A stretch of 64,000 nucleotides of DNA. Source: Marinobacter sp. GTDB taxonomy: Bacteria; Pseudomonadota; Gammaproteobacteria; Pseudomonadales; Oleiphilaceae. Below are positions 1 through 64,000 of the stretch, in pieces. The notes under the pieces were generated by a model. That model made no database searches and was not told the DNA's origin. It saw nothing but the letters and a program-made list of their open reading frames with translations. The DNA lies in assembly GCA_030457765.1 (NCBI GenBank), contig JAKDUK010000008.1:1-64000 (forward strand), in the 5' to 3' direction. A program made the translations under genes and the position numbers. Position 1 is the stretch's first letter; each line of letters begins with the position of its first letter.

Positions 1-124
1 ATAATGTATATTATGTTAAATGCAGTATAGAGATTCGTTTAGAATAAACCTTGTGTTTGTGTTATCGCATGCTTAAACGTGCAAGAACCCAATAGTTTTG
101 AGTCCCCGCACGTTAGGGAATGCT

Positions 125-904
125 TTAGCTTGAGAGCGGCCCGCGCCTCCACAAATAGAACAACACCGGAATCACCAACAGCGCCAAGATTACCGCAGTG
201 ATCATGCCACCCACCATCGGCGCTGCGATACGCCCCATCACCTCAGAGCCCGTTCCTGTACCGAGCATTATGGGAACTAGGCCACCAATAATCGCGGCCG
301 CAGTCATCATCACTGGCCGCACTCGCATACCGGCGCCGTGAAGTACCGCATGGCGCAGCGTTTCCCGCCTTGGCGTCAAGCCTTTCTGCTCACAGGTTTC
401 GAGCATTGCCTGATAAGACTGGTTGAGATACACCAGCATGATGACGCCAATCTCCACAGCGACACCAGCTAATGCAATGAAACCAACCCCAACCGCAACC
501 GAGAAGTTATAACCCAACAGATACATTAGCCAAACAGCACCGATCATTGCGAACGGAAGCGTGCCCATGATGATGCCCACTTCCGTAAAATTTCTGAAGT
601 TCAGAAACAACAGGATGATGATAATCGCCAGTGTTAAGGGCACCACGTAGGTCAGCTTTTCTTTCGCGCGGAGCATGTATTCGTATTGGCCCGACCAGGC
701 GATGGAATAGCCCGCGGGCAAGTCCAGTTCTTCCTGCACAACCGCCATTGCCTGCTCCACGTATGTGCCCACGTCAACACCCTCTATATCCACAAAGGAC
801 CAACCGTTAAGACGAGCGTTCTCACTTTTGATCGCCGGCGGCCCATCTTCTATTCGAATGTCGGCAACATCCGCCAGTGCAATCCTCTGGCCTGAGGCCG
901 TCAC
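125..904 (-). pseudogene. cusA: C-terminal part of CusA-type heavy-metal efflux RND permease, separated from the N-terminal part by an apparent -1 frameshift
   Basis: ORF continues CusA homology (LADVADIRIEDGPPAIKSENARLNGWSFVDIEG..., RND TM helices) directly after the 901..3246 ORF in another frame. Confidence 0.85.
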
Positions 905-3246
905 GATGGGAGCTGTTCCAATTTCTCGGGCGAATCCCGATAGTCTTCCGGATAGCGAAGGTTAATGGGGTAACGCTCAAGGCCCTCGATGGTTCTGGAG
1001 ACATTGATCCCGCCAATCGCAGAGGCAACCACTTGCTGCACGTCCGCGATATTCAAGCCATAGCGCGCAGCGCGTTCACGATTGATATCCACCTTGATAT
1101 ATCGACCACCTGCTACTCGCTCGGAGTAAACCGACGCCGTGCCGGGCACGTCTGCCAGAATTTCCTCCAGGCGTTTTCCGACATTCTGGATAGTGGCCAG
1201 ATCCGGGCCGGCGATTTTGATGCCTACGGGGGTTTTAATACCCGTTGCCAACATGTCGATGCGGGTGATGATCGGCATTACCCAGGCATTGGTGACACCA
1301 GGAAAGCGAATCAGTGTGTTGAGTTCCTGCTTGAGCTTGTCTGTGGTCATGCCCTCGCGCCACTGATCTCGGGGCTTGAGCTGGATGAAAGTCTCAATCA
1401 TGGTCAAAGGTGCCGGGTCGGTTGCCGTATCCGCGCGCCCTACTTTGCCGAACACGGTTTTCACTTCCGGTACCGTTGCAATCAGTTTGTCCGTCTGCTG
1501 AAGTAACTGACGGGCTTTGCCGATTGAGATTCCGGGATAGGTCGTCGGCATGTACATCAAGTCCCCTTCGTCCAGCGGGGGTATGAATTCACTACCGATT
1601 TGTGTTGCAGGCCATAGGCCAACAGCCAATATCAATATGGCACCCAGCACAGTCGACAGCGGAAACCTGAGCACCAGTTTCAAGACCGGCATATAGGCAC
1701 CGACCAACACTCGGTTTATGGGATTCTTATTCTCGGGCAGTACTTTGCCTCGGATAAAATAGCCCATCAGTACCGGAACCAGCGTTACCGCAAGGGCGGC
1801 ACTGGCAGCCATGGCGTAGGTTTTGGTGAACGCCAATGGCGCGAACATTCGCCCTTCTTGTGCCTCAAGCGCAAACACCGGCACAAAACTGACCGTTATG
1901 ATCAACAGCGAGAAAAACAGCGCCGGCCCGACTTCAGAGGCCGACTTGGCGACGATCTCCCATCGATTCTCCGGCGTGAGCGGCGTTCGCTCCATATGCT
2001 TGTGCATGTTCTCTATCATCACAATGGCCCCATCGATCATGGCGCCGATCGCAATGGCGATACCACCGAGAGACATAATATTGGCGTTGATGCCTTGCCA
2101 GTACATGACCGTAAACGCCGCCAGAATGCCCACAGGCAGGCTAATAATCGCCACCAACGAAGAACGGACGTGAAACAGAAAGACCATACACACCAGGCCG
2201 ACGACCAGAAACTCTTCCAGCAGTTTGAAAAAGAGATTGTCGACGGCTCGTTCAATCAAGCCCGAGCGATCGTAAACTGTGACCACTTCCACGCCGTCGG
2301 GCAGGCTCGATTGCAATTCGTCTAGCTTAGCTTTAACACCATTGATCGTTTCCTGAGCGTTTTCACCGAAGCGCATCACCACGATGCCACCAACGGCCTC
2401 CCCTTCCCCGTTAAGCTCGGCAATACCGCGCCGCATCTGAGGTCCCACTTCTACACTGGCCACATCCTGAAGCAGAACCGGTGTGCCGTTCACATCCAGG
2501 CCCAGCGGAATTACCATCAGGTCTTCCCGGGACTCAATGTAACCTGAGGTACGCACCATGTATTCTGCTTCGGCCATTTCGATAACCGATGCCCCGACTT
2601 CCTGATTACCCTGCTGAATTGCTGTTTGGATAAGTGAGAGGGGAATTCCCAATGCGCGGAGCTTTTCCGGGCTGACCTTGACCTGATATTGCTTCACCAT
2701 GCCGCCGAGCGCAGCTACCTCGGATACACCAGGCACGGTTTGTAATTCGTACTTCAGAAACCAGTCCTGAAGACTGCGCAACTGACTCAGGTCGTTCTGC
2801 CCTGTGCGATCAACCAACGCATAGAGATACACCCAGCCAACGCCGGTGGCGTCCGGTCCCAACTGAGGCCGCGCTGAATCAGGCAGGTTGGGTGCCACTT
2901 GCGACAGATACTCCAGAACTCTGGAGCGAGCCCAATACATATCGGTATCTTCATCGAAAATCACATAAACGTAGGAGTCCCCGAAAAACGAATAGCCACG
3001 TACGGTTTCCGCACCGGGAACCGACAGCATGGCGGTCGTTAGGGGGTAGGTAACCTGGTCTTCGACTACTTGTGGGGCTTGTCCCGGGAAGTTGGTTTTA
3101 ATGATAACTTGCACATCAGACAGGTCTGGAAGCGCATCGACCGGGGTTTTACTGAGTGAGTACAGGCCCAGCCCGGTTATTAATAAACTCGCCAGCAGTA
3201 CCAGAAAGCGGTTTCGAATGGACCAATAGATAATCGATTTAATCAT
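901..3246 (-). pseudogene. cusA: N-terminal part of CusA-type heavy-metal efflux RND permease (frameshifted at about 901-905)
   Basis: [51 protein letters not shown] typical of CusA/CzcA; ends prematurely at ...EKLEQLPS*. Confidence 0.85.
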
Positions 3247-4529
3247 CAGTTGGCTCCCTCATGGTTCATATTTCCGTGATCCATGTTTGCGTGATCCACC
3301 GAATCAGAGCTCATGGTCGACATACGCAGGAAATCCGAGGTCTTGCTGGATTCAGAATCAATCAGGAACTGGGCAGAGGTAACCACCCTATCGCCTGGCA
3401 TAACACCGCCAAGAATTTCGGCGTACTGCTCACCAACACGGCCGACCTTCACCGTGACGGATTTGAACGCGCCCCCATCCAACGCCAGCACCAGTCGATC
3501 GCTCTGGCCGGTTCGAATAACCGATTCCCGCGGCACCAGCAGTTGCCGGCTGGTACGGGCGCCCTGAATGTTCAACTCTGCAAACATGCCCGGCAGCAAG
3601 GTGCCATCGGCGTTGTCAAAACGCATTCTGACCCGGGCCGTACGGGTCTTGGGATTAACCTCCGGATACACATAATCCACCTTCCCGGTCCATTGACGTC
3701 CCGGTAAATAGTCCAGCGTCATCACCACGCGATTATCGGATGCCACTGCGGACAACTGGCGTTCAAATACTTCCCCAATAACCCACACCTCATCCAGCGC
3801 AGCGATGGAGAGAACTCGATCCCCTGGCTTGATAAACATCCCTTCGCGAACATTAAGGTTGTCGATAACACCAGAGGTGGGCGCGTACACCGTTAAGGTA
3901 CGCTGCAATTTCCGGGTTTTCGTGATCTGGCGAATCAAGCTTACGGGCACATTGAGCGCCGCCAGGCGCTCCTTGGCGGCATTGACCAAACGCTCATTGC
4001 CCCGGTTTAACGCCAGAATTAGCTCATCCTGAGCGTTGACCAGCGTGGGCGAATAGAGTGTGTAGAGTGGCTTGCCCTTCTGCACCGGTTCGCCCTCTGC
4101 CTTCACATAGAGCTTCTCAATCCACCCCTCAACCCGCGGATGAACATGAGCCATATCGTCTTCACTGTATTGAACGTACCCCACCGTCGTTATGTCATTA
4201 GGCAGCCTGCCTTTGGTAACCGGCCCCGTCCTTACACCCAGGTTGTTAACCACACTCGGTGAAATACGAACCGTGCCCGGGGCGTCCTTAGCTGATCCGC
4301 TTTGTTCATAGACAGGGATCAGGTCCATCCCCATGGGCGATTTGCCCGGTTTATCACTTTTGAAATTGGGATCCATGGGCGCTACCCAATGCATCGGTTC
4401 TTTACTGACACTGCTTATGGTCTCAACCATCGAAGCCATTGAAGCTTCAGGTGCAAGCCAATAGGTTGCGACTGCTCCGGCCACCCCACCTACTAATAAA
4501 AAGCCCAATGGGCGCATAACGTTTGCCAT
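3246..4529 (-). CDS. cusB: efflux RND transporter periplasmic adaptor subunit (CusB-like)
   Basis: [29 protein letters not shown] heavy-metal-binding motif, membrane-fusion-protein architecture, Met/His-rich C-terminus; operon with cusA. Confidence 0.9.
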
Positions 4530-4534
4530 GATTG

Positions 4535-5854
4535 TTAATCCTGGGAGTTTTTCAGTGAAAACGAGGGGGAGCCAGAGGTACCGGCAATGAGATAGCGATA
4601 GGTAGCCAGGTTTTTGGCGCGTTCAGCCGTCATCTGTATAAAATCGACTTGTGTGTTCAGCTCCGCGATGCGCGCCCGTACGGCTTCGGCAAAGTCGCCG
4701 TCATCGTTGTTGTAAGCTGAAAGTGCTGCATTGGCCTGCTCCGCCATCTGTGGAAGCAGCGTCTGCTGATAAAGCATGATGCGTTCATCGAGCCGGTTAA
4801 TTCGGGCACCCGCGGCACGACCTTCGGCTTTTATGCGCCGAACCTGCAGCATCCGGTCCGACTTCGCCGCTTCCACGCGCGCGATTGCCGCACTCACGGT
4901 GCGGTCCTGGCGATTGCCGGTAAAAATAGGCAGATCGAACCCGATCCCGATTGAAAACAGATCCGCCCGATCCTGCCCGTTCGGGGCTTGATCCCGATAT
5001 CCATACTGCGCGGATACCGTCCATTCCGGCTGGTAAGCCTGGCGAGCCAACTGAACATCTATAGAGCCAGCATCAATTAACTGGTCTGTCGCGCGAATTG
5101 AAGAGTGAGTGATTACGGAATTATCACTCACACCAAACGCTGTGCTCGGAAGCCTGACTAACAGATTCGGGGGAATACGCTCGCTTACCCGCAAGCGGAA
5201 CGTGTCAGTACCCACCCACTCTCCCAACTCTTCCTGGGCGGTTTCCATCTGGGCATAAAGCGCCGTTAAGCGGTCATCAAGACGGGTCAACTCCAAAGAC
5301 GCACGGATGATGTCCTGCTGCCGTGAACCGTTCATCGTTGAGGTGTACCCGGCTTCTGCAACGTCTGCCAACTGCTCAAACAGCCCCCGATTGCTTTCAA
5401 TCAATCGAACACTCTCTTGAGCTTTCCAAAGCTCAAGCCACAGGTAAGTTACCGATCTAACCACCAGTTTCTGTCGGTTCTCCCGCTGAAACGACTGAGA
5501 TTCCGCGAGCTCTTTCTTCTTGCCGCGGGCGAGAGACCGACTATCACCACGGGGAAATCGCTGGCTGATCCCAATCGTGGCTTGGGTCATGCCCTCTTGG
5601 CCGGTATCGAAGGTATCCGTGGGAAGGTTTGCGGCTCCCAACATGATTCGTGGGTCTGGTAAGGCGCCTGCCGCAACAGACTCGTCGAGTAGCGCGTTTT
5701 GCAAATGGATGCTTTGGGCTGACCAGGGGTCTCCTCGAATCGCAATATCAATGGCGTCTTCAAGGGCAAGCCTCGGTTCCGCAGAAACACCGAGACTCGT
5801 TAAAAGCAAGACACCTATTAGAGCTGGCTTATATATACGAAGAAAATCATTCAA
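4535..5854 (-). CDS. TolC-family outer membrane efflux protein (CusC-like)
   Basis: Signal peptide, TolC-like coiled-coil sequence, first gene of the cus operon. Confidence 0.85.
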   Translation of the reverse strand: MNDFLRIYKPALIGVLLLTSLGVSAEPRLALEDAIDIAIRGDPWSAQSIHLQNALLDESVAAGALPDPRIMLGAANLPTDTFDTGQEGMTQATIGISQRFPRGDSRSLARGKKKELAESQSFQRENRQKLVVRSVTYLWLELWKAQESVRLIESNRGLFEQLADVAEAGYTSTMNGSRQQDIIRASLELTRLDDRLTALYAQMETAQEELGEWVGTDTFRLRVSERIPPNLLVRLPSTAFGVSDNSVITHSSIRATDQLIDAGSIDVQLARQAYQPEWTVSAQYGYRDQAPNGQDRADLFSIGIGFDLPIFTGNRQDRTVSAAIARVEAAKSDRMLQVRRIKAEGRAAGARINRLDERIMLYQQTLLPQMAEQANAALSAYNNDDGDFAEAVRARIAELNTQVDFIQMTAERAKNLATYRYLIAGTSGSPSFSLKNSQD

Positions 5855-5906
5855 ATTGCATTCTCCACTGAACTTGATATGTAGCGAAGAATCATAGAAT
5901 TGTTAT

Positions 5907-5922
5907 CTGAACTCAGGCTGAA
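5907..5922 (-). promoter_or_regulatory. Putative response-regulator box TTCAG-N6-TTCAG upstream of the cus operon
   Basis: + strand CTGAActcaggCTGAA, 11-bp period, about 53 bp upstream of the 5854 start. Confidence 0.6.
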
Positions 5923-6017
5923 ATTTTAACGCCTATTATGTGATTTTGATCTGAGTCAACTAATCTTAATTGCTGATAAATATCAAAAAAATACATTACT
6001 TTTATTTTATAATTTAT

Positions 6018-6033
6018 TTCAGGATCAGTTCAG
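6018..6033 (+). promoter_or_regulatory. Putative response-regulator box TTCAG-N6-TTCAG
   Basis: TTCAGgatcagTTCAG about 50 bp upstream of the ATG at 6083. Confidence 0.6.
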
Positions 6034-6082
6034 GAAGGGATGTTTAAATCACCTCATCAACAAACTAACCAGCAGGTGAATT

Positions 6083-6430
6083 ATGAAAAAGTCAATTATA
6101 TTCTTAGCCGCAATCACTTTATCTTCCGGTGTGTTCGCCGGTAACATGCATGAAAGCAATAGTGACTCTTCGATGGGCAGTGACATGAGCTCAATGCACA
6201 GTAAAATGAAATCCATGCACAAAAACATGAACTCGATGCACAGCGGTATGGACGAAAAGATGACGCAATCAGGAATACTAAAAAATAAGGAGATGCAGCG
6301 ACTTCATGAGGAAATGACGTTGTACGGGTTATCTGAAGTTGGTATGGAAGCACGGCGTAATATGATGGGGCCAAAAGGTAAAGCCTATCATCTAGCGCTG
6401 GAGCAGGCGCAAAAAAACACCGCAGGATAA
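6083..6430 (+). CDS. Small secreted Met/His-rich protein, putative periplasmic copper-binding protein
   Basis: Signal peptide; SSMHSKMKSMHKNMNSMHSGMDEKM Met/His repeats; neighbours cus operon and has regulatory box. Confidence 0.75.
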   Translation: MKKSIIFLAAITLSSGVFAGNMHESNSDSSMGSDMSSMHSKMKSMHKNMNSMHSGMDEKMTQSGILKNKEMQRLHEEMTLYGLSEVGMEARRNMMGPKGKAYHLALEQAQKNTAG

Positions 6431-6447
6431 CGCCTGCGGCTAAGTTA

Positions 6448-6512
6448 ACTCGCAAAAGCTCAAGGTCCACTGGCACGGCTATTCCGCACGGATGACACCT
6501 TGAGTGGCGAGT
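6448..6512. repeat. Long imperfect inverted repeat / hairpin in intergenic region
   Basis: ACTCGC-aaaag-CTCAAGGT ... ACCTTGAG-tg-GCGAGT; 30-nt loop; no T-tract. Confidence 0.6.
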
Positions 6513-6585
6513 AGCAAAGCACATAAACCTGAAACGAAACTGAATTACAGTAATATTATCGGTAATTCGGAGCAAGGAGTTCACC

Positions 6586-6807
6586 ATGAAAAAATTTATT
6601 ATCGCGGCAGCAATAACAACATTGTTTTCTACTATGGCATATGCTAATTCTGGCTTGGCGGATCGAATAAATGAAGCGCGGAGTTATCCTAACAAAGCAA
6701 TCGAAAAAACAGTGGATTCGAGCAAGTCGAATATGCAGCATAAACAGATACACATGAAAATGAGTAAGTCTGAGATAAAACGACATGAACACATGTCAAA
6801 AAAATAG
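6586..6807 (+). CDS. Small secreted hypothetical protein, Met/His/Lys-rich C-terminus
   Basis: Signal peptide MKKFIIAAAITTLFSTMAYA; good RBS (aaggag); QHKQIHMKMSKSEIKRHEHM. Confidence 0.65.
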   Translation: MKKFIIAAAITTLFSTMAYANSGLADRINEARSYPNKAIEKTVDSSKSNMQHKQIHMKMSKSEIKRHEHMSKK

Positions 6808-6914
6808 CATTGAATACTATTATCATAAAACCTTAAAATGAAATACAGCCATGTTCAGGAGAACGTGGTTTAAATCACTTGGTTTTGTAATTTAGATATA
6901 TATTACACAATGGA

Positions 6915-7889
6915 TTATTTATAAGGTAATGTTGTTTCGGCTATTTGTTTAGAAAAATTGGGCACGTATTGCTCTCTGGTAGAATTTATAGCATCATCCA
7001 ACCTATTCTCGTAACCACTAAACCAAGACTGTTTTCGTACATCCTCCGCACTCCGGATTTGACCTTCTGTAATACTTTTTGATCCAAACTTCTCTGCTGC
7101 ATCCATAGCTTCATATAACAACATTATAAGAGGACTATCTGACATAAAATCCTCTGGTATCTCTCCGTTTTCGATTGACGCACTTTCATATGCTTTCTGA
7201 ACGCCCGCGCGCTGGTGCGCATATTCAAAAGAGGTCCCTTTTTCTTCATTGCCTACAGCATCTAAAAATTCTATCCCAGCTTTGAACTTAGACGCCATAT
7301 TCCCAACAAAAGGGTCGGAAAACTGATCCTTTTCGCTCGTCGGACCGCTGTAAAGACCCATGGCAAGCCCCTGTTGTTGATTCATTTTATTACGAGCTAT
7401 GGCCTGCTCATCTTTTGTGAACATTTCGCCTTGATTACTTGCAACAGCATAGAGTGCTCGCCTATCAAGCTCACCCAGTAACGAATTTCTGCTTTCTGCA
7501 GGTGCGTTATTTGGCGGATATGACTTGCCAATCGATTCCAGACGCTCATAATTATTATCCATACTAGCGCGTGCATCTATCGCAACCTGGCTAAAATCTT
7601 TTCCAGCAGAAAAGGTATCACGACCAGGCTCTTTGACACCTAATGCAATATTAGCAGCTGTAAATCCGTCATAAGTCGGCATAAACTGTTCGTAATAGCT
7701 AGGGGATTGACCGCCCCTAGACGCCTCTAGTGCTTTTCTGCCAGCATCTGAAATAGTAACGTCGTTATTACTATTTTCAGGGCCAGCACTGTCCTTGATG
7801 GGTTTCTCTTCGATTCCAGATCCCGTTTTTTCCAAACTAGCGTATTTATTTTGCACTCCAAGTGACTGGCTGCTTATGGTAGATATCAC
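6915..7889 (-). CDS. hypothetical protein
   Basis: 324-aa ORF with normal composition, no signal peptide, VTISDAGRKAL motif near N-terminus. Confidence 0.65.
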   Translation of the reverse strand: MISTISSQSLGVQNKYASLEKTGSGIEEKPIKDSAGPENSNNDVTISDAGRKALEASRGGQSPSYYEQFMPTYDGFTAANIALGVKEPGRDTFSAGKDFSQVAIDARASMDNNYERLESIGKSYPPNNAPAESRNSLLGELDRRALYAVASNQGEMFTKDEQAIARNKMNQQQGLAMGLYSGPTSEKDQFSDPFVGNMASKFKAGIEFLDAVGNEEKGTSFEYAHQRAGVQKAYESASIENGEIPEDFMSDSPLIMLLYEAMDAAEKFGSKSITEGQIRSAEDVRKQSWFSGYENRLDDAINSTREQYVPNFSKQIAETTLPYK

Positions 7890-8005
7890 AACAATGTCCC
7901 CACTAAATACCTATACGTGATTTGAACGAACCTTTGCATCAAGGTATGCATCCATCTTTTAAGCGTGGCAGATAATGACACGCATTGCTTGGGCCTTGTC
8001 TCCTT

Positions 8006-8758
8006 TTACAGCGTGATCAGTCCAAAGTCTGCTGGCTTGGCATATCCGATGGGCGCATTCGCACTGATCTGGTCCAACAAAGCGCGCCCGCCATAAGGGA
8101 AGTGACGCTCGTAATCAGTGGGATCTATCGGGTTCAGGTCATAGCTTCCGCCTGGTTCGTGCACTTGCAGATAGGAACGAAGATCAACAATATCCCCAAA
8201 ATTTCCCTGGGATACATCGAATCGGCCGATACCGTTACTCACACCGGCTGGCCCTCGATCCAGCTCCAGCGCCCGAATCATCGTAGAAGCCACCTGGTTG
8301 GCCTGATATTCGACATCGGCTACCGAGAATGCCTCTTTGAGCGTCGTGCGCTCGTCAGTTGTTAGAGCATCGCTGCCTTCCGAGAATTCCAATGAACCGT
8401 TTGACACCGAAAACCCCCAATCCTTTTCTTGCAGATCGGGTGATAGAGACTCCATTGCCATCTCATAAGTACGCTTGAGACCAGCTGACGCCGTGGCGAC
8501 ACCAGTTGACAACGCCACCATCATCTCATCCAACCTGGCATTGGTCGCCTCATGACTTTCTTGCGGCATCTTGTATATTTTATCAATAACAAAGCCACCG
8601 GTATCCAAAGGGTTCTCTTTCGATCCATGGTAAACCACAGATGGCACCTCACTGATCTGAACCCTCGCATCAATTGGCGTTTCGCGGACGATCCTGGCGG
8701 AGCCATTCGAGTACACCCCTTGTTGACTTGCCGATTGCGATAGGTGACTGATGTCCAT
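8006..8758 (-). CDS. hypothetical protein
   Basis: 250-aa ORF preceded by a ggagg-type RBS. Confidence 0.65.
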   Translation of the reverse strand: MDISHLSQSASQQGVYSNGSARIVRETPIDARVQISEVPSVVYHGSKENPLDTGGFVIDKIYKMPQESHEATNARLDEMMVALSTGVATASAGLKRTYEMAMESLSPDLQEKDWGFSVSNGSLEFSEGSDALTTDERTTLKEAFSVADVEYQANQVASTMIRALELDRGPAGVSNGIGRFDVSQGNFGDIVDLRSYLQVHEPGGSYDLNPIDPTDYERHFPYGGRALLDQISANAPIGYAKPADFGLITL

Positions 8759-8931
8759 CCTTGTTCCTCCTTCAAAAGACTCTTCTAGTTATCGGAAGCT
8801 ACCGGAAGAACTTTAGTGAGTCCATCGTCGATGAATCAGCCAAATGATCCAACAAGATGCAGGTGGTATTGTGACCCTCCTTCCAATACCCGGTTACGCC
8901 AAAGTGCTGCGGTTATTATCTGAATTCAGGC

Positions 8932-9489
8932 TTAAAGATTGCCTGATAAGATCCACCCACCGACTGCAATCAATGTCAGGCCGCCAATAATCTCGGCCTT
9001 CTGGCCGAACAGTGAACCCACAGCTCGGCCCAACATAACGCCTAACGTAACCATCACGGTTGTGGCGACGCCGATTAGCCCGGCTGCCAGAAATATACTC
9101 ACCTCTACAAATGCCAAGCTTACACCCACTGCCATTGCATCAATACTGGTGCCAAATGCCGCTATAGCTATTTTTAGAAAAGAATGTCTGGAGGGTTTTT
9201 CTATCTCTTCCCTACTTGGATTCAGGCCTTCATAGATCATGTGTAAGCCCAGAGCCACCAATAACGCAAACGCTATCCAATGCCCCCAAGTATCCACATA
9301 AGAGGCGGCGACATTACCAATTAACCAACCGATGAGAGGCGTAATGGCCTCAATGGATCCAAAAATGAGGCCCATTCTTAAGGCTTCGAGAAAACGGGGG
9401 TTTTTAAGGCTGGCTCCTTTGCCTATGGCTACTGCAAACGCATCAGTAGACATTGAAAAAGCCAATAACAGAAGGGCTATGGGGTTCAT
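8932..9489 (-). CDS. mntP: Manganese efflux pump MntP
   Basis: [25 protein letters not shown]... and [17 protein letters not shown], MntP hallmark repeats; start placed at internal Met of the 8932..9573 ORF. Confidence 0.92.
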
Positions 9490-9519
9490 TCGGTGTTCTC
9501 CGGTCAGGCACTGAGTCCA

Positions 9520-9662
9520 CGACACATCCACACGCCTGACCAATAGGCATGGATATATCGATGGTCTCGCCAACCGAGAGGTGTTCGCACCATGGCATGT
9601 GGCCAGGTATGTTGATACGAACTCTTCCGAATACCGGAAGCAGGCTACTCCCCAAAGAGCAT
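9520..9662 (-). ncRNA. yybP-ykoY (manganese) riboswitch upstream of mntP; boundaries approximate
   Basis: Minus strand reads GCTCTTTGGGGAGTAGCCTGCTTCC...GTATCAACATACCTGGCC...GGCGAGACCATCG; matches conserved GGGGAGUAGC, UCAACAUAC and GCRAGACC blocks as in E. coli alx/mntP leaders. Confidence 0.85.
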
Positions 9663-9743
9663 TGAAGATAACACAGCGGTGCTGAGGATCAAATTGGAGG
9701 GTGCATGTTCTAATCCAGTTTAATCATCCTCATCTGATGGCTT

Positions 9744-11204
9744 ATGCCTTTCAGTGGAATCTCATCAATTATGTCGAGGGGTTCCGGGTCGAGCTCCGGT
9801 GGCGAGCCCAACGAGCCAACGCCTACGTCTTTGATGTTTCATCGTGTTACCTTTTGGAAACCTGATACATACATCTATAGGTTGAACATCTTCCTTAGCA
9901 GAGGGCTCAAAGTGCAAGACGTGATCCAGGGCAGCGAACGAACAAGCAATACCCACGCAGACCAACTCAACCAGCAGTGCTACTGCATCACCCTTGACCG
10001 CGAAGCTCTCACTGAGAGCCTCCGGGCTCAATTTTTGAGCGCTGAAAGTGAACTATCGGCGGTTCCTGAACTTCACCATCTTTTTTCAAACACCCCGGTT
10101 TTCGTTCCCCGCGCTGATATCGAGACGATGGAGCGTATTGTTCAGGCGATCGAATCAGTTGCCGAGGTTCCGCCTTATCAGGAACGCGTCCTGTCTTGGG
10201 CGCCGGAAATTGCGCGCTTCAATCCTGGCCCCATAGGGGCTTTCATGGGTTACGATTTTCACTTGGGCCCAGATGGCCCTCAGTTAATCGAGATCAATAC
10301 CAATGCCGGCGGCGCGTTTTTGAACACGGTGCTGGCTCGGGCTCAACATCGATGCTGTGACCCATCTCAACAGACCGCAGAAACCAAGCAGGCGCTGGAT
10401 GGATTTGAAGACGCGGTGTTTGACATGTTCGAACAGGAATGGCAAAGGCAACGCACTGATTCGATACCCAGCCGCTTGGCCATTGTGGACGAGTCACCGG
10501 AAACCCAATTTATGTTTCCCGAATTCCAGTTGGCCCAACAGCTACTCCAGGCCCGGGGCATTGATACCCTGATACTCGACCCATCGGAGTTGGAGTATGT
10601 CGATGGTGCGCTAACGGCAGAGGGTAAGCCCATCGATATGGTGTACAACCGGCTGGTGGACTTCGCGCTAGACGCCCCGGCTAATGACGCGCTAAGACAG
10701 GCCTACCTCGACGGCGCGGTGGTAGTAACACCTAACCCTCGTGCCCATGCGCTCATGGCCGACAAGCGAAACCTGATTCTACTGTCAGACTCCCAGACCC
10801 TGCGCGACTGGGGGCTGAATGAAGATGAGGCTGGATATCTCAAGAGTGCAGTACCGAAAACCCGTCTGGTTTCAGCAAGCGACGCAGCAGAACTATGGAG
10901 TGCCCGACGGGAACTTTTCTTCAAGCCGGTTGCCGGCCATGGAAGCAAGGGCGTGTACCGAGGCAACAAGTTGACCCGGCGTGTTTTCGACAACATTCTG
11001 CACGGCGACTATATCGCGCAGAACTTCGTTCCTGCGGGCGAACGAGCCATGAGAGTTGACGGCACTGTGACCACCAGAAAAGTCGATATTCGCCTTTACA
11101 CCTACAGCGGAAAACCTTTGCTTTCCGCTGCGCGTGTCTACCAGGGCCAGACCACCAACTTCCGCACGCCTGGCGGTGGTTTTGCGCCTGTATTCCAGGT
11201 GTAA
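9744..11204 (+). CDS. ATP-grasp-fold hypothetical protein; true start possibly GTG at 9912
   Basis: GPIGAFMGYDFHLGPDGPQLIEINTNAGGAF and FFKPVAGHGSKGVYRG are ATP-grasp-like; the first ~56 residues have atypical composition. Confidence 0.7.
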   Translation: MPFSGISSIMSRGSGSSSGGEPNEPTPTSLMFHRVTFWKPDTYIYRLNIFLSRGLKVQDVIQGSERTSNTHADQLNQQCYCITLDREALTESLRAQFLSAESELSAVPELHHLFSNTPVFVPRADIETMERIVQAIESVAEVPPYQERVLSWAPEIARFNPGPIGAFMGYDFHLGPDGPQLIEINTNAGGAFLNTVLARAQHRCCDPSQQTAETKQALDGFEDAVFDMFEQEWQRQRTDSIPSRLAIVDESPETQFMFPEFQLAQQLLQARGIDTLILDPSELEYVDGALTAEGKPIDMVYNRLVDFALDAPANDALRQAYLDGAVVVTPNPRAHALMADKRNLILLSDSQTLRDWGLNEDEAGYLKSAVPKTRLVSASDAAELWSARRELFFKPVAGHGSKGVYRGNKLTRRVFDNILHGDYIAQNFVPAGERAMRVDGTVTTRKVDIRLYTYSGKPLLSAARVYQGQTTNFRTPGGGFAPVFQV

Positions 11205-11292
11205 AGGTTCGCCCCACAGCCATTTTGTTCAGCGCAATGCGCCACTACCCTTCACAGACTAACCTAATGAAAAGTGGCTTTGGCTTGGGTGT

Positions 11293-11961
11293 TCATGGCG
11301 CTTTGTTATCACGGCTGTCCCGTGAAGCAGCCGCGAGTCTGCGCCACTGTCCCCAGCGAGGGATGAACATTGGTACCTGCTGTTGATAGACGAGGTATTC
11401 TTCACCAAACTGCTTTAGAACTTGCTGTTCCTCGCGGCGAGCCAGCCATGTGTAAACAAGCACGATCACGGGAAACAAACCGATTGAGAAAAGCGTTGGC
11501 CAATGCACCACACCTTCGCCGAACAGAGCAATAAATAGTCCCGTATACTGCGGATGCCGCACATAGGCATACAACCCATCTGTCACCAGACGATTTTCCC
11601 CGCGAGCCTTATGAACCTGGCGCCACCCTTGAATGAAAAGCCCTATCCCGGTAAAGGCAAGCGCATAACCAAGCAGCATGGAGATCATCATGCCGGTTTC
11701 GCCGAGCCCGACCAGGGTCGACCATAAGCTGGCGCTGATATACTCGCTGTCCAAACCGAAAAAGCGCACCAACAGATAGATAGTGAGCGGAAAGCCGTAC
11801 ATTTCGGCATAAAGTGCAATTATAAAGGCCTGCACCACCCCAGCACCGGCCCACTCCCGCCAGTTCTTCGGCGCGAAATAACGATAAAAGAACCAGGACA
11901 CTAATACGATAACGATCAGTGTGATGCCCCAGGCTCCAGCATGGTTGAATGATTCATTCAT
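11293..11961 (-). CDS. methyltransferase family / isoprenylcysteine carboxyl methyltransferase-like membrane protein
   Basis: LVTDGLYAYVRHPQYTGLFIALFGEGVVHWPT (ICMT/PEMT motif), multiple TM segments. Confidence 0.8.
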   Translation of the reverse strand: MNESFNHAGAWGITLIVIVLVSWFFYRYFAPKNWREWAGAGVVQAFIIALYAEMYGFPLTIYLLVRFFGLDSEYISASLWSTLVGLGETGMMISMLLGYALAFTGIGLFIQGWRQVHKARGENRLVTDGLYAYVRHPQYTGLFIALFGEGVVHWPTLFSIGLFPVIVLVYTWLARREEQQVLKQFGEEYLVYQQQVPMFIPRWGQWRRLAAASRDSRDNKAP

Positions 11962-12011
11962 GGTTTGATCTACCTGTATTGCAGACGAGGCTACCCGGCC
12001 GGCAATTTCTA

Positions 12012-12812
12012 TTAAGCTTTCGCCGCGTTTACAGTGTTAATAGGCTGACATCTCGACCAACCAATCAGTGCAAGCCCACCAATGATCATTGGCAGGGTTA
12101 ACAACTGCCCCATGGTCACCCAGTCAAACGCAATGAACCCTAGCTGCGAGTCAGGGAGGCGTACAAACTCGACAGAAAAACGGAAAACCCCGTAGAGCAA
12201 CAAGAACAGGCCGGACGTTGTGCCATTTTGGTGAGGACGACGCGAGAACCACCACAGCACACCGAACAACACGACACCTTCCAGTGCAAATTCGTACAGT
12301 GACGACGGGTGGCGTGGCGCCGGCCCCATATTCGGGAACACCATGGCCCAGGGTACATCGCTGACTCGCCCCGGAAGCTCGTAATTGATAAAGTTGCCAA
12401 TACGCCCTGCCCCGAGGCCAATTGGCACCAGTGGTGCGATAAAGTCCGTTAGCTGAAAAAAATGTAAGTGTTGTTTGCGGGCGAAAACCAAAGCTGCGAC
12501 CAATACCCCGACAAAGCCGCCATGAAAACTCATGCCGCCTTCCCATATTTTGAATAACCAAAGCGGATTGTCGGCCAGCTTGTCTAAGCCGTAGAACAGC
12601 GCATACCCCAGCCGACCTCCCAGTATGACGCCCATCACACAGTAGAAAATCAACGTTTCAACTGCATCGGCGCTCAGCCCCAACCGATGAGCTCGGCGAC
12701 GTGCCAGCCACCAAGCAGCTAGAAAGCCAACCAGATACATCAGGCCGTACCAATGGATTTGCAACGGGCCCAATGAAATCGCTATCGGATCGATTTTTGG
12801 ATAGTTAAGCAT
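12012..12812 (-). CDS. lgt: prolipoprotein diacylglyceryl transferase
   Basis: [38 protein letters not shown] Lgt signatures. Confidence 0.95.
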
Positions 12813-12895
12813 GGGTTTTGCGATTCCTGCGCGTAAAATTCGTAGGTTTGTGTATTAGCGATATTAATTGATCGCGCAATATCCGGGCACAGGCC

Positions 12896-13354
12896 CTACA
12901 AATCGTCCATCCGCCCAATCTGACGAGCCAGGCGTTTGGATTCGTTTAGTTCCATCGCCAATAGTGACTCCATCAACTCTTTCACTTTAGGAATTTCGGC
13001 TTTCTCGACCAGTGTTTGGTATAGATCAGTAATCTGGTCATGAAAGTCGAATACCTCTCGGCAGATCCCGTTAAAATCAAGTTTTGCATAGGGCTCATTA
13101 CAGGTTCGGTGGGTTTTAATGGGATGATGGGACAGGTAGTCATAGACCCTCGTTTCCAAGGCATTGGTGTCGGCCTGGCGTTCAAATTCGTTCACAATAC
13201 GTTCAATTTCAGACTCGTGAGATGCGAGGTAGTCCAGAAGTGCCTGAGCCCTTTCTTCCTCATTCCGTGTCGCACAGTGGGAGAGGCAGCGCGCCAAGTG
13301 TCCATGAAGATCACGTGTCCAGCCGATCAGTTCCTTAAATGTTTTAATCTCCAT
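12896..13354 (-). CDS. hypothetical helical protein (possibly ferritin/hemerythrin-like)
   Basis: 152-aa all-helical, His/Glu/Cys-rich; own upstream TTCAG box. Confidence 0.65.
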   Translation of the reverse strand: MEIKTFKELIGWTRDLHGHLARCLSHCATRNEEERAQALLDYLASHESEIERIVNEFERQADTNALETRVYDYLSHHPIKTHRTCNEPYAKLDFNGICREVFDFHDQITDLYQTLVEKAEIPKVKELMESLLAMELNESKRLARQIGRMDDL

Positions 13355-13406
13355 TTGGATGCACCTGTGATGAGTGTTGTCTGAAGGCGTATTAAATCAC
13401 AACGAC

Positions 13407-13422
13407 CTGAATTCATACTGAA
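13407..13422 (-). promoter_or_regulatory. Putative response-regulator box TTCAG-N6-TTCAG
   Basis: + strand CTGAAttcataCTGAA, about 53 bp upstream of the 13354 start. Confidence 0.6.
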
Positions 13423-13430
13423 ATTAGTGA

Positions 13431-13853
13431 CTACAGCCCACTCCTTTCAAACCAGGCATCGTAAATGCGCTTATCCCATTTACTCTGGAAGAACGCGATG
13501 GCGGCTTTCTGGTCGTCCTTGGAGAGTTCATCTCCGAAGGCTGGCATTTGCCCGCCCATGGGAGCACCACCTTGATTAATTGTGCCCATCAACATATCGA
13601 ATGGATGGTGCCAGCCATGCCCTGTTCCATTAAGTGGCGGCGGCGGATAGGAGCCATCCTCTAGCCGTTTCCGCCAATTGAAGGCACCTTGGGCGTTGGC
13701 GCCGTGACAGCTTGCGCAGTTGTCGTCGAATACCTTTGATCCACGCTCGACTTGCGCCTGGGTATACCAGCGACCATCCACCGTTCCGTCACTACAGCCG
13801 GCGATCAATCCGATCAAAAGAACGCCCAGTGATACCTTTACCCTTTGCTTCAT
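13431..13853 (-). CDS. c-type cytochrome, lipoprotein-like signal
   Basis: CASCH heme motif, C-terminal Met ligand region GQMPAFGDEL; signal peptide LLIGLIAGCS. Confidence 0.88.
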   Translation of the reverse strand: MKQRVKVSLGVLLIGLIAGCSDGTVDGRWYTQAQVERGSKVFDDNCASCHGANAQGAFNWRKRLEDGSYPPPPLNGTGHGWHHPFDMLMGTINQGGAPMGGQMPAFGDELSKDDQKAAIAFFQSKWDKRIYDAWFERSGL

Positions 13854-13894
13854 TTTTTTTGTACCTTAGTTTTTTTGGACACCACAATCCGTGC

Positions 13895-16219
13895 TTAATT
13901 CAGCTTAGTCATCCTTAAGCGCAGTGCGTTAGCAATGACACTTACCGAAGATAGCGACATCGCCGCAGCTGCAAAAATAGGTGATAAAAGAATGCCCGCA
14001 ACCGGATAAAGCACGCCGGCGGCAATGGGTATGCCGGCCGCGTTATAAACGAAGGCAAAAAACAGGTTTTGACGGATGTTGCGCATCGTGGCGATCGACA
14101 AATGACGCGCCTCCACAATGCCCATCAGATCTCCACGTAGGAGGGTAATGCCCGCACTTTCAATGGCCACATCCGTACCCGTGCCCATAGCAACGCCCAC
14201 ATCGGCCGTAGCCAGTGCTGGGGCATCGTTCACACCATCCCCGGCCATCGCGACAACCCGCCCTTCGTCTTTAAGTCGCTGGACGACCTTGGCTTTGTCT
14301 TCAGGCAGCACTTCCGCCTCCACTTCATCAATGTGGAGTTTGCGGGCAACGGCTTCGGCGGATGTCTGGTTGTCTCCTGTTAGCATGACCACACGAATGC
14401 CGTCCTTCTGCAGCGCGGTAATAGCCGCTTCAGTGGTTTCTTTGATCGGGTCAGCAATAGCGATCAAACCACATATCTGGTTTTCCACCGCCGCGAATAT
14501 TACCGTTGCGCCGTCCTGGCGAAGCTGGTCAGCGTCTTCCTCAAAGGCGGAGGTATCGACGTTTTGTGACTCCATCAACAACCGATTGCCAAGCAGGACC
14601 GATTTTCCGTCGATCTTGCCGGTGACACCTTTACCGTTAGGCGAGTCGAAATCTTCGGCGTCTGGCACCGTCAGTTCCATGGTTTTGGCTTTGTCGAGAA
14701 TGGCATGGGCCAACGGATGCTCGCTGCCCTTCTCCAGGCCGCCGGCATAGCGCATCAAGTCTTCTTCACTGAAGCCGTTTGCGGGAACCAGCTTCGTCAC
14801 CTGAGGTTTGCCTTCGGTCAGCGTGCCGGTTTTATCGACCACCACCGTATCGACTTTCTCCATACGCTCAAGCGCTTCTGCGTCCCGGATCAACACGCCG
14901 TTCTGAGCGCCCCGCCCTACGCCAACCATGATCGACATGGGCGTCGCCAAGCCAAGCGCACATGGGCAGGCAATAATCAGCACACTCACCGCTGCAATGA
15001 GGCCATAGGCCATTGGAGGCGTGGGCCCGACGACTGACCAGACAATAAAGGCAATAACGGCGATAACGATGACTACCGGAACAAACCAGCCGGCCACTTT
15101 GTCGGCCAGCCCCTGAATTGGTGCACGGCTGCGCTGGGCACTGGCCACCATCTGCACGATCTGCGAAAGCATGGTGTCGCGCCCTACTTTGTCAGCTCGC
15201 ATAATGAAGCTGCCTTGCTGGTTCATGCTGCCACCAATCACTTGATCGCCGGTCTTCTTGCTAAGCGCTAGTGGCTCACCGGTTACCAGAGATTCGTCGA
15301 TGTTGGAGCGGCCTTCCAGAATCTCTCCGTCCAAGGGTACTTTGTCGCCAGGGCGTACGCGCAAACGATCACCAACCTTGACCTGATCGAGAGAGACGTC
15401 AGATTCGTCTCCTTCGTCGTCCAGCTTTCTTGCGGTAGCTGGGGCCAGATCCAACAGAGCTTTTATGGCACCAGAGGTTTTCTCTCTGGCACGGAGTTCT
15501 AACACTTGTCCAAGCAACACCAGCACCACAATGACCGCCGCTGCCTCGAAATACACGGCTACTGAACCATCTGCCTGGCGGAACGCATCGGGGAAAATCT
15601 GTGGAGCCAACGTGGCGACAAGGCTATAAATCAACGCAACGCCGGTACCAATGGCAATCAACGTGAACATATTCAGGTGGCGATTGACGACTGATTTCCA
15701 GCCGCGAACAAAGAATGGCAAACCGCACCAAGCTACTACAGGTGTTGCCAGCACTAACTGAATCCAGTTCAAGGCTTGTGGCGATACCATGTGATCAAGG
15801 CCAATGAAGTGCCCGGTCATTTCGATGACAAATACGGGGAGTGCAAGACACAGGGCAATCCAGAACCGACGAGTCATGTCCGTAAGCTCTTCCGACGGGC
15901 CATCGTCGAGGGTTACTTGTTCCGGCTCCAGCCCCATGCCGCAGATTGGGCAATCGCCAGGGCCCTGTTGACGAATTTCTGGGTGCATCGGGCAGGTGTA
16001 CATGGTGCCGGGGGCGACTGGTTTAACAGGCTCTTGCTCCTCCCCGAGGTATTTATCTGGGCTCTCATCAAACTTGGATTGGCATCGAGCGGAGCAGAAA
16101 TACTGGGTTTTACCAGCATGCTTACTGCGATGCTCGGCGGTATGAGGGTCTACTGACATCCCACAAACCGGGTCTTTTACCGCGTGCTCATCGTGATGTG
16201 CATGCTGATGTTCACTCAT
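13895..16219 (-). CDS. Copper-translocating P-type ATPase with YHS and heavy-metal-binding N-terminal domains
   Basis: [12 protein letters not shown] domain, [25 protein letters not shown] in [22 protein letters not shown]; start moved to internal ATG. Confidence 0.95.
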
Positions 16220-16454
16220 TTCGTGCTCCTGCTTTATCTGCCGGCCAGTTCGCAAACGCAACGAAGTACAGAAGAATCAGGTTCACCATTGGAATAAGAA
16301 TGAGAATTCCCATCCAGCCCGGAAAACCGGTGCGCTGGCAGATTCGCCACGCAGGTATAACCACCACAATGGCAATAACCAGCATCCACAGCCAATGTCC
16401 GGCCCACATGGTGTTACCAAACATATGCCCTTCCATCATGAACTTACCCTCCAA
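16212..16454 (-). CDS. small membrane protein, hypothetical
   Basis: Two TM segments; overlaps start of the P-type ATPase gene (translational coupling). Confidence 0.65.
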
Positions 16455-16469
16455 TTTACATGTTGAATA

Positions 16470-17822
16470 TTAGTGATGGTGTGCATGGGATTCATCATTT
16501 TCCATAGCCTTTCTTCTGGCAGACGATTTAAGGAATAGCTGCTCGGCAACCGCAATGACAATCATGGTGACAACCGCTACACCAATCACGAATGGGTCCG
16601 TGTTCAGTTTCACCCAGACAAAGCCGCCCAGAATCGCCAGATCCAGAACAATCGCCACGACTGGCACCCACCTTGTAGCCTTCACGTCCCGGTACAGATA
16701 GCGCAGTACGCCCCAATGAATTGAAATATCCATAACCAGATAAAAGATGATGCCCAGAGCGGCAATTCTTGAGAGGTCAAAAAAGGCGGTCAAAACCAAG
16801 CCCAGCACCACGGTGTAAACAAGTGTGTGTTTCTGGATACTGCCAGGCATCCCGAAATGGCTGTGGGGGACCAGTTTCATTTCGGTCAACATGGCCAGCA
16901 TGCGGGAGACGGCAAAAATACTGGCGAGGATGCCTCCAGCGGTGGCCATCATGGCGATCGCCACGGTGAACCACAGACCGTAATCACCCAATGCCGGGCG
17001 CGCTGCAGCAGCCAGTGAGTAGTCTTGGGTCTCAATGATTTCGGCGAGGGATAAATTGCTTGCAACGGCGAAGCCCACCAGTGTGTAGAGAACCACGCAA
17101 GCGGCAATGGAGATCACAATGGCGCGGCCTACGTTGCGGTGCGGGTCTTTCACCTCGGAGCCACTGTTGGTGATGGTGGTAAAGCCCTTAAAGGCCAATA
17201 TGCCCAGAGCCGTTGCACCAAGGAAATTGCCGAAGACGCCAGTCTCACCACTGCTGGAAAAATCAACCGCAAGGCTATCGGCCAGCCATACGCCCACCAA
17301 CCCAAAAACCAGAATGCCGCCAATTTTGAGAATTCCAATAAACGAAGCGACGCCCTGAATCCAACGGTTGCCAGCTAAGTTGATCACGAACGCCGCCAAA
17401 ATAAGCAATACGCCCAGTATAGGCACCATGCGCCCGCCTTCATCGCCGCCGAACAGCTGCATGGTGTAGGACCCAAACGTGCGGGCCAGGAAGCTCTGGG
17501 CAATCACCATCGAGAAATACATCAGCAAGGCATTAAATCCCGTGGCCAAGCGATCGCCGTACGCCTTATGCAAATACATGCCAATGCCGCCTGCTGATGG
17601 GTAGGCGTTGGAGATTTTGATATAGGAATAGGAACTGAAGGAAACAACGATTGCAGCAGCCAAAAAGGCCAACGGAAATAATGCGCCTGCCATTTGAGCC
17701 ATTTGCCCGGTAAGCGCAAATATACCGGCGCCAATCATCACACCGGTGCCCAGCATGACTGTTCCGGATAGAGTCAGGCTACCTTCCTTGTAGCGAGAAG
17801 TTCTGTCTTGCTCCCTGCTCAT
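16470..17822 (-). CDS. APC-family amino acid permease-like transporter
   Basis: GTGVMIGAGIFALTGQMAQMAG APC motif, 12 TM, His-rich C-terminus SHAHHH. Confidence 0.88.
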   Translation of the reverse strand: MSREQDRTSRYKEGSLTLSGTVMLGTGVMIGAGIFALTGQMAQMAGALFPLAFLAAAIVVSFSSYSYIKISNAYPSAGGIGMYLHKAYGDRLATGFNALLMYFSMVIAQSFLARTFGSYTMQLFGGDEGGRMVPILGVLLILAAFVINLAGNRWIQGVASFIGILKIGGILVFGLVGVWLADSLAVDFSSSGETGVFGNFLGATALGILAFKGFTTITNSGSEVKDPHRNVGRAIVISIAACVVLYTLVGFAVASNLSLAEIIETQDYSLAAAARPALGDYGLWFTVAIAMMATAGGILASIFAVSRMLAMLTEMKLVPHSHFGMPGSIQKHTLVYTVVLGLVLTAFFDLSRIAALGIIFYLVMDISIHWGVLRYLYRDVKATRWVPVVAIVLDLAILGGFVWVKLNTDPFVIGVAVVTMIVIAVAEQLFLKSSARRKAMENDESHAHHH

Positions 17823-17833
17823 TTAACCTCCTG

Positions 17834-18187
17834 TTATTTTTTCATTGGTGGGATTTTCGAACAGCAAAAGGGATCGAGATTGGCATTTGCCCGAACGTTT
17901 TCATCGCTGAAACGGTAGTGCGCAAGCTTTCGGCGCGCCCACCAACCACTCTCCAAGTGCCCCCCGCGTGCTTCAATAAGCTCAATCAGGGCGTCGGTAG
18001 ACCAATGCGTACCATCAAATGTGACAATGAGCTTGCCTCCCGGTTTACCCTCGGCAAAATCGATGCACGGGTGATGATTCAGCTCCTGGATGAAGTCCTT
18101 CCACTGAGTCTCAGTAAGGCCTCCAACTGCCAGTTTGCGTCGTAGCAGAAATTGCTCTTGGTTTGTTGCTTTATGGGCTTTGGCCAT
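17834..18187 (-). CDS. hypothetical protein with possible HMA-like fold
   Basis: First gene of P-ATPase operon; IDFAEGKPGGKLIVTFDGTHWSTDALIELIEARGG resembles HMA beta-alpha-beta without CxxC; C-terminal CC. Confidence 0.65.
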   Translation of the reverse strand: MAKAHKATNQEQFLLRRKLAVGGLTETQWKDFIQELNHHPCIDFAEGKPGGKLIVTFDGTHWSTDALIELIEARGGHLESGWWARRKLAHYRFSDENVRANANLDPFCCSKIPPMKK

Positions 18188-18238
18188 GGCCTTGCACCTT
18201 TCAGCTGGTTTATCCAGCCCCTATCACAACACCCCAAA

Positions 18239-18254
18239 CTGAACTGATACTGAA
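18239..18254 (-). promoter_or_regulatory. Putative response-regulator box TTCAG-N6-TTCAG
   Basis: + strand CTGAActgataCTGAA, about 52 bp upstream of the 18187 start. Confidence 0.6.
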
Positions 18255-18318
18255 AATCGGTGAGCAACGCCGGTTTTTAAATGGCTATTTGATATGAATC
18301 AAAAATTGCGCCCGTGAG

Positions 18319-19773
18319 TTAGGGCTGAATTATCCCCAACTGCCTGTTAGCGGCATCGCGAATCTCCCGGTAACGATCAGGATTGCCTATCAATGTATCC
18401 AGATCATCCTCTGGAAAAATCTCATTTTTCTTGTTCTTGGCTTCCTCTTTAGAAAAGATCGACGGTATCAATTGTTCTAGGCAGCGCAACATAACCTCGG
18501 GCGAAACCGACGCCCCTGGTGATGCCCCAAGTAAGGTCCCGTAAGTTTTGTCCTTGGATACAAGGATTTCTGTGCCCATCTGCAAACCACGGTCTTTGAT
18601 AATTTGCACTCGCTGGCCGGCTTGAATCGGTTTCCAGTCAAATCGTTTACTCAAGCCCGGAGCAAAGCTATCAAGCTCCTCGAACATGCTTTTTTCGCCT
18701 TTGAAGGTCTCTGAAACCAGGTATTTAACCAGAGGGAAATTCTCTAAGGCGACATTCAGCAAGCCCGGGATATCATGCGGGCGAATGGATTTGAGGTAGT
18801 CAAAAAAGCCACGGCCTCTCTCGAGAAGAGGTTTGAATGAGGCGAAAGGACCAAACAATAAGTAATACTTACCGTCAACCAGCCGTAAGTCTAAATGCGG
18901 CACGGACATGGGAGGCGCGCCCACTTTCGCTCTGCCATAGGTTTTGGCCCGGTAATACTCGGCTTGCGCTTCACTGATCGGCGCCCGGAGAAAACGCCCG
19001 CCCACAGGAAAACCAGTGAAGCGGTTCCGAAACGGTAAGTGGCTTTTCTTCAAAAGCGGAAAGGCGCCCCCACCGGCACCGACAAAAAGCACATCCGCTT
19101 TGTACTGAACCGGTTTCCCCTTGTGTTCAGCCTCGATCACCCACCGCTCGGTTGGGCTCCTGTGCACGCGTTTAACGTGGGTGTCATACTCAAACTTCAC
19201 GCCCAGGCTCTCGTTTGCATACGCCGCCATTTGCGTCGTTAAAGCACCAAAATTAACGTCTGTACCTGTCTCAACCGCGGTCGCCGCCATTTTTTCATGG
19301 CGTGGGCGCTCGTCCATGGTGTAGGGAATCCAGCTTTTGATTTCATCAAAATCTTCTGAGTAACGCATGTGCTCAAAAAAATGATGGGCCGACATTTCCT
19401 TGAACCGTAACCGTAGTTCTTCAATAGCGAATTCGGAAACAATGGTGCAATGTTTGGTTTGATTAATAAACGTTTTAGGGTCTTTAATTGCCCCTTTTCT
19501 GATCAAATGAGCCCAAAATTGCTTGGCAATGTTGAACTGGGCATGAATCTTATAAGCTTTTTCAATAGAAATGGCCTCTCCATCCACGGGAGTATAGTTA
19601 AGCTCACAGTTTGCTTCATGCCCCGTGCCGGCGTTCCAGAATGGAGAGGAATTTCCTGCGCCAGCACTGTCCAATCTCTCTAAAATAGTGATATCCAGAT
19701 CTGGTGCCATCTCTTTTGCCAGGGTGGCAAAAGTGGTTCCCATAATCCCCGCGCCTATGATAACTACGTTCAT
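18319..19773 (-). CDS. mqo: malate:quinone oxidoreductase
   Basis: NVVIIGAGIMGTTFATL, SSPFWNAGTGHEANCELNYTP, LGASPGASVSPEVML Mqo signatures. Confidence 0.93.
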   Translation of the reverse strand: MNVVIIGAGIMGTTFATLAKEMAPDLDITILERLDSAGAGNSSPFWNAGTGHEANCELNYTPVDGEAISIEKAYKIHAQFNIAKQFWAHLIRKGAIKDPKTFINQTKHCTIVSEFAIEELRLRFKEMSAHHFFEHMRYSEDFDEIKSWIPYTMDERPRHEKMAATAVETGTDVNFGALTTQMAAYANESLGVKFEYDTHVKRVHRSPTERWVIEAEHKGKPVQYKADVLFVGAGGGAFPLLKKSHLPFRNRFTGFPVGGRFLRAPISEAQAEYYRAKTYGRAKVGAPPMSVPHLDLRLVDGKYYLLFGPFASFKPLLERGRGFFDYLKSIRPHDIPGLLNVALENFPLVKYLVSETFKGEKSMFEELDSFAPGLSKRFDWKPIQAGQRVQIIKDRGLQMGTEILVSKDKTYGTLLGASPGASVSPEVMLRCLEQLIPSIFSKEEAKNKKNEIFPEDDLDTLIGNPDRYREIRDAANRQLGIIQP

Positions 19774-19826
19774 AAAGTCTACCCGCCAGCGTCAAATTTC
19801 AGACATTCATCAAACGTTACTCAAAG

Positions 19827-22157
19827 TCAGCTTAGTTGGTTACCGACAGGAAGACGCCGGATTCTTTTTCCTGTGGCAGCGTAGATGGCATTGCACAATG
19901 CTGGAGCAACCGGCGGTAGGCCAGGTTCGCCCACACCGCCCATGGCATCGTTGGGGTTGTCGATCAAATGCACCCGGACCACCTTTGGCGCATCGGGCAT
20001 TCGGGGGATCAGGTAGCTGTCGAAGTTATCCTGCTGGGCGACGCCATCCTTGAACGTCACCTCGCTTTGCAGGGCGACACCGATGCCCATCACGCAGGAA
20101 CCTTCCATTTGTGATCGGATTCGTTCCGGATTGGCTTGGGGGCCACAATCGAACGCAATGTCCGCTCGATGAATGGTTAATTCACCCTGGTCGCCCACTT
20201 CCACGTCGAAAACGATGGCGGTGTAGGAGACAAAGCTGTTGTGGAAAGCCAGGCCCAAACCACGCCCCTTAGCTGTCTCACGACCCCAGCCAGCCTCTTT
20301 AGTGGCGCGCTCAATCACCCGGCGCATCCGGGCCACATCTATCGGGTGCTTGTCCGGATCTTCACCGTAGTTCCAGCCATCGCCAACGGTCAGGTTATGA
20401 ATTTCCCGGTCTGGCCCAAGTAGATCCAGAACATAATCCCGGTGGTCTTTACCGGCCGCCACTGCCATTTCGTGGGCAAAACTCTGGATGGCCCAAGCGT
20501 GGGGCAAGTTGTAAACCGAACGGAACCAGCCGATACGCACATGAGCCGGTGCGGGTGGATTTTCCAGCCGAATAGCGGCGATATTGAATGGCATGGTGTT
20601 GAAGCCCATGCCCTGTTCGAATTCCGCTATATGCTTGGGGTCCGGAGCAAAGAGCGATGTAATGCTGGGAGACAGAGTTCGGTGGCGCCAGCTGGTCGCC
20701 TTGCCCTCTCCATCCAGGCCCGCCTCCAGATGGTCAACGGAGACCGTATGGAAGTAAGTATGGCTGATATCGTCCTCGCGGGACCACTGCAGTTTGATCG
20801 GCTGCCCCTCGAATTCCTTCGCAACTAAGGCTGCCTCCATCACAAAATCCGGTTTCGACTTGCGGCCGAAACCACCGCCGAGCAGTGTTTGATGAAGGGT
20901 TACATTTTCCAGGTCCATCTCTAGTATCGCCGCGATGCCATCCCGGGCTGCCTTTGGATGTTGAACTGGAGCCCAAGCCTCGGCCTTACCGTTCTTAATC
21001 ATCACCACCGCGACTGGGGGCTCCATGGGGGCCTGAGCCATATGGGGCATATAGTAAGTTGCGGACACACGCGTTTCGGCCACTTGCAGAGCGGCCTCGA
21101 CATCGCCAGATTGACGGATAACTTTCCCGGGGGATTGTGCCGCCTTTTCCAGGGATTCCCGAAAAGCGTCGGTGGTGTAATCGGCGTTTTTACCGGCTGG
21201 AGCATTGTCCCATTCGATCTTCAAGGCTCTGCGACCTTCCATGGCGGCCCAGGTATTGGTAGCCACCACGGCAACGCCACCCAGCGGGTTGAATGCCGCT
21301 GGCTGGCGAGAGCCTTTAATGTGGATCACTTTTTTGACGCCGGCAACTTTCAGCGCATCGCTGTCATCGACGTTTTTCACTTTGGCGCCGTAGACTGGCG
21401 GGCGCGCCACCACTGCGTAGAGCGTGTTCTCCAGGTCTATATCGGCGCCAAAAATTGCCTTTCCGGAGACAATGTCTTCACCATCAATGGCCTTGGGGTG
21501 GGCGGATTTCAGTTCACCGTTGATCAGCCCGGATTCCTTGCCAATAAAGCGCAGCTCACTGTCGGATTTCAGAACCAGGTCATGGCGACCAGGGACATCC
21601 AGTTCCCGCGCGGCTTCTGCGAGGTCTCCAAAGCCGAGCTCTCGGTCTGTGGCTGGGTGAACCACCCTGTGGACCTCAGCGCGCACCTCGTGCACCGGCA
21701 CACCCCATTGATTGGCAGCGGCCTGCTCAAGCATCAGCCTGGCGGCGGCGGCAGCACGGCGCATGGGCTGATACCAATGACGCATGCTGCGAGAGCCATC
21801 GGTATTCTGGTTGCCGTACTTACCCTGGTCCCCTTCTGCCTGCCGCACCCGAACCTGATCCCAGTCTGCGCCCAGCTCGTCGGCAGCAACCATAACCAGG
21901 CTCGTGCGAATACCCTGCCCCATTTCGGCACGATTGTTGACAATCGTAACCAATCCGCCGGAATCGATGTGGATAAACACATTCGGGTTATCAATCCACC
22001 CACCAGGCATGGCGCCAGCGCCAAACTGGGCCTGTTCATTGGCCAGCCCCAGATCCCAGCGCGCAGCCAGCAGGAGCGCAGAGCCCCCGGCCAATCCTTT
22101 TAAAAGGCCGCGGCGGCTAACGTTGGCGAGTAACAGTGTATCGTCTGATCGGCTCAT
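19827..22157 (-). CDS. xanthine dehydrogenase-family molybdopterin-binding subunit (isoquinoline 1-oxidoreductase beta-like)
   Basis: Tat-like SRRGLLKGLAGGSALLL, LGGGFGRKSKPDFVMEA, GVGEPGLPPVAPALCNAI. Confidence 0.9.
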   Translation of the reverse strand: MSRSDDTLLLANVSRRGLLKGLAGGSALLLAARWDLGLANEQAQFGAGAMPGGWIDNPNVFIHIDSGGLVTIVNNRAEMGQGIRTSLVMVAADELGADWDQVRVRQAEGDQGKYGNQNTDGSRSMRHWYQPMRRAAAAARLMLEQAAANQWGVPVHEVRAEVHRVVHPATDRELGFGDLAEAARELDVPGRHDLVLKSDSELRFIGKESGLINGELKSAHPKAIDGEDIVSGKAIFGADIDLENTLYAVVARPPVYGAKVKNVDDSDALKVAGVKKVIHIKGSRQPAAFNPLGGVAVVATNTWAAMEGRRALKIEWDNAPAGKNADYTTDAFRESLEKAAQSPGKVIRQSGDVEAALQVAETRVSATYYMPHMAQAPMEPPVAVVMIKNGKAEAWAPVQHPKAARDGIAAILEMDLENVTLHQTLLGGGFGRKSKPDFVMEAALVAKEFEGQPIKLQWSREDDISHTYFHTVSVDHLEAGLDGEGKATSWRHRTLSPSITSLFAPDPKHIAEFEQGMGFNTMPFNIAAIRLENPPAPAHVRIGWFRSVYNLPHAWAIQSFAHEMAVAAGKDHRDYVLDLLGPDREIHNLTVGDGWNYGEDPDKHPIDVARMRRVIERATKEAGWGRETAKGRGLGLAFHNSFVSYTAIVFDVEVGDQGELTIHRADIAFDCGPQANPERIRSQMEGSCVMGIGVALQSEVTFKDGVAQQDNFDSYLIPRMPDAPKVVRVHLIDNPNDAMGGVGEPGLPPVAPALCNAIYAATGKRIRRLPVGNQLS

Positions 22158-22618
22158 GAGCTGGCCTCCTGCTTGTCTGCGGCCCGTTCAATGGCCGCCA
22201 GGATGCGATTGTAGGTGCCACACCGGCATAGGTTGCCCGCCATGGCATCAACAATTTCCTGGGTTTCCGGTGCTGGGGTTTTCTTTAACAGCGCCGTGGC
22301 GTTCATGATCTGACCACTCTGGCAATAACCGCATTGAGCCACCCCCAGGTCGAGCCAGGCCTGTTGGACTTTCTGGCCAACAGGATCTTCCGCCATGGCC
22401 TCAATGGTTGTAATCTCACCCTTGGCGGCAGAGACCGGTGTAACACAGGACCGTATCGCAACCCCGTTCAGGTGAACAGTACAGGCACCGCACTGAGAAA
22501 TGCCGCACCCAAACTTGGTGCCTTTCATGCCCACCACATCTCGAATGGCCCAAAGCAACGGCATGTTATCGGGAACGTCCAGCTCGTGCTGTTTTCCGTT
22601 TATGGTCAGGGCGATCAT
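22154..22618 (-). CDS. (2Fe-2S)-binding subunit of molybdenum hydroxylase
   Basis: CGISQCGACTVHLNG and CGYCQSGQIMNA...CRCGTYNRI. Confidence 0.93.
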   Translation of the reverse strand: MIALTINGKQHELDVPDNMPLLWAIRDVVGMKGTKFGCGISQCGACTVHLNGVAIRSCVTPVSAAKGEITTIEAMAEDPVGQKVQQAWLDLGVAQCGYCQSGQIMNATALLKKTPAPETQEIVDAMAGNLCRCGTYNRILAAIERAADKQEASS

Positions 22619-22710
22619 TGGTCTCTCCGTTGGTCTGCGGTTTAGGCCACACAGTCATTTATGGAATGGCTTTGAACTTAGCAGCTATGAGGAATTGTCA
22701 CCAACCCGAA

Positions 22711-23460
22711 TCAGAAGGAGATTCTTGCCCCCACCACCGCAAACCAGTCTTCTACATTGCCGCCACCAGCCTCAGAGAAGTCGGCGGTGTCGCCATACTT
22801 GCGCTCATGAACGACACCAATATAGGGAGAGAAAGCTCGATCAATAAGATCATAGCTCAACCGCAACCCGGTTTCTGTCGATACCAGGCCCTTACCTACA
22901 CCTATTTCCCGATCTTCACTGAACGCCACCGTCGCATCCAGGGTAGCCGAGAGGATCCAGTAGTTGGTTAACAGCAACTCATACTCCGCATCCAGTTCGG
23001 TAGACGTATCGCCATCCTTACTGACGTAAAAGTTGGCATCAATCTCAAACCACTGAGGCGCCAGGCCCGAGACGCCGAGCACAGCATAGGTTCGGTCTGG
23101 CCCTTCCGGTGTGTCTATCCGAATGCCGGCTTTTGCGTCGAAGAACTTGGATATCGGGATTTGACCCACCAACTGATTTTCCAGTGATTCGTAGGCTCGC
23201 TCTTCAAAGGAATACTCGCCACTGGTAAGCCAGCGAGCTTTAAAGTTGTCGGTGCCATAGAAGAAGTCAGCATCCCAAACGCCAATCTCTTCATCATCGT
23301 CGCTATAGCGGTATTCAAATTCCTCGAACTGCGCGCCCCACACGTTTAACGGCTGCTTCCGTTCAGTGGTGTCCAGCATCCGCTCTTGCGCGGACACTAA
23401 AGCGGGTATAACTCCCAGGCCCAAAAAGGTACTTATAATCAAAGGCGTCCAACGTTTCAT
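22711..23460 (-). CDS. copB: copper resistance protein B
   Basis: Outer membrane beta-rich protein ending in F; adjacent to copA; NVWGAQFEEFEYR...LTSGEYSFEE, GLRLSYDLIDRAFSPYIGVVHERKYGDTA. Confidence 0.88.
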   Translation of the reverse strand: MKRWTPLIISTFLGLGVIPALVSAQERMLDTTERKQPLNVWGAQFEEFEYRYSDDDEEIGVWDADFFYGTDNFKARWLTSGEYSFEERAYESLENQLVGQIPISKFFDAKAGIRIDTPEGPDRTYAVLGVSGLAPQWFEIDANFYVSKDGDTSTELDAEYELLLTNYWILSATLDATVAFSEDREIGVGKGLVSTETGLRLSYDLIDRAFSPYIGVVHERKYGDTADFSEAGGGNVEDWFAVVGARISF

Positions 23461-25220
23461 GCGTCACCTCCAACATCAACAGATTGCTCGCTAGACGTTG
23501 CCTGCGTAGATTCGGGCCCACCCTCAACAATAACCTTACGGAACATGCCGGCAGCCATGTGATAGGTCAGGTGGCAATGGAAGGCCCACTGTCCCGGTGC
23601 ATCAACCTCGGTTTCCATATACACCGTGGTGCCGGGCTGCACACTGACGGTGTGTTTGATCGGGTTCCACTGGCCCGCACCTACATCGAGAATCGACCAC
23701 ATACCGTGAAGATGCATGGGGTGCGTCATCATGGTCTCATTCACAAATTTGAAACGAACCCGTTCGCCGTATTTCAAGCGGATGGCGTCAGCGTCTTCGT
23801 ATTTAACGCCGTTGATGCTCCAGGTGTAGCGCTCCATATTGCCGGTAAGACGCAACTCGATTTCGCGCGTTGGTTCACGTTCATCATAAAGCGGCTTCTG
23901 GGCTTTCAGATCAGCGTAGGACAGGAATTTTCCGCCATTCGCCGCCTCCGGAACCAGACCACTGCCTTGAGCATAAAACGGATCGCTTGCACCACCGTCG
24001 GACATCGCCATCGAGCTATGATCCATGTCGGCCATCTTCGAATGATCCATGCCCTTCATTTGCGGCTGGTCCATACCCTTCATCTGGGAGTGGTCCATGC
24101 CAGACATACCGGCCATCTCGTTTGTGCTGTCCATATCGCCGTGATCCATACCTGGCATATCGCCATGATCCATGCCGGGCATACCGCCCATGTCGGCCAT
24201 GGTCAATCGTGCCGGTTCACGCAATCCCGGCACCGGTGCTTCCATTCCCTCTTGTGTTGCCAGCGTTGCTCTGGCATAGCCGGAGCGCCCCATAGACTCA
24301 GCAAAAATCGTATAGGCTTGATCGTCTTTTGGCCGAACGATCACATCGTAGGTTTCCGCAACGCCAATGCGAAACTCATCCACGTTAACTGGCTGCACGT
24401 TATTGCCATCGGCCTGCACAACCGTCATGTTCAGGCCCGGAATCCGGATATCAAAATAGGTCATGGCTGATGAATTGATGAAACGCAGTCGAATGCGCTC
24501 GCCAGGCTCAAAGATACCGGTCCAGTTCTGTTTTGGGCCCTTGCCGTTGATCAGTCCGGTAAAGCCCTGAAGGTCTTCCACATCGGCTTTCATCATGCGC
24601 ATGTCGCCCCAAGCCAGTCGATCCTTTACCGTGCTCAGAAAGCCGTTTTCAGAGGCGTCTGAAAAGAACTCCCCCACGGTTTGCTGGTCGCGGTTGTAGT
24701 AATCTGGTGTCACCTTCAGGTTACGCATAACTCGCTCGCTGGAATGCGGGTGTTTGTCGGCCAGCTGAACCACGTATTCCCGGTCATATCGAAATGGTTC
24801 ACGATCTTTTGGCTCGATAATAATAGAGCCAAAAGCGCCCTCCGGCTCCTGAAAACCTGAGTGGCTGTGAAACCAGTAGGTTCCAGATTGGGTAATGGGG
24901 AACTTGTAGGTGAATGTCTCTCCCGGTTTAATGCCCGGGAAGCTGATACCCGGAACACCATCCTGCTGAAAAGGAAGGATTATTCCGTGCCAATGAATAG
25001 AGGTCATCTCATCAAGGTTGTTAGTCACATTGATAGAAACCTCTTCTCCTTCTTTAAAACGCAGTACCGGGCCAGGAGATTCGCCATTGTAACCAATCCC
25101 CTCTTTTACAAATTCCCCAGTATCGATTTCAACCCGATCTACTGTCAGGTTGCATTCACCCGCTAAACCGATAGCCGGCAAGAGCAGGCCTAGAGCGCCT
25201 GCAATAAGGGTTCTCTTCAT
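23457..25220 (-). CDS. copA: copper resistance multicopper oxidase CopA
   Basis: IHWHGIILP, YWFHSHSGFQ, HPMHLHGMWS, WAFHCHLTYHMAAGM Cu sites; MDH Met/His repeats. Confidence 0.95.
   Translation of the reverse strand: MKRTLIAGALGLLLPAIGLAGECNLTVDRVEIDTGEFVKEGIGYNGESPGPVLRFKEGEEVSINVTNNLDEMTSIHWHGIILPFQQDGVPGISFPGIKPGETFTYKFPITQSGTYWFHSHSGFQEPEGAFGSIIIEPKDREPFRYDREYVVQLADKHPHSSERVMRNLKVTPDYYNRDQQTVGEFFSDASENGFLSTVKDRLAWGDMRMMKADVEDLQGFTGLINGKGPKQNWTGIFEPGERIRLRFINSSAMTYFDIRIPGLNMTVVQADGNNVQPVNVDEFRIGVAETYDVIVRPKDDQAYTIFAESMGRSGYARATLATQEGMEAPVPGLREPARLTMADMGGMPGMDHGDMPGMDHGDMDSTNEMAGMSGMDHSQMKGMDQPQMKGMDHSKMADMDHSSMAMSDGGASDPFYAQGSGLVPEAANGGKFLSYADLKAQKPLYDEREPTREIELRLTGNMERYTWSINGVKYEDADAIRLKYGERVRFKFVNETMMTHPMHLHGMWSILDVGAGQWNPIKHTVSVQPGTTVYMETEVDAPGQWAFHCHLTYHMAAGMFRKVIVEGGPESTQATSSEQSVDVGGDA
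24003..24195 (-). repeat. In-frame degenerate Met/His repeat (GMDHxxM units) within CopA
   Basis: MGGMPGMDHGDMPGMDHGDMDSTNEMAGMSGMDHSQMKGMDQPQMKGMDHSKMADMDHSSM. Confidence 0.85.
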
Positions 25221-25240
25221 GACAAATCTCTCCCGAGCGA

Positions 25241-25834
25241 CTACTGTATTTTCTTCGAAGGCTTCAACTCGCCGGCGAGTGAGCGAACGCTGGCGTCTTC
25301 TGAGTTAAAATTCACATCACCGTACATGCCAGCTTGGTAGTGGCCCGGAACGTTACAAGCGAACTCAATATTGCCCTTGTCGGAAAACGTCCAGACAACT
25401 TCCTTACTCTCGCCAGGCTCTAACAACACGCTGTTCGGATCGTCATGTTTCATGGTCTGGCCGTTCCCCATGTCCATTTCCATCATGTCGTGATTGAGCT
25501 TGCCACCCTGAATAATGCCGTGCTCAACCATCATCATCATCTCTTCTTGATGCGCCTCGTGCATGTCGGGGGTGCCAATATTAAATTCGTGCACCAAGTT
25601 GCCTTTGTTCTCAACAACAAAACGTACGGTTTCCCCAGGCGCTACCTCGATTTTTTCAGGCTCGTAGTAGTTGTCGTACATCTCTACAGTGATACTGCGG
25701 CTGGCATCCGAGGCTTTACCCGGTTCTCCGCTTTTCGCGCCGTGACCGTGCCCACCTCCATGAGCACCAGCCCCAAGAGCTACTGCTGAAATTGACATGG
25801 CGAGTGCTGCAACAACGAACTTTGATAAGGTCAT
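25241..25834 (-). CDS. cupredoxin-family copper protein (CopI/plastocyanin-like)
   Basis: Signal peptide from internal Met; VENKGNLVHEFNIG and EFACNVPGHYQAGM type-1 Cu ligands; Met-rich insert. Confidence 0.9.
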   Translation of the reverse strand: MTLSKFVVAALAMSISAVALGAGAHGGGHGHGAKSGEPGKASDASRSITVEMYDNYYEPEKIEVAPGETVRFVVENKGNLVHEFNIGTPDMHEAHQEEMMMMVEHGIIQGGKLNHDMMEMDMGNGQTMKHDDPNSVLLEPGESKEVVWTFSDKGNIEFACNVPGHYQAGMYGDVNFNSEDASVRSLAGELKPSKKIQ

Positions 25835-25932
25835 CAAATTTTTCCTGTGTAATTGCTTAGGTTTATACGTGGATGTGTTTGCCCGGAAGCGTGGGCATTT
25901 AGCGAAAACGCTTGGTACCATCGCGCATTAAC

Positions 25933-25948
25933 CTGAACTCTTTCTGAA
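25933..25948 (-). promoter_or_regulatory. Putative response-regulator box for the copIAB operon
   Basis: + strand CTGAActctttCTGAA in divergent intergenic region. Confidence 0.55.
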
Positions 25949-25967
25949 AATCTGGAATTATTTGCAG

Positions 25968-25983
25968 TTCAGGCTCAATTCAG
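25968..25983 (+). promoter_or_regulatory. Putative response-regulator box for the copRS-like operon
   Basis: TTCAGgctcaaTTCAG about 54 bp upstream of the 26037 ATG. Confidence 0.6.
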
Positions 25984-26036
25984 TTTGATAAGCGACACTG
26001 CTTCGGCCTGTTTTGGCTTAAAAAAGGAAGCGACAC

Positions 26037-26702
26037 ATGAGACTACTGCTGGTAGAGGACGATCGACTGCTTGCTGAAGGGCTTGCCAGCCAGCTTGAGA
26101 AAGCCGGTTTCAGCGTGGATGTCACTCGCACCGCCAAAGAAGCTGTCATTTTGGGGGAACAGGAAGATTACAAAGCCGGCGTGCTGGATCTCGGCTTGCC
26201 AGATGGAAATGGCCTGGACGTGCTGAGAAAGTGGCGTTCGAGCAAAGCCATCTTTCCGGTACTGATCCTGACTGCACGAGGGGATTGGCAAGATAAAGTA
26301 AACGGTCTCAAAGCGGGCGCAGACGACTACCTGGCCAAACCCTTTCAAACCGAAGAACTGATTGCCAGGCTGAATGCCATCATGCGAAGAAGCGAAGGCA
26401 GAGTGCAGTCATCGGTAAAGGCGGGGCGGTTTGAACTGGATGAGAACCGACAGTGCCTGAAGGTCGACGATGGCACAGAACGCAGCCTGACCGGCACGGA
26501 GTTCCGCTTGCTTCGGTGTTTGATGGGCCGTCCTGGCCATATTTTTTCCAAGGAGCAGCTTATGGAGCAGCTCTACAATCTTAACGAAAGCCCGAATGAA
26601 AACATTATTGAAGCTTATATCCGGCGCCTGAGGAAGCTGGTCGGGCCGGAGACCATCGCCACGCGGCGCGGCCAGGGATATCTGTTTAATGACGCTGTTT
26701 AA
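26037..26702 (+). CDS. OmpR-family response regulator (copper-responsive, CopR/CusR-like by context)
   Basis: MRLLLVEDDRLLAEGL receiver; winged-helix C-terminus IEAYIRRLRKLVGPETIATRRGQGYLF. Confidence 0.92.
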   Translation: MRLLLVEDDRLLAEGLASQLEKAGFSVDVTRTAKEAVILGEQEDYKAGVLDLGLPDGNGLDVLRKWRSSKAIFPVLILTARGDWQDKVNGLKAGADDYLAKPFQTEELIARLNAIMRRSEGRVQSSVKAGRFELDENRQCLKVDDGTERSLTGTEFRLLRCLMGRPGHIFSKEQLMEQLYNLNESPNENIIEAYIRRLRKLVGPETIATRRGQGYLFNDAV

Positions 26703-28023
26703 AAAGCCTGTCTCCGTAAAAGGCGCGCTTCTGCTCCTGCTATTGCCAGCGGGTATTGGCCTGATGGCAATAGCATGGCTTGTGCACGGGTTACTGCTGG
26801 AGAGGATGTCCCGGGAATTTGTTGAAAACCGCCTCAAAGACGAAGTGGCTTTTCTGGAGCTCCATATTCGTCAAGCCGAAGGCAAAATAGATATGCTTCA
26901 GACCGGTGACTATTTCAAGGAGGTGTTTCACCATGCCTTTGCTATCCAATCCCCGGATCAAACGGTCATATCTCCCCTATCCTGGGAACCGCTATTGAGT
27001 CCATTGTTGCGCTCTGATGAACAGGAAGGCATCCGAGTACACAATGCGGAGCTATCCAACGCGCCGTCCGACATTCTGGCTTATCGGAAATCATTTTTTG
27101 TGAAAGGCACCCCTATAACGGTCATTGTTTCAGAAGACATGGGCGCTCTGAAAAATAGCCAAGCGGAGCTGCATGCATGGACGGCAATCGTATCGATCTT
27201 GCTGATTTTTTTACTCGTGGGAGTTATATGGTTTGGCATTAACCTGTCAATGCGGCCTGTTGTCTCGCTCCAAGCGGCTCTTAAAAGGTTACAGAGCGGC
27301 GAAATATCGCGGATCAACGCACAAGCCCCAGAAGAATTCCGGCCACTGGTGCAACAACTCAATCAACTGCTGGATTCTCTGGATCAACGGCTTGAGCGCT
27401 CCCGGGAAGCGCTTGCAAACCTGTCTCACAGTGTCAAAACGCCCATCGCGGCTGTTAGACAGGTTCTCGAAGATACCAGCCGTCCACTTAATGATGATCT
27501 GAGACATGAGATGGGGTCGCGCCTTAGTGATATCGACAGGCAGTTGGAAGCAGAAATGCGACGCAGCCTGTTTGCTGGGCCGCAGGTTGGTACGAGCGCA
27601 TACCCGGTAAAGCAGGCGCGCGACCTGCTATGGATGTTGGGCCGGCTTTATCCGGATAAATCGTTTGAGTTATCAACCTCACTCACCGACGAATCCCGCT
27701 GGCCAATTGAGGAACATGACCTGAACGAAATTTTAGGTAATTTGCTCGATAATGCCGGGAAATGGTCTTCAGGGTGCGTTGAACTCTCTTTGCAGCAGCA
27801 TAACGGCTTGGCGCAAATCATCGTAACAGATGATGGCTCCGGGGTGGCAGAAGATGAAAGGATGCTCTTGGGCCAGAGAGGAAAACGGCTAGATGAACAA
27901 ACCCCAGGCCATGGGCTGGGTCTTGCTATCGTGCGCGAAATAGTCGCTCGTTATGGTGGCCAAGCCGCCTTCTCGAATGGACCAAAAGGAGGCTTGAAAG
28001 TACAAATCGGAATCTCTATTTAA
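26689..28023 (+). CDS. sensor histidine kinase
   Basis: LSHSVKTPIAAVRQVLED H-box, NLLDNAGKW N-box, HGLGLAIVREIV G-box; overlaps response regulator gene. Confidence 0.92.
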   Translation: MTLFKKPVSVKGALLLLLLPAGIGLMAIAWLVHGLLLERMSREFVENRLKDEVAFLELHIRQAEGKIDMLQTGDYFKEVFHHAFAIQSPDQTVISPLSWEPLLSPLLRSDEQEGIRVHNAELSNAPSDILAYRKSFFVKGTPITVIVSEDMGALKNSQAELHAWTAIVSILLIFLLVGVIWFGINLSMRPVVSLQAALKRLQSGEISRINAQAPEEFRPLVQQLNQLLDSLDQRLERSREALANLSHSVKTPIAAVRQVLEDTSRPLNDDLRHEMGSRLSDIDRQLEAEMRRSLFAGPQVGTSAYPVKQARDLLWMLGRLYPDKSFELSTSLTDESRWPIEEHDLNEILGNLLDNAGKWSSGCVELSLQQHNGLAQIIVTDDGSGVAEDERMLLGQRGKRLDEQTPGHGLGLAIVREIVARYGGQAAFSNGPKGGLKVQIGISI

Positions 28024-28031
28024 CGCTTATC

Positions 28032-29021
28032 TTACTCGGATTTTTTGACCTCGCGGTTGCCATAGTTGACTGGCACCCAGTCATAGCCCTTTTGTGCCTT
28101 GCGTATATGCCCAACACCCGGAAAAGGCATATGCGGTGCGGCGACCACATCGCGATCATTGGCGAAGTTCGAAAAAGCCTTGGAGCGTACGTTGGCGGCC
28201 ATCTTCGAATCCACATCGTAGACAATGGTTACCGATGGGCTCGGAAACTGCACAGCTTCGGCGTGGACAATGTCGCCAACAAACGTGAGTGTCTGGCCCT
28301 GGCTCTTTAATGTGTAAAACGCACTGCCCGGCGTGTGGCCGGGATGTAGGCTGGCCGTTACTCCAGGAAGAATCTCGGTGGTTTCATCGATCCTGTTGAT
28401 TTTTCCAGCTTCAACATACGGTGCAAGGATCTGGATAGCCTGGTCAAAGAAAAGCTTCTCATAGCCGGTTTTCTCGGCGTTCCCACGATCCAGAAAGAAG
28501 TCGATATCGGGCTTGCCGACATGAACCCTGGCATTGGCGAAGACAATCTGGCCATCCCGTGTGAGCCCGCCTATGTGATCCGAGTGAGCGTGGGTGATCA
28601 GGATGTCAGTCACGTCTTTCGCATCGTACCTAGCGGCATGCAAGCTATCGAGCAGTTTGCCACCAAAGCCCGGGCCAAACATATTACCTGCGCCCGCATC
28701 TACAAGAACAAGACTGTCGCCCATCTCAAAAAGGAACGCGCCGAGTGACGTCTCAATGGGATTAGACTGATAAGCGTAGGTAAGCTGCTCGTCAATCTTC
28801 TCATTGGTGGTGCCTTGCAAAATCTTGTGCAGGTCCTGTGGCACTGTGCCATCTGACAGCGCTATCACCCGAACGTCGCCAATTTTGAAGGCGTAGGTGT
28901 CCCCTCCCTGCTGGGTGATTCCCGGCGACTCGTCCGGCACAGTTTGTTCGGTCGCAAAAACGGACCCTACGGTTGAAAAACTTAATAACAAGGTGGGAAG
29001 AATCAGGGAACGTACAGTCAT
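28032..29021 (-). CDS. MBL-fold metallo-hydrolase, secreted
   Basis: THAHSDHIGGL, HPGHTPGSAFY, signal peptide. Confidence 0.9.
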   Translation of the reverse strand: MTVRSLILPTLLLSFSTVGSVFATEQTVPDESPGITQQGGDTYAFKIGDVRVIALSDGTVPQDLHKILQGTTNEKIDEQLTYAYQSNPIETSLGAFLFEMGDSLVLVDAGAGNMFGPGFGGKLLDSLHAARYDAKDVTDILITHAHSDHIGGLTRDGQIVFANARVHVGKPDIDFFLDRGNAEKTGYEKLFFDQAIQILAPYVEAGKINRIDETTEILPGVTASLHPGHTPGSAFYTLKSQGQTLTFVGDIVHAEAVQFPSPSVTIVYDVDSKMAANVRSKAFSNFANDRDVVAAPHMPFPGVGHIRKAQKGYDWVPVNYGNREVKKSE

Positions 29022-29090
29022 ATTTTTACCTTTACAGTTTTTTATACTGGCGCAACAAGTGAGGAATTTAGAGCAGTAAGACTTTGAGCG

Positions 29091-31070
29091 TCATACATTC
29101 TTCTCATAGCTTGCAGCCCAACTGGCGCGACCAAGCTCTGTGGCGCGTGTTACGTCTACTTCAGGAACCGCCGATGTGTCTCCGAGTTCTCTCAAGTCAT
29201 AATGAAACACGCACAGGCGTGACGCAAATTCGGCGAATGACAGAGAGGCTTCGCCATGGCGCTCACCATTACTTTGCGTTGAACAATGAATACCTTGGCC
29301 CCAATCCTGGCCACTGTCATTGTTGGGATTGAAAAAGTAAATTCGCATGCCGCCAAGGCGGTCCAGGTTGACCCGGATAATTGTTATCGCATGGCGGCCA
29401 ACGAGCCGCCCTCCACTGTCGGTTACGGCAATACCAGCTGGTTGTGGGTGTATCACGGGAATGTTGCCGTTGTAATACGGGTGATAACAGGCATAAAAGA
29501 GGCGTATGAAGTACGGGTAGTCGTGAATTTTTCCGGTTTCCCGACTAATAACACTGAGAAATCCGTGCCCAACCCACCAGCCATACATTTCCGGATTGAT
29601 CCAGCGGTGCAGATCGTCGTCGCGAACGCCGCACAAGCGCCCCATTTCTGCATATAAACGATCAAGGTGAGGCACCAGGATCAATGACACTGGATCCAAA
29701 TCGGTTGGAGGTTCTTTCGCAAGCCCTGCCTCCAGGTGTTGTGAGGAAATTTGCTGGCCTTCGAAGCGCATGATGACATCGTCATCACGGGCGGCCCAGG
29801 CCACCAGCTGCAACAGAAAGTCGGCGTCGTTAAAGGCCCACATGGAAAGGCCGATGACCGACTGACACGTCGGGTTATTACCCTGACCAACACCTAGTGG
29901 TTGCCCGAGAAGACTCAAAACACCGGCAAACAAATACACCCTTGGGGGGTGCGCACTACCGAACACCGCGCTCAGGTTTTCAGACGCGGCTGGGCACAAT
30001 TTCATTTCAAGTTGCCGCCACAGGCCAGAAGCCAATGGCGGGGTGAACAGACCGCCACGCTCAAGAAACATGGCCAAGCCATATACAGCCTGGGATGTTT
30101 CCGGGTGTATGGCCTCGTCGATCAGTGTGAGCACAATTTCACGGTAACATTGGAGAACATCGTTGCCGGTGATGCTTAAACCCAAAGCCAGTGGGATCAG
30201 ATCATCCCGGTGCCCTCGCAGGTGTCGCAACAGCATCGGGTGGTAGGGAGAAACCATGCCCGTCTCATGCATTGCACTGGCGAAGCTTTGCGCCTCTTCA
30301 GACAGCGCTGGGTCGACCATAGTGGCCAAGTGTTCGCTGTAGATCACAAAGCCCGGGTCATCTCGGCAGCCTGCAGCTGGGCCGAATACCGCACTGACAA
30401 GGCGCGCCGCTTTATCCATACCCGAGGTTTCTATTGCCGGATCAAACAGGCATTTGGCAATCTGGCTGACCATCTGCTTAATGCTGTCTGTTTGTATCGG
30501 GCGCTGGGCCAGCAGGCGGCGCACTTCATCCACCAAACTGTCGAGAATACTCTCATAACCAAGCTGGCTGAGCAGGTACTGATAAAGCGAATTGACGATC
30601 TTCCCAAGTTCCTGCGGCCGCTCCCGATCGGCTTCGCTCATCTGGCCAGACAGTAAATCCAGGTTTAATGCCATCACTTGGGTCAGAAAATGCCTGGCTT
30701 GCTCTGCGGAAACTCCAGGGTGGAGATAATCACCCATAGCCACTGCCAATAAGCGAAGCTCGCTCAATATTTCGATAGCAGTGAGGTCTGGGGCCCCCTG
30801 GCGTAACGTTCGCACGGCCAACGCGGTTCTCAGGATCGCAGGTCGGCCCCAATCACCGTTGGCAAACACACCCTTGGCTTCCATTGCGGATACTCGAGTG
30901 TAGAGCGCATCCAGCCCATCGTGAGCACCCATCACCGTAAGCGCCGCTTTCAGCACCTCGTTGTTAGACGCTATGGGGGCGGTCTGCCGGGCAATCGTAA
31001 GGTGCTCCAGGGCTTCATCAAACCTTGCTATAGACGTGTTGGTATTTGGATCAGAACCTGGGCTTGTCAT
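29091..31070 (-). CDS. large hypothetical protein, possible papain-fold C-terminal domain
   Basis: ORF 29091..31142; start moved to ATG at 31070 (AAGGA RBS); C-terminal GNNPTCQSVIGLSMWA ... GRHAITIIRV ... YFFNPNNDSG resembles Cys-His-Asn order. Confidence 0.65.
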   Translation of the reverse strand: MTSPGSDPNTNTSIARFDEALEHLTIARQTAPIASNNEVLKAALTVMGAHDGLDALYTRVSAMEAKGVFANGDWGRPAILRTALAVRTLRQGAPDLTAIEILSELRLLAVAMGDYLHPGVSAEQARHFLTQVMALNLDLLSGQMSEADRERPQELGKIVNSLYQYLLSQLGYESILDSLVDEVRRLLAQRPIQTDSIKQMVSQIAKCLFDPAIETSGMDKAARLVSAVFGPAAGCRDDPGFVIYSEHLATMVDPALSEEAQSFASAMHETGMVSPYHPMLLRHLRGHRDDLIPLALGLSITGNDVLQCYREIVLTLIDEAIHPETSQAVYGLAMFLERGGLFTPPLASGLWRQLEMKLCPAASENLSAVFGSAHPPRVYLFAGVLSLLGQPLGVGQGNNPTCQSVIGLSMWAFNDADFLLQLVAWAARDDDVIMRFEGQQISSQHLEAGLAKEPPTDLDPVSLILVPHLDRLYAEMGRLCGVRDDDLHRWINPEMYGWWVGHGFLSVISRETGKIHDYPYFIRLFYACYHPYYNGNIPVIHPQPAGIAVTDSGGRLVGRHAITIIRVNLDRLGGMRIYFFNPNNDSGQDWGQGIHCSTQSNGERHGEASLSFAEFASRLCVFHYDLRELGDTSAVPEVDVTRATELGRASWAASYEKNV

Positions 31071-31280
31071 CGTGCTTTCCTTGCTTATTTTATAAGCGAT
31101 TTGGGGTAGCCCAAAGATGCTCTTAAGACCTGGTGGAAGCAAACTATTCAGGGGTTTTTGTTTCTAATTGTATCTAAGGGAACTATGTTTAAGTGAACGA
31201 CAATGCCACATCGCTCATATTTTGAGGGCGTTCCAAGTTCGGCGCAGTTTGTCTGGGTTAATTTCCAAGGAGAAACACGA

Positions 31281-32588
31281 ATGTCGACAGTCTCAGAAAC
31301 TCAATCATCGCAGGAGGTCGCCGCCTGGCTCGATCCAAACATGGATTCAGTTAAGGGCACGGAGACCCCAAAGGATCCAAATAAAGGCTACATTGCACTG
31401 CTTGGCTGGAGTGTCAACGCCATCAAAGCAGCACAAAAGTTTGACCGCCGGTATATTGTCGTTGCGCCGGAGTGGGCTACAGATTTTTGTACCGCAAACA
31501 AAATACCGTTCATCCCATGGGACTTTCTCAGGCTGAACGATCGTTCGTTAGAAATTGCCGAAAAGCTTAAAGCGGAGGGTGTGGATGTCGCCATACCGCT
31601 TTTCGAAGAAACCGTCGAGTGGTCTGGCGCCATTAACTCCGTCCTTCTCAACAGCCCCCGGATGTTCGGGCAATCCATTCTGTTTCGCGACAAGGCATTG
31701 ATGAAGCGTCGCGCTCAGCTTGGAGGTATTCGTGTTGGGATCTTCGAGGAGGCACACGAGAAAGAAGACATCGTGCGCTTTATGAAACGCGTTAACCAGA
31801 CGCTGCTTCACCTTGATGGCGATCCAGATGACCCGATTCACGTTAAAGCATTCGACAAGGCCGGCTGCCTTGGTCACCGAATGATTCGGAAAATAGAAGA
31901 AATTGACGCCATTCCGGACGAAGAGTACCCCCTTTTGATGGAAAGCCACCTGGATGGTTGGGAGTTTGCCGTTGAGGCCTGGATTCACGATGGCAAAATC
32001 AAATTCCTTAATATTTCTGAGTACGTAACACTGGGCTACTCCGTGTTCGTGCCCGCAACTGAGCAGCTTGAGAGCTGGCGCACCGCGATCACCAAGCAGA
32101 TCGAGCTGCTGATCAAAACCTTCGATATCCAATTTGGCCTGATTCATCCTGAATACTTCGTCACGGCAGATGGTGAAATGTACTTTGGGGAAGTTGCCTA
32201 TCGTCCGCCGGGGTTCAAAGCGTTTGAGCTAATTGAGCGGGCTTATGGATTCAGTGCATACCAGGCTTCAATGTTGGTGTTTGACCCTAAGAGCACCAAA
32301 GAGGAAGTTGATGCCTTCTTCCCGCGCGAAGTTGAAGGCGCGAAGGGATATGCAGGTTGCTTCGGTGTGTATCCTCGGCGGCGGGTGGTTAGCAAGCTGG
32401 AAATGCCCAAAGAAACAATTGATCACCCCTACTTTGAGTCGCATGAATTGGTTGCGCCGGTAGAAGAAACCGTTCCTGATCGGTCAGCCTTTGGAACGCA
32501 CTGGGGGTTAGTGTTCTTCTTCGGCGACGATCCCATCAAGATGCGGGACCTACTGAAAGCCCAGGAAGAGCTGGACTTCTACGTGTAG
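31281..32588 (+). CDS. ATP-grasp domain protein
   Basis: ATP-grasp-like sequence (FGQSILFRDKALMKRRAQLGGIRVG..., EEYPLLMESHLDGWEFAVEAWI, MYFGEVAYRPPG); aaggagaaacacgaATG start. Confidence 0.82.
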   Translation: MSTVSETQSSQEVAAWLDPNMDSVKGTETPKDPNKGYIALLGWSVNAIKAAQKFDRRYIVVAPEWATDFCTANKIPFIPWDFLRLNDRSLEIAEKLKAEGVDVAIPLFEETVEWSGAINSVLLNSPRMFGQSILFRDKALMKRRAQLGGIRVGIFEEAHEKEDIVRFMKRVNQTLLHLDGDPDDPIHVKAFDKAGCLGHRMIRKIEEIDAIPDEEYPLLMESHLDGWEFAVEAWIHDGKIKFLNISEYVTLGYSVFVPATEQLESWRTAITKQIELLIKTFDIQFGLIHPEYFVTADGEMYFGEVAYRPPGFKAFELIERAYGFSAYQASMLVFDPKSTKEEVDAFFPREVEGAKGYAGCFGVYPRRRVVSKLEMPKETIDHPYFESHELVAPVEETVPDRSAFGTHWGLVFFFGDDPIKMRDLLKAQEELDFYV

Positions 32589-32603
32589 AGGTTCACTTTA
32601 TTG

Positions 32604-32636
32604 CGCCTGGTTCCCCACGGGGAATCAGGCGTATTT
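32604..32636 (+). terminator. Rho-independent terminator between convergent genes
   Basis: CGCCTGgTTCCCC-ac-GGGGAAtCAGGCG followed by TATTTT. Confidence 0.75.
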
Positions 32637-32659
32637 TGGTACAGTCATTCAAATGAGAC

Positions 32660-33439
32660 TCAGTTTTTTACGAGCCCACCGTCAACAATCAAGTTCTGCC
32701 CGGACACTGACCGGGACCAGGGCGATGCAAAAAACAACGTGGCATCGGCAAATTCGGCTGGTGTAGTCACCCTACGCAACGGTGTACTTGAAGCGATAAA
32801 ATCGAAAACGGCTTCGGGCGTGGCGGCGGATGCGTCTGTTGTGCGCAACAGCCCACCGGAAACCATATTAACCGTTATATTGTCTGGTCCCAGATCCTGC
32901 GACATGGTCCGTGTGAGCGATAGCAAGGCGGCTTTACCAGCCGTATAATCGTGGTACGGCACCACCGGATTTTGAAATAGATTTGTGCCGACATTCACAA
33001 TGCGGCCAAACCCAATTTCGCGCATGCCCTCCAGTGCGGCTTGCGTTGTGTTCAGTGAACCGCCCACTACGCCTTCAAACTGTTGGTTTAGCCCATCCAG
33101 TGTTAGCTGCTCAATCTTTGGGCGCTCATCGCCATTGAAGGAGAAATCTGGCAACGCGTTATTGATCACGGTGGTTACCGGAGTGCCAAAGTGCTGCCGA
33201 GCCTTGGCGAACATGGCCTGCACGGCGGCGTGGTTGGTGACATCAGCTTGAACCGCCAGTGATCGCTGCGGCGCCTCGCTTGCAAGTGTGTTGGCCGCTT
33301 CTGCACTGTTTCTGTAGTTGATAACCACGCTGGCACCTTCGCGTAAAAAGGCGCGCACCAAGTGCTTTCCCAAGCCACGGGCAGCACCGGTTATCAGCAC
33401 AAGTTGTTGATCGAAAGACAATGATGTTTGCATAGACAC
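32660..33439 (-). CDS. SDR-family oxidoreductase (3-oxoacyl-ACP reductase-like)
   Basis: VLITGAARGLGKHLVRAFL, YHDYTAGKAALLSLTRTMSQDLGP. Confidence 0.9.
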   Translation of the reverse strand: MSMQTSLSFDQQLVLITGAARGLGKHLVRAFLREGASVVINYRNSAEAANTLASEAPQRSLAVQADVTNHAAVQAMFAKARQHFGTPVTTVINNALPDFSFNGDERPKIEQLTLDGLNQQFEGVVGGSLNTTQAALEGMREIGFGRIVNVGTNLFQNPVVPYHDYTAGKAALLSLTRTMSQDLGPDNITVNMVSGGLLRTTDASAATPEAVFDFIASSTPLRRVTTPAEFADATLFFASPWSRSVSGQNLIVDGGLVKN

Positions 33440-33493
33440 CTCAAAGTTGAGGCGAAGGTATATGTAGGCAGGCGTAGCTCTAGAGCCACAACT

Positions 33494-33568
33494 GACATCC
33501 CTTCGCCAGTATGAACTGGATCAGGTTCAACGGGTTTTATCTCAGCCCTGAGAAGGGCACCCCGTGTC
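33494..33568 (-). ncRNA. TPP riboswitch (THI element)
   Basis: Minus strand GACACGGGGTGCCCTTCTCAGGGCTGAGATAAAACCCGTTGAACCTGATCCAGTTCATACTGGCGAAGGGATGTC; GGGGUGC, CUGAGA, ACCC, GAACCUGAUC and GCGAAGGGA blocks all present; P1 GACA/TGTC. Confidence 0.95.
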
Positions 33569-33700
33569 GGATCGAAGACCATAGCATACTCACCGCCACA
33601 ATTTGTCGTTTGATATTCAACGCAATTTTGTACAAAGTTGCAGCTATACAAAAGCTTTTGCTATGCCCGCTATTATTACAACTCAGTCGAGGAATTTTCA

Positions 33701-34731
33701 TGCCTTCGTTAACGCTTGCACTTGCCGATAGATTGCCCAAAGCAGAACTCCACATGCATCTGGAAGGCAGCCTGGAACCAGAACTGATGTTTTCATTGGC
33801 ACGTCGCAACAATGTATCTCTGCCCTATGAAAACGAAGACGAGCTGAGACAGGCGTATCAGTTTAATAACCTTCAGGAATTTCTGAACCTGTACTACAGT
33901 GGCATGTCGGTTTTGCTAACCGAGCAAGATTTCTATGATTTGACCTGGGCTTACCTTGAGCGCAGTCATCAAGACAACGTAATTCATACCGAAGTTTTTT
34001 TCGATCCGCAGGCTCATCTGGAGCGGGGCGTTGCCTTTGAAACCCAAATTGATGGTATTTTCCGTGCACTGACCGACGCTCAAGAAAATCTGGGAATGAG
34101 CTTCCGGCTCATTATGTCGTTTTTACGGCATTTACCTGAAGAAAGTGCCTTTGAGACACTGGAGCTTGCACTGCCCTATCTTGATCGTATTGATGGCATT
34201 GGTTTGGACTCCTCCGAGATGGGCCACCCACCTGAAAAGTTCGAGCGTGTATTCAAACAGTGCCGCGATCTTGGACTTCGTATCACTGCCCACGCCGGAG
34301 AGGAAGGCCCACCTGATTATGTCTGGCAAGCGATCAACCAGCTCGAAATTCAGCGTATTGATCACGGTAACCGTGCCTTGGAAGATGCCAAGCTGACGGC
34401 CTTGATTGCAGATAAAGAGCTAACGCTAACCGTTTGCCCCCTTTCCAACAAACGCTTGCGGGTTGTGGACGATATGAAACAGCATCCCTTTCCCGAGATG
34501 ATGGCCAAGGGCCTGAAAGTCACCATCAACTCTGATGACCCGGCTTATTTTGGCGGCTATGTGAACGACAATTTCCACGCGCTCATCAACAATCTGGATG
34601 TGTCGCCGGAGCAAGTCCTGATGCTGGTAAAAAATAGTATTACCGGCAGCTGGTTAAGTGATGTCGAAAAAGGTCACGCTCTTGCCCGAATTGAATCTGT
34701 TTGGGAACAGGAACGTCATGCTTTCAGTTGA
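33701..34731 (+). CDS. adenosine/adenine deaminase
   Basis: LPKAELHMHLEGSLEPE, ITAHAGEEGPPDYVWQA, INSDDPAYFGGYVNDNF; start placed at 33701 ATG. Confidence 0.93.
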
Positions 34732-34734
34732 GGT

Positions 34735-35766
34735 TCATCGCCCACTCGCTTCAACCGATTGTTGCTGGAAAAATCCTTCTTTATGGACCATCTTATCTTG
34801 GGAACCAAGCGCGTTGGCGGCCTCGACGCATGCATCTACAAATTCGGGGCTCCCTGCGATAAACACACTGTACTTAGATAGATCGGGATACATTTTGGGT
34901 AACAAGGTATCTATGCGCCCATGAAGGTATCCCTCGCGCTCCTCCTGAGTTAATGTGATTTTGTAATCAAACTTGCGATGTTTTGCCCGCCACCAGGCCA
35001 TAATTCCCACACCGTAAACGTCCTCCACAGTTCTTGCTGAGAATAATAAATCTACCGGTTTCTTGTAGCCTCGGCGCAACGCGGCTTCAGCCAAATCCAG
35101 TATGGGTGCAAGACCTGTTCCTGCAGCCAGGCAAAGCACGGGTGTTTCAGCAGATGGATCACTTATAAAAGTACCATACGCGCCATTTACCTTAACACTG
35201 TCACCAACCTTCACAGTTTCATGTACCCAGCCACTTGTTACACCATCTTCAACATGGGCGACTTGTAATACGAGCTCGCCATCTGGGCGTGGCGCGTTTG
35301 AAATTGAATAGGCGCGACGGGAAATGCCCTCACGTTCATCGCCTAGCGTTACGTACTGACCCGGCCAGTATCGAATTGGTTTGCCTACTGGGCGCAGGGT
35401 TAATTCAAGTACTCGGGTTGTCAGTTCTCGCCGGTCAACCACGACAAACAAAACACCTTCACGGGGCGGGAACAACTTAGGTCGAGCGTCTGCATCCCCC
35501 CATTCAATAACCATTTCGTCTGAGATTGGCTTGGCCATACACATCAAGCCACAACCTTCACGTCGTTCGGCATCAGACAGCGCCATGTCCAGCACCATGC
35601 CTTGATCGTACTGCCCTTCTAGGACCTTCACTTTGCACTCACCGCAAGCCCCTGCCCGGCAATTATTGGGTAATGCATACCCTGCCTTCTCGAGTGCCAT
35701 CAAAACCGTATCATTACCCTGACACTCAACAACTTTGCCCGAGGGCTGAATCACTATGCGAGCCAT
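34735..35766 (-). CDS. 2Fe-2S ferredoxin / FAD-NAD(P) oxidoreductase (oxygenase reductase component-like)
   Basis: CRAGACGECKVKVLEG, RAYSISNAP, CLAAGTGLAPIL. Confidence 0.9.
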   Translation of the reverse strand: MARIVIQPSGKVVECQGNDTVLMALEKAGYALPNNCRAGACGECKVKVLEGQYDQGMVLDMALSDAERREGCGLMCMAKPISDEMVIEWGDADARPKLFPPREGVLFVVVDRRELTTRVLELTLRPVGKPIRYWPGQYVTLGDEREGISRRAYSISNAPRPDGELVLQVAHVEDGVTSGWVHETVKVGDSVKVNGAYGTFISDPSAETPVLCLAAGTGLAPILDLAEAALRRGYKKPVDLLFSARTVEDVYGVGIMAWWRAKHRKFDYKITLTQEEREGYLHGRIDTLLPKMYPDLSKYSVFIAGSPEFVDACVEAANALGSQDKMVHKEGFFQQQSVEASGR

Positions 35767-35854
35767 AGTCTGCTCCGATTCTGGAATCCTGTTGAGACTG
35801 GCTGCTTTCCGGATCAAAAAGCAGCCAGAACTTGCAATGCATCTCTACCTGGAG

Positions 35855-36880
35855 TTAGAAAACGGGGATGATATCGTCCATTTCCACATCCGAGATTTCT
35901 TCGCCCGAGATACCCACCTCAGGAATTGCCGGAAATGGAATATTGTAACGATCTAATACGCCCTTCAAGTTGAGAATGGCACCCTTCCAGTTGGCTAGCT
36001 TTTCATCATAGGTGGGAATACCAAAACCTGCCTCGCGAGCAATTTCTTCGCCTTCACGTTGGTTCGCAATGAAATCTTCTGGTAAGTCCCAGAAATCCAT
36101 GGGAGGCTCAAACAGTACTGCTGATAGGAACAAGTAGCCGGCACGTATCTGCTTGGTGACGGTCGCTTTGTGCTCATCACTCAACCCTGGATAATCCCGT
36201 TCCATAACCGCCATGCAAATAGCCATGTGGCGACCTTCATCACGGCCGATACTTTTAAACGCTTCCTTAAACACAGGTTCGCGCGAGTTTTCGTACATTT
36301 GCTTGAATATCGTTGCGGCGGCAATCTCTCCCATCAGGAAGGAGCTGAACAGCACTGCAATATCGTATTTGGGCACGGCCTTTTTGTAGCCTTCCCAGTA
36401 ACGGGCACCATTAAAGTACAACCACTTGGCGTTCTTTTGCAGGCGACGGCCTATCTCTGTTTTGGGCTCGTAAGTTATTGGGTCGGGGTGGTCAAGGAGT
36501 TTGGTAATTGCCAGGCCACACATGATCTCGTGGTTCTGTTCATCGCTGGTTACTGAGAAGAAGCACTTACGCACCAGGTCTTCTTCGTGTATTTCGTAGG
36601 TTTTGATGAGAGCTTCGGCGAATACCGGTGGTGCCGAGGCGTCAAAAACTGAAAGTAATGTCCACCAGTAAGCTATAGATTCACGCTCTTCCCAAGAATA
36701 ACTTTCTACATCAAACGTATCCCAGGGTAGCTTCTCTGGTTGCCAGTATTCTCTTAAGTGCGCCTCCCAAATCTCCTGCAACTTATCACTTTCACGGTTC
36801 CAGGAAAGGGGATAAACGTTAGGTTGCTCAATCTCAGGTGGAAACTCCATGGTTTCCGCAAACTTTTTTTTGTTAGACAT
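35855..36880 (-). CDS. ferritin-like / AurF-like diiron oxygenase candidate
   Basis: Helical protein with SDEQNHE, MGEIAAATIF and GRDEGRHMA Fe-ligand-like motifs; operonic with the reductase. Confidence 0.8.
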   Translation of the reverse strand: MSNKKKFAETMEFPPEIEQPNVYPLSWNRESDKLQEIWEAHLREYWQPEKLPWDTFDVESYSWEERESIAYWWTLLSVFDASAPPVFAEALIKTYEIHEEDLVRKCFFSVTSDEQNHEIMCGLAITKLLDHPDPITYEPKTEIGRRLQKNAKWLYFNGARYWEGYKKAVPKYDIAVLFSSFLMGEIAAATIFKQMYENSREPVFKEAFKSIGRDEGRHMAICMAVMERDYPGLSDEHKATVTKQIRAGYLFLSAVLFEPPMDFWDLPEDFIANQREGEEIAREAGFGIPTYDEKLANWKGAILNLKGVLDRYNIPFPAIPEVGISGEEISDVEMDDIIPVF

Positions 36881-37149
36881 AACTCCTCCTAAAAGGGGTA
36901 GAGATCATTGCAGATCACTAGGGGGATCCTACGATCGCTCATGACAAAACAAATATGTTACATGAATGATTGAAATGTCAAACTTTTTGTATCGTTCTGT
37001 ATCTTGGGTTTGTGTAGGAATGGGGCTGAAATCAGTCTAAAGAATTGATCTTCGGATGATTATCTTGTTCACAAAATAATCAAAAATGCTTTTAAAGCGA
37101 GAACGGTAGGGTTCGCGAATCTTCACCCGGCATATAAGCTGAACAGAGG

Positions 37150-37779
37150 CTAGCCAAACGCTAACCAGACCCCTACCAGCACCATCAAAGTGCCAGAGAT
37201 TCGGTTAGCCAAACGAACACTGCCGCCTTTGGTTAGCGCCCGGCGCAGCGCGCCCCCGCCATGGGCATACAATTGCAGACATAAAAACTCAAGGGTAAGA
37301 ATGATCAGCACCAATGCCACAAGCTGTGGTGCCATCGGCAGAGAACTATCGATAAATGGTGGGAGTAGCACAACAAAAAATGCCCAACCTTTGGGATTCG
37401 CTATAGCTGTGACAAATCCCTGAGTTGCCAACCCCCAGCGTGACGCGGTAACCGGCTCTGCATCTATTTCAGGCATGGCCATCTTGCCTCGTGAACGCCA
37501 CATTTGAACGCCTAACCATGCCAAGTATGCGCCGCCGGCATATTTGAAAAGTTCGAACGCAGTGGGGTACTGAAGCATAAATGTAGCAACGCCCACCGCA
37601 GATGTGGCAGCCACAATCCCTACCCCCAATAACTCTCCCGCCATCATCCATACTGCCCGCCTTACACCGATGGTGATACCCAGTGACAATGCCAGAGTCA
37701 TGCACATGCCTGGAGTGATTGAAACAACAAAAAAAGTTGGGATAAAGGCGGATAGTAGGGAAAGGTTTAAAAACGACAC
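37150..37779 (-). CDS. LysE-family translocator
   Basis: ITPGMCMTLALSLGITIGVRRAVWMMAGELLG, GGAYLAWLG. Confidence 0.9.
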   Translation of the reverse strand: MSFLNLSLLSAFIPTFFVVSITPGMCMTLALSLGITIGVRRAVWMMAGELLGVGIVAATSAVGVATFMLQYPTAFELFKYAGGAYLAWLGVQMWRSRGKMAMPEIDAEPVTASRWGLATQGFVTAIANPKGWAFFVVLLPPFIDSSLPMAPQLVALVLIILTLEFLCLQLYAHGGGALRRALTKGGSVRLANRISGTLMVLVGVWLAFG

Positions 37780-37886
37780 TGAAAGGGATCCATTTAGAAT
37801 CAGGTAAGTGATGGTAAATCATTACAGATTCAGGGCAATGAATCGAGAAACATTTTGCCCTGTTGTTTTTGATTATTCTGATATCA

Positions 37887-37913
37887 CCGCTGCGCGGTGC
37901 GCAGCGGGTTTTT
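37887..37913. terminator. GC-rich terminator-like hairpin
   Basis: CCGCTGCGC-ggt-GCGCAGCGG followed by gTTTTT on + strand, just downstream of the 37936 minus-strand stop. Confidence 0.5.
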
Positions 37914-37935
37914 GGATTACTGAAACACTCAGCAC

Positions 37936-38385
37936 TTAATCCTCCGGCATTGGCCCACTAGCAGCTCTGGACTGCCTGCCAAACTCGGCAGCCAGGTTAA
38001 TGGCCATGCTAATGCCACGGCGAGCATCTTCATCCTTGCTTAGCCGCCGCAAACTTTGCCAGATTGTCGGTGGGGTTTCGTCGTAAGCAGCCTGGGCTGA
38101 TGCATATCTTAGTGCGTTACTGATTGCCCAAGCACTACCGATTCCGTCTTCGTAAAGCGCCATCAGCTTTTGCACCATGGCGTCATCGGCCATTTCGATA
38201 ACATCAGAGGTTGCTGCAAGTAAATCGACGATATTATGAAGGCGTCTGCCCTGTACAAGCGGAGCAGCTTTTGTAATCAAATCCGACAGGCCGTCCAGCG
38301 TTGCTTGATCTTGTAACTCCGGGGCGGTTTTTAGTATTTGTTCAAGTGATTGACGTGATGCTACTGCATTGGATTCATTATCCAT
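37936..38385 (-). CDS. DUF1641-family protein
   Basis: LDGLSDLITKAAPLVQGRRLHNIVDLLAATSDVIEMADDAMVQKLMALYEDG typical of DUF1641 partners of SQR-like proteins. Confidence 0.75.
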   Translation of the reverse strand: MDNESNAVASRQSLEQILKTAPELQDQATLDGLSDLITKAAPLVQGRRLHNIVDLLAATSDVIEMADDAMVQKLMALYEDGIGSAWAISNALRYASAQAAYDETPPTIWQSLRRLSKDEDARRGISMAINLAAEFGRQSRAASGPMPED

Positions 38386-38399
38386 TGTTATTCTCCTTA

Positions 38400-39590
38400 T
38401 CAGACCAACCCGCGGGCTACAGACCAATAAACGCCACGGTTAAACCCTTTACGCATTAAGCCGCCAATTTTTGTGGGTGGTGTTGGTATAACGTCTACAT
38501 CATAGTCATACCAAAGAGGCATTCCGACCTCCATGCCCATTTGTGCGATGGCCTGTACTCTTCCATCGTACTCGGCCGGTGTTTCGCCGAACCTCATTAG
38601 GCCTGCAATATTGTTGCAGATCACCGGGGACTGGTTATGACAACTGCCACCTGCTTTGCTTATTGGCAGGTCAACGGTATCCCCCATTACGAAAACGTTC
38701 TCAAAGCCTTCGAGCTGCAGCGATTGGCGGTCTGTAGGCAGCCAACCTTCGTTGTTGGGAGCCTCGGAGGCGCCTGAATTAAGAATCGCATCGACTGCCC
38801 GAATGGGTGGAGTCTGCATCAGGATGTCGAAATCTTCCTCTTCTCCTTCCTCAGAAATAGCCACATTGCGATCTGGATCAACGCTGGCAAGCGTAAAGCC
38901 ACGTTTGTGTTTAATGTCTTTTGAATCAAAAATAGACGGCAGGACTTCACCAGTGTCTTTTTGTAAGAACAGACAGTTACGGACAAGCTGAGAAACGGTG
39001 GGATAAGTATAAACAATCTCAACCTGTTGTCTTACACCTCGCTTGCGTAGGAATTCGTCGAGCATCAGGGTAGTCTCCATCGGTGCAATGCCGCACTGGT
39101 GGGGAACGTTTGGTGTTGTTGGAAATGTTACACCGATGAATATACGACCTTTCTCGATCGTTGAGAGTTTCTTATACAGCTGTCGGGCAGGGTCGTGCAG
39201 ATAGAAATGGTCGCCAGCTTCCTTTAGTCCGCTGATGCGTTCCGGACAGGGGATACAACCGGTTGAGACAACAAGGTAGTCGTAATCATAGGTCTTTCCT
39301 GAGGACATTTTCAGGCGACTGTTCTTAAACTCAAAGCCCTCAACCTCGTCGAGAACAAAGTTAATTTCGGGGCGTAATAGTGAAGCTTGTGGGCGACGCA
39401 GTTCGTTTTTGTAGAATGCGCCAAACGCGACATACATGAAGGCGGGTTTGTAGTAGTGCCAAGGACTGTTTGATATCAGGGTAATTCGGGCCTTGCCTCT
39501 AAGTATCTCTGGATAGAGTTTTGCGACGAGATTGTTAGCGGTCATTGTGCCGCCGATCCCCCCGCCAACCACGATTATGTTTTGAACCAT
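38400..39590 (-). CDS. NAD(P)/FAD-dependent oxidoreductase, sulfide:quinone oxidoreductase-like
   Basis: IIVVGGGIGGTMTANNL, YLVVSTGCIPCPERISGL, VFVMGDTVDLPISKAGGSCHNQ. Confidence 0.87.
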   Translation of the reverse strand: MVQNIIVVGGGIGGTMTANNLVAKLYPEILRGKARITLISNSPWHYYKPAFMYVAFGAFYKNELRRPQASLLRPEINFVLDEVEGFEFKNSRLKMSSGKTYDYDYLVVSTGCIPCPERISGLKEAGDHFYLHDPARQLYKKLSTIEKGRIFIGVTFPTTPNVPHQCGIAPMETTLMLDEFLRKRGVRQQVEIVYTYPTVSQLVRNCLFLQKDTGEVLPSIFDSKDIKHKRGFTLASVDPDRNVAISEEGEEEDFDILMQTPPIRAVDAILNSGASEAPNNEGWLPTDRQSLQLEGFENVFVMGDTVDLPISKAGGSCHNQSPVICNNIAGLMRFGETPAEYDGRVQAIAQMGMEVGMPLWYDYDVDVIPTPPTKIGGLMRKGFNRGVYWSVARGLV

Positions 39591-39637
39591 GTTATATCTC
39601 CTTCTGGGGTATAGATGCCTCATTTATATTATTTTTG

Positions 39638-40111
39638 TTAAGCCTCGTCGTGCTTCTCCTTTGTAAATATCTCCTGTAATGCCCTGAAGGGCAGCAATGC
39701 GGAGTCATGCCGGGACGGCATGGATGCCGCATGTTGAAAAATGGCTAGCTCAGGCCAGATCAACGCCTCGTTGCTGGGAACATGATTCTTCAGTATTTGC
39801 TCCAACTGATCCTGAACGGCCAGCAACTCTTCCGCTGACATGCCAAGGGCACGCTCGCTGACGATGGCCGTTGTCGCCTGCCCTAATGAGCAAGCTCTGA
39901 CGCGGTATCCAAGGGCCGTTATTCGGCCTGCTTCAATGACCACGTCGAGCATTAGGTTACTGCCACAAAGCTGGCGACTATGCACCATGGCTGTTCGTAC
40001 ATTCTCACCAGACAATCTATGATCACGCCGTACTTGAGCAATGTAGCGTTTTAGACTCAGCACAAACTCTTCAGGGTTAAGTGTGCTTCCAGCACTTTTC
40101 TCACTCCTCAA
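39638..40111 (-). CDS. iron-sulfur cluster assembly scaffold (IscU/NifU-N-like)
   Basis: Conserved Cys positions in QLCGSNLMLDVVIEAGRITALGYRVRACSLGQATTAIVSE. Confidence 0.8.
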   Translation of the reverse strand: MRSEKSAGSTLNPEEFVLSLKRYIAQVRRDHRLSGENVRTAMVHSRQLCGSNLMLDVVIEAGRITALGYRVRACSLGQATTAIVSERALGMSAEELLAVQDQLEQILKNHVPSNEALIWPELAIFQHAASMPSRHDSALLPFRALQEIFTKEKHDEA

Positions 40112-40222
40112 GGTATCACCTCATTCTATTTGGCAGCGACCTTGTTATTACACTAGCAAACAGATTAAATATTGAACAGTTGTTCATGGAGATTACTCAC
40201 AGCGCTAATGCTAAAGACCTGC

Positions 40223-40846
40223 TCACGTTGCCTTTTCAGCTTTGACGATTCTCGCCTGCTGCTTGTCCACGAGCTCTTCCAGGCCCAGGTACTCACACTC
40301 TTTCTTGGCGAGAAAACTGTCTGCCGAGTCGATCAGTATATTGTCGTCCCGCATAAAACGGCGCCCGAGCAACACCGGGTATGAAAAGTTACCGCGATCT
40401 GTCAGTGAAAACTGAGTCTCGTGGGTAGTACCTGCAATGCAGAAGTCCATCATCACAACATAACGTCTTTGGGACTCAGCGCCTTTACGTTTTATAAGAA
40501 CGGTTCGCTCTACTGGTCGCTCAAGTTCGAGAATGATCTCTTCTTGGTCAATGTTGCTGTCTTCGGCCGCGGGTTGAACGGTATGGTCTGCTAGCGGAAT
40601 CTGGAACTTTACCCATTTCTGATCATCTTGCTCGAACTCTTCTACGTTCACCGCGTGCAGTGATGAGGTTTTTGCCCCAGTGTCCAGCCGTGCTTTCAGT
40701 CTGAGACCTGTGTCATTCATCACTACCCATTCTACAAAGCCCAGTGTCTCAGGAACTGCCGCTTCCTCCTTTTTCGGTGTTTCAGCCAAGGCCACGGTGG
40801 GGATTACGAGGGCCGTCGCTAGGTAGAGCGGGATAAGAAACTTCAT
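40223..40846 (-). CDS. ATP-dependent zinc protease / RimK-associated retropepsin-like
   Basis: RLKARLDTGAKTSSLHAVNVEEFE, RRYVVMMDFCIAGTTHETQFSLTDRGNFSYPVLLGRRFM. Confidence 0.88.
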   Translation of the reverse strand: MKFLIPLYLATALVIPTVALAETPKKEEAAVPETLGFVEWVVMNDTGLRLKARLDTGAKTSSLHAVNVEEFEQDDQKWVKFQIPLADHTVQPAAEDSNIDQEEIILELERPVERTVLIKRKGAESQRRYVVMMDFCIAGTTHETQFSLTDRGNFSYPVLLGRRFMRDDNILIDSADSFLAKKECEYLGLEELVDKQQARIVKAEKAT

Positions 40847-41418
40847 TCAATTGCTCCTGCAAAGGTTTGTAAATCCGGGAAAAATGATAAAAAATGATCT
40901 TCAAGTTCGGAGTGTAATGGCCGTATTTCGTGAATAATTCCGGCAAACGAATTTTGAAACCGAATGCGCCCAGCCACTCTGTCCAGAGCATAACCAATGT
41001 TGTCGAGATCACGATAAGACCTAAACCAATCGTGAGACACTATGTGACGGGTTGTTCTGCTCATGTCTGCGGACATCAGGTTTTCATTATCCTGCAGTTC
41101 TGCATACACGCTTTGTATAAAGGTGTTTTGATCGGCATCGGTAAACCTGCCCCAATGACGCAACAGAAAGTGGTCATATAAAATATCCAAAGCTACCCCG
41201 GCAAACTTACGGCGCTGCGAAGAGAAAAGCCGCTTGCTGGCCAGTACGTCGGGATGCTTGTCAGTGAAACTGTCCACGGCCAGATGATGACGAACGCCCA
41301 GCCTTACAGATTTGGGGAGCGCCGCCACGTTCACACCCCGGGTAAAATCCCCGAGCACACTGCCTACCCGCGCTTCTGGCGAGTCTGGAGCAAGAAAAAG
41401 GTGAGCTAGGTGGTTCAA
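40843..41418 (-). CDS. ACP phosphodiesterase
   Basis: MNHLAHLFLAPDSPEARVGSVLGDFTRG, LDILYDHFLLRHW. Confidence 0.92.
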   Translation of the reverse strand: MNHLAHLFLAPDSPEARVGSVLGDFTRGVNVAALPKSVRLGVRHHLAVDSFTDKHPDVLASKRLFSSQRRKFAGVALDILYDHFLLRHWGRFTDADQNTFIQSVYAELQDNENLMSADMSRTTRHIVSHDWFRSYRDLDNIGYALDRVAGRIRFQNSFAGIIHEIRPLHSELEDHFLSFFPDLQTFAGAIE

Positions 41419-41626
41419 TGTAGAAATCCCGGGCTGGTTGTATGACTATTTGACTCAGGTTGCATCAATCTGGCCGGCTTTTCCATATCCAGATCGGTAA
41501 TTACCTGCTTACTGACGGTGTTTTAATATCCAGGTAATCGAGCCACAGGCCGGGAGTTACCTTGCGGATGGAATCCCCCACAGGTATTCTGACGCCCTCT
41601 CTCGGTTCAGCTGGCTCGGGCATCCA

Positions 41627-43078
41627 TTGAGAAACCTCTACCCTGTTATTTTCATTGTAAGTCTCATGTTTGTGCTGCTAAGCATATTCATGACACTACC
41701 GGTATTTCTGATGATCGGCTCAGACGCGCCGAATGCGGCGACGTTTGTAGAGTCTGCCGCCATCGTGTTCGGTATTGGCTTGCTGGGCATTGTCTCTACG
41801 TACCGACAACCCCGGGATCTGAAACCACGGTATATGTTTGTGCTAACCGTGTCGTCCTGGTTTATCATCGCCCTGCTTTCTTCTCTTCCTTTTTACCTTA
41901 GTAACGATGGCATCTCTGCGGCCGATGCTTTTTTTGAAGGCGCTTCCGGCATTACTACCACCGGCGCAACTGTGTTCAGTGGTCTGGATACCATGGATAA
42001 AGACCTTTTGCTCTGGCGCTCTATTCTGCAGTGGATAGGCGGTATCGGGATAATCGGTATGTTCGTAGCGGTTCTTCCGTTTTTGCGTGTTGGTGGTATG
42101 CGTTTATTTGCCACAGAGTCTTCGGAATGGACAGACAAAGCGCTCCCAAGAATGAAAACGCTAAGCCGTGGCCTGCTTCTTGTTTACTTTGTTTTTTCTA
42201 CCACAGCCGTCTTCACATATTGGTTATCGGGCATGACATTATTTGATGCCTTCAACCACGGCTTAACCAGTATTGCGACCGGTGGGTTCTCTACGTCGGA
42301 TCTGAGCATGGGGCAGTTTAGCGATCTGATACTGGTAGAAGCTTCGTTTTTCATGATGCTTGGCAGCTTGCCGTTTTTTCTCTTTGTGAGGGAACTTCAT
42401 GGCCAACGGGGTGTATTGTTCAAGGATCAGCAGGTTCGGTTGTTTCTTACTATACTGCTTGTTGTGCCGGCACTTCTGACACTTTATCGGTGGGCCGTGT
42501 CTCCTGTGCCTTTCGAGCCGGTTCATAATTATATAGCCACGCTTTTTAACGTGACATCGGTTGTCACAACAACCGGCTACGCATCAGAGGATTATTCAGC
42601 CTGGGGCCCTTTGGCGTTTGTGTTGTTTTTCTTTTTGATGTTTATAGGCGGGTGTTCAGGCTCTACATCTGGCGGGATGAAGATTTTTCGTTTCCAGCTT
42701 TCGCTGATTGTGCTCCGTGAACAGATGATCCGATTACTGCACCCACGGGCGGTGTTGACCCGTAACTACAACGGCCGAGCGGTGAGTGATGACATTATTG
42801 CGTCGATGATCGCCTACACCTTTATCTTCCTGCTTTGTTTACTACTGATTACAGTATCGCTGGCCGCCATGCAGTTGGATTTTGTAACGTCTCTGTCTGG
42901 CGGGCTTACCGCTCTTACCAACGTAGGGCCGGGGCTGGGCGATATCATTGGCCCGGCGGGTAACTTTGGCCCCCTGCCAGACCCTGCCAAATGGATTCTG
43001 GCTGTAGGTATGTTAATGGGGCGTCTGGAGATTTTGAGCGTGGTAATTGTACTTTCACCGGCATTCTGGCGTAGCTGA
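41627..43078 (+). CDS. trkH: TrkH-family potassium uptake protein
   Basis: FFEGASGITTTGATVFSGLD, SVVTTTGYASEDYSAWG, GGCSGSTSGGMKIFR. Confidence 0.92.
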   Translation: MRNLYPVIFIVSLMFVLLSIFMTLPVFLMIGSDAPNAATFVESAAIVFGIGLLGIVSTYRQPRDLKPRYMFVLTVSSWFIIALLSSLPFYLSNDGISAADAFFEGASGITTTGATVFSGLDTMDKDLLLWRSILQWIGGIGIIGMFVAVLPFLRVGGMRLFATESSEWTDKALPRMKTLSRGLLLVYFVFSTTAVFTYWLSGMTLFDAFNHGLTSIATGGFSTSDLSMGQFSDLILVEASFFMMLGSLPFFLFVRELHGQRGVLFKDQQVRLFLTILLVVPALLTLYRWAVSPVPFEPVHNYIATLFNVTSVVTTTGYASEDYSAWGPLAFVLFFFLMFIGGCSGSTSGGMKIFRFQLSLIVLREQMIRLLHPRAVLTRNYNGRAVSDDIIASMIAYTFIFLLCLLLITVSLAAMQLDFVTSLSGGLTALTNVGPGLGDIIGPAGNFGPLPDPAKWILAVGMLMGRLEILSVVIVLSPAFWRS

Positions 43079-43089
43079 CTGAATGCCGG
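43058..43089. terminator. Hairpin overlapping trkH stop, between convergent genes
   Basis: CCGGCATTC ... GAATGCCGG, no clear T-tract. Confidence 0.4.
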
Positions 43090-43110
43090 AGTGTATCGCC
43101 GCGTTTATAG

Positions 43111-43782
43111 TTACAGAGCGTGCTTACAGATAAAGCGCCCAATCTCCTGAACTTCCTCAAGACAGACACTGTGCTCCATCGGGAAGGTCATATAAGCAGG
43201 GTCGTAGCCCATTTTTTTGAGTGTTTCCACGCTGTGAACACCAAGCGCTTCGGGCACCATCGGATCCGCGGTTCCGTGGTATACGTTGATGGGAATACCT
43301 GCGTTGGCATCTGAAGGCTGTACAGTTTTCGCGGTGGCGAAATACGTGGAGAGTGCGAGAATGCCGGCTAGTCGCTTAGGGTAGGTTAGACCAAGCTCGT
43401 AGGCAACCGCCCCACCCTGTGAAAAGCCTGCAATAATGATGTTCTCAGCTGGAATGCCACGCTCAATTTCCTGATCAACTAGTTTGCTTACAGCGCGGGT
43501 TGAATCCAGCAGTTGGTCGGTATCTACAATCCGATCAATGTCCATGGCCTTGATGTCATACCAGGCGGGCATGCTCATGCCGCCATTAATGGTTACCGGC
43601 AGGTTTGGGGCGTGTGGAAAAATAAAGCGCACCGCTGCGTCATCCGGCAAGCCCAACTCTGGCACTACCGGTTCGAAATCGTGGCCACTGGCGCCTAACC
43701 CGTGCAGCCAGATTACGGCAGCTGTTGGGTTGGGCCGGGTTTCTAACTCAATATACTTAAGATCCTGCACGCAGTACCTCAT
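43111..43782 (-). CDS. alpha/beta-hydrolase carboxylesterase
   Basis: IWLHGLGASGHDFEPVVPEL, IAGFSQGGAVAYELGL, YHGTADPMVP. Confidence 0.93.
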   Translation of the reverse strand: MRYCVQDLKYIELETRPNPTAAVIWLHGLGASGHDFEPVVPELGLPDDAAVRFIFPHAPNLPVTINGGMSMPAWYDIKAMDIDRIVDTDQLLDSTRAVSKLVDQEIERGIPAENIIIAGFSQGGAVAYELGLTYPKRLAGILALSTYFATAKTVQPSDANAGIPINVYHGTADPMVPEALGVHSVETLKKMGYDPAYMTFPMEHSVCLEEVQEIGRFICKHAL

Positions 43783-43806
43783 GCTTAAAATGATGTTTCA
43801 CTAGGG

Positions 43807-45138
43807 TTATTGTCCGGTTTGATCCGGCGTATCTTGACTGGCATTTGCATCCAGCGCGGTCTGAACTGGGTTGGCATACATGTCCAATAGGTAAGGACGA
43901 ATAGCGGGATCACAAGCCTCCAGCCTTTTGTCCATTTCTGATCGGGCGGCCTGCATTTGAGCATCTGTCCAGTTGTCTGAGGTTACAACCGAGTCGCAAA
44001 TGGTGGTCAAGTCTTTGGCGCCCTGAGACGAAAGCCCTCGGGCTTCGTAGGCCACAAGGTTGGATGCATGCAAGCGATAATTAGCATGTATTTCCCGATT
44101 AATCAGTGACGCAAGCTCTTTGGCGTTTTCTGGCGCGTTGGTGATTGGGGCACCAAAGTGAACGTGTACATGGCCCTTGAATTCAGTCAGGCCTTTCATG
44201 ATTTGCTCTGTGTCTTCACCTTCGGTTTTTTTATAGCTGCCCGCACGGGCTTTGGTTTCCAGTTCGCGGGCCTTATCGGCATCGCATGGATCGTATTCAT
44301 AAGATATAGATACCGGAACTATCCGGAGCTTGTTCATCGCTTCAGCAAAGCTCAAACCGCTCTTTTTACAGCTCATATAGAACATTTTAATAATAGCCGG
44401 ATCAGTAAAATCCAGGCCGTCTTTGGCGCGCCCCTCACGTTGTGCGATCCAAATGTTCTCGTTATTCGCAATGCTATGGTTAATAAAGCCAGAAAGCGTA
44501 ATGTAAGCGTCGCGCATTTCGCGAGGGCTCGTCATATCGCGGCGGACAATAAAACTCTTGTTTAGCCGCATCATCTCAGCGAATACGCGGTTGGCCAGCA
44601 AGTTGTCACCAATAGCGATCCGTGTGGTGCGAAGATCATTACGGAATAACAGATAGTTGATAACCATGGGGTCAAACACAATATCCCGATGGTTGGATAT
44701 AAACAGGTAAGCGCCCTGCTTGCTGAGGTTTTCTACGCCGCTGCTTGTCACGCGGTTTGTGGTACCTTCAATTAAATCGCCAATATAGCCAGAAAGCCCG
44801 GCTTGTAAATCGTCCACTTGCGTGTAGTGACTAAACCGACTTACCAGCCAGCGCCGCGTAAAAAAACGCACAAGTGCCGGGGCCCAGCGAGCCAATGTTG
44901 GTGACTTGAAACGCCCGACCATATCCAGAAATTCCCGGTCGTTGACCAATCTTTGAATTGCCGGGCCGGTTTCTTCGTTCGAGTAAGGACGGATGGCGTC
45001 AAATTCCTGCATGAATGCCCTGTTCTTGTTTATAGCAATGATGGTAAGCCGCAAACGGTAGTTTGAAACGGCGGTATTGTATCGTTTCTTCCTCGCTTTT
45101 GCCTCCCAAAAGACGACCAGCCCGGTCATTCCGTGCAC
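43807..45138 (-). CDS. 1-acyl-sn-glycerol-3-phosphate acyltransferase family protein; true start probably internal
   Basis: LFISNHRDIVFDPMVINYLL, EGRAKDG; MQEFDAIRPYSNEETG is a likely true N-terminus. Confidence 0.85.
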   Translation of the reverse strand: MHGMTGLVVFWEAKARKKRYNTAVSNYRLRLTIIAINKNRAFMQEFDAIRPYSNEETGPAIQRLVNDREFLDMVGRFKSPTLARWAPALVRFFTRRWLVSRFSHYTQVDDLQAGLSGYIGDLIEGTTNRVTSSGVENLSKQGAYLFISNHRDIVFDPMVINYLLFRNDLRTTRIAIGDNLLANRVFAEMMRLNKSFIVRRDMTSPREMRDAYITLSGFINHSIANNENIWIAQREGRAKDGLDFTDPAIIKMFYMSCKKSGLSFAEAMNKLRIVPVSISYEYDPCDADKARELETKARAGSYKKTEGEDTEQIMKGLTEFKGHVHVHFGAPITNAPENAKELASLINREIHANYRLHASNLVAYEARGLSSQGAKDLTTICDSVVTSDNWTDAQMQAARSEMDKRLEACDPAIRPYLLDMYANPVQTALDANASQDTPDQTGQ

Positions 45139-45198
45139 TGGATCTGGTATGATCCGCTACCATATTTCACTTCCGCTTCGCGATTAACCGGTTAACCT

Positions 45199-47067
45199 AT
45201 GTATTCCGATCAGGATTTCGAACAACTCTCGGCAGAGCGACCCACCAGCACCGGTAAAAGCCCCGAGCAGGTTTTGCACGAGGTTTTCGGATATGAATCC
45301 TTCCGCCCGCTGCAAGGTGAGATTATTCATGAAGTAGCTTCTGGTGGTAATGCCCTGGTTTTAATGCCTACTGGCGGAGGTAAATCCCTCTGTTATCAAG
45401 TGCCTGCACTTGTTCGCCTGGGTACAGCTATCATCATTTCGCCATTGATCGCTTTGATGCAAGACCAGGTCGCGGCACTTCGGGAGCTGGGAGTGCGAGC
45501 TGCTTTTCTAAACTCCAGTATGGATTTTGAGCAGGCGCGTGCAACGGAGTATGCGCTGACCACCGGCGAGCTGGATCTTTTATATTGCGCACCGGAACGG
45601 CTGATTCAGCCTCGCACTCTCGAATTACTACATGATGCGTCTATCTCATTGTTTGCAATCGACGAAGCCCACTGCGTGTCGCAATGGGGGCATGATTTTC
45701 GTTCCGATTACCTGCAGCTTGCCGTACTGGCCAACGAATTCCCGGCGATTCCGCGCATTGCATTAACGGCGACAGCCGATGAGCGCACTCGTAAAGAGAT
45801 TGCTGAGCGACTCTCACTGACAGAAGCTCGACATTTTATAAGCGGTTTTGATCGCCCTAATATTCAATACAGGATAGCCCCTAAAACGAATGCTAACAAG
45901 CAATTGCTAGACTTTGTTAAAGCAGAACATGAATCAGATTGCGGCATCGTTTATTGCCTTTCTCGTAACAAAGTAGATGCCACCGCAAAGATGCTGTCGC
46001 AAAAAGGCTACACCGCACTGCCCTACCATGCTGGGCTTCCCGCCAAAGATCGGGCCCATAATCAGGAGCGTTTTCTGCATGAAGACGGCGTGATTATTGT
46101 GGCCACTATCGCCTTTGGCATGGGCATTGATAAGCCAGACGTGCGGTTTGTGGCGCACCTTGATTTACCGAAAAGCTTGGAAGCCTATTATCAGGAAACC
46201 GGTCGTGCAGGCCGCGATGGCAAACCCTCGACTGCCTGGATGGTTTACGGACTGCAAGATGTGATCAAACTGCGACAGATGCTGGAGGGCTCTCAAGGCA
46301 ACGATCACTTCAAGCGGGTAGAAAGACAGAAGCTGGATGCGATGCTGGGGCTTTGCGAAGTCACAAAATGTCGTCGACAGGTTCTACTCAATTATTTCGG
46401 CGATCAGCTTGAAACCCCCTGCGGTAATTGCGACACCTGCCTTAATCCGCCAGAAACCTGGGATGGCACGGTTGCCGTTCAAAAAGCTTTGTCCTGCGTG
46501 TATCGCACCGGGCAGAGGTTCGGGGTTACTTACCTTATAGACGTGCTACGGGGCTCTGACAATGCGCGGATTCAACAGACCGGGCATCATCAGGTTTCAA
46601 CCTACGGCATTGGAACCGAGTTGACGGCCAACGAATGGAAGTCAGTCTTCCGTCAACTGGTAGCTAATGGTTATTTGCGGGCTGACCCTGAGGGCTATGG
46701 CGCTTTGCAGCTTACAGATGAATGCCGGCCACTGCTGAAAGGCAAAAATAAGGTGGAGTTGCGGAAGGACCCTGTTGTTAAAAAATCTGCTGGCCGTTCT
46801 TCTGGCGCAAAATCAGGCAGCGCGGTTAAGGACCAGGTTACAGATCACGTTGGCTGGGAAGCGCTACGAGCTTGTCGTAAAGAGCTGGCTGAAAAGCAGG
46901 GGGTGCCGCCCTACGTTATCTTTCACGACACTACCCTGTTTGACATGCTTGAGCGCAAGCCACAAACCCTTGATGAACTTGCCAGCGTGAGCGGCGTGGG
47001 AGCCGCCAAGCTGGAGAAATACGGCGAGATTTTTCTGGCCGCTATTGCCGAGCTGGAGCCAGCCTGA
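45199..47067 (+). CDS. recQ: ATP-dependent DNA helicase RecQ
   Basis: [57 protein letters not shown]-terminus. Confidence 0.96.
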
Positions 47068-47083
47068 AGAGCGGCTTCCAGCT
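47051..47083. terminator. Hairpin between convergent recQ and thioesterase-like gene
   Basis: AGCTGGAGCC ... GGCTTCCAGCT, spans recQ stop. Confidence 0.4.
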
Positions 47084-47088
47084 AATGC

Positions 47089-47643
47089 CTACGCAGGTGG
47101 TTTGAAGCCTTTCTTCCTTACTCGGTATTGCGCAATGGAGGTAGCAACGTGGTTGCCTTCCGTATCCCGCAGCTGCCCTTCTAGCGAGAACTTCGCGCGA
47201 CCGGTCTCATCCGCCTCCGCAAGAATCCCCGCAACGTCTTCCGGTGACAGAGAGAACTCAACGGTAACATCTGAATTGGCTGGCAGCAGGAACTGAAGTG
47301 TCATTTCTTTAAGGATAGGCGTGTAAGCCGGCCCAAGATCGAACAGTGTTAGCACCCCGCCGGGAATTTCCGCCACAAGAAAGTACGCCCCGGCGTACAA
47401 ACTGCCAAAATGGTTTTTATTACCCTTTAGCTGAATGCGTGCACGCACATATCCGGGGCGAACCTCCTCAACACGGAAGCGGTTCCTCGGGGCAAACGGT
47501 ATCGAAAGCCCGATTAACCGGTTCACTGCCGCATAGCTTCCTGTCTTCTTCAGCCATGCCAGGGGCTGAGCCAGTGTGGCTTTAGGGTCCGAGGAGGAAG
47601 CCAGCTGCCCAGTTGCACCGATGATATTGTCAATTATGGCCAT
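47089..47643 (-). CDS. DUF4442 / thioesterase-like hotdog protein
   Basis: IPFAPRNRFRVEEVRPGYVRARIQLKGNKNHFGSLYAGAYFLVAEI. Confidence 0.82.
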   Translation of the reverse strand: MAIIDNIIGATGQLASSSDPKATLAQPLAWLKKTGSYAAVNRLIGLSIPFAPRNRFRVEEVRPGYVRARIQLKGNKNHFGSLYAGAYFLVAEIPGGVLTLFDLGPAYTPILKEMTLQFLLPANSDVTVEFSLSPEDVAGILAEADETGRAKFSLEGQLRDTEGNHVATSIAQYRVRKKGFKPPA

Positions 47644-47862
47644 TATTGTCCTCCGGAATGTAAGTTGGTGCGGATCATTGCAGTGCTTATTACACACCGC
47701 AACACTCTTTTACAATGTTTTAGAAGGATTCGCGGTTTTCATGGTTCTTTCTGATCTAAAGTAAGGAATTATAAAGTAAGGGAATCTGAATTCCGTAGCG
47801 GTGTTTATTGCTTCGCTGTTTTCAGAACGGACTCGGGAAACACCCTCAAAAGGATTCGTGAA

Positions 47863-48864
47863 TTGCAATATATCCATTGGTTTTCAATGCGAGCCCGCGC
47901 AAACACGGACATGCTGGCCGCAGCAATCCTCGCTCTAGGGCTCTTGTTAGCAACGTTGTCGTGCAACATTGCTGTGGCGGGCGACTCTGTTAATGCAATG
48001 CCTGCGCCTGAGTCACCTGTTAGTCCAGTCGCTGGAAATTCCCTTCCCCACCACGATTATGTTCTGTGGTACCGAAATTACGACAACCCGGCCATTCATG
48101 CACTAGTTGCCCTTGCGCTTGAAAAAACACCTGAATATGGCGAATTCAATATTATTCGCAGCCGCGAGCTTAGCCAGGGCCGTGTGCTACGAGAGCTGGA
48201 GCGTGGGGATCATCGCTTGGTGGATATCGCAAACGTAGCAACAACGGCAGAGCGGGAACATTCCCTCACACCCATCCCTGTACCTGTAGATGGAGGGTTA
48301 CTTGGATTTCGCGTGTGTGTGGTAACACCCGAAAGCCTTCCTGCGTTTAAAGACGTACAGTCCCTGGACGATCTTCAAAAGAAAGGCATCCGAATTGGCC
48401 AAGGCGCTCATTGGCCAGACACCTCAATTCTTCAGGAAAACGATGTGTCGGTTATCACCCACTCCCGCTACGAAATACTCTTTGGAATGCTCAAGAAAAA
48501 CCGCTTTGACTGCTTTGCCAGAGGCGTTAGTGAGGTTTTGCATGATTTAAAGGTTGAGGGTGACCAAGATTTGATCATAGAGCCGAGACTGCTATTGGCC
48601 TATCCTATGCCGTCATATCTATTTGTCGGTCATGATGACTATCTAACGGCGCACAGGTTGCAGTTGGGTATGGAAAGAGCGATTCGGGATGGCAGTTTTG
48701 GCGTGTTTCTGGAGCGGTTTTATGGCACTGCCGTTGCGGCTCTTAACCTTGATGAGCGCACTGTAATTGTGCTGAACAACCCGTTTTTGAGCGAGGAGTC
48801 GGAAAATGTTGGGCGCCAGACACTGAACAATCTGCGCTGGCGCCTTCAACTCCTTAACCGCTGA
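47863..48864 (+). CDS. periplasmic substrate-binding-like protein
   Basis: Signal-like N-terminus, VCVVTPESLPAFKDVQSLDDLQKKGIRIGQGAHWPDT, SBP_bac_3-like organisation. Confidence 0.7.
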   Translation: MQYIHWFSMRARANTDMLAAAILALGLLLATLSCNIAVAGDSVNAMPAPESPVSPVAGNSLPHHDYVLWYRNYDNPAIHALVALALEKTPEYGEFNIIRSRELSQGRVLRELERGDHRLVDIANVATTAEREHSLTPIPVPVDGGLLGFRVCVVTPESLPAFKDVQSLDDLQKKGIRIGQGAHWPDTSILQENDVSVITHSRYEILFGMLKKNRFDCFARGVSEVLHDLKVEGDQDLIIEPRLLLAYPMPSYLFVGHDDYLTAHRLQLGMERAIRDGSFGVFLERFYGTAVAALNLDERTVIVLNNPFLSEESENVGRQTLNNLRWRLQLLNR

Positions 48865-48895
48865 ATCACAACTAAGGGGGTAGCCGAGCTAAAAT

Positions 48896-50782
48896 TCAGA
48901 CTCGAAAACGGGAAACGTTGCCGTCTAAAGTCTTGCCTATTTTCTCAATTTGCCCACTATACACGTCGTTCTCACTTGCCGCGGCAGCCGCATCCTGGCC
49001 TTGATCGGCAATGCGAGTAATCGATGCGTTCAGCTCTTCGGTAACGGATGTCTGCTCTTCCGATGCTGTGGCAATCTGTGATGTCATCTGGCTGATAGAG
49101 GTGATGGCCTCGGCAATTCTATTCAAAGAATCCATGGCATCCTGCGCTTTCTCCATGCTTACGTTGGAGACTGCAGTTGAAGCTTTCATTACCTCCACTG
49201 CATCGTGAGCGCCTTTTTGCAGCCGTTCGATCATGTTATTGATTTCTTCAGTGCTGCTTTGGGTACGCTGGGCAAGGTTTCTTACCTCATCGGCAACCAC
49301 GGCAAAGCCGCGACCGGCATCACCTGCGCGGGCTGCCTCAATAGCTGCGTTCAGGGCCAGCAGATTTGTTTGTTCAGCAATACCCTGAATTACTTCCAGC
49401 ACCGAGGTAATGGAAGTAACGTCCCTGCCTAGTGCGTCTATAACTTCCGCTGCCGCGGTCACTTCATGGGATAATTTTTGAACTGCATCGCGGGAAGCCG
49501 ATACAGTTTCCAGCGAGGCTCGGCTGTCTGCATCGGCCGTGTTGGCTGCATCCGCTGTCTGCAGTGCGTTTTGTGCAATTTCTCCGGCCGCAGCAGACAT
49601 TTCGTTAATCGCAGTGGCAACCATATCCACTTCCGTTTGCTGGCCTTCAACGCTGGTTCGACTGGTTTTTGCTGTCTCTCTCAGGGAGATCACGTTGGTG
49701 GCCAGTTCGTTGCTGCCCTGCTGAACTTCTTGAACCACCTCGTGAATTTTCGCAACAAACTGGTTAAAGCTTGCAGCCAACTGGCCAAACTCATCACGGG
49801 CACTGTCGTCCAGGCGCTGAGTGAGATCGGCATCGTTTGAACCAATATCCGCCATGGCCGTATTTAGCCTGCGAACGGGTGCCATAAGTTTACGAATCCC
49901 AAAGTGAAGCACAACCAGGGAAATCAGCAGACCTGCGATGGCCATAATAAGGCCGGCTATCATGGCACGCTGAACCGGTGCGTGTATTTTCTCTTCGTTA
50001 ACAAACGTGCCCAAGTACCAATCAACACCACGTGCCTGGCTTATATGGTGAAAGCTGGCGCTCCAGGAAACATCGTCACTTTCATAGCTTTGTTCGTCTC
50101 CTCTTAAATTCGGGGCCTTACCAAGCAATTTGCTGATATTTTTACCGATCAGGGCTTCGTCCGGGTGATAAAGAACCTTGCCTTCCTGGCTAATCAGCGC
50201 CGCGTAGCCAGTGTCGGCCAGATTAATAACAGAGAGCTTATCGTCTATGGCTTTAAGAGTTATGTCCGCGGCGGCTACGCCGGCGTTGAAGCCGCTTTTT
50301 ACGGGCGCTAGAGCAGAGATGACAAACTCGCCGGTGTTGGCATCGAAGTAAGGCTCGGTGAACGATGACCTGCCAAGCTCCATGGCCTTTTTATACCAGG
50401 GGCGTGTACGAGGGTCGTAGTTGGTTGGCAAAGAGATCTCGTCTGCCTCTGTTTTCATGAGCATGTTGCCATCGTCGCGGCCGACATACACATCCTTGAA
50501 GTTACCGCCAGTAGACATGGCGTTCAGCAAAGTGCGCGTTTGCTCGTTGCTCTTTGTGGTCATTAGAGCCTTAGCTGTGGCCTCGGTCATCGTCAAGCGG
50601 GTGTTGAGCCAATCGGCAATACTGGCCGTATTCTGCTCTGCAGTGTTTTCAATCAACGCATCCACGTAGGTTTCAGTGGTGTTTTGCAGGCGCAGGTTGC
50701 CAGAAATGGTAAATGCTGCCATTACGAGAATAAGCAGAACGCTAAAGGCAACCAGCAGTTTTTGGCCGAATGAAAGATGCAC
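48896..50782 (-). CDS. methyl-accepting chemotaxis protein (Cache-type sensor)
   Basis: [44 protein letters not shown]; periplasmic Cache; HAMP. Confidence 0.95.
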
Positions 50783-50896
50783 GATGTACTCCCGAATGTG
50801 ATTTAATTAGTTTTCGGCCGCGTGTGCGAAGTCTTTAATACCTTCTGATAAACTTGCGTGAAAAATTCATCTTGCCGCCATACAGGAGCCCGCTGA

Positions 50897-52417
50897 ATGG
50901 CCCATGAAGAGCTGTACCTTAATCTCCGCAACCTAACGCTTGATGATTACGATCAGCTTCAGGTGCTTATGGATCGCGTCTATGACGACATTGGCGGCGC
51001 TTGGCCAAGAGACACCATTAAAGCATTGGTTGAGCAGTTCCCGGATGGCCAGATCTGTATTGAAGACAACGATCAGTTGGTGGCGGTTGCCCTTACTGTG
51101 TCGGTTAAATATGAGCGGTTCAGCAACCCTCATACCTATGACGACCTGATCCTGCGCAACGAACAGATTTGGCACAATCCCAACGGTGATTCGCTTTATG
51201 GTTTGGATGTATTTATTCATCCTGATTATCGCGGCTACCGGCTTGGCCGGCGCTTGTACGAAGCGCGAAGGGAACTTTGCCGTTCTATGAATTTGCGAGC
51301 TATATTGGCTGGCGGTCGTATCCCTGGTTATTTCAAATATTCAGACCAGTACTCACCCGCTGAATACATTGACCGTGTTGATCGCAGGGATATTTACGAC
51401 CCGATTCTCAGTTTTCAGCTGTCTAATGACTTTAAAGTTACCCGGCTAATGCACAAATACCTGCCCGAAGATGAAAAATCCCTTGGGTATGCAACCTTGC
51501 TGGAATGGCAGAACATTCTATATACACCACCGTCTTCAGTTCTCAACGTAAAGAAAACCCAGGTTCGTATGGGCGCTGTGCAGTGGCAGATGCGTGAGTT
51601 TTCCTCCGTAGAAGAGGTGCTTGAGCAGGTCGAGTATTTTGTAGACGCATTGTCTGATTACAAAAGTGATTTTGCGTTATTTCCCGAGTTTTTTAATGCA
51701 CCATTGATGGGCCTTACCGACCAGGTGGATCAAACCCGCGCCATTCGCTTTCTTGCCGGATTTACGGAGCAGTTCCGGGATCGCATGTCGGATATGGCCG
51801 TTAGCTATAACATCAACATTATTACCGGCTCCATGCCGCTGCTTGAAAATGACCGAGTCTACAACGTGTCTTATCTGTGCCATCGGGACGGCCGTGTAGA
51901 TGAACAGCGCAAGATTCATATTACTCCCCATGAACGGCGCGACTGGGTGGTAGAAGGCGGCAATCAATTTGAAGTGTTTGAAACAGATGCCGGGCGGGTA
52001 GCGATTCTTATCTGCTACGACATCGAATTCCCAGAGCTTGGGCGCATTGCAGCCAGCAAAGAAGTCGATATTATTTGCGTACCCTTTTGGACCGACACAA
52101 AGAACAGCTATTTGCGGGTTCGACACTGTGCACAGGCACGGGCAATTGAGAACGAGTGTTACGTTGTGATTACCGGCAGCGTTGGCAACTTGCCGAAAGT
52201 AGAAAACCTTGACGTGCAATACGCTCAGTCATCGGTGTTCTCGCCTTCTGATTTCTCTTTCCCCCACGACGCTGTGATGGCGGAAACAACGCCAAACACA
52301 GAAATGATCATGTTCTCGGATATGGACCTGGAAAAGCTCACACTGGTTCGTAACGAAGGGTCTGTAACCAACCTGAAAGACCGGCGAGTTGATATGTACC
52401 AAATTAACACTAGGTAA
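50897..52417 (+). CDS. bifunctional GNAT N-acetyltransferase / carbon-nitrogen hydrolase
   Basis: HPDYRGYRLGRRLYEARRELC GNAT motif; FALFPEFFNAPL, VAILICYDIEFPELGR nitrilase motifs. Confidence 0.93.
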   Translation: MAHEELYLNLRNLTLDDYDQLQVLMDRVYDDIGGAWPRDTIKALVEQFPDGQICIEDNDQLVAVALTVSVKYERFSNPHTYDDLILRNEQIWHNPNGDSLYGLDVFIHPDYRGYRLGRRLYEARRELCRSMNLRAILAGGRIPGYFKYSDQYSPAEYIDRVDRRDIYDPILSFQLSNDFKVTRLMHKYLPEDEKSLGYATLLEWQNILYTPPSSVLNVKKTQVRMGAVQWQMREFSSVEEVLEQVEYFVDALSDYKSDFALFPEFFNAPLMGLTDQVDQTRAIRFLAGFTEQFRDRMSDMAVSYNINIITGSMPLLENDRVYNVSYLCHRDGRVDEQRKIHITPHERRDWVVEGGNQFEVFETDAGRVAILICYDIEFPELGRIAASKEVDIICVPFWTDTKNSYLRVRHCAQARAIENECYVVITGSVGNLPKVENLDVQYAQSSVFSPSDFSFPHDAVMAETTPNTEMIMFSDMDLEKLTLVRNEGSVTNLKDRRVDMYQINTR

Positions 52418-52533
52418 ACATTGAAGAACCGCCTGAAAGAGTTATCGTATCGTGCTGATGACGTTGCCAAACTTTTGATCAACGTCTATTCTTTAACCAG
52501 AATCAAGCCAGCTTTTACAGAGATTTTGTATTC

Positions 52534-52932
52534 ATGAATGAAGCGTTACCAGATCTTATAGCCCAATTCAGAGTGCGGCAGGGCCTGTTCCGTAAGGAGC
52601 AGGTTGAAGCCGAGCTTTTTGAGCTGGACTCCTACGGTTGCGTTCTAAAGACGGACAAAATGTTCAATCCTGGCGACTCCATTGTGCTGGATCTCATCAT
52701 GAATATGCCATTCGATAACATTCGAGCTGAGAACTTAACCGGGCTGGTCACTGAACGCAGAAAGCACTGCAGCAATTTCTTTTACTCTATTGATTTTGCA
52801 GATTTTAAATCTGAAGGAAATGTCGTTTTAGAAGAAACGTTGCGCCGCATCAGAGAGGTGCTTTCAAAAAAGCAGTCGTTAAGGTCGCGTCGTTCCTCAG
52901 GTTCAATGCCGGGTTTCCGGCAGATGGCCTGA
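52534..52932 (+). CDS. PilZ-like domain protein
   Basis: Small beta-rich protein, GDSIVLDLIMNMPFDNIRAENLTGLVTERRKHCSNFFYSIDFADF. Confidence 0.65.
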   Translation: MNEALPDLIAQFRVRQGLFRKEQVEAELFELDSYGCVLKTDKMFNPGDSIVLDLIMNMPFDNIRAENLTGLVTERRKHCSNFFYSIDFADFKSEGNVVLEETLRRIREVLSKKQSLRSRRSSGSMPGFRQMA

Positions 52933-52973
52933 TCATTATTATTCGTTCTACCTGCCTGCAAGGAGACATCTCT

Positions 52974-53591
52974 ATGGCGAAGAAGCCCAAATCGAACGTT
53001 GATAAAATCGTAAAAAAGGTCAACAAGGAATTTGAGAAAACGTCATCCCAAATCGAAGGCTTGATCAGTGATGCGATGAAGCAGTTCGATACCTTGCAGC
53101 ACCAGGTTCAAGACCCGGTTCGTAAGCTTTTAAAAGAGGTTGACGAGCTTCGAGAGCGGGAAATGAAGCGTTTTAGCGATGAGTTTGAACGGCGCTTGGA
53201 CGAGTTTCACGAACTGCAATCCAGCGTGCTTGAGCGCTTGGGTGTCGCATCCAAGGAAGATATCCTTAAAGCTGAAAAAGAAAGCAAAAAAGAACTCAAG
53301 AAGTCGCCTGCACCCGCCGCCAGTAAGCCTGCCAAGAAGCCGGCTACCAAAAAGGCAGCTCCCAAGAAAGCTGCTGCCAGGAAGACGGCGGCAAAGAAGA
53401 CTGTCGATAAAAGCGACCTTACTCTTGTGAAAGGGATTGGGCCGGCTACGGCAAAGAAAATGAAAGATGCCGGGATTACATCTGTTGATCAGATTGCCAA
53501 TCCATCCCCGGCCGATCAGGAAAAGCTGAATACGTTTTCCAGCATCAAGGGATTCGACCAACTTACAACAGAAGCTAAAAAAATTAACTGA
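52974..53591 (+). CDS. phasin/AlgP-like Lys/Ala-rich protein with C-terminal helix-hairpin-helix
   Basis: Coiled-coil N-terminus; KPAKKPATKKAAPKKAAARKTAAKKT; LVKGIGPATAKKMKDAGITSVDQIANPS. Confidence 0.8.
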   Translation: MAKKPKSNVDKIVKKVNKEFEKTSSQIEGLISDAMKQFDTLQHQVQDPVRKLLKEVDELREREMKRFSDEFERRLDEFHELQSSVLERLGVASKEDILKAEKESKKELKKSPAPAASKPAKKPATKKAAPKKAAARKTAAKKTVDKSDLTLVKGIGPATAKKMKDAGITSVDQIANPSPADQEKLNTFSSIKGFDQLTTEAKKIN

Positions 53592-55867
53592 TGCAAACGC
53601 CTGACCAACCTGTTTTACGGGACATTGTCCTGATTGGTGGCGGGCACAGCCACGTTGGGGTACTCAAACGGTTTGCAATGAAACCGGTACCCGGTGTGCG
53701 CCTGACCCTCATCTGTCGCGATACACACACGCCCTACTCCGGAATGCTGCCCGGCTACGTAGCCGGGCATTACAGCTACGATGATGTGCACATTGACCTG
53801 AGCCGCCTTGCGGAATTTGCCGGCGCGCGCTTTTACCGCGCCGAAGCTGAGGGCATTGATCGCCACAACAAGCGCGTGATCTGCAAAGGCCGCCCGGATG
53901 TTCCCTACGACATATTGTCGATCAATATCGGTTCATCTCCCAGAGTGAGTGAGGTTGAAGGTGCCTCGCAATACGCAGTGCCGGTTAAGCCTATCACTGG
54001 CTTCAACAATCGGTGGCTTGCCCTGCTTTCACGTATTGAAAACCACGAGGGACCACTCACAGTTGGGGTTGTCGGTGCCGGTGCTGGCGGTGTAGAGCTT
54101 ACACTGGCCATGCAGTATCGTCTTAAAAACGAACTGGAGCAGCGAGGGCGCGATTCCGACCAACTACACTTTCACTTGTTTGATGCGGCTGATGAGATTC
54201 TTCCTACTCACACCTCCAAAGTGCGTGAAATCTTCCGCCAAACTCTTTCGGATCGCGGCATAAAGCTCCATCTTGGCTCGCCGGTTCAAAAGGTTAGTGA
54301 AGGATTGTTGTGTGCAGCTTCTGGGGATACCCTGCAAACGGACGAAGTTCTTTGGGTAACCAAAGCAGGTGGTCCAACCTGGCTAAAAGAAACTGGCTTG
54401 GCACTGGATGACGGCCTGTTCCTGCGGGTACGAGACACACTACAAGTTGAAAACGACGACAGTATTTTCGCCGCGGGCGACATCGCCAATATGATTAGTC
54501 ATCCCCGTGAAAAAGCCGGTGTGTTTGCGGTGCGCCAAGGACCACCCTTGGCGGATAATCTAAAACGGATGGCTTTAGGCAAGGCACCCAAGGACTTCCA
54601 TCCTCAGAAAAAATGGCTGGCATTGATCAGCACGGGCGATAAATATGCCGTTGCCTCTCGCGGCGACACGTACTTTGATGGCGCCCTGGTGTGGCGCTGG
54701 AAGGATTGGGTAGACCGCCGTTTCATGGATAAGTTTTCCAACCTTCCAGCCATGGAAGAAACCTCTGCCCTGCCAGATACGGCGGCCGCTCAGAACCCGG
54801 AAGAAGCATCTCAAGCTATATCTGCCGTGGCCATGCGCTGCGGTGGATGTGGCGCCAAGGTGGGCAGCACGGTTCTTTCAAGAGCGTTGGGCGAACTCCG
54901 GCCTATTGATCGGGACGACATTCTTATCGGCTTACATGCGCCAGACGATGCTGCTGTTCTGCGAGTGCCTCCCGGAAAAGCCGTGGTGCATACCGTCGAC
55001 TTTTTTCGAGCGTTTATTGACGACCCTTACACGTTTGGTCGCGTTGCCGCCAACCATAGTTTGGGTGACGTGTTCGCCATGGGCGCCGAAGCTCAAAGTG
55101 CCACCGCTGTGGCCACAGTTCCTTACGGCATAGAATCCAAGGTAGAAGATGTGGTTTACCAGATGATGTCTGGTGCAGTGGACGTGCTGAATGAAGCCGG
55201 CTGCGCCTTGGTAGGCGGCCATACCGGAGAAGGCCGTGAACTTGCCCTCGGGTTTGCGGTGAATGGTTTGATCGATCCCGACGAAGTGATGAGCAAAGGC
55301 GGCTTGCGTGCCGGTGATGCGCTGATTCTTACCAAGCCTATTGGCACCGGCACACTGTTTGCGGCTCACGCCCGTTTGGCTGCAAAAGGCCGCTGGATCG
55401 ATTCCGCTTTGGCCTCCATGGTCCAGTCCAACAAGGCTGCGGCAGATTGTCTTCGTGGCTTTGGGTCCAAGGCCTGTACCGATGTAACCGGTTTTGGCTT
55501 ACTTGGCCACCTTGTGGAGATGACACGACCGTCGGGAGTGGATGCTGAATTGGATCTTTCTGCAATTCCCGTTCTACCGGGTGCAGAAGAAACCGCCGCG
55601 GCAGGCATTCTCAGCTCTTTGCAGCCGGCTAATATACGCTTGCGTCGTGGTATCCGAGATCAAGAGCAGTGGGTGAAGCACCCTCGCTATGCTCTGATCT
55701 TTGATCCACAAACTGCTGGCGGCTTGCTGGCCAGTGTCTCGGCAGATAAGGCAGAAGACTGTGTAAGAGAGCTCAAAGCTCTGGGATACCCGCATACTGC
55801 TGTGATAGGCCGGATAACATCGCAGGATGAGAGCGGGCCAGTTGAGCCAATCACCTTAAAAGAATGA
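53591..55867 (+). CDS. selD: FAD-dependent oxidoreductase fused to selenide, water dikinase
   Basis: N-term IVLIGGGHSHVGVLKRFAMKPVPGVRLTLI (NDH-like); C-term MRCGGCGAKVGSTVLSRALG, GHTGEGRELALGFAVNG (SelD). Confidence 0.95.
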   Translation: MQTPDQPVLRDIVLIGGGHSHVGVLKRFAMKPVPGVRLTLICRDTHTPYSGMLPGYVAGHYSYDDVHIDLSRLAEFAGARFYRAEAEGIDRHNKRVICKGRPDVPYDILSINIGSSPRVSEVEGASQYAVPVKPITGFNNRWLALLSRIENHEGPLTVGVVGAGAGGVELTLAMQYRLKNELEQRGRDSDQLHFHLFDAADEILPTHTSKVREIFRQTLSDRGIKLHLGSPVQKVSEGLLCAASGDTLQTDEVLWVTKAGGPTWLKETGLALDDGLFLRVRDTLQVENDDSIFAAGDIANMISHPREKAGVFAVRQGPPLADNLKRMALGKAPKDFHPQKKWLALISTGDKYAVASRGDTYFDGALVWRWKDWVDRRFMDKFSNLPAMEETSALPDTAAAQNPEEASQAISAVAMRCGGCGAKVGSTVLSRALGELRPIDRDDILIGLHAPDDAAVLRVPPGKAVVHTVDFFRAFIDDPYTFGRVAANHSLGDVFAMGAEAQSATAVATVPYGIESKVEDVVYQMMSGAVDVLNEAGCALVGGHTGEGRELALGFAVNGLIDPDEVMSKGGLRAGDALILTKPIGTGTLFAAHARLAAKGRWIDSALASMVQSNKAAADCLRGFGSKACTDVTGFGLLGHLVEMTRPSGVDAELDLSAIPVLPGAEETAAAGILSSLQPANIRLRRGIRDQEQWVKHPRYALIFDPQTAGGLLASVSADKAEDCVRELKALGYPHTAVIGRITSQDESGPVEPITLKE

Positions 55868-55869
55868 GC

Positions 55870-56856
55870 TTAAAATGTATTTTTGGGGCAGCGCTGCAAG
55901 GCAAGTGAAAGCGCTTGCTCCAGGGATTTCTGTTCTTTTTCCGGCGTGAACTGGCCGGCCAGATAGCCAACTTGTTTGCGTAACTGCTCCAGAAATGCCG
56001 GATCTGTTTCTGCACGTATCAGCCGGTCAGCAAGTGCCTGGGTATCACCTACCGGGTAGTAGCCGGCGTAATCTGCACCCAGTAAGCCGATATTCCCTGC
56101 TATATCAGATGCAATAACAGGCAGACCAGCGAAACAGGCTTCAGATACTACGTTCGCCCCACCCTCCATAGCCGAGCTCATAACAAGTATTTGGCTGTTT
56201 GCCATCAGTTTGCTGGTTTCCTTTTTTTCCAGCTCGCCGAGCCATCTGAAGCGAGGGTTTTCCCGCACCTGTTGTTTTGCGAGGCGGTTCCAGCGCTCGT
56301 TATGAGGTTTGCCCGCACAGGACACTCGAACGCACGAGTTGGCAGGTAAAAGACTGGCTGCCAATGCTGCCCGCAAAGAGTCCTTTTCATCCCGTAAGTG
56401 CCCAATAACACAGACATCAAAGAACTGTGTCTCAGCAGTCGCCTTGAGGGCACATGCTTCAGGCAGGTCAGCAGACTGAAAAAGCGTCACCAACTTATTA
56501 CCAAAACGTTCAGGAATATCATCGCCAACGTTTGCATGTAGACCAATCAATGCATCGGCCGCCTGCATGGAGTAAAGGGTCTGCTCCGGGTATTCGTATT
56601 GGTGCCGGTATATGTCCGTGCCGGTTAACGCGACGATTAAGGGCTTGCCAGGCCAGGTGTTCCGGAAAAGCCGTATGGCCTCGTAGCTGCGCCAGGCATG
56701 AAGTGCAAGCATTAGGTCGCAGGGTTCGCCCTGATACGTTGTAACGATAGACACCTCATGCCCTGAGCGTTGCAGCAATATCTTCCAGCGTTCTGCAGTT
56801 GCCCTGTTGCCAGCCTTCGAGCCGGGGCCGGCTGGCGTAATCATTATGATATTCAT
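55870..56856 (-). CDS. Glycosyltransferase, SenB-like selenosugar synthase candidate (TIGR04348-type)
   Basis: MNIIMITPAGPGSKAGNRATAERWKILLQRSGHEVSIVTTYQGEPCDLMLALHAWRSYEAIRLFR, SSAMEGGANVVSEA; abuts selD. Confidence 0.85.
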   Translation of the reverse strand: MNIIMITPAGPGSKAGNRATAERWKILLQRSGHEVSIVTTYQGEPCDLMLALHAWRSYEAIRLFRNTWPGKPLIVALTGTDIYRHQYEYPEQTLYSMQAADALIGLHANVGDDIPERFGNKLVTLFQSADLPEACALKATAETQFFDVCVIGHLRDEKDSLRAALAASLLPANSCVRVSCAGKPHNERWNRLAKQQVRENPRFRWLGELEKKETSKLMANSQILVMSSAMEGGANVVSEACFAGLPVIASDIAGNIGLLGADYAGYYPVGDTQALADRLIRAETDPAFLEQLRKQVGYLAGQFTPEKEQKSLEQALSLALQRCPKNTF

Positions 56857-57067
56857 AGAATTCTTCGGTACGAGCGATCCCTTTTAGGGCCTCGCTAGAA
56901 TTTTGTTAGGCTTGCGTGGCATTTTAACGGAATAGTGCCTTGGTACCTGACCTATTTAAACCCATTCTCCGTATAGGTGTTCAGGGTTCGGATGAATCAG
57001 CGTATCCTGCAACTCGCAGATAGTGTAGTTCTGCTTTATCAACCAGATAACCGATAAAGGATTTCAA

Positions 57068-57943
57068 ATGGCTTTTAATCTTATACGGAAATTGATGCTT
57101 TCCAGCGTTTTCTGCTTCACCGCTACTGCGGTGTCGGCGGAAACCTTTGTATTTACGGCAATCCCGGATGAAGACGAAACCAAGCTTGTGGAGCGTTTTC
57201 GTGGTGTCGCAGATTACTTGTCTGAGCAGTTGGATGTAGATGTGCGTTATGTCCCGGTGAAGTCTTACGCGGCTGCCATTTCAGCGTTCCGCAACAACCA
57301 GGTACAATTAGCATGGTTCGGCGGCCTCTCTGGTGTACAAGCTCGCCGACTGGTATCTGGCTCAGAAGCCATTGCACAAGGTGTTGAAGACGAAGCATTC
57401 CAAACCTACTTTATTGCCAATACCAACACAAAGATTGAACCGGCAGACAAATTGTCAGATCTGAAAAGCCAGCTCAAGGGTAAAACCTTCACCTTTGGCT
57501 CTAAAGGCTCAACCTCTGGCCGCCTCATGCCCGAGTTCTACGTGCGCGACACCTTTGATGCAAAGCCTGAGGATGTGTTCTCCCGCGTCGGTTTCAGCGG
57601 CAACCACACTCGCACCCTTCGCCTGGTGGAAGCCGGCACCTACGATGTGGGCGCCCTTAACTTCAAGGTTTGGGATAAAGAGCTGGGTGACGGAAACGTT
57701 GATACCGATGCTGTTCAGATTATCTGGAAAACGCCGACTTACCCGGATTACCAATGGACCATTCGAGGTGATGTGAACAAGCGGTTTGGTGACGGTTTCA
57801 AGCAGCGGGTTACCGAAGCCTTGTTGAACCTCAACGATCCCGAACTTCTGGAAAGCTTTCCGCGTTCAGGCTTTATTCCTGCATCCAACGATGACTATGA
57901 ACCGATTCGTAAAACAGCTGAAGAGATCGGAATACTCGATTGA
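57068..57943 (+). CDS. putative selenate/selenite ABC transporter substrate-binding protein
   Basis: PhnD-like FTAIPDEDETKLVERFRGVADYLSEQLDVDVRYVPVKSYAAAISAFRNNQVQLAWFGGLSGVQAR; linked to selD/senB. Confidence 0.87.
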   Translation: MAFNLIRKLMLSSVFCFTATAVSAETFVFTAIPDEDETKLVERFRGVADYLSEQLDVDVRYVPVKSYAAAISAFRNNQVQLAWFGGLSGVQARRLVSGSEAIAQGVEDEAFQTYFIANTNTKIEPADKLSDLKSQLKGKTFTFGSKGSTSGRLMPEFYVRDTFDAKPEDVFSRVGFSGNHTRTLRLVEAGTYDVGALNFKVWDKELGDGNVDTDAVQIIWKTPTYPDYQWTIRGDVNKRFGDGFKQRVTEALLNLNDPELLESFPRSGFIPASNDDYEPIRKTAEEIGILD

Positions 57944-58593
57944 TGACAAGCTTCGATCTTTCTGGCCTGACGGCTTCATTCAGTGGCAAGCGGGTTATTG
58001 GCCCGCTGTCGCTGCGTATTAACACGGGTGACAAAGTTGCTCTTGTGGGCAAAAGCGGTGCCGGCAAGTCCACGCTTATTCGCTTGATTCATGAGCGTGT
58101 TAACCGAGACTCTTCCCTTATCCCCCAGGATTTAGGTTTGGTGAACGCCCTTTCGGTGTTCCATAACGTGTTCATGGGGCAATTGGATAAGCACCCCACT
58201 TGGTATAACACGGTCACCCTCGCCCGTCCGTTCTCGAAAGACCGAAATGAAGTACATACCCTGCTGAATACATTGGGTATGACAGAAAAGCTTTGGACAC
58301 CTACGGCGTCGCTTTCTGGTGGCCAACGCCAGCGTGTCGCGATTGCTCGGGCCCTATACCGAAACGCAGCTGTTCTGCTAGCCGACGAGCCGGTTTCCGC
58401 TCTCGACGGCCCCATGGCGAATTCAGTCATGACACATCTGCGGGATGGTTTTTCAACCAGTATTATTGCGTTGCACGATGTAGAACTGGCCTTACGCTAT
58501 TGCACCAGAATCGTTGGCATACAGGGTGGCCAGGTTGCTCTGGATCAGCCTAGCGAGAACCTCACAACTTCAGACATTATGTCTCTTTATTAG
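57940..58593 (+). CDS. ABC transporter ATP-binding protein
   Basis: Walker A GKSGAGKST, LSGGQRQRVAIARAL, LLADEPVSALD. Confidence 0.93.
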   Translation: MMTSFDLSGLTASFSGKRVIGPLSLRINTGDKVALVGKSGAGKSTLIRLIHERVNRDSSLIPQDLGLVNALSVFHNVFMGQLDKHPTWYNTVTLARPFSKDRNEVHTLLNTLGMTEKLWTPTASLSGGQRQRVAIARALYRNAAVLLADEPVSALDGPMANSVMTHLRDGFSTSIIALHDVELALRYCTRIVGIQGGQVALDQPSENLTTSDIMSLY

Positions 58594-58610
58594 GTAGCGC
58601 AGCCGGCTTC

Positions 58611-60077
58611 ATGTTCTCTTCTCCAACGGTTCGTACCAGCTTTATTTTTCTTGCCATCGCCTTGGTAGGGCTACTGTTTGCGGATATTGCGATCACCGCA
58701 TCCAACCCCTGGCAGGATTTGGGCAACTTTTTTCTCGGCATCATCACCCCAAATTTTTTCAGCAGCGAAGGGTTGATGACCGCACTATTAAGAACCGTCG
58801 CCTTTGCGTTTGTTGGCGTAGCTCTAGGCAGTATCGCCGGCTTCCTGTTGGCATTGGTTTACCGGTCACTACCGGTGCGGATCTTTTGTGCGTTTATACG
58901 CGCCATTCACGAGCTTTTCTGGGCATTGATCTTTCTGCAGTTTTTTGGATTTCACCCACTTACCGGTGTGCTGGCCATCGCTATTCCCTATGCCGGGATT
59001 TTCGCCAAGGTGTATTCGGAAATACTAGAGGAAGTAGACCCGGAGCCCGGCAGAGTTTTGCCACCAGGTACTGGAAATATCACAGCTTTCCTCTACGCCC
59101 GCATTCCAGATTGCTGGGTGAAAATTCGCACCTACACGGCTTACCGACTGGAATGCGGTCTTCGCTCCAGTGCAATTTTAGGATTCGTGGGTCTACCTAC
59201 GCTTGGTTTTTATCTGGAAGCTTCATTTTCTCAGGGCCTGTATTCCGACGCCGGCGCAATGCTGATCCTGTTTTACGTACTGATCGCCACCATGCCACTG
59301 TGGGTCAAACCAAAGCTCTTGCCGGTGTATGTACTTGGAGCGCCCTTCTTTCTAGGGGAAGGTCTGCCGATTGTATGGGGTAACGTGCAGCGTTTTTTCA
59401 CAGAAGACATAGTGCCCGCACCGCTGCGTAACGGGGAAGGTTTAGCCGGGCTAACACCCTGGCTGAATGACCTGATGATCAACCAGGCCGTGCCCGGCAT
59501 CTGGAATACCATTGTGCTCACCCAAATTGCGCTTGTGGCTTCCGGCATCCTCTCGTTGCTTGCATTTCCGTTGATTTCCAACCACTTTGGCGGGCCTTTA
59601 CGACGCAACGCCGGCCATGTCGTTCTGGTAATTGCACGCTCCACGCCGGAATACATTTTGGCCTATATTCTGCTGCAACTCTGGGGCCCCTCAATGTTGC
59701 CTGCGGTTGTAGCGTTGGCTCTGCACAACGGCGGTATTATTGGCCATCTCATTGGGCGGCAAACCAACTCCCTCAACCTTCGTGCCGATGCCCCTACCGG
59801 ATTTGATCGATATAGCTGGGAACTGGTACCCCGGGTGTATCGTTCTTTCTTGGCGTTTTTGTTTTATCGCTGGGAAATCATTATGCGGGAAACAGCTATT
59901 TTGGGGATTTTGGGTATCTACACACTCGGTTTCTATGTAGACAGCGCCATCCAAAACATACGATTTGATCGTGCCATGGTACTGATACTGATCACCGCCC
60001 TGCTGAACATTGGGGTGGACACGATTGGGCGCTATATCCGCCGTAAGCTTGCCCTGCAAACCATGCCGACCTGCTGA
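58611..60077 (+). CDS. ABC transporter permease, two fused PhnE-like domains
   Basis: Duplicated permease cores (about 58770-59300 and 59480-60010). Confidence 0.88.
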   Translation: MFSSPTVRTSFIFLAIALVGLLFADIAITASNPWQDLGNFFLGIITPNFFSSEGLMTALLRTVAFAFVGVALGSIAGFLLALVYRSLPVRIFCAFIRAIHELFWALIFLQFFGFHPLTGVLAIAIPYAGIFAKVYSEILEEVDPEPGRVLPPGTGNITAFLYARIPDCWVKIRTYTAYRLECGLRSSAILGFVGLPTLGFYLEASFSQGLYSDAGAMLILFYVLIATMPLWVKPKLLPVYVLGAPFFLGEGLPIVWGNVQRFFTEDIVPAPLRNGEGLAGLTPWLNDLMINQAVPGIWNTIVLTQIALVASGILSLLAFPLISNHFGGPLRRNAGHVVLVIARSTPEYILAYILLQLWGPSMLPAVVALALHNGGIIGHLIGRQTNSLNLRADAPTGFDRYSWELVPRVYRSFLAFLFYRWEIIMRETAILGILGIYTLGFYVDSAIQNIRFDRAMVLILITALLNIGVDTIGRYIRRKLALQTMPTC

Positions 60078-60112
60078 AACGCGCTTCCAGAGGCCGGGTT
60101 ATCTGCTTGTTT

Positions 60113-61522
60113 TTACCGCTTACACTCTATGTGCCCGGTTACCATATCGGAGCCGCCAGACACATTACTCAAAATGTCAGATTTGGCAAAAATACCCGAG
60201 CGGTGTATCAGAGAAATGCCCACATAACAGTTTTGAACCGCTTTGTTGTCAAACATCAGCCGAAGCGGCACATCAAACTGCCCTTCAAGGTAATTTAGAA
60301 AGTGTGAGGTGTTCTCCTCGCGTTTTGCCTGCTTAACCTGCTCTACGTAGGGAATGTTCGTGGCGTAAGAAAATCCGAAGCCTATGCCGGCCCGAAGCCA
60401 CTCTTCTTGAGTCCACGGCGAGTGGGCCGTTGTCATTGCCATCACATAGGCGTTGTATTCGCCAAAATCACTTTGATTTCCGTTCTCCAGGCGCCGGTTT
60501 GCGGAAACCTTGCCCCAGTAATCAATGTACTTGCCATCAGAAATCAACTTTCCCAGGGTTAGCCCAACCATATAGGCGTGCACATCCTTGCTGCGCCTTA
60601 GGGTGCCTGTGAGCGTTCTAGTGAATGGGCCTTCCGCTTGATAGCCCGTATTCAACCGCCATGACCACTCACCAGATCTTCCCGAACCCCGGTTTTTAGT
60701 GGAATCATCGATGGCGTTGCCAAAAAAGTATGCAAATCCCAACGAAGCCGCGCTCTGCTGCGATTGATCCACCAGTGGGCTGTTAAAAATTCCGCTGTCT
60801 ACATGCTGAGAGGCTATGTTTGAAAAAACCATCAGGCGTGAGGTGACCTGATAGGAGGCATTTACACCACCACGCCAGAAACTGGCAGAGCCGGGTTGGT
60901 AGAATGGGCGGTTTGGCAGTGCCTCGCCCGCATTAACGCCGTAGTAGTAGTCTGTAAAGTCTCGATCCTGGTAAATATAGCTGATAAAGGGCGACACAAA
61001 CCACCGACCAGATTCCCAGGCATACTTGTATGTAAAGTCCCATTCATAGCCATTATGGTTGCCCAAAATGTCATTGACCCATGTGGTCGACAGTTCTCCC
61101 CAGTCGCCGCTTAAGGTGAAAGATACGCCGGAGTCCACAGTCTGGTTACGGTCGCCCAGGCCTTCAAAATAGTCGTTGGCGTCGGACTCAAGCCGGTTGA
61201 ACCGATACCTGGCGAGTACATCCACTTTGAGCCAGTCATTATCGAAAACGTGGATACCCGCAGACGTACCGTGTGCAAAGAGCCACTCACCTTCATACAA
61301 GTACAAAGGTAGAAGATCCACTTCATTGCCCGCACTTTGACTGGCAATGTTGCTCACCCCGGTATATGGGCTGGTTCCGCCACGTATTGCGGCCCCAAGG
61401 CCGACAGTTCCGGCGGGTATGTCTGTAACCGACATACGGGTTTCCGGAACGCCTGCAAAGCAAACATCGGCCATTAGGTACAGCCCCAAAACAATACTGG
61501 GCCCGATGAATTTTCTATACAT
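60113..61522 (-). CDS. MipA/OmpV-family outer membrane protein
   Basis: Signal peptide, beta-barrel pattern; AIRGGTSPYTGV..., LPLYLYEGEWLFAHGTSAGIHVF. Confidence 0.82.
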   Translation of the reverse strand: MYRKFIGPSIVLGLYLMADVCFAGVPETRMSVTDIPAGTVGLGAAIRGGTSPYTGVSNIASQSAGNEVDLLPLYLYEGEWLFAHGTSAGIHVFDNDWLKVDVLARYRFNRLESDANDYFEGLGDRNQTVDSGVSFTLSGDWGELSTTWVNDILGNHNGYEWDFTYKYAWESGRWFVSPFISYIYQDRDFTDYYYGVNAGEALPNRPFYQPGSASFWRGGVNASYQVTSRLMVFSNIASQHVDSGIFNSPLVDQSQQSAASLGFAYFFGNAIDDSTKNRGSGRSGEWSWRLNTGYQAEGPFTRTLTGTLRRSKDVHAYMVGLTLGKLISDGKYIDYWGKVSANRRLENGNQSDFGEYNAYVMAMTTAHSPWTQEEWLRAGIGFGFSYATNIPYVEQVKQAKREENTSHFLNYLEGQFDVPLRLMFDNKAVQNCYVGISLIHRSGIFAKSDILSNVSGGSDMVTGHIECKR

Positions 61523-61556
61523 GATTTATTTCCAATATACCGAATACGCCATTTGC

Positions 61557-62987
61557 TTATAAAACGGGGCCAATGGTTGCGATAACGTTGTGCCATATCC
61601 GTCTGTGGTAGTGCCAGGCAAGAACCGTTGGCAAAGCAACCACTTCGGAACGATTGATGTAACTCTGCTGACGCTCCAAAATTGCTTGAGTAATGGCCTT
61701 GTCCTGCAGAAGAATGTTGTTCTCGTAATTCAGATCGAAACTGCGTAAATCCAGATTTGAGGAACCGATAAGACTGATTTTACCGTCGATCGTGAGAGTT
61801 TTTGCATGAAGAAGCCCGCCTTTGAATTCATGGATAATACAGCCTGCATCTAGCAGCCGGTGATAATAACTGCGGCTAGCAGCCGCGACAATCCAGCTGT
61901 CATTTACTTTTGGAAAAATCAGCGACACTGACACACCTCTGTACGCAGCCGCGCACAGAGCTTCAAGAACCGTTGCGTCTGGAACAAAGTACGGCGTAGA
62001 CAGTGTCAGTTCAGTTTGCGCACAGGCCAGAAGGTTGGCAAAAAGTTGGGGCGTGGCTCCGTGGCGCTCTGTTGGCCCAACGCCCATCACCTGGGCTGGG
62101 AAGCCCCCTTCTGCTGGTTGTGAATACAGGGCGATACAATCCAGGGTTTGGTTGGTGGCGTGCATCCAGTCACTGGCAAACAGCAACTGGTTTTGAACCA
62201 CAACCGGCCCGGTAAACCGAAGCATAATATCAACCCAGGGTCCGTACTTGGCTTTAACGAGAAACTCCGGGTCTGCTGAATTACGGCTGCCGCAATAGGT
62301 AATACGTGAATCAATCACGGTAATCTTGCGGTGGTTCCGAAGATCTAGCCGGCTGGTAAGCAACGTGTGAATGGGGTGTTTCAATGATAATGCCACAGCC
62401 AGGTGCACACCCGCGGTTTTCATGCGCTGCCAAAGCGCAGAGTTAATCATCGCACGGGACCCAAGCCCATCAGCCATGGCACGGCACGTAACGCCTCTTT
62501 GCGCCGCGCGTATTAACGCCTCGGCAATCGTGTGGCCGGTATTGTCTCCAAGCCAGATGTAATACAGCACATGCACGTGATCTGTGGCCGCGTCTATGTC
62601 AGCCACCATTCGATCCAGTGTTTCGTCGCCATCGGCCATTAACTCGGCCGTATTGCCAATTGAAGGATGAAACCCATTAATCGATCCGGCATAACGGAAC
62701 GCAGGACGGTACACCGGGTCAATAAGCGCCTCAGTGTTAGCTGCCTCCCCCATAAACCAGGATGCTTTAGACTGAATTTCCTCAAATATTTCTTTGTGGC
62801 GTTTGTCTGCTCGGTTGCCCACATCTACTTCGCCGAACAGAAAATAAATGGCGCTACCAAAATAAGGCAAAAGGTTAAGAACAATAAACCAGGCAAGCCG
62901 GCCCGGGGGAGACAGATCATCACGGAGCAAAATCCGAATCGTGAAAGTAATAACCAGTAGTGTGTGGAGTACCAGAATAACGGTCAT
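61557..62987 (-). CDS. cls: cardiolipin synthase / phospholipase D family
   Basis: Two HKD motifs: DLRNHRKITVIDSRITYCGSRN and HAKTLTIDGKISLIGSSNLDLRSF. Confidence 0.93.
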   Translation of the reverse strand: MTVILVLHTLLVITFTIRILLRDDLSPPGRLAWFIVLNLLPYFGSAIYFLFGEVDVGNRADKRHKEIFEEIQSKASWFMGEAANTEALIDPVYRPAFRYAGSINGFHPSIGNTAELMADGDETLDRMVADIDAATDHVHVLYYIWLGDNTGHTIAEALIRAAQRGVTCRAMADGLGSRAMINSALWQRMKTAGVHLAVALSLKHPIHTLLTSRLDLRNHRKITVIDSRITYCGSRNSADPEFLVKAKYGPWVDIMLRFTGPVVVQNQLLFASDWMHATNQTLDCIALYSQPAEGGFPAQVMGVGPTERHGATPQLFANLLACAQTELTLSTPYFVPDATVLEALCAAAYRGVSVSLIFPKVNDSWIVAAASRSYYHRLLDAGCIIHEFKGGLLHAKTLTIDGKISLIGSSNLDLRSFDLNYENNILLQDKAITQAILERQQSYINRSEVVALPTVLAWHYHRRIWHNVIATIGPVL

Positions 62988-63164
62988 CAGGTTCCCTTTG
63001 AGCTGCTGAGGTCATCGCACGAAGGTTACCTATCTGCGATGTTGGTCACAATTTCTATCTTTGGATTGAGTTTAAAGGCGTTTATACCGCAAAGGTTGCG
63101 ACAACCAGGGGATACAATCCGTTACACTCCCGACATACTCTGCAATATTAAGGTAGCCCCTCCC

Positions 63165-63734
63165 ATGATCAACGGATTTGTTGCGTTCACTCAAGCCGGA
63201 CTACTGGTTTTGCTTGCGGCCCTGGCGTGGCGAATGCTGATGTTATCGCGCCACGAGCCTTTATCGGCTCACAGCAGACATCAAACGGCACTGAAAACAC
63301 ATAGCGAAAAACCACCACTGCGGAAGCAGAAGAGTCCTACGTCAACGAATCGTACAGAGTTGTTCACCCACCTGCATATCCTGGCGGGGCTTCAAGAGCG
63401 GGACTGTCGAATAAGTGGGCTGGAACTTAGCCAGGCGCCAGGATCAGTTCGAGCGTACGCTGCGGCCTGGTTATACGGCGCTGCTTGTGCTCTGTGCGGG
63501 CAATCAGAGCGGCACAGCGATGCGCTTGCAGGTCTTGTGGCACAAATTGTCAGCCGAAGGACCGGAATTCGTCAGGCTGAGGCCGTACAAACCATTGCCA
63601 CGCTTACCTCATGCGGAGTGCTATTAGCCTGTTTTCGCGCCGGGCTAGAGGGTGCCGAATACTGGCACCGCCACCAGTATGTTCAACCACAAAGCAGCCT
63701 TTATGCTGCCATTACCGCGAACGCACTGATCTAG
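63165..63734 (+). CDS. hypothetical protein with N-terminal TM segment
   Basis: MINGFVAFTQAGLLVLLAALAWRMLML; start at internal ATG of the 62964 ORF. Confidence 0.55.
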   Translation: MINGFVAFTQAGLLVLLAALAWRMLMLSRHEPLSAHSRHQTALKTHSEKPPLRKQKSPTSTNRTELFTHLHILAGLQERDCRISGLELSQAPGSVRAYAAAWLYGAACALCGQSERHSDALAGLVAQIVSRRTGIRQAEAVQTIATLTSCGVLLACFRAGLEGAEYWHRHQYVQPQSSLYAAITANALI

Positions 63735-63740
63735 CCGTTT

Positions 63741-64000
63741 TTAGTGCTTGCTACGTTGCTCCAATGTCCAGTCTGTTCCCAGCTGAACCGGCTCTGTCAG
63801 CTCTGACTGGCCTGCTGGCACCCCCGAAACTGCCGGGCGGGTATAGGCGCCGTCCTCTGTAGATTTCATAGAATCAACATCCACGGAGAGAACCAAATAA
63901 CTCGCTCCATCCCACTCCACCTTAGCTCGAGGAGCTAAGCCGAAAATAAAGCGGCAATAGTCTAACTTCAACTGTATTAAATCCTGTTCCGCTTTGTGAA
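63741..64000 (-). CDS. hypothetical protein, 5' end beyond the window
   Basis: Frame remains open upstream of 63971 to the window edge (..HKAEQDLIQLKLDYCRF). Confidence 0.5.
   Translation of the reverse strand, partial: HKAEQDLIQLKLDYCRFIFGLAPRAKVEWDGASYLVLSVDVDSMKSTEDGAYTRPAVSGVPAGQSELTEPVQLGTDWTLEQRSKH

Follow-up and report, generated by a model that had tools for sequence, protein, structure and literature searches.

What is made by a locus that would import selenium, activate it and place it on a sugar, when no SenA can be seen beside it? The locus lies in a 64-kb stretch of DNA that was analysed as a whole (the window), within contig C59 of a Marinobacter genome (G000, here called the host genome) whose 3.17-Mb, 147-contig assembly is 86% complete. 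An earlier reading, made without database searches, had described a compact selenium locus composed of a SelD fusion, a SenB-like gene and a binding protein-ATPase-double permease operon, without visible SenA, and had regarded it as a self-contained module whose product could be a selenosugar or another undescribed selenometabolite. Our results point to a different answer, namely that the block is very probably the selenosugar front end of the ovoselenol pathway, which genes elsewhere in the genome would complete in trans.

The selenium block and its neighbourhood

All five genes of the locus are intact between positions 53591 and 60077, so that both the composition and the coordinates of the sequence-only reading were right:

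53591..55867, + strand: FAD/NAD(P) oxidoreductase-SelD fusion, 758 aa, predicted to make selenophosphate (TIGR03169 and TIGR00476 over cut-off)
55870..56856, - strand: SenB selenosugar synthase, 328 aa (TIGR04348 and catalytic residues)
57068..57943, + strand: ABC importer substrate-binding protein, 291 aa, putative selenium oxyanion binder (TIGR04553)
57940..58593, + strand: ABC importer ATPase, 217 aa (PF00005; top named match PhnC)
58611..60077, + strand: ABC importer double permease, 488 aa (two PhnE-like stretches, TIGR01097)

The selD and senB genes are convergent with a gap of 2 nt, senB and the binding-protein gene are divergent and 211 nt apart, and the binding-protein and ATPase genes overlap by 4 nt; the convergent pair and the divergent operon had both been noticed before and are confirmed by measurement. 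A neighbourhood comparison found the block in genomes of the genus and in named Marinobacter contigs, and since it is kept across them the arrangement is not due to chance. The nearest named matches are Marinobacter contigs with the same block, their SenB being 72-76% identical. Upstream of selD, at window positions 50897-53591, lie genes for a GNAT-carbon-nitrogen hydrolase fusion, a 132-aa protein and an HHH-domain protein, which also occur in most of the genus genomes examined. Two MAG contigs, L020 (labelled Flavobacteriales) and L022 (labelled Rhodospirillaceae), also encode this SelD fusion together with SenB and the importer, and no OvsA/SenA match was found within the contig stretch examined in either. 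An Rfam scan of positions 48000-64000 gave zero matches and a tRNA scan of the whole 64-kb window zero tRNAs, while a scan of 55700-60300 for promoters and terminators returned zero promoter-like sites and terminator-like sites at about the shuffled mean.

SelD makes selenophosphate, and the activation step ascribed to the fusion earlier is borne out by profile scores of 505.8 bits for TIGR03169 (cut-off 310) and 303 bits for TIGR00476 (cut-off 125), together with the retention of the catalytic Cys420/Lys423 in the motif GCGAK. The fusion is the sole SelD found in the host genome. Its assignment to TIGR04369, 'fusion_not_SelD', was rejected, the score of 472.9 bits being below the cut-off of 700 and the catalytic motif being present. 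In G211 and G251 (L105, L107) there is no fused SelD between the HHH-domain gene and senB; both genomes encode a free-standing SelD elsewhere.

SenB joins the selenium of selenophosphate to a UDP-sugar. The glycosyltransferase of the block scores 395.7 bits against TIGR04348, whose curated equivalog cut-off is 300, and 161.6 bits against the solved SenB. The published catalytic residues are kept, with N20, T23, H58, R61, T83, T85, D86, R155, K158, E231 and E239 of Variovorax SenB identical here; V157 and H235 are replaced by E and N, a change found in most relatives too. Residues for selenophosphate and for the UDP-sugar, K158 key among them, were described previously (PMC10891094). By every test available at the level of sequence the gene is a true SenB, as had been proposed, and the profile searches suggested at that time for TIGR04348, TIGR04553 and SelD all came out over their cut-offs.

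The SenA-type enzyme and the product of the pathway

That no SenA is visible holds for the locus and fails for the genome, where a profile search with the SenA model NF041186 found a match at C72:12808-14103 (431.1 bits, cut-off 420). Three genes outside the block are relevant to what follows:

C72:12793-14118, minus strand, on another contig than the block: OvsA, 441 aa
C95:15324-16124, start uncertain: candidate OvsM, a stand-alone OvoA-type methyltransferase (OvoA_Cterm, 309.6 bits)
C104 (L005:721-2886): full-length OvoA, the ovothiol enzyme, 721 aa

OvsA reportedly attaches selenium to histidine with the use of O2, and ovoselenol is said to be a selenium antioxidant described in 2024. The C72 enzyme scores 605.3 bits against the solved OvsA 8u41, compared with 190 against the solved SenA and 188 against EgtB; it is 61% identical to OvsA and in our tree forms a clade with it at 100/100 support, outside the SenA clade. 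All three histidines of the OvsA iron site are aligned in it, and it has Met/Gln/Ala at the signature positions where SenA has Tyr/Asn/Phe, the same three positions that are changed to the SenA-like Tyr/Asn/Phe in the OvsA variant 8ux5. By score, phylogeny and residues, the enzyme is OvsA and not SenA. OvsA is given as the ovoselenol enzyme of Kayrouz et al. 2024 (doi 10.1038/s41557-024-01600-2) where that work is cited in PMC13188914. Because the genome has OvsA, ovoselenol is a likelier product than the selenosugar or undescribed selenometabolite suggested before. The SenA family model alone cannot separate selenoneine from ovoselenol producers, since the C72 OvsA passes its cut-off. The SenA-type enzymes of G001, G047 and G083 (L110, L111, L112) have Tyr/Thr/Tyr at the signature positions, as against Tyr/Asn/Phe in SenA, and this active-site variant sits in blocks with EgtD.

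We sampled 295 genomes of the order for comparison. Sixteen encode a SenB that passes the cut-off, and precisely these 16 also encode a homologue of the host OvsA scoring at least 289 bits (the next match has 175.6 bits), a coincidence with a chance of about 1e-26 if genomes were independent, shared ancestry making the real figure less extreme. Internal stops in some OvsA-type matches were taken as terminal; in G170, the one checked, the end of the match is the end of the open reading frame. In eleven of the 16, members of the genus, OvsA is encoded away from the block, in most cases close to purH, purD or a Kef-type gene, and all 11 have an OvoA-type methyltransferase domain, stand-alone in 10 and only within OvoA in G251. 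The other five, from three other families, have the SenA-type enzyme inside the block beside SenB, with EgtD present and the OvoA-type methyltransferase absent. Among the relatives, the same conserved front end is combined with either of two back ends, for selenoneine or for ovoselenol. In G147 and G191 (L192, L193) the fused SelD and the importer operon are immediate neighbours, senB being missing from between them, and SenB, OvsA and the methyltransferase were all not found in these two genomes, a joint absence that makes the boundaries of the pathway testable.

It could be argued that the SenA-type enzyme uses hercynine and that the block supplies its selenosugar for selenoneine, considering that the enzyme is over the NF041186 cut-off (431 versus 420 bits) and that in related genera this block occurs along with SenA and EgtD. 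EgtD is required for hercynine, hence for selenoneine; it was not found in the host genome (in its 86% complete assembly) and is absent from nine of the 11 OvsA genomes in all, the eight others being 99-100% complete. In both OvsA genomes that do have EgtD it adjoins a separate EgtB-like gene. We reject selenoneine as the product on the clade and residues of the C72 enzyme and the missing EgtD, and regard it as most improbable. A second alternative, in which the block stops at the selenosugar or at some undescribed compound derived from it and OvsA acts separately, would fit the lack of any later-step gene in the block, the location of OvsA on another contig and the finding that SenB alone yields selenosugars in vitro (PMC10891094). 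This too we hold to be very unlikely, however, given that SenB and the OvsA/SenA enzyme coincide in exactly 16 of the 295 genomes, that G147 has lost both together, and that the SenA-type enzyme is inside the block in five genomes.

In the ovoselenol pathway as we picture it, the importer would take up a selenium oxyanion, presumably selenite, which would be reduced to selenide; the SelD fusion would then form selenophosphate, the selenium of which SenB would move onto a UDP-sugar. The resulting selenosugar would be used by OvsA on C72, which would join selenium to histidine with O2, and the C95 OvoA-type methyltransferase would N-methylate the OvsA product to give ovoselenol. Against this reading, OvsA and the methyltransferase are unlinked to SenB in the host genome. 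Contrary to what was first thought, the block would not be self-contained and would work with genes for OvsA, the candidate OvsM and MnmH on other contigs. A gene scored absent from an assembly that is 86% complete may lie in a gap.

The C95 methyltransferase is 58-60% identical to OvoA C-terminal domains and 47-50% identical to the type that is adjacent to OvsA in other genomes. We infer its role as OvsM and treat it as a candidate, since it is closer to the OvoA C-terminal domains and a full-length OvoA is also present. Two stand-alone types occur among the OvsA genomes, with zero genomes having both: the OvsA-adjacent type in G019, G061, G094 and G291, and a type near an LLM-type oxidoreductase gene, the closer of the two to the OvoA C-terminal domain, in the host genome, G122, G170, G211, G231 and G271 (loci of the two types: L089:9325-10125; L090-L092, L099; L217-L221). 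Both types would serve as OvsM. As the host genome encodes full-length OvoA as well as OvsA, sulfur and selenium versions may coexist there.

The same SelD probably supplies MnmH, the tRNA selenouridine enzyme. The genome search for mnmH/ybbB that had been advised found MnmH on C144 (347.7 bits, cut-off 219.75); the search advised for SelA was also run, and SelA was not found in the 86% complete host genome. SelA is present in one of 18 genomes, that of a genus member (G122:C6:568699-570063, L161), and PMC5029168 likewise reports the selenocysteine trait from only one Marinobacter. With MnmH present, SelA absent and the OvsA-pathway genes present, the selenium of the host would go to tRNA selenouridine and, most likely, ovoselenol.

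The importer and its substrate

The binding protein scores 422.2 bits against TIGR04553 ('putative selenate'; cut-off 250) and fails the PhnD cut-off (TIGR03431; 153.3 versus 261.1 bits). The ATPase is PhnC-like with 167 bits, below the equivalog cut-off of 266.1, and the permease, with its two PhnE stretches, has 206.1 bits against TIGR01097, just under the cut-off of 216.7. The TIGR04553 family is found in 81 of the 295 genomes, all 16 SenB genomes included. We also sampled 18 genomes without SenB from families other than that of the host, and in eight of them the importer operon adjoins selD and/or mnmH. The importer had been called dedicated to the module; its co-location with the selenium genes stands, and the word dedicated is not supported, because the SelD fusion and the importer persist together in G147 and G191 without SenB, OvsA or the methyltransferase.

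The solved proteins closest to the binding protein are picocyanobacterial PhnD1 (7s6g and 5lq5), both of which pass the TIGR04553 cut-off, and the phosphate-contacting Y44, S124-T125-S126, H156, D203 and Y204 of 7s6g are all identical in it. Selenite and phosphite are alike in shape, and selenite would suit the geometry of the PhnD1 pocket. PhnD1 prefers phosphite over phosphate and seems to require three trigonal oxygens, a tyrosine capping the fourth position; the PhnD1 hosts tested did not grow on phosphite, and its expression was independent of phosphate (PMC10284923). The main text of that paper never mentions selenium. We tentatively suggest that the family of the importer may be one of widespread selenite importers, marine picocyanobacterial PhnD1CE included, and that both would carry selenite. 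If this is true, the real cargo of a well-conserved ocean transporter, so far published as one for phosphite/phosphate, would be selenite, which might explain the published phosphite paradox of PhnD1.

The opposing explanation, in which the importer takes up phosphite, phosphate or phosphonate and its place beside selenium genes is incidental, draws on the pocket shared with 7s6g and 5lq5, which bind phosphite, phosphate and methylphosphonate in vitro. We consider it rather unlikely, as the operon is present in 16 of 16 SenB genomes, has the fused SelD as its neighbour in both G147 and G191 and is next to selD and/or mnmH in the SenB-less genomes mentioned above, as the binding protein is below the PhnD cut-off and as phosphite does not support growth of PhnD1 hosts.

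Comparison with known systems

The ovoselenol pathway with OvsA is already known, and what is new here is a further member with a split layout. The host genome encodes an orthologous OvsA that keeps the active-site residues of that enzyme, along with SenB, SelD and a candidate N-methyltransferase; it differs in that the genes are spread over three contigs, in that SelD is an oxidoreductase fusion and in that its methyltransferase candidate belongs to the OvoA C-terminal type. A new compound need not be invoked when a selenosugar block lacks SenA, as the last enzymes can be encoded elsewhere. The selenoneine pathway (SenA, SenB, SenC) has the same SelD and SenB steps, and in relatives of three other families the five genes of the block are accompanied by SenA and EgtD, but the C-Se enzyme of the host is OvsA and EgtD was not found in its genome. 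As in the known fusions of SelD to an N-terminal oxidoreductase (TIGR03169 with TIGR00476), both parts are over cut-off and the Cys/Lys motif is kept; this is the usual SelD of the genus, is found without SenB too and shows no notable difference here. Picocyanobacterial PhnD1 (7s6g, 5lq5; PMC10284923) is 40-44% identical to the binding protein, belongs to the same NCBIfam family and has a matching anion pocket, but it was published as a phosphite/phosphate protein, whereas the transporter described here sits with selenium genes and has a double permease.
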